Shown: positions 1 through 33,921 of the stretch, in pieces
Layout of the letters: every line of letters begins with the position of its first letter
How positions within the stretch are numbered: the stretch's first letter is position 1
NCBI GenBank assembly: GCA_902761655.1
Contig: CACWLD010000014.1
Location: forward strand, 1 to 33,921
DNA: 33,921 nucleotides
Reading direction: 5' to 3'
Origin: an uncultured Bacteroidia bacterium
Lineage (GTDB): Bacteria; Bacteroidota; Bacteroidia; Bacteroidales; UBA932
Notes under the pieces: generated by a model
Told to the model about the DNA's origin: nothing
Database searches by the model: none
The model's input: only the letters and a program-made list of their open reading frames with translations
Position numbers and translations under genes: made by a program

Positions 1-52
1 GCCAACGCCGATGGTACTGCCCCACCAGGTGGGAGAGTAGGTAGCTGCCGTT
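1..52 (+). rRNA. rrf: 5S ribosomal RNA, 3' end (partial)
   Basis: The first bases carry the conserved 3' half of bacterial 5S rRNA: the GCCGATGGTACTG block, the CCACCAGGTGGG arm and the GAGAGTAGGTAGC loop and helix. The molecule is cut by the left edge, so only about 50 of about 110 nt are present. The exact 3' end is estimated. A strong intrinsic terminator follows at once, which fits the end of an rRNA operon whose 16S and 23S genes lie to the left. Confidence 0.9.
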
Positions 53-58
53 CTTCGG

Positions 59-97
59 GACGCCGGTCAGACACAAACTGACCGGCGTCTTTTTTTT
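59..97 (+). terminator. Intrinsic terminator of the rRNA operon
   Basis: A perfect 12-bp stem (59-70 with 78-89, GACGCCGGTCAG / CTGACCGGCGTC) closes a 7-nt loop and is followed directly by eight T residues (90-97). It sits just after the 5S end, so it is the expected stop of the rRNA transcript and separates it from the downstream xylan-degradation operon. Confidence 0.92.
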
Positions 98-132
98 ATG
101 TTTACCCTGCTACAGATTTTTTTAATAATTAT

Positions 133-140
133 TATATTTG
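133..140 (+). promoter_or_regulatory. -7 element (TATATTTG) of the GH43-GH51-esterase operon
   Basis: TATATTTG matches the Bacteroidota -7 consensus TAnnTTTG exactly and lies between the rRNA terminator and the first ATG at 180. No good TTTG -33 element is seen 19-21 nt upstream, so the call rests on the -7 box and its position. Predicted start of transcription is near 147, giving a leader of roughly 30 nt. Confidence 0.42.
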
Positions 141-179
141 TGTTTATCCAACAGCAAATCTTTATTAACCATCTATAGT

Positions 180-1361
180 ATGAAAAAACATTCATTTGTA
201 ATTGCATTGGCAGCATGCCTTCCATTGCTTTTTTCTTGTAATAACGGCCCTCAGCCGTGTGTCGCTCCTGAACCGGAACCTATTGAGCCTGTAGAGCAGG
301 CTCCAAGGGCCGATCCTGGACAGAATAACTTCGGTGGCACTATTTCGGCTACACCTCAGGCTCCAAGGGATACCACTGGTATGGCAGAGCGCCGTGCCAG
401 GCAGATGGCAGCGGCAAACCAGATAAGGACCGTGCACTTCAATGACCTTTCAATGAGCGATCCTTATATCCTGGCTGATCAGGCTACCAAGACATATTAC
501 CTCACTTCTTCAGGTGGACGCCAGTATCGCAGCAAGGACCTCATTATGTGGGAGGGACCTTACAACGTAATTGACATCTCCGGCACCTGGTGCGAGAAAG
601 CGGGCTTCGCAGCCGCCGCTGAAATCCACAAGATTGGCAACTATTATTACTATGCCGGAACCTGGAGCGACCATAGCGAGATTATCCAGGCCATCCCCAG
701 AAGGTACAACGTGCCTCACAACCAGACTTACCTTCTCCGTTCCGAGAGCCCTGAGGGACCTTTCGTTCCTTTCTCAATCGAGCCCGGCTATGACTATCAG
801 CCTCACGACTGGGACTGCATCGACGGTACTCTCTATGAAGAGGACGGAAAGATATATATGATCTTCGTACACGAGTGGACTCAGCTCATTGACGGTACAA
901 TGGACTACATTGAGCTGGCACCGGACCTCACCTATACCGTTTCCAAGAAGCCTGTAACAATGTTCCGCGCTTCCGAGAACCCTGCAGTGGGTGAGATGAA
1001 CGTACTTGGAGAGGCAACATTTGGAATGAAGCTCCCTGGCTGGGTAACAGACGGACCTCAGATGTTCCGCACCCAGACCGGCAAGCTTGGAATGCTCTGG
1101 TCTTCTTGGGGCAAGGAGCGTTACATCCAGTGCGTATGCTACTCAGAATCAGGCAAGATCGAGGGACCTTGGGTTCAGGAACCGGAACCGTTCCTTGCAA
1201 ACAACTCCGGCCACGGAATGCTCTTCAGGACCTTTGACGGCGAACTCAGGTACGTGGTTCACCACTCCGAGGGCAACGGCGGAAGAAAACCTCAATACTG
1301 GACTGTGGATGACTCCGGCGACAAGCTTAAACTTGGCAAGCAGATCATTCTTACAAAATAA
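180..1361 (+). CDS. GH43-family glycoside hydrolase lipoprotein (arabinofuranosidase/xylosidase type)
   Basis: Secreted five-bladed beta-propeller hydrolase expected to cleave arabinose or xylose units from arabinoxylan. The ATG at 180 is chosen over an upstream in-frame TTG (138) because it begins a clean lipoprotein signal (MKKHSF...LLFSC, lipobox Cys20); a Pro/Glu-rich linker follows to about residue 50. GH43 marks: the first-blade motif SDPYIL with putative base Asp94, the DGTLYEEDGKIY segment with Asp215, TDGPQMF with Asp291 at the place where many GH43 enzymes have a Glu acid, and a late GHGMLF histidine. Length is 393 residues. It is the first gene of an operon with a GH51 enzyme (7-nt gap) and a double esterase, all fitting arabinoxylan side-chain removal. 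The precise substrate cannot be read from sequence. Confidence 0.85.
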   Translation: MKKHSFVIALAACLPLLFSCNNGPQPCVAPEPEPIEPVEQAPRADPGQNNFGGTISATPQAPRDTTGMAERRARQMAAANQIRTVHFNDLSMSDPYILADQATKTYYLTSSGGRQYRSKDLIMWEGPYNVIDISGTWCEKAGFAAAAEIHKIGNYYYYAGTWSDHSEIIQAIPRRYNVPHNQTYLLRSESPEGPFVPFSIEPGYDYQPHDWDCIDGTLYEEDGKIYMIFVHEWTQLIDGTMDYIELAPDLTYTVSKKPVTMFRASENPAVGEMNVLGEATFGMKLPGWVTDGPQMFRTQTGKLGMLWSSWGKERYIQCVCYSESGKIEGPWVQEPEPFLANNSGHGMLFRTFDGELRYVVHHSEGNGGRKPQYWTVDDSGDKLKLGKQIILTK

Positions 1362-1368
1362 TCCATAA

Positions 1369-3897
1369 ATGAAAAGACTTTTAACCACATTGCTGATTCT
1401 GTCAGCAATGTGTTTTTCTGCAATAGCGCAGGAAAACGTCAACATCAACGTCAAGTCCAAGGCTGTAGCGGGACAGATAGATCCTATGCTCTACGGCCAG
1501 CTCTTTGAGCACATCTACTTCTCCGCCAACAACGGAGTTTGGCAGGAGCTCATCTACGAACGTTCGTTCGAGCCCGAGCATTATCCGGGCATCCATCCGC
1601 GCGACGGTTTCTTTGACGGCTGGCATATGGACGATGAGGATGTCCTCCATTCGCCTACCCGCTACGAGCAGCCAATCCATATAACCACCGTAAACACAGA
1701 TAATTACGAGATCAATATGGATGTAAAGTGGCGTTCGTACAGGCTCGCACGCCGTTCCTGGAGCGGAGGTCTTATGGATATGCGCTTCGCCGTAAAGAAC
1801 GCTGCTGACGGAAAGCCATACTATGTGCGCGTACACAATCCGTATTACGAGGCTCGTATACTCAATCCCGGCCAGACGGAGGCACAGGCTGCAGCAGCCG
1901 CTATGGCGCAGGCCCAGCAGGCAATGCAGCAGCAGGTGGACCCTTACTTTGGCATAGCCAAGATGGTTGAGCGCGAGACTGAGTTCAGGGGAACCACACG
2001 CAAGATAAATACCTTGGAATCAATGGTTTCCAAGAAGGCAACCGCAGCCCAGATCAACGAGAACCAGGACTGGCACAAGCTGCGCATCGTCTGCGCCGGC
2101 AGGTCCATCAAGGTTTACTGGGATGGAAAGAATGTCGTAAGCTACAGCAAGCTTGAGAGCAGCGGCAAGAACGACATCGACTTCTGGGTGAACTACACCG
2201 AGGCATATTACAAGAACATCCGTGTCACCTCCTCCAACGGAAAGGTGGTTTATTTCGAGGGCACACCTGAAGATGTGAAGATCCCTTCAGTGGCTCCTCA
2301 GTGGGATGCATTCGGCAATGCCACATATGAACTGGTTAAGGGCGATGCCATCAATATGGATTATTCCCAGAAGATCACCGCAGGCGCATCACCAGCCGGC
2401 GTATCTCAGGGTCCTCAGAACTTGATTGCAGGGGAGACCTTCCTGGGCTCCATCTATGCAAAGGGCAACGGAACCCTTTCCGTAGGCCTCAAGAGGGGTA
2501 ACAACATTATCCTTGAGCAGAACCTTGGAGTTCCCGGAAATACCTGGACAAAATACGACATCAACCTTCCACTGGGTTCTCTCAGCGGAGACGCTGATTT
2601 CGCAATCATAGTCAAGAACGGAACCGTACAGGTTGACCAGGCTACTCTTACCACAAAGACCGGACAGTCCCTTGGCGGATTCCGTCCTGACATCTTCAAC
2701 GCAGTCAAGGAGCTTCATCCTACCTGTCTGCGCTGGCCGGGCGGAGGATATGTCGCCCAGTATTACTGGCAGTGGGGCGTGGGTCCTCAGGAGCAGCGCT
2801 ATCGCTGGCCTCATTGGCAGTGGATGGATTATGACCAGAACTGCTTCGGAACGGATGAATTCATCCGCTTCTGCCGCGAGATTGGCGCAGAGCCTGTCAT
2901 TGTGGTATCAGTTCACTTTGAGCGCCCGGCAGAGGAGTATGACTCCATCCTTCAGGATGCAGTGAACTGGGTGCGCTACTGCAACGAGCCCGCTACGGGC
3001 GAGTGGGGTGCCAAGCGCGCCGCAAACGGCCATCCGGAGCCTTACAACGTTAAGTATTGGGAGATTGACAACGAAATGTGGGAGATGGGAATCGAAAGGT
3101 ACGAGAAATGCGTTCGCGACTTCTCAACCGCAATGCGCGAGGTCTCCCCGGACATCAAGATCATTGTCTGCGGCGGCTTCGACGACGAAGACTTCTTCAA
3201 GAGGAGCGGCACTTACTTCGATTATGTCAGCCTGCATCATTACGAGCAGCAGGGCGGCTACTTCACAGGCCCCAGGAGGCTTGCAGAGCAGTATGACCGC
3301 TATGCGCAGTATATAGCCAACTGCCCCAACCCCAACCTCAAGCTCTTCATTTCCGAGTGGAACCTCCAGAGCATCGATTGGAGGACCGGCCTCTTTGCTG
3401 GCGGCTTCCTCAATGTCTGTGAGGAGCGCGACGTGGTTGCTATGGGCGCTGCGGCGCTGTTCATCCGCCGTACGGACGCTCCTGACTGGAACAACGCTTT
3501 CATCAATTTCGATTACAAGGACCTGTTTGTGGCTCCTAACTACCAGGTTACCAATCTTTGGTACGACCACTTCTCAAGGTATCGCCTGGACTTCACCGGC
3601 GATGTGAAGGACCTGAGTGTGGTTACCACCTTGTCCGAAAACGGTAAGGAAGTGATAGTCAAGGTTGTAAACGCTACTGAAAAGCCTTACAAGCTCAATA
3701 TTGCCGGAGACTGGAACGGAATTGACGGCGCCAAGTACGAGTACTACGCACCGGGCTCCCTGACAGTTGCCAACAGTATGGAGAACAAGAATGCAGTGGC
3801 TCTCAAGGTAAAGAACCTGAACCCTGCAAACAACGGTATTGCGCTTGACATCGATCCTCTCAGCGCCGGTGTCATCACAATTGAAAGGAAATTTTAA
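1369..3897 (+). CDS. Secreted GH51 alpha-L-arabinofuranosidase with inserted carbohydrate-binding-type domains
   Basis: Releases terminal L-arabinofuranose from arabinoxylan or arabinan in the periplasm or outside. A Sec signal ends at about residue 20 (CFSAIA|QE). The GH51 N-terminal segment (about 24-75, LYGQLFEHIYFSANNG) is separated from the barrel by a LamG/DUF1080-like insert (about 76-310, WHKLRIVCAGRSIKVYWDG) and a CBM4_9-like module (about 315-435). The barrel starts at LRWPGG; EIDNEMW carries the acid/base Glu569 and FISEWN the nucleophile Glu663; a beta domain ends the protein. At 842 residues it is longer than simple 500-660-residue GH51 enzymes because of these modules. An Ala/Gln-rich stretch (about 168-190) interrupts the insert. 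It lies between GH43 and the esterase with 7- and 12-nt gaps, so one transcript is likely. Confidence 0.93.
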   Translation: MKRLLTTLLILSAMCFSAIAQENVNINVKSKAVAGQIDPMLYGQLFEHIYFSANNGVWQELIYERSFEPEHYPGIHPRDGFFDGWHMDDEDVLHSPTRYEQPIHITTVNTDNYEINMDVKWRSYRLARRSWSGGLMDMRFAVKNAADGKPYYVRVHNPYYEARILNPGQTEAQAAAAAMAQAQQAMQQQVDPYFGIAKMVERETEFRGTTRKINTLESMVSKKATAAQINENQDWHKLRIVCAGRSIKVYWDGKNVVSYSKLESSGKNDIDFWVNYTEAYYKNIRVTSSNGKVVYFEGTPEDVKIPSVAPQWDAFGNATYELVKGDAINMDYSQKITAGASPAGVSQGPQNLIAGETFLGSIYAKGNGTLSVGLKRGNNIILEQNLGVPGNTWTKYDINLPLGSLSGDADFAIIVKNGTVQVDQATLTTKTGQSLGGFRPDIFNAVKELHPTCLRWPGGGYVAQYYWQWGVGPQEQRYRWPHWQWMDYDQNCFGTDEFIRFCREIGAEPVIVVSVHFERPAEEYDSILQDAVNWVRYCNEPATGEWGAKRAANGHPEPYNVKYWEIDNEMWEMGIERYEKCVRDFSTAMREVSPDIKIIVCGGFDDEDFFKRSGTYFDYVSLHHYEQQGGYFTGPRRLAEQYDRYAQYIANCPNPNLKLFISEWNLQSIDWRTGLFAGGFLNVCEERDVVAMGAAALFIRRTDAPDWNNAFINFDYKDLFVAPNYQVTNLWYDHFSRYRLDFTGDVKDLSVVTTLSENGKEVIVKVVNATEKPYKLNIAGDWNGIDGAKYEYYAPGSLTVANSMENKNAVALKVKNLNPANNGIALDIDPLSAGVITIERKF

Positions 3898-3909
3898 TCA
3901 TTTCTTTCT

Positions 3910-5805
3910 ATGAAAAAGTTATTTATCGCTTTTTTCCTTGCGTTTGCAGCCATAAGCGCTGCAAGCGCTCAGGATAAGAGCTTCCATATTTTCCTCTGCT
4001 TCGGCCAGTCCAATATGGAGGGAAACGCCAGGGTGACCGATGCCGACAGGGAAGGGGTGAATCCCAACTTCCTGATGATGGCGCCCGTAGACTTCCCGCA
4101 GATGGGAAGGGTTAAGGGTAACTGGTATCCTGCCGTTCCGCCTCTCTGCCGTGAAAATACCGGACTTACCCCGGCGGACTGGTTTGGCCGCACGCTTATT
4201 GAGAACCTGCCTGCAGGCCACCGTGTGGGCGTTATCAATGTTTCCGTAGCCGGCTGCAAGATAGAAGCCTTTATGAGGGACCAGGCCGAGGAATACGCCA
4301 AGACAGGCGCGGACTGGCTCAAGAACATAATGAACATCTACGGAGGCAATCCGTACGATTATCTTGTAGAACTGGGCAAGAAAGCCCAGAAGGACGGAGT
4401 GATCTCCGGAATCCTCCTTCATCAGGGAGAATCCAATCCTGACGATGAGGAGTGGCCAAATAAGGTAAAAGGCATTTACGAGAGCCTTCTCAAGGATCTT
4501 GGCCTCAAGGCCGAGAACTGCCCCCTGCTTGTAGGAGAGGTTGTCAACTCTGACCGTGGAGGCGTATGCGGACCTATGAACCGTATCATTGACAAAGTAG
4601 AAGACGTCATTCCCAACGCACACGTGGTATCTTCCAGCGGATGCGAGCAGAACTTTGATTTCCTGCACTTCAGCTCCCTGGGTTACAAGCAGTTGGGCCG
4701 TCGCTACGCCGTTGTTATGCTTCCCCTTATGGGCTATCAGGCGCCAACCGGACGCAGCACCCTCAATCCTTCCCAGGATTCTCCTATCATCAATTCAAGG
4801 AGCGGACAGGCTACGTTCAACTACGTTGCCCCCAGGGCCCAGAGGGTAATGATTACCTCTCAGTTCCTTGACCGCTCCCAGGAGATGACAAAGAACAGGG
4901 ACGGCGTGTGGAGCATCACCCTGAGGCCGGATAAGAAGGACATCTATCCGTACAACTTCATTGTTGACGGAGTTACCGTCTCAGACCCCTTGAACACTGA
5001 TATCTTCCCCAACGAGAACTTCAAGGCCAGCCTTCTTGAGATTCCTGACCGCGACGCTCTTTATACCTTCAACGACGTTCCTCACGGAAAGATGGTTTAC
5101 TGCACCTACAAGTCTTCCGTGCTGAATCTCAACCGTCCTCTGGTGGTTTACACACCTCCGGGATACGAGACTTCCGGCAAGAGCTATCCGGTATTCTACC
5201 TTATCAGCGGAACAACGGATACGGAGGAGACCTGGTTCAAGGTGGGCAAGGTTAACGTAATCCTTGACAACCTCATCGCCCAGGGCAAGGCCGAGCCTAT
5301 GGTTGTGGTAATGCCTTACGGATATATGATGAACGGAACCCCGGCTCCGGACAGTATGGCATCCTGCGAGATGTACCAGACTTTCTCAAAGGAGATGACT
5401 GAGTGCATAATGCCTTATGCGGAGAGCAATTTCCGCATTATTGCGGACAGGGACCACCGCGCCATAGCGGGATTCTCCCGCGGAGGCGGCCAGTCCCTGT
5501 ACACGGCGCTGGACAACCTTGACAAGTTCTCCTGGCTGGCATCGTACAGCGCCTACCTCATCCCCGAGGCAATGGATACGTACTTCCCGCAGTATGCGAA
5601 GAATCCAGCCCTGCTTAACGACGGCCTCAAGCTGTTCTGGTTTGGCGTGGGCACCTCCGACGGCCTGTACAAGAACGTGCTGACCCATCAGGAGTACAAT
5701 GACAAGAACGGTATCAAATACGAGAAGATATTCACGGACGGAGGCCATACCTGGATGAACGCCCGTTATTACCTTGCAACAACTCTCCAGCGCTTCTTCA
5801 AATAG
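3910..5805 (+). CDS. Bifunctional CE6-CE1-type carbohydrate esterase (acetyl-xylan / feruloyl esterase)
   Basis: Two esterases in one secreted chain, expected to remove acetyl and feruloyl groups from xylan. Signal peptide residues 1-20 (AASAQ). The N-terminal SGNH/SASA domain (about 22-275) has the nucleophile block GQSNMEG (Ser34), an LHQGESNPDD block and the terminal D-x-x-H pair in DFLHFSS (Asp250, His253). An E-set/CBM48-like domain follows (about 290-385), as in many Bacteroidota CE1 esterases. The C-terminal alpha/beta hydrolase (about 395-631) has GFSRGGG (nucleophile Ser523) and GGHTW (His613). Both catalytic sets look intact. It is third in the operon, so GH43, GH51 and both esterases would debranch arabinoxylan together. 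Its stop overlaps by 8 nt the end of the oppositely oriented gene. The acetyl/feruloyl split is inferred from family. Confidence 0.88.
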   Translation: MKKLFIAFFLAFAAISAASAQDKSFHIFLCFGQSNMEGNARVTDADREGVNPNFLMMAPVDFPQMGRVKGNWYPAVPPLCRENTGLTPADWFGRTLIENLPAGHRVGVINVSVAGCKIEAFMRDQAEEYAKTGADWLKNIMNIYGGNPYDYLVELGKKAQKDGVISGILLHQGESNPDDEEWPNKVKGIYESLLKDLGLKAENCPLLVGEVVNSDRGGVCGPMNRIIDKVEDVIPNAHVVSSSGCEQNFDFLHFSSLGYKQLGRRYAVVMLPLMGYQAPTGRSTLNPSQDSPIINSRSGQATFNYVAPRAQRVMITSQFLDRSQEMTKNRDGVWSITLRPDKKDIYPYNFIVDGVTVSDPLNTDIFPNENFKASLLEIPDRDALYTFNDVPHGKMVYCTYKSSVLNLNRPLVVYTPPGYETSGKSYPVFYLISGTTDTEETWFKVGKVNVILDNLIAQGKAEPMVVVMPYGYMMNGTPAPDSMASCEMYQTFSKEMTECIMPYAESNFRIIADRDHRAIAGFSRGGGQSLYTALDNLDKFSWLASYSAYLIPEAMDTYFPQYAKNPALLNDGLKLFWFGVGTSDGLYKNVLTHQEYNDKNGIKYEKIFTDGGHTWMNARYYLATTLQRFFK

Positions 5806-6178
5806 CAGTTGGCACCTTCTGCAAATTGAAGAGACGGGTTTGTGAGATATAGTATTTGAACTCGAAACAACGGAACTCATCGTGCGAGTTGACCTTCCGG
5901 TAACTTGTTGAATATTCGGGCCTGAAGCCCATTGAAAGCAAGTCACCTATACCAATGGAAGTGATGCTCGTACGATGAAGTTTTTTAAGTATCTCATAGT
6001 TTTTCTCCAGGCCGCGCAACACCTTGCGGTGTATGTTGCGTGAGTCCTTCTGCTCCCTGTTGTGATATTTGTTCTTGCAGCTGTCGCAACAGAACTTTTT
6101 GTCCAGGCGGCCATAGGTTATAACATTTCCGCACTCCAGGCAGGTGGGCTTGCCGGGCGGTTTTATCTTGTATTCCAT
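5798..6178 (-). CDS. Small conserved zinc-ribbon protein of unknown function
   Basis: A 126-residue cytoplasmic protein. The N-terminal third has two Cys pairs (CLECG and CCDSCKNKYHN, about residues 18-40) with the look of a small zinc ribbon. The rest is basic and helical and ends in aromatic-rich segments. It has no signal peptide or enzyme motif. I recognise the style as a short hypothetical protein recurrent in Bacteroidota, but no function can be given. It is the last gene of the minus-strand run behind cysE (99-nt gap), and its final codons overlap the end of the convergent esterase by 8 nt. No terminator separates the two. Confidence 0.72.
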   Translation of the reverse strand: MEYKIKPPGKPTCLECGNVITYGRLDKKFCCDSCKNKYHNREQKDSRNIHRKVLRGLEKNYEILKKLHRTSITSIGIGDLLSMGFRPEYSTSYRKVNSHDEFRCFEFKYYISQTRLFNLQKVPTAI

Positions 6179-6277
6179 ATGTCATTTTTTAACGATGAAT
6201 ATGGAGCAATTTCCCTTATCCGCCAAGCGCTTGAAAAAAAGCCTGCAAAGAGTGCGTGAAATATTTAAGCCTTGTGA

Positions 6278-7012
6278 CTAAATGCCTTCTCCTCCGGAGA
6301 ACATCTCCTGCGTCTTTCCCTGAAGGATGCGGGAGTTTTTCTTGACCGAATGCGTGAGCCAGACGTTTCCGCCTATCACGGAATTCTCGCCAATGGTGAT
6401 CCTTCCCAGGATGGAGGCGTTGGAGTAGACGGTTACGCCGTCTTCCAGGATAGGGTGGCGCGGGAGGTTCGCAGGGTTCCCGTCAGGATCCCTGCGAATG
6501 TTCTTTGCGCCCAACGTAACTCCCTGATATAGAGTTACATTATTCCCAATTATGGTGGTTTCTCCAATGACTATTCCGGTGCCGTGGTCAATGGCAAAGC
6601 CTTCTCCTATCACGGCGGCGGGGTGGATGTCGATTCCGGTCACGGAATGGGCGTGCTCCGTAAGCATCCTGGGGATTACGGGGACTCCCAGCTTGAGAAG
6701 GACGTGTGCGGTGCGGTAATGCAGCATAGCGGTGACTGCGGGGTAGCAGAAGACCACCTCCTTGTCCGTCTTTGCGGCGGGGTCGTTGCGCATTATGGCC
6801 TGCACGTCACCTTCAAGGAGCCTCTTGATTTCAGGCATCTCCTTGGCAAAGGTTTCCGCGATTTCTCTTCCGGCCAGGGCCTCAAGGCTGTCTGCAATGT
6901 GCCAGAGGGCCTTGTGTGGCTCTACATCCGAGTACATAGGGAATACATAGTCCTTAATCTTGGACATAAAGACTTTGAGGTATTCTCCGGTTTCTCTGAA
7001 AGAAATATTCAT
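6278..7012 (-). CDS. cysE: Serine O-acetyltransferase
   Basis: Makes O-acetyl-L-serine from L-serine and acetyl-CoA, the committed step of cysteine synthesis; cytoplasmic. The start at 7012 (MNISFRETGEYL) is chosen because upstream codons would lie inside cysK. An N-terminal helical domain (about 1-130) leads to a left-handed beta-helix of hexapeptide repeats (GIDIHPAAVIGEGFAIDHG, then IVIGETTIIGNNV and TLYQGVTLGAKN), with the Asp-His pair in AIDHGTG. A C-terminal tail of about 20 residues, which in this family can bind CysK or cysteine, ends MFSGGEGI. It ends in Ile like many CysE tails that dock in CysK. The start is only 4 nt after the cysK stop, so the two are co-transcribed from the region carrying the Cys-rich leader. 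Confidence 0.93.
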   Translation of the reverse strand: MNISFRETGEYLKVFMSKIKDYVFPMYSDVEPHKALWHIADSLEALAGREIAETFAKEMPEIKRLLEGDVQAIMRNDPAAKTDKEVVFCYPAVTAMLHYRTAHVLLKLGVPVIPRMLTEHAHSVTGIDIHPAAVIGEGFAIDHGTGIVIGETTIIGNNVTLYQGVTLGAKNIRRDPDGNPANLPRHPILEDGVTVYSNASILGRITIGENSVIGGNVWLTHSVKKNSRILQGKTQEMFSGGEGI

Positions 7013-7016
7013 TTTG

Positions 7017-7952
7017 TTAATCGATAGGGTATCCTTCAAAATCGTAAAGAACTGTGGAGAGATAGCGCTCCCCGGTGTCTGGGAGCAGGGCAACTATGGT
7101 CTTTCCCTTGTTCCTGTCCTGTCTGGCAAGCCTGAGCGCCGCGGCGAAGGCTGCTCCTGACGATATTCCAACCAACAGTCCTTCCTTGGCTGAAAGCATC
7201 CTGGAGGCCTTTATGGCCTCGTCATCAGGGATGGGGATTATGGTATCCACAACGCCTGCGTTGTATGTGTCCGGGACAAATCCGGCTCCAATGCCCTGGA
7301 TCTTATGCTTTCCGGCAATTCCGGTGCTGAGGACCGCTGAGGATTCAGGCTCCACTGCAACCACCTCTACGGCAGGATTATGCTTCTTAAGCGCCTTGCC
7401 CGTGCCGCTTACAGTACCTCCGGTTCCAACTCCGGCTACAAAGATATCAACTTTTCCTTCAGTTGCCTCCCAAATCTCCTCTCCCGTTGTGCGTTCGTGA
7501 GCGGCGGGGTTGGCAGGATTGACAAACTGGCCAAGGATTATGGATCCGGGAGTGGCTTCCCTGATCTCCTCCGCCTTGCGGATGGCTCCTTTCATTCCTT
7601 CTCCGCCGGGGGTGAGCACCAGGCGGGCACCAAGCGCCTTGAGCAGGCTTCTGCGCTCCTGGCTCATAGTCTCCGGCATAGTGAGGACTACCTTGTATCC
7701 TTTGGCGGCGCCTACCCAGGCAAGGCCGACGCCGGTGTTTCCGCTTGTAGGTTCAATAATGGTAGCGCCTGGTTTAAGCACACCTTTCTTCTCTGCATCA
7801 TCAATCATTGCCAGGGCGATGCGGTCCTTTACGCTTCCGCCAGGGTTGAAATACTCAAGTTTGAGCAGGATGTCAGCCTGCTGTCCTTCAAAACCTGAAA
7901 CCTTGAGTACCGGAGTCTTACCGATAAGCTCAACAAGAGAATTGTAAATCAT
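7017..7952 (-). CDS. cysK: Cysteine synthase A (O-acetylserine sulfhydrylase)
   Basis: PLP enzyme that joins O-acetylserine and sulfide to give L-cysteine; cytoplasmic. The start at 7952 ([16 protein letters not shown]) matches the family N-terminus; ten further in-frame residues upstream are not family-like. Key motifs: NPGGSVKDR with the PLP lysine Lys42, TSGNTGVG for substrate carboxylate binding, the phosphate cup [13 protein letters not shown], and GISSGAA near the C-terminus. 311 residues, standard. It is first in the cysK-cysE pair. Between its ATG and the promoter lie a 24-codon ORF with four Cys codons in a row and an intrinsic terminator, so transcription into cysK probably depends on cysteine (or Cys-tRNA) supply. 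Confidence 0.95.
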
Positions 7953-7984
7953 AACTGTAATATTTAATGTGTTGATAATCAATT

Positions 7985-8022
7985 AAAAAAGTCCTGCCAA
8001 AGTCTTTACGACCGGCAGGACC
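7985..8022 (-). terminator. Intrinsic terminator upstream of cysK (putative attenuator)
   Basis: On the minus strand, GTCCTGCC (8021-8014) pairs perfectly with GGCAGGAC (7998-7991), with a possible small inner stem (GTC/GAC), and is followed by six T residues (7990-7985). The plus strand has no T-run after it, so it works only toward cysK. The only thing transcribed before it is the Cys-rich leader ORF, 25 nt upstream of the stem, so a terminator here makes sense only as a conditional stop for cysK-cysE. Confidence 0.8.
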
Positions 8023-8046
8023 CTATAGCGCAATCTTTATAGTAAA

Positions 8047-8121
8047 CTATACACGGGTTATTCCGTACCGATCGGTTGGAAGGGTACAGCAACAACATAC
8101 TGATGTATAGGTCCGTTTCAT
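8047..8121 (-). CDS. Poly-cysteine leader peptide of the cysK-cysE operon
   Basis: A 24-codon ORF beginning MKRTYTSVCCCCTLP and ending at TAG (8049-8047). Codons 9-12 are TGT TGT TGC TGT (8097-8086), four Cys codons in a row directly upstream of cysteine-synthesis genes. A TTTG-N19-TTACTTTG promoter ends 9 nt before its ATG, so the transcript would start only a few bases before or at the start codon. An intrinsic terminator lies between its stop and cysK. Alternative pairings are visible: codons 4-7 (CTATACAT) with the segment around the stop (GTGTATAG), and codons 3-6 (GGACCTATA) with the terminator 5' arm region (TATAGGGTCC, one bulge). This is the design of ribosome-mediated attenuation. 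Function is inferred; the ORF and codon run are directly visible. Confidence 0.78.
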   Translation of the reverse strand: MKRTYTSVCCCCTLPTDRYGITRV

Positions 8122-8130
8122 GTTCAAGAG

Positions 8131-8161
8131 CAAAGTAAATTCTTTTTTTTCAAAAATCAAA
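8131..8161 (-). promoter_or_regulatory. Promoter of the Cys leader-cysK-cysE transcript
   Basis: Reading the minus strand, a TTTG -33 element (8161-8158) is separated by exactly 19 nt from TTACTTTG (8138-8131), one mismatch from the Bacteroidota -7 consensus TAnnTTTG. A start of transcription about 5-8 nt further on would fall at roughly 8123-8126, just before the leader ATG at 8121, implying a nearly leaderless short ORF. Confidence 0.6.
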
Positions 8162-8241
8162 AACTTTTTAATCTTTTTTCATTTGTGGAAAATCTCTTAA
8201 ACTAAAGGTTTCCTTTTTCGTTTTAAAATTTATAAAAATCT

Positions 8242-8270
8242 GCCCTGCAATACCTTCCAGGGCGTTTTTT
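8242..8270 (+). terminator. Terminator-like hairpin in the ssb upstream region
   Basis: GCCCTG (8242-8247) pairs with CAGGGC (8258-8263), followed by G and six T residues (8265-8270). The second arm can instead pair with GCCC at 8271-8274, and this alternative is again followed by a T-rich run (8277-8283). It is oriented toward ssb, and no gene on this strand ends before it. It may be a leader attenuator of ssb or the end of a short untranslated RNA. Confidence 0.5.
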
Positions 8271-8318
8271 GCCCGGTTTTTTTGCTTTCCTTTGCCAAAA
8301 ACCTAACAACTTAAAACT

Positions 8319-8666
8319 ATGGAACAGATTAACAAGATTGAACTAAGGGGCAACATAGGATCTGTCAGGGTGCAGACCTATAACGGCCAAAGGGTGGCTA
8401 AGATAACAGTGGCCACCAATTATGTCTATAAGGGAGCGGGCGGGGATCCTGTAATAGAGACCACCTGGCATAACGTGTCGGCCTGGGAAGGAAGGGGAAT
8501 GCCTTCTTTTGACGATATAGCCAAGGGAGGAAAGATATACGTGATGGGCCGTCTGAGAAGCCAGCGCTACACCGATGCCGACGGTATAGAAAGGACGGCA
8601 TATGAGGTTCTTGCCAAACGAATACTCCTTATAGAAGATGTCGAGCCTTTTTCATATGAAATGTAG
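8319..8666 (+). CDS. ssb: Single-stranded DNA-binding protein (short form)
   Basis: OB-fold protein that coats single-stranded DNA in replication and repair. The 115 residues show the SSB pattern: NKIELRGNIGSVRV strand, ITVATNYV, TTWHNVSAWEG, then GGKIYVMGRLRSQRYTDADG and a final strand YEVLAKRILLIE. The chain stops just after the OB-fold with EDVEPFSYEM. There is no long disordered linker; EPF near the end resembles the protein-docking tip (DDDIPF) of standard SSBs but is not terminal. It is therefore shorter than housekeeping SSBs of about 150-180 residues and may be a second copy. Its last 11 nt overlap the start of the next lipoprotein gene (ATGAAATGTAG), suggesting translational coupling. 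Confidence 0.85.
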   Translation: MEQINKIELRGNIGSVRVQTYNGQRVAKITVATNYVYKGAGGDPVIETTWHNVSAWEGRGMPSFDDIAKGGKIYVMGRLRSQRYTDADGIERTAYEVLAKRILLIEDVEPFSYEM

Positions 8667-10521
8667 CGCTGCGTTTTTCCTTGCGCTCCTGGCGCTTGTT
8701 TCCTGCGGCTCCCGCTTCAAGGCGGAGAGCCTCAGGAAGGAAGCCGTCACCGCGCAGCTGGAAATGCACAGGGATTACTCCCCGCCATTGGAAATACCAA
8801 TAGCGGCGGAGCATCGCGATACCTTGAAAGTGACCGCTCCGGACGGCAGGGAAGTGCTGATAATGAATGCGGTAAGGGATGAGGACGGAGAGATGGTGGC
8901 GAACGATGTCCTGGATGCGGCCGTGGTCTATGCCCGTTTCAGGAACGTGGCGGAGAGGGACGGAAAGGTAGACCTGAGGTTCGATGTCATAGTTCCCGGG
9001 CAGATGCTGGACAGCAAATGGCAGATACGCCTTCACCCTGTCCTGACGGTCTTGGGTGAAGACGTCCGGCTGGACTCCATAACCATAAGCGGCGCTGAGT
9101 ATCGCAAGGCGCAGCTGAGGGGCTATCAGCGCTATCAGCGTTTCGTGGATTCCATAATCACGGATTCTGCGGAGTTCGTCCGCCTGAGGGACCTGGAGAT
9201 ATTCCTGCACAGGAACATCCCGGAGCTGTACCGCTTCAAGGAGGATACTACGCTGGTCTCCGAGGAGGAGTTCGAATCGGCATTCGGGGTGACCGAGCGC
9301 CAGGCTCTGGACCATTATACGGACCGGTTCAAGATCCGCCGCAACGACCGCCGGGTGGCCAGCCTGGACAGGATGTATTCCCGTTACGTCAAGGTACCAA
9401 TCCTCAGGGATGGGATCAGGCTTGACACCGTGGTAAACTCAGCCGACGGAGATTTCATCTATTCCTATGTCCAGAGCCTGAACGTAAGGCAGGATATGTC
9501 AAGGGCGGATATAGTGCTCTCCGGGGGCGTATATCAAGAAGACGACCGCATCTATGGGATTCCGGAAACAGACCCGCTAACGTTCTATATAAGTTCCCTC
9601 AGTTCCCTGGCGGACGACAGGACCAAATACCTGACACGCGTAATAGAGAGGCGGGCGGAGGCTAATTCCATATGCTGGATAGATTTTGCCGCAGGCAGCA
9701 CTCAGGTGGACACGTCCCTGAGCAACAATGCGGGTGAAATAGGGCGCATAAAGGAAAACCTTTATGCCCTTACGGCCAGCGGAGAGTTTGAGCTGGATTC
9801 CATTATTGTAACCGCATCTTGTTCTCCTGAGGGAGCTTATGCGTACAACACCAGGTTGTCGGGGGAGCGGAGCCGTTCAATTGCGTCGTATTTTGGGGAG
9901 GAGCTGGAGGGAGTGCGCTTCATAGCCCGCAGCATCCCGGAAAACTGGGATATGCTGCGGAGCGAGGTGGCGCGCGACGACAGCCTTGGCATCGTCCAGA
10001 AAGAGACATTCGCAAGCCTTATGGAAGTAAAGGACCCTGACGACAGGGAATCGGCGCTGCAACGTCAGCCTTTCTATCGCTATTTCAGGGAAAAGCTGTA
10101 TCCAAGGCTCCGTACCGTAAGGTTCGATTTCTGTCTTCACAGGGCGGGGATGATTAAGGATACGGTGCATACTACGGAACCGGATACCCTGTATATGCGG
10201 GGAGTGAAGGCCCTCAAGGACAGGGATTACCGGACCGCCGTAACCCTTCTGAGGCCTTACAACGATTTCAACACCGCCGTGGCCTACTGTGCAATGGGGT
10301 ACAACGCTTCTGCAATGGAGGTGCTTGGCGGACTTGAACCGGGAGACAAGGTGGAGTATATGATGGCCCTGCTATGCTCAAGGAACAGCGACGACGCCCT
10401 GGCCGTACAGCATTACCTGAATGCGTGCAACCTGAACCCTGCGTTTGTACACAGGGGAAACCTGGACCCGGAAATATCTGGATTAATTGAAAAGTACCGG
10501 CTTAATGAAACCTTTTATTAG
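8656..10521 (+). CDS. OmpA-like/TPR-like lipoprotein, possibly DUF3868-type (function unknown)
   Basis: A 621-residue envelope protein. The start at 8656 gives a lipoprotein signal (MKCSAAFF...LVSC, Cys17); an alternative in-frame start at 8638 would only add six residues before it. The N-terminal half is a beta-rich domain (about 40-140) and a charged helical segment. An OmpA-like peptidoglycan-associated domain follows at about 340-430 (WIDFAAGSTQVD; then SCSPEGAYAYNTRLSGERSRS, the usual asymmetric OmpA loop). The C-terminal 110 residues look like helical TPR-type repeats (YMRGVKALKDRDYRTAVTLL, then DDALAVQHYLNACNLNP). Similar OmpA-bearing lipoproteins occur near fimbrial loci in Bacteroidota, and fimbrillin genes follow about 1 kb downstream. 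A role in anchoring surface structures is inference only. It overlaps ssb by 11 nt. Confidence 0.72.
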   Translation: MKCSAAFFLALLALVSCGSRFKAESLRKEAVTAQLEMHRDYSPPLEIPIAAEHRDTLKVTAPDGREVLIMNAVRDEDGEMVANDVLDAAVVYARFRNVAERDGKVDLRFDVIVPGQMLDSKWQIRLHPVLTVLGEDVRLDSITISGAEYRKAQLRGYQRYQRFVDSIITDSAEFVRLRDLEIFLHRNIPELYRFKEDTTLVSEEEFESAFGVTERQALDHYTDRFKIRRNDRRVASLDRMYSRYVKVPILRDGIRLDTVVNSADGDFIYSYVQSLNVRQDMSRADIVLSGGVYQEDDRIYGIPETDPLTFYISSLSSLADDRTKYLTRVIERRAEANSICWIDFAAGSTQVDTSLSNNAGEIGRIKENLYALTASGEFELDSIIVTASCSPEGAYAYNTRLSGERSRSIASYFGEELEGVRFIARSIPENWDMLRSEVARDDSLGIVQKETFASLMEVKDPDDRESALQRQPFYRYFREKLYPRLRTVRFDFCLHRAGMIKDTVHTTEPDTLYMRGVKALKDRDYRTAVTLLRPYNDFNTAVAYCAMGYNASAMEVLGGLEPGDKVEYMMALLCSRNSDDALAVQHYLNACNLNPAFVHRGNLDPEISGLIEKYRLNETFY

Positions 10522-10527
10522 CGCAAG

Positions 10528-10554
10528 GCCGCCCTAGTAATTGTGGTGGGCGGC
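10528..10554. other. Stem-loop at the convergent gene ends
   Basis: GCCGCCC (10528-10534) and GGGCGGC (10548-10554) form a perfect 7-bp GC stem with a 13-nt loop that contains most of the UroD-family gene stop codon. It lies between convergent genes but has no T-run on either strand, so it is at best a 3'-end stabiliser or a non-canonical terminator. Confidence 0.35.
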
Positions 10555-11562
10555 GTAAACGGCTGTCTGGATATTGCCGATGGGGGCTTCAGACACCGTG
10601 CAGTCTGCACCTATCATCACCTTGCCCTTGGGGCCGGTGGCGAGTATGTCCTTTACCATTGCGGCAATATGGGACTCAGGAGCTGAAAGGATCTCGGTCT
10701 GACGGTTGAAACCGCCCAGTACGGGACGCTTGAACAGCTTGACTCCGTCTTCCAGTGAGAACGGCTGGCCGTCTACAACCATAGGGGTGTTCACGATCTG
10801 TCCGGGGTAGTCCGCAAACTTGGCAAGGTCGTCATAGGTGCCTTCCCAGTCGCAGATGTGCAGGATGTTCATCTTGGTGCCGTTGTTGGCCTCTCCCATA
10901 ACCTTGAGGTCATACGGCTTGATGAAGGTGTCAAAGAAGCCGGGGATGTCGTAGAACTTTGTCTCGCCGCCCTGGGTGGGGAGGTAGAATCCTTCTACGC
11001 CAATGGCCTTGCACTCCTTGATGAGCCATACAAGGGCGTCTGAATAGCTGTCAAGCATTTTCTTGAGCTGCTGCGGATGGTTTTTAGCGCCCTCCACGAT
11101 GCCTCTGAATGTAAGTCCTTGCTGAGCCACCTGATAGGTGTTGTAGATGGTGGGAAGAACATATACGCTGCGGCCTGCTACCTGCTGGAGCCTTGTGATA
11201 ATCTCCAGTGTAGGACGGTAGAAATCTACAGGTATGGGCTCGAAACTGTCCCATCCCTCGTCGGTGTCAAGCCCGCGTACGCGCGGAACGAACTGTTCGA
11301 ACTGGACCTTGAGAATGTCCATATCCGATGCTACCAAATATTCCAACTGTGCCTGAACGGCGGCCTCGCCAACGGTCTTACCCCTTCCGAAATGGATGAA
11401 GAAGGCTGCGGGAGCGTAAGAAGGATCGAGTGTTCCTGCTACGAAACGGTCCATAACTTCTTTCTTGTTTGCAGGGATGGAAGACTTGCCTGATCCTGCG
11501 CAGGATGCCAGGGTGAGGACGCCAACTGAAATGACAATGAAATACTTAGCTAACGAGTTCAT
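10534..11562 (-). CDS. Lipoprotein of the uroporphyrinogen decarboxylase (UroD/MtaA-like) fold family
   Basis: A 342-residue protein with a lipoprotein signal (MNSLAKYF...TLASC, Cys21), so it should be attached to a membrane outside the cytoplasm. The rest has the course of the UroD/cobamide-methyltransferase TIM barrel: an N-terminal VMDRFVAGTLD segment, a middle NNGTKMNILHICDWEG (the place of the His/Cys metal-binding strand in methyltransferase members), and a C-terminal GPKGKVMIGADCTVSEAPIGNIQTAV typical of the family end. True UroD enzymes are cytoplasmic and act in haem synthesis; the lipobox and weak N-terminal half argue against that role. It is divergent from the fimbrillin operon (49-nt gap). 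Substrate and function are unknown. Confidence 0.75.
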   Translation of the reverse strand: MNSLAKYFIVISVGVLTLASCAGSGKSSIPANKKEVMDRFVAGTLDPSYAPAAFFIHFGRGKTVGEAAVQAQLEYLVASDMDILKVQFEQFVPRVRGLDTDEGWDSFEPIPVDFYRPTLEIITRLQQVAGRSVYVLPTIYNTYQVAQQGLTFRGIVEGAKNHPQQLKKMLDSYSDALVWLIKECKAIGVEGFYLPTQGGETKFYDIPGFFDTFIKPYDLKVMGEANNGTKMNILHICDWEGTYDDLAKFADYPGQIVNTPMVVDGQPFSLEDGVKLFKRPVLGGFNRQTEILSAPESHIAAMVKDILATGPKGKVMIGADCTVSEAPIGNIQTAVYAAHHNY

Positions 11563-11587
11563 AGAATTGATTTTTATCAGTGATTAA

Positions 11588-11595
11588 CAAAAATA
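11588..11595 (-). promoter_or_regulatory. -7 element (TATTTTTG) of the UroD-family lipoprotein gene
   Basis: On the minus strand TATTTTTG matches TAnnTTTG exactly and lies 25 nt before the ATG at 11562. The -33 region, which would overlap the start codon of the divergent fimbrillin gene, offers only TTTC at a gap of 18, so the call is tentative. Confidence 0.4.
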
Positions 11596-11611
11596 ATAAT
11601 AATACTTGAAC

Positions 11612-12619
11612 ATGAAAAACACAAGAATCGCTATTGTTTTGGGACTGTGTGCCTTAGCCGCATCCTGTGATAAGGCTGAGCCGTCCCAGTCCTTTGAATC
11701 GTTTAATGACAATGCACAGGCAGTGCTTGCGCTTACTGTCACTGATTCCCATTACACCAAGGCTTCCGGGGTTAACCCATTGGAAGAAAAACGCATAAAT
11801 GATGTCCAGGTGTTCATTTTCACTTCCGACGGGACACTTGACGCATACGAGTCGGCTCAGGGTACAACCCTGCAGGTGAGATGTACCTCAGGCCCGAAGA
11901 GGATGTATGTGTTCGCCAACGCCCCGTCTTTGGCTGCCTACTCCGCGGAAAGCGCTCTCAAGAGCGCAGTGACGCGCCTGTCGGACAATTACGCCGGGGC
12001 GTTTGTGATGGTGTCCGGGCTCAAGGAGGTGAACGTTTCGGCAGGAAACAACAGTATGCCTGTGGTGGTGAGCAGGGTGGCTGCCAGGGTAGAGGTTGCC
12101 AAGATAACGAATGCGATGAGTTCCGCCCAGCATCAGGGAAAGACATTCAAGGTGCTTGCGGCATACCTTACGAACGTGGCGGCGAACACCTCCTATGACC
12201 TGAGCGCCCTTCCAACTGATTATTATAACAAGATGGGCTATCATTCATCAGAGGTGGACGCACTTGTCTATGACAACTACTCCGGCGGAATCCAGCTTTC
12301 CTGGAAGCAGAGCATAAGCGATCCGCACTACCTGTACGCATACCCCAATCCTGCGTCCGATGACTCTACAAACGGAGGTTCCTGGAGCCCCAGGAGCACC
12401 AAACTGGTGATAAAGGCTTCCCTTGACGGGGTGGTGTACTATTATCCCATTGTCATAGCCACGCCTCTTGAAAGCAACAAGAGCTACAAGATTGAGGAGA
12501 TGAAGATAACGCGTCCGGGATCGCTCAGCGAAGACGTGCCGGTGAGCATAGCAGACTGCAGCTTCACCCTCACGGTCAGCGACTGGTCGCAGGAAAGCCT
12601 TGGAACCATAGAAATCTGA
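11612..12619 (+). CDS. Fimbrillin-like pilus subunit lipoprotein (FimA/Mfa1 type)
   Basis: Likely structural subunit of a type V (Bacteroidales) pilus. The ATG at 11612 is preferred to a TTG six bases upstream. Lipoprotein signal MKNTRIA...LAASC (Cys19). The mature part follows the fimbrillin plan: a first beta domain with KRINDVQVFIFTSDGTLDAYE and RMYVFANAP, a middle VVVSRVAARVEVAKI segment where related proteins pair with neighbouring subunits, and a second domain with YLYAYPNP and a final VSDWSQ strand. 335 residues, within the family range. It begins a three-gene run; the next ATG is 4 nt after its stop. As in the family, export as a lipoprotein followed by proteolytic trimming and donor-strand polymerisation is expected. 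Identification is by pattern, not by close similarity. Confidence 0.78.
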   Translation: MKNTRIAIVLGLCALAASCDKAEPSQSFESFNDNAQAVLALTVTDSHYTKASGVNPLEEKRINDVQVFIFTSDGTLDAYESAQGTTLQVRCTSGPKRMYVFANAPSLAAYSAESALKSAVTRLSDNYAGAFVMVSGLKEVNVSAGNNSMPVVVSRVAARVEVAKITNAMSSAQHQGKTFKVLAAYLTNVAANTSYDLSALPTDYYNKMGYHSSEVDALVYDNYSGGIQLSWKQSISDPHYLYAYPNPASDDSTNGGSWSPRSTKLVIKASLDGVVYYYPIVIATPLESNKSYKIEEMKITRPGSLSEDVPVSIADCSFTLTVSDWSQESLGTIEI

Positions 12620-12623
12620 CGCT

Positions 12624-13682
12624 ATGAAAAGATTAGCCTTATTGACAATATGGCTGTGTGCCCTTTTGGGCGGGTGCGATGCGCTGGATCCGGTGCGGGA
12701 GGCTCCAGGGGAGGACAGCTTCATAGAATTGAAGCTGGTCCCCCGCTGCGCTCCGCCCGAAACCCGTTCTGCGCGCGATCCGGGCCCTGATGACACTGTC
12801 TTGAACGGAGTGGTCCTGGAATTTGACGCGGCGGGCACCCTGCTGGAGATGCAGCCTTTCTCGGAGGGCTATATGCCTGTGCTTAAGGTAAGGAAGCACC
12901 AGGAATTGAACATATATGTGGTGGCCAACCCCACTGTAGATTTCCGCAGCGTTTCCACCCTTGAGGAGTTCCTGTCAATGCAGTCCCAATACAAATCCAA
13001 TTCGCAGGGCCGCCTGGAGATGCTGGGCCATTTCCAGGGATCATTCACTGCCGATGCGGAGGTGACGGTACTTATGCAGAGGATGGTTTGCAAGATACAG
13101 GTTGACAGAATGGTTTTCAGGATAGCCAGTACCCACACCAACTATACCGGGTGGTATTTTACCCGGGGATATATGGAAAAGACTCCGGCCACCTGCGGAT
13201 ATGACCTATCCCTTTCCGGAAACTTTGTAAACTCTTATTCTATGAACATTGCCATAGGGTGCAATGATTATTCCGGCACCGCAAACCATTATACGCAAGG
13301 CGAATACAAGGTTTGGGAGTACAGTTATCCCTGGTCTGTGTACTGTTATCCCAACGCTTCCGGGGACCAGTCACAAAGGAATATCCTTGCAGTGAGCTAC
13401 AGGCTTTTATACCTTGTTCCTGGTACTGACCTGGACACCGGTGAGAGCATAGTCATCCCGCGGTATACGGACGCCTGCTTCCATATAGTCCTTCCTCCGT
13501 TGAGGCAGAATACCATTTATGAGCTGGAAGAGCTGAAACTGAATGGGATAAGGAACGGCACGGTATACCTCAAGTCCGGGGAAGAGCCTTCGGAGTTAGA
13601 GGCGGAATGCATTTTCAGTATGACAGATATGACCAGCGGTGAATTCCTCGGCTTGGAAAAAGGGGAGGTGCGCTATGAATAG
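12624..13682 (+). CDS. Second fimbrillin-like lipoprotein
   Basis: A 352-residue envelope protein with lipoprotein signal (MKRLALL...LLGGC, Cys18). It shares the order of its neighbour: a DTVLNGVVLEFDAAGTLLEM strand pair, LNIYVVANP, VLMQRMVCKIQVDRM in the middle, WSVYCYPNASG and the closing NTIYELEELKLNG strand, matching fimbrillin-type tandem beta domains. A long insertion rich in Tyr, Asn and Gly (about 185-245, around NYTGWYF and CNDYSGTANHYTQGEY) is its own feature. It could be a minor or tip subunit rather than the main pilin. It lies 4 nt after the first fimbrillin and overlaps the FimB-like gene by 8 nt, so all three are expected on one message. Confidence 0.72.
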   Translation: MKRLALLTIWLCALLGGCDALDPVREAPGEDSFIELKLVPRCAPPETRSARDPGPDDTVLNGVVLEFDAAGTLLEMQPFSEGYMPVLKVRKHQELNIYVVANPTVDFRSVSTLEEFLSMQSQYKSNSQGRLEMLGHFQGSFTADAEVTVLMQRMVCKIQVDRMVFRIASTHTNYTGWYFTRGYMEKTPATCGYDLSLSGNFVNSYSMNIAIGCNDYSGTANHYTQGEYKVWEYSYPWSVYCYPNASGDQSQRNILAVSYRLLYLVPGTDLDTGESIVIPRYTDACFHIVLPPLRQNTIYELEELKLNGIRNGTVYLKSGEEPSELEAECIFSMTDMTSGEFLGLEKGEVRYE

Positions 13683-14457
13683 ATTCGGACTGACGGCGGT
13701 GCTTTTGTTCACCTTGCTTTCCTGTTCGGTGAAAGAGGACCGCAGCCTTTGCGCCTGCCGGCTTACGGTGGACCTGAGTTCCTGTACCGGGGCTGGGGAC
13801 CTGATCCGTATCAGGGTTCTCACGGCGGATGAGATCATCGAGCGGGATTTCATTCCCGGCGAGGACTCGCCTTACTATGAAATCCCGGTCAGCAAGGGCA
13901 GCTGCTCCCTGGAGGCATTCCTATGCCCCCAGGGCCTGCAGGCAGGCTCCGGGGGCATCTCCGTGGCCCCCGGGGAAAGCTGCCCTGAACTGTACGCCTT
14001 CTGCTCCTCCTTCCAGGCTGCCGGGGAAACCGCCGGCCAGAAGGTAGAGCTGCACAAACAGTTCTCCCAGATAACCCTTGTGCTGGAAGACTCTCCCTGG
14101 GACGATCCCGGATGCGTGTTCGAGGTGACGGCCCCCTCCGCAGGCATCTCCCTTCCGGAGATGGATGCGGCAGGCGGCGGATTCCGCTTCCTGGTCCCGT
14201 ATTCGGGACCTGGACAGCGGCTCTTCCGCCTGCCCCGGCAAAAGGCCGGCGACGCGGAAAGAATACTGCTGGAACTTACGGCTCCGGACGGCTACCATCA
14301 GACAATAGAACTGGGCCGTATGCTCCTGGAGGCCGGTTTCGACTGGGATGCACAAGACCTGTCGGACGCAACCCTGAGCATACGCGGAGGGGAAGTGTCC
14401 CTGGAAATTACCGGCGCGGATTGGGAAATACACAATATAAGCCCGGTTGAAATTTAG
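13675..14457 (+). CDS. FimB/Mfa2-like fimbrial anchor lipoprotein
   Basis: A 260-residue lipoprotein (MNRFGL...LLSC, Cys17). Just after the lipid Cys comes KEDRSLCACRLTVDLSSC, the signature of FimB/Mfa2-family proteins that cap and anchor the pilus at the outer membrane and limit its length. The start at 13675 is chosen because the signal begins there; the upstream in-frame TTG (13639) lies inside the preceding gene. A purine-rich AGGGGAGGTG precedes the ATG at a usable distance, a stronger ribosome-binding site than is usual for this phylum. The ATG overlaps the end of the second fimbrillin. In classic loci the anchor gene directly follows the major pilin; here it is third. Anchor role is inferred from family. 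Confidence 0.78.
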   Translation: MNRFGLTAVLLFTLLSCSVKEDRSLCACRLTVDLSSCTGAGDLIRIRVLTADEIIERDFIPGEDSPYYEIPVSKGSCSLEAFLCPQGLQAGSGGISVAPGESCPELYAFCSSFQAAGETAGQKVELHKQFSQITLVLEDSPWDDPGCVFEVTAPSAGISLPEMDAAGGGFRFLVPYSGPGQRLFRLPRQKAGDAERILLELTAPDGYHQTIELGRMLLEAGFDWDAQDLSDATLSIRGGEVSLEITGADWEIHNISPVEI

Positions 14458-14475
14458 AAATAATGCCTATCTTTA
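14446..14475 (+). promoter_or_regulatory. Possible promoter of the sirtuin-ABC transporter pair
   Basis: GTTG (14446-14449), 18 nt, then TATCTTTA (14468-14475), which has one mismatch to TAnnTTTG. It would start transcription about 20 nt before the ATG at 14500. The spacing is one short of usual, so it is weak evidence. Confidence 0.33.
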
Positions 14476-14499
14476 CTTGATTTATAACGCAATGCAGTT

Positions 14500-15204
14500 A
14501 TGGCAAGGAAAAAGATAGCAGTGCTTACGGGCGCGGGAGTCAGCGCCGAGAGCGGATTGTCTACATACAGGGACAACAACGGTTTGTGGGACAACTATGA
14601 CCCAATGGAGGTCGCTTCAATTCAGGGCTGGTACGCCAATAGGGAACTGGTCCTGAATTTCTATAATATGCAGAGGGCCAAGCTCAAGGACTGCAAGCCG
14701 AACGCCGCCCATCTGGCCATAGCTAAACTGGAGGACAACTACGACGTGACCGTAATCACCCAGAACGTGGACAACCTCCACGAGAGGGCCGGCAGCACCA
14801 AGGTCATCCACCTTCACGGAGAGGCCACCAAGGTCCGTCCTGAGAACTGTTTCAACGACAATGACGGCTACAGCGAGCGCAGCGTCATAGACGTTGGCTA
14901 TGACAAGGTCTGCCTTGGAGACCTCGCCCCCAACGGCGTCCAGCTCCGCCCGCACATCGTGTTCTTCGGGGAAGCGGTCCCCAAGATGGAAAAGGCCGTG
15001 GAAGTTGTGTCCCAGGCCGATATCATCCTCATCGTGGGAACCTCAATGCAGGTTTACCCCGCGGCCGGACTCTACAGGTACGCCTCTTATGACGCTCCAA
15101 TCTACATCATTGACCCGGCCGACGTTCCCCTCCGCGACAAGCGCATAGTTCACATCAAGGACGTGGCCACTGCAGGGATGCAGAAATTCATTGAGATGTT
15201 ATGA
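14500..15204 (+). CDS. cobB: NAD-dependent protein deacylase (sirtuin, Sir2/CobB family)
   Basis: Removes acetyl or longer acyl groups from protein lysines using NAD+; cytoplasmic. Motifs in order: VLTGAGVSAESGLSTYR (NAD binding, residues 8-24), TQNVDNLHERAG (87-98), HLHGE with catalytic His106, LRPHIVFFGE, and VGTSMQVYPAAGL. The region between HLHGE and LRPH holds only two Cys instead of the four zinc ligands, as in short zinc-free bacterial sirtuins. FYNMQR (54-59) lies where desuccinylating sirtuins carry a Tyr-x-x-Arg pair, but here Arg is four positions after Tyr, so acyl preference is uncertain. 234 residues. The stop overlaps the ABC transporter start (ATGA), implying coupled translation. 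Confidence 0.93.
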   Translation: MARKKIAVLTGAGVSAESGLSTYRDNNGLWDNYDPMEVASIQGWYANRELVLNFYNMQRAKLKDCKPNAAHLAIAKLEDNYDVTVITQNVDNLHERAGSTKVIHLHGEATKVRPENCFNDNDGYSERSVIDVGYDKVCLGDLAPNGVQLRPHIVFFGEAVPKMEKAVEVVSQADIILIVGTSMQVYPAAGLYRYASYDAPIYIIDPADVPLRDKRIVHIKDVATAGMQKFIEML

Positions 15205-17015
15205 ACATTTTCACCCTCTTCAAGAAGATATGGCCTTTTGTAAAGCCATATAAGTGGTTGGTACTCATTACCTTGATCCTCACTCTCATAGGCTCCCTGT
15301 TCGCGCAGGTGAACGCCATCGTGCTGGACCGCACGGTAGACGCCATCAACGCCCTCGTGGGCGCGGCGGATTTCACCTGGGCCAAGGCCGTGAGGATTCT
15401 CACCGTGATCAGCATCGTCCTGCTTGGCAAAGAAATCCTTTCCGCGCTCATCACCTTCTTCCAGAGCTACTTTGGCGAAAGGATGAGGGTGTACGTCTCA
15501 AAGGACCTCTCCCAGGCCGTGATAGACAAGATCCTCACCTTTAGGATGGCATTCTTCTCCCGCACGGACAACGATACCGGAAAGCTTCAGACCAGGATAG
15601 ACCAGGGCGTCAGTAGCCTTTCCCGCACTGTACAGAACTTTTTCATAGACCTCCTTCCGCTGTTCACCAGCGCCATCCTGGCCCTCATCCTTATGTTCGG
15701 GGCCAATGTCTACGTTGGTCTCACAGCGCTTGGAATAGTGCCCATATATATCTGGATCACCATCCGCCAGGCCCGCAAGCTCAACGGCTGGCGCCGCAAT
15801 ATGCGCAGCTACCGTGAAATCAAGAGCCACGGCGTGATGAACATCATAGAGAGCATCAACGTGATCAAGTCTTTCAACCGCGAGCAGATAGAAAGCGAGA
15901 AGCAGTGGGACATCCAGACCAAGTTCACTGACAACCAGATGCTTGTGCGCAGGACTTCGTTCTATTACAACGGACTCAAGAACTTCGTCCGTCAGTTCGG
16001 CACCGTGCTCATAATCATACTCACTGCCTACCTGGTGCTCATCGGCTACCCCGGAATGACAATTGGAAAGATTATGTACCACATAATGCTCTTCTCCAAC
16101 GTCACCGCCCCCATCACCCAGCTCCACCGCATCTTTGACGATATGAACGACGCCCTCATCTATGCCGAAGGCTTCTTTGACATCCTTGACGCGGACCAGG
16201 AGACCGAGCAGAGCGGCAACTACCGCCCGGAGAAAGTGCAGGGCAACTTCAGCATCCGCAGCGTGGACTTCACATACCCTAACGGAACCAAGGCCCTCTG
16301 GAACATAAATATGGACATCGAGAGCGGCAAGATAACTGCCCTTGTGGGCCTCTCCGGTGCAGGAAAGAGTACCGTGGTCAACCTCCTTGACAAGTTCTAC
16401 GAGCCTGACTGCGGAAGCATCCTGCTTGACGGCGTGGACCTGCGGGAATATGACACCCACTTCCTGCGCGACAACATAGGCCTCGTGCTCCAGAAGAACC
16501 ATATCTTTGACGGCACAATTGAGGAGAACATCCGCTACGGCAACCCTGAAGCCAGTTTCGAGGAGGTCGTAGATGCGGCCAAGAAGGCCTATATCTACGA
16601 CCAGATAATGGCTCTGCCGCAGCAGTTCCAGAACAAGGCCCAGGCCTTGTCCGGCGGTCAGCAGCAGCGCATCGCCATTGCCAGGATGTTCCTGAAGAAC
16701 CCTCCCATCATATTCCTTGACGAGCCCACCGCATCGCTCGATGCCATTGCCACTGAGCAGATCAAAGCCAGCATTGACGCCATCAAGCAGAACCGCACCG
16801 TGATCATCATCTCCCACAGCATCTCCCAGATCATTGACAGCGACATTGTCTACGCCCTGCGCAACGGAAGGGTTGAGCAGTCAGGCGATCCGGATTCGCT
16901 GTACAAGAAGGGCGGCGTATACAAGGAGATTGTGGACGCATCCGCCAGGAGCCTGAATATTGAAAAACTGGCCCATACCCTGGACGATAACAACGACGGC
17001 GTGTTGTTCGATTAG
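15201..17015 (+). CDS. ABC exporter, fused membrane and ATPase domains (MsbA-like)
   Basis: Half-transporter that works as a homodimer in the inner membrane. The first 320 or so residues hold six membrane segments, starting with YKWLVLITLILTLIGSLFA and including DLLPLFTSAILALILMFGA. The ATPase domain (about 340-585) has Walker A GLSGAGKST (383-391), Q-loop QKNHIFDG, signature LSGGQQQR (about 483-490), Walker B IIFLDEPTASLD (about 503-514) and the switch His in IISHSIS. 604 residues, standard for lipid, peptide or drug exporters. The substrate cannot be told. It begins inside the stop of the sirtuin gene, but no functional link between the two is known to me. Confidence 0.9.
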   Translation: MNIFTLFKKIWPFVKPYKWLVLITLILTLIGSLFAQVNAIVLDRTVDAINALVGAADFTWAKAVRILTVISIVLLGKEILSALITFFQSYFGERMRVYVSKDLSQAVIDKILTFRMAFFSRTDNDTGKLQTRIDQGVSSLSRTVQNFFIDLLPLFTSAILALILMFGANVYVGLTALGIVPIYIWITIRQARKLNGWRRNMRSYREIKSHGVMNIIESINVIKSFNREQIESEKQWDIQTKFTDNQMLVRRTSFYYNGLKNFVRQFGTVLIIILTAYLVLIGYPGMTIGKIMYHIMLFSNVTAPITQLHRIFDDMNDALIYAEGFFDILDADQETEQSGNYRPEKVQGNFSIRSVDFTYPNGTKALWNINMDIESGKITALVGLSGAGKSTVVNLLDKFYEPDCGSILLDGVDLREYDTHFLRDNIGLVLQKNHIFDGTIEENIRYGNPEASFEEVVDAAKKAYIYDQIMALPQQFQNKAQALSGGQQQRIAIARMFLKNPPIIFLDEPTASLDAIATEQIKASIDAIKQNRTVIIISHSISQIIDSDIVYALRNGRVEQSGDPDSLYKKGGVYKEIVDASARSLNIEKLAHTLDDNNDGVLFD

Positions 17016-17035
17016 CAAAATTTTTATTATATTTC
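17004..17035 (+). promoter_or_regulatory. Putative promoter of the second GH43 gene
   Basis: TTG (17004-17006), then 21 nt, then TATATTTC (17028-17035), one mismatch from TAnnTTTG. Transcription would begin near 17042, about 30 nt before the ATG at 17072, and the -33 part overlaps the end of the ABC transporter gene. Confidence 0.42.
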
Positions 17036-17071
17036 GGAGAATTTGCAATCTATTACTTAATAACACATAGC

Positions 17072-19201
17072 ATGAACTCTAAGCTTATTAAAAGAATTGT
17101 AGTCATTGCTGGCGCTTTATTGCTTGGATTGACTGCATCCGCACAGACAAGGCATACCTTTGCCAACCCTCTGGACGTTGTTGTGGGCAACGAGAGGAGT
17201 ATCCGCGGAGGAGAGCCTGTAGTTATCATTTTCCAGGACAATTACTTCCTGTTCGTATCCCACAGGAAGGGTTACTGGTATTCACCTGACTTCCAGAACT
17301 GGACATATGTGGACGCTCCCAACTATCCCGGTGGAGTAGTTTCAGTTGTCGAGTTCAACGGAGAGCTCATCGGCTGTTCAATGAACAACAAGAACGTCTA
17401 TCACGCCACCAACCCCTGGAAGGGAGAGTGGGAGAAGATTGGCGAACTGAGCAGCGACCGCTATGGCGACGCCAACCTCTTCGCAGACGACGACGGCCGC
17501 CTCTATATGTACTTCGGATGGTCTCAGATTATGCCTTTCCAGGTAGTTGAGCTGGACACCAAGACATTCAAGGAGAAGGGCGCTCCCAAGCAGCTGTTCT
17601 GGAGCGATATCAAGAATCACGGATTCGAGGCCAGGAAGCCTGAGGACGTTATCTACTCTATCTTCAACGGACGCCGCGAGTACTTCCCTGAGGAGCTCCC
17701 TTGGATCGAGGGACCTTATATGATCAAGCACAACGGCAAGTACTATCTGCAGTATGCCGCCATCGGCCTTGAGCTCATTTCCTACTCACACGGTATCTAC
17801 GTATCAGACAGCCCTATGGGTCCTTTCACCTATTCCGAGCACAATCCTCTGACCTTCAAGACCAGCGGATTCCAGGTTGGAGCAGGCCACGGCAGCACCT
17901 TCCACGACAAGAAGGGCAACCTCTGGACCATCTGTATGATCCCTGCACACTACGGAGAGACCGGACGCGGCTCAGAGCTCGCAATCTATCCTACCGCAGT
18001 TGACGAGGCCGGCGTAATGTATTCCAACACCGCTTACGGAGACTATCCTCAGTACTATCCTGCCGACAGGAAAGTCGGTGGAGTGGACAACTACACAGAC
18101 TGGAAGCTCCTTTCTTACAAGAAGCGCACTGAGGTATCATCAACATTCGAGGATTACACCCCTGCAAAGGCCCTGGACGAGGACTTCCTCACCTGCTGGG
18201 CTGCAGAGACCGGAAACCCCGGCGAGTACTTCACAGTAGACCTTGGCGCAAGGGCTACCATCAACGCCATCCAGCTTAACTGGGATCACATTGGAGCAAC
18301 TGCACCTGCACGCGGAGCAATGCCTGCTCCTGGCGCCGCTCCCGCAGCAGCAGCCCCTCAGCCTGAGGTTCTCTATCAGTGCTACGAGGTATTCGTTTCC
18401 AACGACAACAGCAACTGGACAAAGATCATCAGCAAGCCTCAGAACAAGATGGAGCTCAAGCACGACTATAACGAGCTTGCCACCCCTGTAGTTGCAAGGT
18501 ACGTGAAGGTTGTAAACGTTTCCACATACGACAACGCCAAGTTCAGCATCAAGGATCTCCGCATCTTTGGAACCACCGAGAAGTCAAAGGTTACCAAGGT
18601 TACTGACTTCAAGGTTGTCCGCAATCCTCAGGACCGCCGCGAGGCCAACATCCTCTGGACTCCTGTAGAGGGCGCAGACGGATACGTAGTACGCTACGGT
18701 ATCGAGCCTAACAAGCTTTACAACGGCTACATCGTTTACGACAAGAACACCCTTTATATGCACAGCCTGAACACCTCTCCGGAGTATTACTTTGAGATTG
18801 AGGCGTTCGATTCAGGCCTTGACCTGTACGAGGAGCCTACACTGCATACAATGGGACTTGGCGCTGAGATCCAGATTGCCAAGAGAGGCGCCGGCCGCGC
18901 TTCCGGTTACGACCAGAGCGGCGACACCAGGATCATAATGCTTAAGGAAGGTGTCTATGAGTACACATTCGAGAACATCGATCCGGGTACTTGGGCACTC
19001 AACCACTCATATGGCCCTGTCCTCTGGGCTGGTGAACTCACAGAGGCTCAGCTCATCTCCAACGCTGCAAATCCTCAGCCTACCGTTACCGCAGACCTTA
19101 CCCTTATGGGAACCGGAACCCAGGTTACCAACATCCTTACAATGAAGGTTATCCCTGGACCTAAGGCTGGAAAGGTAGTAGTTGAAATCAAGCCTAGGTA
19201 A
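17072..19201 (+). CDS. Secreted multidomain GH43-family hydrolase with F5/8C (CBM32-like) and FN3-like domains
   Basis: Sec signal at 1-24 (LTASAQ). A GH43 propeller (about 28-335) is followed by an F5/8 type C discoidin-like domain (about 345-500), an FN3-like domain (about 505-600) and a C-terminal domain of unknown type. Propeller marks: DANLFADDDGRLYMYFG (Asp133, pKa-modulator position), IEGPYMIKHNGKYYLQYA (general acid Glu213) and GAGHGSTFHD late in the fold. At the first-blade position, where GH43 enzymes normally have Asp-Pro, the sequence reads GGEPVV with Glu48. An Ala/Pro-rich stretch (about 408-432) sits as a loop in the F5/8C domain. 709 residues. Its own transcription unit, closed by a strong terminator. 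Activity on arabinose or xylose side chains is likely but unproven. Confidence 0.85.
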   Translation: MNSKLIKRIVVIAGALLLGLTASAQTRHTFANPLDVVVGNERSIRGGEPVVIIFQDNYFLFVSHRKGYWYSPDFQNWTYVDAPNYPGGVVSVVEFNGELIGCSMNNKNVYHATNPWKGEWEKIGELSSDRYGDANLFADDDGRLYMYFGWSQIMPFQVVELDTKTFKEKGAPKQLFWSDIKNHGFEARKPEDVIYSIFNGRREYFPEELPWIEGPYMIKHNGKYYLQYAAIGLELISYSHGIYVSDSPMGPFTYSEHNPLTFKTSGFQVGAGHGSTFHDKKGNLWTICMIPAHYGETGRGSELAIYPTAVDEAGVMYSNTAYGDYPQYYPADRKVGGVDNYTDWKLLSYKKRTEVSSTFEDYTPAKALDEDFLTCWAAETGNPGEYFTVDLGARATINAIQLNWDHIGATAPARGAMPAPGAAPAAAAPQPEVLYQCYEVFVSNDNSNWTKIISKPQNKMELKHDYNELATPVVARYVKVVNVSTYDNAKFSIKDLRIFGTTEKSKVTKVTDFKVVRNPQDRREANILWTPVEGADGYVVRYGIEPNKLYNGYIVYDKNTLYMHSLNTSPEYYFEIEAFDSGLDLYEEPTLHTMGLGAEIQIAKRGAGRASGYDQSGDTRIIMLKEGVYEYTFENIDPGTWALNHSYGPVLWAGELTEAQLISNAANPQPTVTADLTLMGTGTQVTNILTMKVIPGPKAGKVVVEIKPR

Positions 19202-19219
19202 CACTTAGGCATAAAAAGG

Positions 19220-19290
19220 ACCCTGGGGGTCGGAAGTGTAATAACAAGAGGCAAAGCCCAAAACACTTCCAACCCCCAGGGTTCTTTTTT
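19220..19290. terminator. Strong bidirectional terminator between convergent genes
   Basis: Arms 19220-19239 and 19263-19282 pair over 19 of 20 positions (one C/A mismatch) around a 23-nt loop. On the plus strand TTCTTTTTT follows; on the minus strand the hairpin is followed by CCTTTTTA. It can therefore end both the GH43 transcript and the MFS transporter transcript. It is the longest inverted repeat I found in the window. Confidence 0.92.
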
Positions 19291-19310
19291 GCGCTTACTT
19301 AGAGCGCCGA

Positions 19311-20588
19311 TTAAGCTTTCTGCTTGGAGGGATCCTTGAAGAGGATCATAAAGGCGACGGCCACTACAAGGGAGTAGGCTGCGAAGATATACCAGGCCGT
19401 GGGCCAGGAAGGAGCGGCGGCGTTGTAAACGAAGTGGTTCACTACGCGGCCGGCGGCCCAGGTTCCTATTGAAGCTCCAAGGCCGTTGGTCATAAGCATA
19501 AACAGGCCCTGGGCGCTGGAACGGATGCCCTTGTCTGTGTTCTCGTTGACATATAGGGAACCGGAGATGTTGAAGAAGTCAAACGCAACACCGTAGACTA
19601 TGCAGCTGAGGATGAACAGCCATACTCCGCTTCCCGGGTTGCCAAGGCCGAAGAATCCAAAACGGAACACCCACGCGAACATAGCAATGAGCATAACGCC
19701 CTTGATGCGGAATTTCTTCATCGCCCAGGGAATGAGAAGGATGCAGAGCGTCTCGGATATCTGGCTGAGGGAGATGAGAGCGTTGGCGTTGTTTGCGCCC
19801 CAGGTGTTGGCATAGGCCGGGTTCTCCGCGAAGGAGGAGATGAAGGTGTTGGCGTATCCGTTGGTTACCTGGAGGGCGGCGCCCAGCAGCATCGAGAATA
19901 TGAAGAATATGGCGAACTTCTTCTGCTTGAAGAGTTTGAATGCGATGAGGCCGGTGGCTTCGGCAAAGGACTGTGTGCCTGCCTCCTTTGGCTTGCAGGG
20001 GCAGTTGGGCATTGTCAGGGCGTAGGCGGCAAGTACAATTCCAAGGATTCCTGAGGTGAGGAACTGCTCATAGGAGTGCTGGAACTGGATGCCCTGGCCG
20101 TTGCGCATAAAGTTTACGAAGAGCATACTGCAGATGAAGCCCACCGTACCGAATACCCGGATGGGAGGGAAGTCTTTCACAGGGTCTTTCCCATTGACCT
20201 CAAGCGCGTTGTATGCCACTGAATTGGATATTGCTATGGTTGGCATATAGAAGGCGATGCTCAGGGCGTAAAGCGCGTAGAATACGCCGAACTCCAGGTT
20301 CGCGCCCGCCTGCGCGGCATACCATCCGGCGCCCAGCATAAACAGGGCGGCCAGGCCGTGGCAGAGTGAAAGCACCTTCTGGGCCGGGATCCATTTGTCC
20401 GCAACTATTCCTGCCAGGGCAGGCATAAAGATGGACACGAATCCCTGTGTGGCAAAGAACAGCCATATCTGGGAACCAAGGCCGGCTCCGGCAAGGAAAC
20501 TGCCCATTGAGGTGAGATATGCCCCCCAGATGCCAAACTGGAGGAAGTTCATAATTATCAGTTTGAGGCTGATCGAGCTCTTTTTCAT
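19311..20588 (-). CDS. MFS nucleoside:H+ symporter-like permease (NupG/XapB type)
   Basis: Inner-membrane transporter with 12 predicted hydrophobic segments, 425 residues. The start at 20588 (MKKSSISLKLIIMNFLQFGIWG) matches the N-terminus typical of NupG-like permeases, in which the first helix carries NFLQFFIWG-like residues; nine upstream residues are excluded. Other family-like blocks are GIVADKWIPAQKVL after helix 2, PIRVFGTVGFI in helix 5 and the FDFFNISGSLYVNENTD segment after helix 9. Import of nucleosides is the likely task, which fits hpt and adk nearby, although some Bacteroidota homologues sit in sugar loci. It is divergent from tgt and convergent with the GH43 gene. Confidence 0.83.
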   Translation of the reverse strand: MKKSSISLKLIIMNFLQFGIWGAYLTSMGSFLAGAGLGSQIWLFFATQGFVSIFMPALAGIVADKWIPAQKVLSLCHGLAALFMLGAGWYAAQAGANLEFGVFYALYALSIAFYMPTIAISNSVAYNALEVNGKDPVKDFPPIRVFGTVGFICSMLFVNFMRNGQGIQFQHSYEQFLTSGILGIVLAAYALTMPNCPCKPKEAGTQSFAEATGLIAFKLFKQKKFAIFFIFSMLLGAALQVTNGYANTFISSFAENPAYANTWGANNANALISLSQISETLCILLIPWAMKKFRIKGVMLIAMFAWVFRFGFFGLGNPGSGVWLFILSCIVYGVAFDFFNISGSLYVNENTDKGIRSSAQGLFMLMTNGLGASIGTWAAGRVVNHFVYNAAAPSWPTAWYIFAAYSLVVAVAFMILFKDPSKQKA

Positions 20589-20612
20589 TGGGAATAGGGT
20601 ATTAAAATCAAG

Positions 20613-20643
20613 CAAATTTAGGCATAAATTATTATCTTTGAAA
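20613..20643 (-). promoter_or_regulatory. Promoter of the MFS permease gene
   Basis: On the minus strand TTTC (20643-20640), 19 nt, then TAAATTTG (20620-20613), an exact -7 match with one mismatch in the -33. It leaves about 20 nt before the ATG at 20588. It spans the -7 box of the divergent tgt promoter. Confidence 0.55.
20633..20640 (+). promoter_or_regulatory. -7 element (TATCTTTG) of the tgt operon
   Basis: Exact TAnnTTTG match ending only 4 nt before the tgt ATG at 20645, so transcription from it would begin at or very near the start codon (leaderless mRNA). No TTTG -33 box is seen at the usual distance. Confidence 0.45.
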
Positions 20644-20644
20644 G

Positions 20645-21775
20645 ATGAAATTTGAGCTCTTAAATAAAGATTCGGCCTCCAGCGCCAGGGTGGGAGAGAT
20701 TACCACCGCCCACGGCCGTATCCAAACCCCCATATTTATGCCCGTAGGCACAGTGGGCTCCGTCAAGGGAGTGTACCACAAGGAGCTCAAGGAGGATATA
20801 GGCGCCCAGATAATCCTGGGCAACACCTACCACCTTTACCTGCGGCCGGGACTGGATACGCTGCGCAAGGCCGGGGGGCTCCACAAATTCGAGTCCTGGG
20901 ACAGGCCCATCCTTACGGACAGCGGCGGTTTCCAGGTCTTCTCCCTTACACAGATACGCAAGCTTACGCTTGAAGGATGCAAGTTCCAGAGTCACATTGA
21001 CGGATCCAAGCATATCTTCACTCCGGAGAACAACGTCACCACCCAGAGGATAATAGGCGCCGACATAATGATGGCCCTTGACGAGTGCTGCCCCGGCGAT
21101 GCTGACTTCGCCTATGCAAAGAAGTCCCTTGAGCTGACGCAGAACTGGCTGGACCGCTTCAGCGCGGAGTTCGCCAGGACGGAGCCGCTTTACGGCTATG
21201 ACCAGACCTTCTTCCCCATAATCCAGGGCTGTATCTACCCGGAGCTGCGCAAGCGCGCCGTGGAGCACGCCCTCAGGGACGAGGCGGGCGGCTACGGCAT
21301 AGGCGGCCTTGCCGTAGGGGAGCCCACTGAAAAGATGTACGAAATGCTTGAACTGCTGGATCCCATTATGCCTCAGGACAAGCCCCGATACCTTATGGGC
21401 GTGGGAACCCCCGCCAACATACTGGAAGGAATAGCACGCGGCGTGGATATGTTCGACTGCGTTATGCCAACCCGCAACGCCCGCAACGGAATGCTGTTCA
21501 CCTGGAACGGCATAATGAATATGCGCAATGCAAAATGGGCGGAGGATTTCTCCGAACTGGACCCTTCTGGCACGTCATTCGTAGACCACGCATATACAAA
21601 GGCGTACCTGCGCCACCTGTTCATAGCCGGCGAGATGTTCGCGGCGATGATCGCCAGCGAACACAACCTGGCGTTCTACCTTGACCTGGTGCGCCAGGCG
21701 CGCAGGCATATCCTGGACGGAGATTTCGTACAGTGGAAAGACAGTACCGTCAAACGAGTAATGCAGAGATTATGA
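20645..21775 (+). CDS. tgt: tRNA-guanine (queuine) transglycosylase
   Basis: Swaps guanine 34 of GUN-anticodon tRNAs for a queuosine precursor; cytoplasmic. Recognised from HGRIQTPIFMPVGTVGSVKG, LGNTYHLYLRPG, ILTDSGGFQVFSL (active-site Asp), GGLAVGEP, and FDCVMPTRNARNG (nucleophile Asp). The usual zinc site CxCxxC before AYLRHL is replaced by Gly-Thr-Ser-Phe-Val-Asp, while the later His in SEHNLAFY is kept, so the canonical metal site is absent. 376 residues, normal. It is the first gene of tgt - LptF/G permease - dut, with ATGA overlap to the next gene. Confidence 0.95.
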   Translation: MKFELLNKDSASSARVGEITTAHGRIQTPIFMPVGTVGSVKGVYHKELKEDIGAQIILGNTYHLYLRPGLDTLRKAGGLHKFESWDRPILTDSGGFQVFSLTQIRKLTLEGCKFQSHIDGSKHIFTPENNVTTQRIIGADIMMALDECCPGDADFAYAKKSLELTQNWLDRFSAEFARTEPLYGYDQTFFPIIQGCIYPELRKRAVEHALRDEAGGYGIGGLAVGEPTEKMYEMLELLDPIMPQDKPRYLMGVGTPANILEGIARGVDMFDCVMPTRNARNGMLFTWNGIMNMRNAKWAEDFSELDPSGTSFVDHAYTKAYLRHLFIAGEMFAAMIASEHNLAFYLDLVRQARRHILDGDFVQWKDSTVKRVMQRL

Positions 21776-22863
21776 TAGACCTGAGGCCAAAGAAACTGGA
21801 CTGGTATATCTTCAAGAAGTTTATGACCACCTTCTTCATAGCGATGATCCTTATCATCGTCATAGTGATCATATTTGACATAAGCGAGAAGATAGACAAG
21901 TTCGTGGCCAACGAGGCGCCCCTGCGGGCCATCATATTTGACTATTACGTGAACTTTGTGCCGTACTTTATGAATATGTTCAGTCCGCTGTTCGTGTTCA
22001 TTACGGTAATCTTCTTCACGTCCAAGATGGCGGCGGATTCGGAGATAATCGCCATCCTTTCCGGAGGAGTGAGCTATCACCGGATGCTGGTGCCATATAT
22101 GGCTTCCGCGGTCATAATCGCCATCCTTTCGCTTTCACTTAACCTGTTTGTGATACCTCGGGCCAACAAGGAAAGGCTAATCTTTGAGAACCAGTACGTC
22201 AAGAACCGGAACGAGTACAACAGGGACATCCACTACCAGATAGACACCGGAAAGTTCGTGTATGTGGAGTCTTTCACCAACTGGAACAACACCGCATACC
22301 GCTTCACCCTGGAAGACATACAGGACAACAAGCTCCACAGTAAGATTACGGCTGAGACGGCCCAGTGGGACACCACGTTCAACGGGTGGGTTCTGAACGA
22401 CTATTTCATCCGCACATACATAGACGGGATGGAAGACCAGGTGGTCACCGGGTCCAAGCTGGATACGGTCATAAACCTCACGGTTTCCGATTTCTACCGG
22501 AACAAGAAAACCGTGGAAACCCTGCAGTATGACGAGCTTAACGACCTCATAGCCACCCAGAAGATGAGGGGTGACGCCAATGTGATGTATGCGGAGATTG
22601 AGAAACAGAACCGCTTCTCGCTGCCGTTCTCGGCGTTTATCCTGACCATAATGGGAGTGAGCCTGTCATCGCGCAAGAGAAGGGGAGGAATGGGCTGGAA
22701 CATAGCCATTGGCCTGGCGCTGAGTTTCTCGTATATCCTGTTTATGAAGTTCAGCGAGATGTTTGTCTATACGGGGGCTCTGTCTCCCGGAGTAGCTCTG
22801 TGGCTGCCAAACCTGCTGTTCGCCATAATAGCGGCGGTACTGTACAAGCTAGCACCAAAGTAA
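21772..22863 (+). CDS. LptF/LptG-family permease (YjgP/YjgQ)
   Basis: Inner-membrane subunit of the lipopolysaccharide export ABC system LptBFG, which moves LPS toward the outer membrane. The start at 21772 ([17 protein letters not shown]) overlaps the tgt stop in ATGA. Membrane segments appear near residues 17-40, 60-85 and 100-125, then a periplasmic beta-rich domain (about 130-265), then three more segments from [16 protein letters not shown] onward. The family block [13 protein letters not shown] and the [19 protein letters not shown] coupling region are clear. 363 residues. I cannot decide between LptF and LptG from one sequence. Bacteroidota often encode these genes apart from lptB. Confidence 0.88.
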
Positions 22864-22864
22864 T

Positions 22865-23299
22865 ATGATAATCAAAGTAGTCAACAAATCCGGCAGGGAA
22901 CTGCCGCAGTATGCCACGGAGTCATCCGCAGGCGTGGACTTGAGGGCGGCCATCACGGAGCCTATAGTACTTGAGCCGTTGCAGAGGGCAATGGTCCCAA
23001 CAGGGCTTTATATGGAGATTCCAAAAGGGTATGAGGGGCAGGTGCGCCCGCGCAGCGGCCTTGCCGCCAAGCACGGCGTCACCGTGCTGAACACCCCGGG
23101 AACCATAGACGCGGATTACCGCGGGGAGATAAGGGTGATACTGGTGAACCTTTCGTCCCAGGCCTTTGAGATACAGCCGGGGGAGAGGATAGCCCAGATG
23201 GTGTTCGCGAAGCACGAGACCGCGCAGTGGGAGGAAGTGACCGCGCTGGAGGAATCCGCCCGCGGAGAAGGCGGTTTCGGAAGCACGGGAAGGGGCTAG
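22865..23299 (+). CDS. dut: dUTP diphosphatase
   Basis: Hydrolyses dUTP to dUMP and pyrophosphate, keeping uracil out of DNA and feeding dTMP synthesis; trimeric cytoplasmic enzyme. All five dUTPase motifs are present: [28 protein letters not shown] (with catalytic Asp), GERIAQMVF and the C-terminal P-loop-like [11 protein letters not shown]. 144 residues, standard. It starts 1 nt after the LptF/G stop, and its last 4 nt overlap the end of the convergent HhH/barrel gene. Confidence 0.96.
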
Positions 23300-24873
23300 A
23301 ACTCAATAGAATACTGGCCGTGGAACTCCAGGCGGGTTCCGCGCGTGGAATCTGACAGGGAGGCACGCAGGTGCACTCTCTGTTTTTTTATCTTCCATCC
23401 GGCCACGGCGCTGGCGGCCCAGCCGCGGCCGTAGTAGGCCTTCATATTGAAGTTGCCGGGCGCGTCACGCTCGTAGATGTAGATGCGTTCGTCCCAGGTG
23501 GAAGAGGTGAAGAGGGTGGCGCGGGCGTAGAGACTGAAGGTGTCCGTGACGTAGCCCGGCTCCAGGTAGGCGAGACCGGTAAAAGAGGTTCCTTTGCCCA
23601 GGTCTGTCAGAAGGCGCAGTTTCCATTTGGAGGCTGCCCAGTCAATGGTGGCCCGGAAGGCGTTGTAAGCCCCTTTATCCTTCTCCAGACGCCCCTTCAG
23701 GCGCAGGGAGGCGGAGATGTTCCAAGGGAGGGTTACGGGCGCTGAAATGAGGTATTTTATGGTGCCGACATCCTTTTTCAGGCCGGCTTCTATGCTGGCG
23801 AAGTTCTGGAGGTATTGGAAGCCAAGGGCGGCGGCCGCCTTGTCAGGCTGCCAGGAGGCGCGGCCGGCGAGTTTTATGTCATAATCAAAGTTGATGACGG
23901 CGCCCGCCAGGCCGCGCATCTGCCTGGTGTCCGAGGTCCAGGCGGCCTCGCCAAAGAGGTCCGTCTTTCCTGTGTTAAGGCGGAAGTCGCAGGAAAGGCC
24001 CAGGGTGCCGTGGGCGGAGCGCACGGCGTTGAGGCCTGCCTGCGCCCTTAGGCCGTACCAGGAAACGCCGGCCAGGGCCGTTCCGGCCCGGCCTTTTCGC
24101 GCGGGGAGCGCGAGCGCGGCGCCCAGCGTGAACTGTCCCAGTTCCAGCTGGGCCGCTGCGCCGCGCAGCCCCGTGGGCGTATATGAGACGGAAGGGGAGA
24201 GTCCGGAAGGACGCTTGTAGAATGCGGATATGGAGCTCGCTCCGCTGAGCGAGAATCCGCTCCACATAAGCATCCCCTGGCCCAGCCGGGCGTTGAAATC
24301 GCCCACTATCAGCGTTGCGGGGATACGCCTCCCAGACAGCGCGACGCTCCAGTTGAAGACTTCCGGCAGGGATAGGCCCGGGGCGTAACTACGTTTGAAT
24401 GCTACGCCGGCGCTAAGGATTGAGCCCACGCCGTATTTGGCCTTCCCCGCGTAGCTCAGCGCCCCGGTGCCGTCCTCGCCCTTTGCCCAGACCCGGGCGG
24501 AGGCTTCTCCCCGCCGCTCCAATGCGGCGGAAGACTGCCCCGCCGGGACCCTTGACCGCAGTGATACATAAGGCTCCACCGCCCTCGCGAAACTCTCGCT
24601 GAACCCGTCCACCGCCGCCAGTTCCGCCATAGATAGGATGTCTCCCCATTGGGAGCGGTATTCGATCAGAGAGACCACCTGGAACTGGGTGAAAAGGCCG
24701 CAGGAGAGCAGGGCGCTCCGGCTTGCAAAGTTTATGTTTACGGGATTTGATTCCAGATGCTGGTACAGTTCCATCTGGCTTTCGTCCAGGTCTTCCAGGG
24801 CGGAAGCACCGGACACGGCCAGCACCAGCGAATCCGGCTGCGCACACAACGCCAGGATCAGCAATGCTTTCAT
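23296..24873 (-). CDS. Helix-hairpin-helix domain plus outer-membrane beta-barrel-like protein
   Basis: A 525-residue exported protein with an N-terminal signal ([11 protein letters not shown]). Residues about 35-100 carry ComEA-like helix-hairpin-helix motifs ([19 protein letters not shown], then [22 protein letters not shown]). The remaining 400 residues alternate short hydrophobic and polar strands rich in Gly, Ala, Tyr and Trp and end in an aromatic residue (YSIEF), as outer-membrane beta-barrels do. Such HhH-barrel proteins recur in Bacteroidota and are usually left as hypothetical. HhH units often bind DNA, so a role in surface DNA handling is conceivable but unproven. It is convergent with dut (4-nt overlap) and divergent from hpt. 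Confidence 0.72.
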
Positions 24874-24963
24874 AGTTTAACGTTTAAGTTGGTGCAATCT
24901 AATGATATTTCTTTAATAAGTTGTGAAAAATCCTTATATTGCGGTATAAGAAAAACTACGGCT

Positions 24964-25506
24964 ATGGATAAAATTTCTTTGCACGGTAAAAAATTCGTTC
25001 CCTACATTAAATATGAAGATATAATGTCCTTCATAGACCAGGTGGCGGACAAGCTCAATGAAGATTACGGCAACGATTCAGACATTCCAATCCTCCTCTG
25101 TACCCTCAACGGGGCAATGATGTTCACATCGGAGATAATGAAGCGTCTCAAGTTTGACTGCGAGCTGATGTCAGTAAAGATCCGCTCATACAGCGGAGCC
25201 CATACCACAGGAGTCATCCAGGAGACAATGGGCCTTACGGGCGATGTGAAAGGCCGTCGCATCATCATTATGGAAGACATCGTGGACACAGGCACCACAA
25301 TGGCCTACCTCACTGACCTCCTTCGCGAGAAAAAGGCCAGGGACGTCAAGATATGCACAATGCTCTTCAAGCCTTCCCAGTACAAGAAAAACCTTAAGAT
25401 TGACTATGTGGGCAGGGTAGTGGAGAACAAGTTTATCCTTGGCTTCGGCCTGGACTATGACGACCTGGGCCGACAATACAAAGACATTTACGTTTTGGAC
25501 GAATAA
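24964..25506 (+). CDS. hpt: Hypoxanthine phosphoribosyltransferase
   Basis: Salvages hypoxanthine or guanine to IMP or GMP with PRPP; cytoplasmic. The start at 24964 (MDKISLHGKKFVPYIKYEDI) is chosen over upstream in-frame codons that lie antisense to the barrel gene. Visible motifs: LLCTLNGAMMFTSEIMKRL (pyrophosphate loop), VKIRSYSG, the PRPP loop IIIMEDIVDTGTTM and the base-contact end VENKFILGFGLDYDDLGR. 180 residues, standard. adk follows after 1 nt, so the two purine genes are co-transcribed. Confidence 0.94.
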   Translation: MDKISLHGKKFVPYIKYEDIMSFIDQVADKLNEDYGNDSDIPILLCTLNGAMMFTSEIMKRLKFDCELMSVKIRSYSGAHTTGVIQETMGLTGDVKGRRIIIMEDIVDTGTTMAYLTDLLREKKARDVKICTMLFKPSQYKKNLKIDYVGRVVENKFILGFGLDYDDLGRQYKDIYVLDE

Positions 25507-25507
25507 T

Positions 25508-26086
25508 ATGAAATACTACATTCTGTTCGGCCCTCCGGGAGCCGGAAAAGGCACCCATTCAGGCGCAATCTCGGAAAAATACAATCTCAAGCACATCTCT
25601 ACCGGAGAACTCCTCCGCGCGGAGATCGCCGCCGGCACTGAGCTTGGCCAAAAGGCCAAGAGCCTCATAGCCGCCGGCTCCCTTGTCCCTGACGAGGTGG
25701 TCGAGGGTATGATTGAGAACGTCTTCAACACAGTAAAGGACTATGACGGATTCCTGCTGGACGGATTCCCCCGCACCCTTGCCCAGGCTGAGGCCCTGGA
25801 CTCCATCCTCGCAAAGAGGGAGGAGTGCGTGACCGCAGTGGTGTCCATAATGATTCCTGACGAACTCATTTACAAGCGCATAGCGAACCGCGCCGCCATC
25901 GAAGGCCGCGCAGACGATGCTGACCAGAGTGTAATCAAGCACCGCATAGATACCTACCACTCACAGACAGAGCCCCTCATCGCCTATTACAAGGAGCAGG
26001 GCAAGTACTATGAGGTTGAGGTTACGGCGCCCACCATCGAGGAGAACCGCGAAAGGGTTCTCGCCCTTATGGAGACAATAGAATAA
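25508..26086 (+). CDS. adk: Adenylate kinase (short form)
   Basis: Interconverts AMP + ATP and 2 ADP. The start at 25508 begins MKYYILFGPPGAGKGTHSG, whose GPPGAGKGT P-loop is the family hallmark. LDGFPRT (AMP-site and catalytic region), the short lid GRADDADQSVIKHRI and the final regulatory helices are all present. At 192 residues it is the short type without the zinc-binding lid insertion. It starts 1 nt after hpt. Its stop lies 3 nt from the stop of the convergent luxS, with no terminator in between. Confidence 0.95.
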   Translation: MKYYILFGPPGAGKGTHSGAISEKYNLKHISTGELLRAEIAAGTELGQKAKSLIAAGSLVPDEVVEGMIENVFNTVKDYDGFLLDGFPRTLAQAEALDSILAKREECVTAVVSIMIPDELIYKRIANRAAIEGRADDADQSVIKHRIDTYHSQTEPLIAYYKEQGKYYEVEVTAPTIEENRERVLALMETIE

Positions 26087-26089
26087 TCC

Positions 26090-26575
26090 CTATTCAGGAT
26101 ATGTCAGATTGGCCGGGGTGATGCATTCAAGCACCTCGGCCAAATATTTTTTGGCCTCGGCCTTTGCGCCCTCCAGGCTGTGCAGCGTCCAGCATCCGCA
26201 GTCCTTTGGCGCTGCCCCGGGTATGGGCGCGTCCGCCGGATACTCCGCTATGAAGCGGAATGTCTTGCGCATAAGGTCCACGATGTCAGAGCTTTGCAGG
26301 TCTCCCTTCATCAGCAGGTATGATCCGGTGAGACATCCCATAGGGCCCCAGTAAACAATTTTGTCCGCCCACTCCGGATCGTTCCTGAGGTAGGTTGCGG
26401 CCAGATGCTCAATTGTATGCATTGCTTCCTGGGACATCACGGGCTCGCGGTTGGGCTCCTTCATCCTGATGTCAAAAGTGGTCACCGTTTCTCCGCCTAC
26501 TTCATCCTTGCGGGAAACATAGATGCCGCGCAGCAGGCGGTTGTGGTCTATTGTGAAACTTGGGATCGTTTTCAT
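26090..26575 (-). CDS. luxS: S-ribosylhomocysteine lyase (AI-2 synthase)
   Basis: Cleaves S-ribosylhomocysteine to homocysteine and DPD, the precursor of autoinducer-2. The metal site His-x-x-x-His is seen in HTIEHLAATYLRN, the catalytic Cys in GPMGCLTGSYL, and the third metal ligand Cys in DCGCW. 161 residues, complete. Its start overlaps the stop of mtnN in ATGA; the pair carries out the two steps from S-adenosylhomocysteine to homocysteine. The homocysteine branch connects to the cysteine genes elsewhere in the window only through general sulfur metabolism. Confidence 0.97.
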   Translation of the reverse strand: MKTIPSFTIDHNRLLRGIYVSRKDEVGGETVTTFDIRMKEPNREPVMSQEAMHTIEHLAATYLRNDPEWADKIVYWGPMGCLTGSYLLMKGDLQSSDIVDLMRKTFRFIAEYPADAPIPGAAPKDCGCWTLHSLEGAKAEAKKYLAEVLECITPANLTYPE

Positions 26576-27207
26576 AGCAGTGAATCTGTAAACTGTCTCA
26601 GCAGGTCGAACGAGCGGCCGGCGGCCTCGTCCCAGAAATTGAGGTAATCGTCCACCCTGTCATCCTTGTCGTTTGTGTCGCTGATTATCCTGAATGATAT
26701 GAACGGAATGTCGTAGATCCTGCAGACCTGCGCTATGGCTGCTGATTCCATATCTACGGCCAGGGCGTCAGGGAAACGCTGCAATATGGAGTCTGACTGC
26801 TCCCGTTTCCAGCAGAACATATCGCCGGAGCAGATGAGGCCTCCGTATATGCGGCTGCCGGATTCCGGCTTCAGGCTCATTGCCGAACGGTAGAGCGAAG
26901 CGTTTGCGTCAAAGTACAGCGGAAGCCCGTCTATCTGCCCCAGGACGCAGTCTGGGCCGCAGTCCACGTCGTGGTAGCAGGTCCTCTCGGAAACTACCAC
27001 GTCCATTGGCTTGAGCCCCTTTGCCAGCCCTCCGGCGCATCCGGTGCTTATCATACAGTCCGGCTTCTCCTCAACTATCAGCCTTGTGGCGGCGGATGCG
27101 GCGTTCACCTTTCCCACGCCGGATTTTATGCATATCATCTGGCTGTCGCGGAGCCCGGAAACCATTTCCAGCTCCTTGTCCATAGCCACCATTATTCCTA
27201 TCTTCAT
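26572..27207 (-). CDS. mtnN: 5'-methylthioadenosine / S-adenosylhomocysteine nucleosidase
   Basis: Removes adenine from MTA and SAH, giving S-ribosylhomocysteine for LuxS. Recognised from MKIGIMVAMDKELEM, KSGVGKVNAASAATRLI, STGCAGGLAKGLKPMDVVV, the substrate block AVDMESAAIAQVC (with the ribose-binding MES) and SFRIISDTND (with the catalytic Asp). 211 residues, slightly shorter than the usual 230. It is first in a two-gene unit with luxS, and its stop overlaps the luxS start by 4 nt. The released adenine could feed nearby purine salvage, which is inference. Confidence 0.95.
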   Translation of the reverse strand: MKIGIMVAMDKELEMVSGLRDSQMICIKSGVGKVNAASAATRLIVEEKPDCMISTGCAGGLAKGLKPMDVVVSERTCYHDVDCGPDCVLGQIDGLPLYFDANASLYRSAMSLKPESGSRIYGGLICSGDMFCWKREQSDSILQRFPDALAVDMESAAIAQVCRIYDIPFISFRIISDTNDKDDRVDDYLNFWDEAAGRSFDLLRQFTDSLL

Positions 27208-27283
27208 ATTGCTCTTTGTCTAATAATGGCGTGAAAATAAGAATAATTTCATAACTTTAAAAGTTGTTTGACGTGCAATAGAT

Positions 27284-28192
27284 ATGGACCAGCCCAAAAT
27301 AGAACGCCTGTTGAGGCTTATGAAGATGATGTCAGGTAGTGTCAATTATTCCATTGACGAACTTTCTGACAAACTGGATATGTCTCCAAGGACCATTTAC
27401 CGCTATATAGACACCTTCAAGAACGCCGGATTTGCCGTGACAAAGATGTACGGCAACATCTACCGTCTTGGCAAGATGCCAAAGAACGCTCCGGACCTTG
27501 ACAAGCTTATCTATTTCTCTGAGGAAGAGGCAATGCTTGTGAACGGCCTCATTGACAGCCTGAGTCCATCCAACAGCCTGAAAGCCAATCTTAAAGACAA
27601 GCTGTCAGTCATTTACAACAGTACTTCCATTGCAGATTATATCACCGGCAAGAGCAACGCCGCCCACATAGAAGCTCTGGGAGAGGCTATGAGGGACGGG
27701 CGCCAGGTCCTGCTGCACAACTACCAGTCCGGCCATTCCGGGACAATCCGTGACAGGCTGGTGGAGCCTTTCGCCTTCACTTCAGATTATGTGGACCTGT
27801 GGGCGTTTGACACGGAGGACGGACGCAACAAGATCTTCAAGATTTCCAGGGTGGAGGAAGTTACGGTCCTGGATACTCCCTGGGAGCATCCCCAGGACCA
27901 CCACCGCCAGGGGCAGGACGTGTTCTATATGAGCGGGACCACCGGCGAGCGCATCCGCCTGCAGCTGTCGGTGCGCGCAAAGAACCTCCTCTTTGAGGAG
28001 TTCCCGCTTGCGCGCAAGGACTGCCGCCGCGACGGCTCCGCCTGGATCCTGGACACTACAGTGTACGGCTTTGCCGGCGCCTGCCGCTTTGTGGTAGGCC
28101 TCGCGGAAGAGGTCAAAATCCTTGAATCAGAGCCATTCAAGGCCTATGTCTCAGATTATGTCAAGAACTATCTCACTAAATTGATACAATAG
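27284..28192 (+). CDS. HTH-WYL domain transcriptional regulator
   Basis: A 302-residue DNA-binding protein. Residues 1-65 form a DeoR-type winged helix (YSIDELSDKLDMSPRTIYRYIDTFKNAGF). The centre (about 140-205) is a WYL-type ligand-binding domain with RDRLVEPFAF and DYVDLWAFD at the usual WYL strand positions, and a WCX-like C-terminus (about 225-300) follows. It ends 1 nt before the GH39 start, so regulator and xylosidase share a transcript, and the regulator probably senses a ligand linked to that enzyme. No SusR or hybrid two-component regulator is present here, which makes a WYL protein the local candidate. The ligand is unknown. A weak -7 (TAACTTTA) lies at 27252-27259. Confidence 0.88.
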   Translation: MDQPKIERLLRLMKMMSGSVNYSIDELSDKLDMSPRTIYRYIDTFKNAGFAVTKMYGNIYRLGKMPKNAPDLDKLIYFSEEEAMLVNGLIDSLSPSNSLKANLKDKLSVIYNSTSIADYITGKSNAAHIEALGEAMRDGRQVLLHNYQSGHSGTIRDRLVEPFAFTSDYVDLWAFDTEDGRNKIFKISRVEEVTVLDTPWEHPQDHHRQGQDVFYMSGTTGERIRLQLSVRAKNLLFEEFPLARKDCRRDGSAWILDTTVYGFAGACRFVVGLAEEVKILESEPFKAYVSDYVKNYLTKLIQ

Positions 28193-28193
28193 T

Positions 28194-29885
28194 ATGAAAA
28201 AGCTTCTCCTTGCTGCAATCAGCCTCTTTAGCATATGCTCCGGCGCTTACGCCCAGGCGGCCTCCGATCCCGGGGTCCTGTTCACCGTGGACGCCCGCGC
28301 CAAGATAGAACCTATGAAGCCCATCTGGGCCTGGGTGGGCTATGACGAGCCCAACTACACATATATGAAAGACGGCACCAAGCTCCTCTCTGAACTCTCT
28401 GACCTGAGCCCTGTGCCGGTATATGTCCGCGCCCACAACCTGCTCACTTCAGGCGACGGAGTGGCCGCCCTCAAGTGGGGTTCCACAAACGCATATACGG
28501 AAGACAGCCAGGGAAATCCCGTCTATTCCTGGACAATCCTTGACAAAATCTTCGATACTTATATCCAGCGTGGCCTCAAGCCTTACGTGGAGATTGGCTT
28601 TATGCCGGAAGCCCTCTCCATAAAGCCGGAACCGTACAAGCATTCCTGGACGCCTGCTACCCAGTACAACAGCATCTATACCGGCTGGACGCAGCCGCCA
28701 AAGGACTACGCCAAGTGGGGAGACCTGGTCTACAACTGGGTGCTCCATTGCATTGACCGCTACGGCGTTGAAGAAGTTGAACAATGGTACTGGGAGGTAT
28801 GGAACGAGCCCGACATAGGCTATTGGAGCGGCACCCACGAGGAATACTGCAAACTCTATGACTATGCCACCGAGGGTGTGCGCCGCGCGCTGCCAAGCGC
28901 AAAGGTGGGCGGCCCCGAGACCACGGACCCGTCCAACCAGCGGGCCGCGGACTACCTCCGCCGCTTCCTGGAGCACTGCCGAGACGGCGTCAACTACGCA
29001 ACGGGGGAGAAGGGCGCCCCGCTGGACTTCATCGCCTTCCACGCAAAAGGCAGCCCGCAGGTGGTTGACGGCCACGTCAGGATGAACATCGGGCGTCAGC
29101 TCCGCAACATAGACAAGGGCTTTGAAGTAGTGGCATCGTTCCCTGAATTCAAGCATCTGCCCATAGTGATTGGCGAGTCCGATCCGGAGGGCTGCGCAGC
29201 CTGCTCCGTGGAGTATCATCCGTCCAATGCGTATCGCAACGGAACAATGTACTCCAGCTACTCTGCAAACACCTGGGCAAGGACCTATGAGCTGGCGCGC
29301 AAGCACGGCGTGAACATCCTTGGCGCCGTAGCCTGGGCCTTCGAGTTCGAGGACCAGATCTGGTTCGGCGGATTCCGCGACCTGGCCACCAACGGAGTGG
29401 ACAAGCCCGTGCTAAACGTGCTCAGGATGTATGGCCTTATGCAGGGCGGATCGCTGGTGGAGGTGAAGTCCTCCAAGCCAGTGAGCGCCGATGACATCCT
29501 TGCGCAGAGCGTCAGGGCGGACGCGGATGTCAGCGCCGTAGCCAACGCAACGGAAAACAGCGTCTCCATAATGGTCTGGAATTATCACGACGATGACCTT
29601 CCGGCCCCGGCAACCCCGGTCACGGTCAACTTCCGCGGCATTGGGGCGGACCGCGTGCTGGTTTCGCAGTATCGCATCGACAATGAGTACAGCAACTCAT
29701 ACGAAACCTGGAAGGCGATGGGCTCCCCGCAGGATCCCACGCCGGAGCAGTACAGGGAGCTGGAGCAGAGCGGACAGTTGCAGATGAACGCGTCCCCGGC
29801 TTTCAGGAACGTCAGCGACGGGCGCCTGGACGTGGATTTCGTGCTGCCAAGGCAGGGCGTCGCGCTTATCAGGCTCAGTTGGTAA
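28194..29885 (+). CDS. Secreted GH39-family glycosidase (beta-xylosidase type)
   Basis: Expected to release xylose from xylo-oligosaccharides. Sec signal at 1-21 (SGAYAQA). The TIM barrel (about 30-420) carries EVWNEPD with acid/base Glu205 and VIGESDPEGC with nucleophile Glu328, both at the spacing known for clan GH-A. A C-terminal beta-sandwich (about 430-563, SVSIMVWNYHDDD) is typical of GH39. 563 residues, near the family norm. It follows the WYL regulator by 1 nt. Together with the GH43, GH51 and esterase genes it would finish xylan side-chain and backbone breakdown, although it lies about 22 kb from that operon. GH39 also includes iduronidases, but the context favours xylose. Confidence 0.88.
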   Translation: MKKLLLAAISLFSICSGAYAQAASDPGVLFTVDARAKIEPMKPIWAWVGYDEPNYTYMKDGTKLLSELSDLSPVPVYVRAHNLLTSGDGVAALKWGSTNAYTEDSQGNPVYSWTILDKIFDTYIQRGLKPYVEIGFMPEALSIKPEPYKHSWTPATQYNSIYTGWTQPPKDYAKWGDLVYNWVLHCIDRYGVEEVEQWYWEVWNEPDIGYWSGTHEEYCKLYDYATEGVRRALPSAKVGGPETTDPSNQRAADYLRRFLEHCRDGVNYATGEKGAPLDFIAFHAKGSPQVVDGHVRMNIGRQLRNIDKGFEVVASFPEFKHLPIVIGESDPEGCAACSVEYHPSNAYRNGTMYSSYSANTWARTYELARKHGVNILGAVAWAFEFEDQIWFGGFRDLATNGVDKPVLNVLRMYGLMQGGSLVEVKSSKPVSADDILAQSVRADADVSAVANATENSVSIMVWNYHDDDLPAPATPVTVNFRGIGADRVLVSQYRIDNEYSNSYETWKAMGSPQDPTPEQYRELEQSGQLQMNASPAFRNVSDGRLDVDFVLPRQGVALIRLSW

Positions 29886-29894
29886 AGTTTTTTG

Positions 29895-29902
29895 TATATT
29901 TG
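29895..29902 (+). promoter_or_regulatory. -7 element (TATATTTG) of asnA
   Basis: Exact TAnnTTTG match between the GH39 stop and the asnA ATG at 29926, placing a start near 29909. No clear TTTG -33 element is seen at 19-21 nt, where the GH39 coding end lies. Confidence 0.48.
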
Positions 29903-29925
29903 TTCCCCGGAAAAGTTACAGTGTT

Positions 29926-30936
29926 ATGTTGGTTTATTACCCAGAAGACTACAAAAACCTGCTCAGCAGCGTAGAAGATACGGAAAAGGCCATCAAGGCC
30001 GTAAAAGATATGTTCCAGGCCAACCTGAGCGCCCAACTGGCGCTGCTGCGCGTCACAGCCCCTATGATAGTGCTTTCCGGGACCGGTCTCAATGACGACC
30101 TCAACGGCGTGGAAAGGCCAGTGTCTTTCCCTATCAAGGATATGGAAGACAGGCACGCTGAAGTGGTCCACTCCCTTGCAAAATGGAAACGTTTCAAACT
30201 GGCGGAAATGGGGCTTCCGCCGGGACGCGGCATATACACCGATATGAACGCCCTGCGTCCGGACGAGGAACTTGACAACATCCACTCCATCTATGTGGAC
30301 CAGTGGGACTGGGAGAGGGTTATCAGAAAGGAAGACCGCAACCTGGACTTCCTCAAGAAGATAGTACGCCGCATATACGAGGCTATAAAAGTTACCGAGA
30401 ACAAGATTTACGTAGAGTTCCCCCAGATAGTTCCCGTACTTCCGGAAGAGATCCATTTCCTGACAGCGGAAGAACTTCTCCAATTATACCCCGGCAAGAC
30501 TCCAAAGGAGCGTGAAGACCTGATAACCAAGGAGTTCGGTGCAGTGTTCATCATAGGCATCGGCGGAAAACTCTCTGACGGGACAATGCACGACGGCCGC
30601 GCCGCGGACTATGACGACTGGGCCCTGAACGGAGACCTCCTGCTGTGGAATCCCGTCCTTGGCCACGCCTTTGAAGTTTCCAGTATGGGCATAAGGGTGG
30701 ACGAGGAGGCGCTCCGCAGGCAGCTGCGTGAGCGAGGCCAGGAATACAAGGAGTCCCTTATGTTCCACCGGATGCTTTTGGAGGGTAAACTGCCATACAC
30801 AATTGGCGGAGGAATAGGGCAGTCACGCCTTTGTATGTTCCTTCTGCGCAAGGCCCACATAGGGGAGATACAGGCAAGCATATGGCCGCCTGAGATGGTG
30901 GAGGGATGCCGTGCCCACGGAATAGATATCGTCTGA
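29926..30936 (+). CDS. asnA: Aspartate-ammonia ligase (asparagine synthetase A)
   Basis: Makes asparagine from aspartate, ammonia and ATP. It has the class II aminoacyl-tRNA-synthetase-like fold: VTAPMIVLSGTGLNDDLNG, RPVSFPIKD, LAKWKRF, the SIYVDQWDWE block, the DGRAADYDDW substrate loop, and motif 3-like GGGIGQSRLCMFLL. 336 residues, standard. It probably has its own promoter and ends at a hairpin terminator shared with the opposing tRNA gene. Confidence 0.96.
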   Translation: MLVYYPEDYKNLLSSVEDTEKAIKAVKDMFQANLSAQLALLRVTAPMIVLSGTGLNDDLNGVERPVSFPIKDMEDRHAEVVHSLAKWKRFKLAEMGLPPGRGIYTDMNALRPDEELDNIHSIYVDQWDWERVIRKEDRNLDFLKKIVRRIYEAIKVTENKIYVEFPQIVPVLPEEIHFLTAEELLQLYPGKTPKEREDLITKEFGAVFIIGIGGKLSDGTMHDGRAADYDDWALNGDLLLWNPVLGHAFEVSSMGIRVDEEALRRQLRERGQEYKESLMFHRMLLEGKLPYTIGGGIGQSRLCMFLLRKAHIGEIQASIWPPEMVEGCRAHGIDIV

Positions 30937-30944
30937 AATGAAAA

Positions 30945-30969
30945 AGCCGCGGATGACGCGGCTATTTTT
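30945..30969. terminator. Bidirectional terminator between asnA and tRNA-Gly
   Basis: AGCCGCG (30945-30951) and CGCGGCT (30957-30963) form a 7-bp stem with a 5-nt loop. On the plus strand ATTTTTA follows (asnA end); on the minus strand five T residues follow (30945-30941 side), ending the tRNA transcript. Confidence 0.85.
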
Positions 30970-30973
30970 ATTG

Positions 30974-31044
30974 AGCGGGATACGGGAGTCGGACCCGCCT
31001 CCTTGGCTTGGGAAGCCAATGCACTACCGATGTGCTAATCCCGC
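30974..31044 (-). tRNA. tRNA-Gly, anticodon CCC
   Basis: A 71-nt cloverleaf on the minus strand: acceptor GCGGGAT / ATCCCGC, D stem GCAC/GTGC with GG in the loop, anticodon stem TTGGC/GCCAA with loop TTCCCAA (anticodon CCC), 4-nt variable region, T stem GCGGG/CCCGT, discriminator T. CCA is not encoded. The T loop reads TCCGACT, so position 55 is C instead of the nearly universal T (pseudouridine). It decodes GGG. Confidence 0.93.
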
Positions 31045-31052
31045 CTGTTTGC

Positions 31053-31084
31053 TTTGCAAAGATAACAATTATTTCTTAAATTTG
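31053..31084 (+). promoter_or_regulatory. secA promoter
   Basis: TTTG (31053-31056), 20 nt, then TAAATTTG (31077-31084): both elements match the Bacteroidota consensus exactly with correct spacing. Predicted start near 31091, about 45 nt before the ATG at 31136. The -33 box abuts the -7 box of the divergent tRNA gene. Confidence 0.75.
31057..31064 (-). promoter_or_regulatory. -7 element (TATCTTTG) of tRNA-Gly
   Basis: Exact TAnnTTTG match on the minus strand, 12 nt before the mature tRNA 5' end at 31044, which would give a very short precursor leader. No good -33 is seen at the usual distance. It forms one half of the palindrome TTTGCAAA whose other half is the secA -33 element. Confidence 0.55.
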
Positions 31085-31135
31085 CGTGATTTGCGTAATG
31101 TGCGCGAATCGGCGTTTTTTAAGTAATTAACTGAT

Positions 31136-33921
31136 ATGTCATTAGCATCTGCAATAGGCAAGATATTCGGTACAAAGGCTGACAGGGATATGAAACCCAT
31201 CAAGCCCATCCTGGCCAAGATACTTGCACAATACGAACAAATAGACAAACTCTCCAACGACGAACTGCGTGCCCGCAGCGCCGCTCTCCGCAAGGCATTG
31301 ATGGACTGCGAGGAGCCATTCGAGAAGCGCATCGCCCAGATCAAGGAGGAGATAGAGACAGCGTCCATAGAAGACAAGGAAAAGCTTGCAGGCGAGTCCG
31401 ACAAGCTTGTCAAGGAAGAGGACGCCGCAATAGAGGCAAAACTCAACGAGATACTTCCGGAGGCGTTTGCAATTGTAAAGAGCACCGCCCGCCGTTTCAA
31501 GGAGAACGAGTTCACCGAGGTCACCGCAACCCAGTTCGACAGGGACCTGAGCGTTGACAGGGACTTCGTGAAGATAGAAGGTGACAAGGCCATATACTGC
31601 AACCACTGGATGGCCGGAGGAAACGAGATAACCTGGGATATGGTGCACTATGACGTGCAGCTTATCGGAGGTATCGTCCTTCACCAGGGAAAGATTGCGG
31701 AGATGGCCACCGGAGAAGGAAAGACCCTTGTGGCAACCCTCCCGGTATTCCTCAACGCCCTGGCAGGCAAAGGCGTGCACGTGGTAACAGTGAACGACTA
31801 CCTGTCCAAGCGAGACTCCGAGTGGATGGGCCCTCTGTATATGTTCCACGGCCTCTCAGTAGACTGTATAGACAAGCACGAGCCCAACAGCCCCGCCCGC
31901 CAGAAGGCTTACAAGTGTGACATCACCTTCGGTACAAACAACGAGTTCGGCTTCGATTACCTGAGGGACAATATGGCCGTCAATATCGATGACCTTGTAC
32001 AGCGCAAGCACCACTTTGCAATTGTGGACGAGGTTGACTCCGTGCTCATCGACGACGCCCGAACCCCTCTCATCATTTCAGGACCTGTGGCCAAGTCAGA
32101 GGACGACGCCCAGTTTATGGAATTCCGCCCCTACGTGGAAAGGCTGTACACAACCCAGCGCACATTCTGTAACCAGACCTTGAACGAGGCCAAGAAACTC
32201 ATCGCCGCAGGCGACGAGGCGGAGGGAGGAAAACTCCTCCTGCGCGTCCACAAGGGACTTCCTAAATACGGCCCTCTCATCAAGTTCCTCAGCGAGCCCG
32301 GAATGAAGGTGCTCCTCCAGAAGGTGGAGAATTTCTATATGCAGGACAACGAGCGGGAGATGCACATTGTCACGGATCCTCTGTACTTTGTGATCAACGA
32401 GAAGCAGCACAGCGTGGATATGACCGAAAAGGGTCACGAGGTGCTTGCCAAGGCCATCAATGACGAGGACTTCTTCGTTATCCCGGACGTGGGCTCCGGC
32501 ATTGCGGAAATCGAGAAGAGCGGCCTGTCGCTGGCTGAGCGCCAGGAGAAGAAGGACGCCCTTATGGAGGACTTCTCCCTCAAGAGCGAGCGTATCCACA
32601 CGGTCATCCAGCTCCTGAAGGCGTACACGATGTTCGAGAAGGATGTAGACTACATCATAGACGACAACAAGATCAAGATAGTTGACGAGCAGACCGGCCG
32701 TATAATGGAAGGCCGCCGCTGGAGCGACGGACTGCACCAGGCCGTGGAAGCCAAGGAGAACGTGAAGGTGGAGGCTGCTACGCAGACCTTTGCCACCATC
32801 ACCCTCCAGAACTATTTCAGGATGTACCACAAGCTGTCCGGAATGACCGGTACCGCGGAGACGGAGGCCGGAGAATTCTGGAGCATCTACAAACTTGACG
32901 TTGTAGTCATTCCTACAAACCGTCCTGTGATCAGGGATGACCAGGAAGACCTCATCTACAAGACCAAGCTGGCCAAGTACAACGCCGTGATAGAGAGGGT
33001 GCAGAACCTCATCGCGGAAGGCCGCCCTGTTCTGGTAGGTACAACGGACGTTGAAACTTCCGAATTGCTGAGCCGCCTGCTCACGCGCCGCGGCATCAAG
33101 CACAACGTGCTCAATGCCAAGGAGCACGCCCGCGAGGCTGAGATCGTAGCCCAGGCTGGACAGCGCTCCACCGTAACCATCGCCACCAATATGGCGGGAC
33201 GTGGTACGGATATCAAGCTGTCGCCGGAGGTAAAGGCCGCCGGAGGCCTTGCCATCATAGGTACCGAGCGTCACGATTCACGCCGTGTGGACCGTCAGCT
33301 CCGAGGCCGTTCCGGACGTCAGGGAGACCCGGGTTCATCCACCTTCTACGTATCCCTTGAGGACAAGCTTATGCGCCTGTTCGGCTCCGAGAGGATTGCC
33401 GCTATGGTGGACAAACTTGGAATGCAGGATAACGAGGCCCTTGAGGGCTCAATGCTGTCCAGCGCCATTGAAAAAGCGCAGAAAAAGGTTGAGGAGAACA
33501 ACTTTGGAATCCGTAAGAGGCTGCTTGAGTATGACGACGTGATGAACGACCAGCGTACATCTGTCTATACCCTCCGCCGCGACGCCATCTCCGGAGACAA
33601 GATAGAGGTGGACATAATGAATATGATGCTGGATACAGCCAGCCTCATACTCCAGAAGGCAGGAAAGTATTCTTTCAAGGACTTCGAGGAGTACGTGATG
33701 GCCCAGCTCTCAATAGACACCGGCTTTGACGAGGAGTTCTACAACAGGGCCAAGGAAGACGAGATAGCCCAGAAACTCTGCGACCATATGCGCGAGGTAT
33801 ACGACCGCAGGATGGAGAACCTTTCCACAAAGCTTTATCCGTTCATCAAGGATATTTACGAGAAGCAGGGATCTATGTACCAGAACATTGCCATCCCCGT
33901 TTCCGACGGACGCAAGAGCCT
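31136..33921 (+). CDS. secA: Protein translocase ATPase SecA (partial, runs off the right edge)
   Basis: Motor ATPase of the Sec pathway that pushes precursor proteins through SecYEG; it serves the many signal-peptide proteins encoded here. The start at 31136 ([18 protein letters not shown]) follows a clear promoter. Seen so far: Walker A region MATGEGKT (about 190-197), the [17 protein letters not shown] block, the [19 protein letters not shown] helicase motif near 299, the preprotein cross-linking domain, and [13 protein letters not shown] near 685 with [16 protein letters not shown] after it. A charged coiled insert (about 60-105) near the N-terminus is typical of the Bacteroidota form. 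928 of an expected 1,100 or so residues are present; the zinc-binding C-terminus lies beyond the window. Confidence 0.97.

Follow-up and report, generated by a model that had tools for sequence, protein, structure and literature searches.

A conserved candidate cysteine attenuator upstream of cysK-cysE in rumen Bacteroidales

Results

A cysteine-rich leader lies upstream of cysK-cysE

The window is the full 33,921-nt stretch of DNA that was analyzed, and all coordinates count from its first letter. On its minus strand lie cysK and cysE, preceded by a short leader ORF with four tandem Cys codons, a hairpin and a T tract. The features of the locus, with the helices (1:2, 2:3 and 3:4) named for the regions that pair, are as follows.

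8158..8161, minus strand: TTTG, putative -33 box, read from the sequence
8131..8138, minus strand: TTACTTTG, putative -7 box, 19 nt after the TTTG at 8161-8158, read from the sequence
8047..8121, minus strand: leader ORF of 24 codons, MKRTYTSVCCCCTLPTDRYGITRV and stop, from the ORF list and relatives
8086..8097, minus strand: four tandem Cys codons TGT TGT TGC TGT, codons 9-12, the putative sensor
8083..8088, minus strand: region 1, TGTACC, the final Cys codon plus the one that follows it; pairs with region 2
8063..8073, minus strand: region 2, GATCGGTACGG, the switching strand; pairs with region 1 or region 3
8010..8019, minus strand: region 3, CCTGCCGGTC, shared by the terminator (as its 5' arm) and the antiterminator (as its 3' arm), from alignment covariation
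7991..8021, minus strand: intrinsic terminator hairpin 3:4, GTCCTGCC-15 nt-GGCAGGAC, -18.8 kcal/mol
7985..7990, minus strand: T tract TTTTTT, read from the sequence
7017..7952, minus strand: cysK, cysteine synthase A
6278..7012, minus strand: cysE, serine O-acetyltransferase, 4 nt after cysK

CysK matches TIGR01139 with 437 bits (cut-off 350.95). The top match of CysE, TIGR01172 with 162 bits, is under its cut-off of 210.65, and NF041874 (serine O-acetyltransferase EpsC), with 151 bits, is over its cut-off of 150. An initial annotation of this DNA had described a promoter-like TTTG-N19 element, a 24-codon ORF with TGT TGT TGC TGT at codons 9-12, a GC-rich hairpin with six T residues, and cysK and cysE downstream. 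All of these were recovered: the promoter-like element by sequence reading at 8161-8131 on the minus strand, the ORF at 8121-8047, the hairpin and T residues at 8021-7991 and 7990-7985, and the two genes by matches over cut-off to TIGR01139 and NF041874.

Region 2, GATCGGTACGG, begins 12 nt past the Cys run, and the predicted fold of the window leader is better than that of 200/200 shuffles (z -3.74). The terminator hairpin at 8021-7991 was not listed by a simple terminator scan; its 15-nt apical part exceeds the loop limit of 8 in that tool. Across the whole window, Rfam 15 at gathering cut-offs returned nothing but a tRNA at 30974-31044.

The leader is conserved among close relatives of the cysK locus

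Loci bearing cysK were collected from a genus search (101 genomes, 60 with a cysK match, 30 loci taken), a family search (199 genomes, 116 with a cysK match, 27 further loci taken) and a collection of genome contigs, from which the best 80 of 514 relatives were taken. The nearest relatives in the contigs collection were rumen Bacteroidales metagenome-assembled genomes, for example, one from yak rumen (L058) with a CysK that is 95% identical. The 137 loci gave 136 upstream regions, of which 122 were distinct, the window's own included. Short ORFs bearing at least three Cys codons in a run or near-run were present in 36 regions; L115 and L119, which have TTG-start frames approximately 340 nt upstream without a nearby terminator, were dropped, and L014, which has just two Cys codons, was added. 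The leader of L075 is cut by a contig end and was excluded from the count. The initial annotation had proposed looking for the Cys run and terminator in relatives, and its interpretation was not refuted: a Cys-run leader was found in 35 of the 122 distinct regions, and the parser recovered a terminator hairpin and T tract in 32 of the 33 leaders that were read, missing the hairpin of the exception, L076. Two of the 35, L021 and L103, were lost by the start-codon rule and are absent from the fold statistics.

Binned by CysK identity, the leader was present in 4/4 regions at 90% or above, 11/18 at 80-90%, 13/30 at 75-80%, 6/15 at 70-75%, 1/35 at 65-70% and 0/20 below 65%. It was therefore found in 34 of the 67 regions at 70% CysK identity or above, and was not found in the other 33, nor in 54 of the 55 regions below 70%. 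The leader tends to be absent where cysK closely follows another gene: of the 33 regions without a leader at CysK identity of at least 70%, 23 have an open frame (80 codons or longer) whose end lies no more than 100 nt from cysK, versus 4 of the 34 with a leader. A relative of cysE is present in 31/35 leader loci versus 36/87 other loci.

The Cys run is interrupted in L009, L060 and L078, and the ORFs of L014, L071 and L076 end soon after it. A [DG]-[RW]-Y-G motif recurs together with the Cys run in many of the leader peptides, the remainder of which varies. In one further locus, L010, a terminator with the family's CCTGCCAATC arm lies just before cysK, and the ORF ahead of it has 16 codons and is Cys-free; this is perhaps a decayed leader.

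The Cys runs of the 33 leaders contain 90 TGT and 27 TGC codons, and exactly eight codons precede the run in 26/32 leaders. Four consecutive TGY codons (TGYx4) occur once in the window versus 0.12 expected, and at least once in 11/100 shuffles. In the cysK upstream regions (at most 300 nt each, 36,172 nt in total), which are related and not independent, TGYx4 is found in 17/122, compared with five occurrences on both strands of the remaining 1,120,616 nt of those loci, an enrichment of approximately a hundredfold. The bare Cys run is only mildly unusual, and it is the run plus its position that is significant. The initial annotation had judged the Cys codons very unlikely by chance, which holds for the run in its place (17/122 regions) but not for the run alone (11/100 shuffles).

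The leader ORF is predicted to start close to the mRNA 5' end

The σABfr consensus is given as TAnnTTTG, with the element centered at -7, in the available part of PMC7366714. The predicted promoter of the window is σABfr-like, its TTACTTTG departing from the consensus at the second letter. Among 32 leaders (L002, at a contig end, was omitted), the positions at which TTTG ends peak at 8 and 36 nt ahead of the leader start. TTTG ends 5-9 nt ahead of the start codon in 22/32, and in 21 of those 22 a TTG is found another 25-31 nt upstream; the exceptions to this spacing are L014, L017, L018, L020, L026, L027, L073, L088, L096 and L099. Because the leader starts 5-9 nt past the TTTG box, the mRNA should be nearly leaderless, with a 5' UTR that, from the promoter position, would be approximately 2-6 nt. 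A start codon almost at the 5' end would stand out, since approximately 3.7% of Bacteroides thetaiotaomicron 5' UTRs are shorter than 10 nt according to the available part of PMC7366714. In L073 (2249-2328), the leader ATG lies 1 nt past the 3' end of a tRNA-His gene, and tRNA processing could therefore itself yield a leaderless mRNA there.

Three mutually exclusive helices covary

The initial annotation had described the terminator, which is borne out here, but had no antiterminator; one was found, formed by regions 2 and 3, and it covaries. Across 32 leaders, the mean pairing energy of region 2 with its own region 3 is -16.8 kcal/mol, versus -13.5 kcal/mol for cross-species pairs; the own-pair mean was matched in 0/20,000 permutations, and the own region 3 is the best of all partners in only 5/32. 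When region 2 of each leader was shuffled for comparison, 22/32 leaders gave p ≤ 0.05. Compensating changes in 2:3 include GATTGGTA with TGCCAATC, GGTTGGCAGG with CCTGTCAATC, GGATGGTGCA with TGCATCATCC, and GACCGA with TCGGTC.

All three helices were evaluated on an alignment of 30 rows from the 33 leaders, the near-identical L032, L035 and L038 being left out, against 500 shuffles, which ignore kinship. For the antiterminator 2:3, 93.0% of cells are paired and 6/10 pairs are double-changed, in 23 cells; none of the 500 shuffles was as high for cells paired, changed cells or covariation score, and the helix is less distinct in double-changed pairs (12/500) and further pair types (74/500). For the terminator 3:4, 90.8% of cells are paired and 8/8 pairs are double-changed, in 39 cells, with 0/500 shuffles as high on all five measures. 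The 1:2 hairpin has 90.0% of cells paired (1/500 shuffles), 5/6 pairs double-changed (1/500), 13 double-changed cells (0/500), and further pair types at 13/500. When slid by 1-3 columns, a control that keeps kinship and favors a structure taken from one row, here L001, the helices had 23-48% (1:2), 21-45% (2:3) and 33-53% (3:4) of cells paired. RNAalifold without guidance returned 1:2 and 3:4.

In 26/32 leaders, the 2:3 duplex starts 9-13 nt past the Cys run, where, by a footprint estimate, a ribosome stalled on the first of the Cys codons would not cover it. The ORFs of L014 and L076 terminate where region 2 begins, their stop codons overlapping its first bases, and region 2 is nonetheless preserved in both; it is therefore an RNA element rather than a peptide element. 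Ribosome-free minimum-energy folds up to region 3 are mixed, with at least four pairs of 1:2 in 25/32 leaders and at least six pairs of 2:3 kept in 15/32. In folds representing the stalled state, in which region 4 is left out, at least six pairs of 2:3 form in 32/32; shuffled stretches often pair too, and p ≤ 0.05 is reached in 12/32. The leader ORF, the terminator, the mutually exclusive antiterminator and the 1:2 hairpin over the control codons together constitute the anatomy of a trp-type attenuator, and this anatomy, its conservation and the covariation of all three helices are directly visible in the aligned leaders. A chance origin of the arrangement was rejected on the 2:3 permutations, the covariation of the three helices and the TGYx4 enrichment.

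Cys leaders beyond the near relatives, and leaders for other amino acids

A covariance model was built on the cysK leaders and searched against 299 family genomes, among them that of the window. It gave 14 matches at E ≤ 1.3e-8, most of them training sequences or near copies, and 14/14 lie before cysK: L229, L238, L240 and L241 were read directly, L231 was placed by the cysK 3' portion that follows it, and the remaining strong matches were placed by coordinates. L231, L240 and L241 are new leaders. Those that were read among six weaker family matches (E ≤ 1e-4) were not Cys leaders. Within the window's own genome, no second Cys leader was found at E ≤ 1, the other match (E 0.52) being a His leader.

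In the order, the model matched 89/294 genomes at E ≤ 0.01, and 29 loci were taken besides the window. Among those taken, the matches were mostly to any terminator, and one was a Cys leader (L141), outside the family, before cysE-cysK (cysE named by eye); three others were Trp leaders (L140, L142 and L153) and two were His leaders (L145 and L146). L150 (E 5e-5) was rejected as a Cys leader, since it lies inside a long open frame resembling a membrane acyltransferase, and an E value near 1e-5 is therefore no proof. A cysK match was present in 172/294 genomes of the order, and of 60 upstream regions chosen from other families, one was accepted, L224, again before cysK. Cys-rich frames 442-685 nt upstream in L187, L195, L196 and L202 were taken as spurious by place alone. 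Cys leaders thus extend to two further families, represented by L141 and L224.

Leaders for other amino acids were also encountered. In the window's own genome (L139 from 1498, G000:C6:23650-23782), a poly-His leader, MTNNSIITLHHHHHRI and stop, with a terminator lies before hisG (named by eye). A hisG search of 59 family genomes gave 22 loci (L248-L269), and a poly-His short ORF is upstream of hisG in 14/22, the own genome included in both counts. Poly-His ORFs before hisG (named by eye) are also present in two genomes of another family (L145 and L146). Short ORFs with WWW precede trpE-like genes in other families (L140, L142 and L153, from approximately 1500, genes named by eye), with a visible terminator after the Trp ORF in L140 and L142. 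In L242 and L243, from approximately 1500, there is a Tyr-rich leader, MRTILSNRYSYCYSRSFDRV and stop, with a terminator, and the next gene, which would encode a catabolic enzyme, resembles by eye one for tyrosine phenol-lyase or tryptophanase.

Discussion

A model for cysteine-responsive transcription attenuation

Sequence and comparative evidence indicate that the cysK-cysE leader is very probably a cysteine-responsive, ribosome-mediated transcription attenuator of the Escherichia coli trp type that senses charged tRNA-Cys; the earlier reading as a ribosome-mediated attenuator is supported by the conservation, the terminator and the covarying antiterminator. We infer the transcription start, translation of the ORF, ribosome stalling, coupling to the polymerase and the response to cysteine. 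Transcription would start a few nucleotides ahead of the leader ATG, and the ribosome would initiate almost at the 5' end. With ample Cys-tRNA, the ribosome would pass the Cys codons toward the stop codon and cover region 2, leaving region 3 free for region 4, and RNA polymerase would stop at approximately 7985. When Cys-tRNA is scarce, the ribosome would stall at codons 9-12 and cover region 1, and the free region 2 would pair with region 3 on its emergence, such that no terminator forms and cysK-cysE is transcribed. If no ribosome were present, 1:2 and 3:4 could form and transcription would stop too.

The nearest published poly-Cys leaders suggest another use of a stalled ribosome, in which the stall governs access to the cysK start codon rather than termination. 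The mycobacterial poly-Cys leaders are said to be leaderless, going by the title of Canestrari 2020, and the available part of PMC13236596 describes translation attenuation. Here, a T-tract terminator is parsed in 32/33 leaders with 8/8 counted stem pairs covarying, 25 nt or more separate the hairpin from cysK in 31/32 (17 nt in L066), and Bacteroidetes mRNAs are said, in the part of PMC7366714 available, to be without Shine-Dalgarno sequences that could be hidden, which together make translation attenuation very improbable. Slightly less probable still is a functional Cys-rich peptide, binding metal or thiol, encoded ahead of an ordinary terminator. The recurrence of the Cys run and the [DG]-[RW]-Y-G motif in many peptides would fit such a role, but the rest of the peptide varies, the ORFs of L014, L071 and L076 end soon after the Cys run and two of these loci, L014 and L076, still have region 2, the WYG codons are explained by pairing with region 3, and a plain terminator has no need of a covarying antiterminator.

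Least probable of all is that the Cys run has no part in control and that some other 5' UTR sensor, such as a T-box, a riboswitch or an RNA-binding protein, drives the terminator. All such systems share a terminator with an alternative pairing; against this, the only Rfam hit in the window at gathering cut-offs is the tRNA, and the Cys codons are the conserved core of the leader, with their roughly hundredfold enrichment. T-box leaders are usually longer than approximately 100 nt, and the approximately 100 nt from the ATG to the terminator is short for one.

Relationship to known attenuators

The trpL and hisL attenuators of Proteobacteria combine a leader ORF, exclusive 1:2, 2:3 and 3:4 helices and a terminator. 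The cysK-cysE leader resembles them in its ORF with control codons, its exclusive helices and its terminator before a biosynthetic operon, and differs in the amino acid, cysteine, in the phylum, Bacteroidota, and in having almost no predicted 5' UTR; it is likened to them by anatomy, not by sequence. The initial annotation had cited mycobacterial poly-Cys ORFs as a precedent, and they remain the nearest poly-Cys one, with Cys runs in a short, nearly leaderless or leaderless ORF before cysteine-biosynthesis genes, as far as the available parts of the sources describe them; in the present leaders, near-leaderless character is predicted from promoter position, in 22/32. The precedent appears not to extend to the mechanism: theirs is described as translation attenuation, and no conserved terminator is reported in the available part of PMC1262725, whereas the anatomy here is that of transcription attenuation, with a covarying terminator and antiterminator. 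The uORFC-8-2 element upstream of cysS in Rhodobacterales shares a tandem-Cys uORF, an intrinsic terminator and predicted ribosome-mediated attenuation, according to the available part of PMC8632094. By that description, it is set apart by having two Cys codons, by preceding cysS, which encodes a tRNA ligase and is not a biosynthetic gene, and by its occurrence in Alphaproteobacteria; the present leader precedes cysK-cysE in Bacteroidales.

As far as searched, the combination of amino acid, genes and phylum is new. The initial annotation was unaware of any described Cys leader ahead of these genes in Bacteroidota, and none was found in searches of open PMC full text; Lopatovskaya 2010, reportedly a survey of attenuation in bacteria, could include a case from this phylum. 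None is described in the available parts of PMC1262725, PMC8632094, PMC7366714, PMC13236596, PMC4833913, PMC2965389, PMC11109978 and PMC6429828.

Implications for Bacteroidota

The leader appears to be a real, conserved and anatomically complete attenuator with a classical mechanism. It provides a well-supported candidate cis-regulatory switch for cysteine synthesis, with every part located, in rumen Bacteroidales represented here solely by metagenome-assembled genomes. The poly-His ORFs before hisG and the Trp ORFs before trpE suggest a wider attenuation system, and we somewhat favor the view that Bacteroidota possess a general, undescribed set of ribosome-mediated attenuators, for Cys at cysK-cysE, His at hisG, Trp at trpE and perhaps Tyr, of which the Cys ones would be nearly leaderless. 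The poly-His ORFs in the same family also suggest that unannotated leader genes have been overlooked in Bacteroidota. Such attenuation requires the ribosome to stay close behind the polymerase, and transcription-translation coupling in Bacteroidota would therefore be directly testable with a reporter; if the general attenuator system is true, transcription and translation would be tightly coupled in this phylum.
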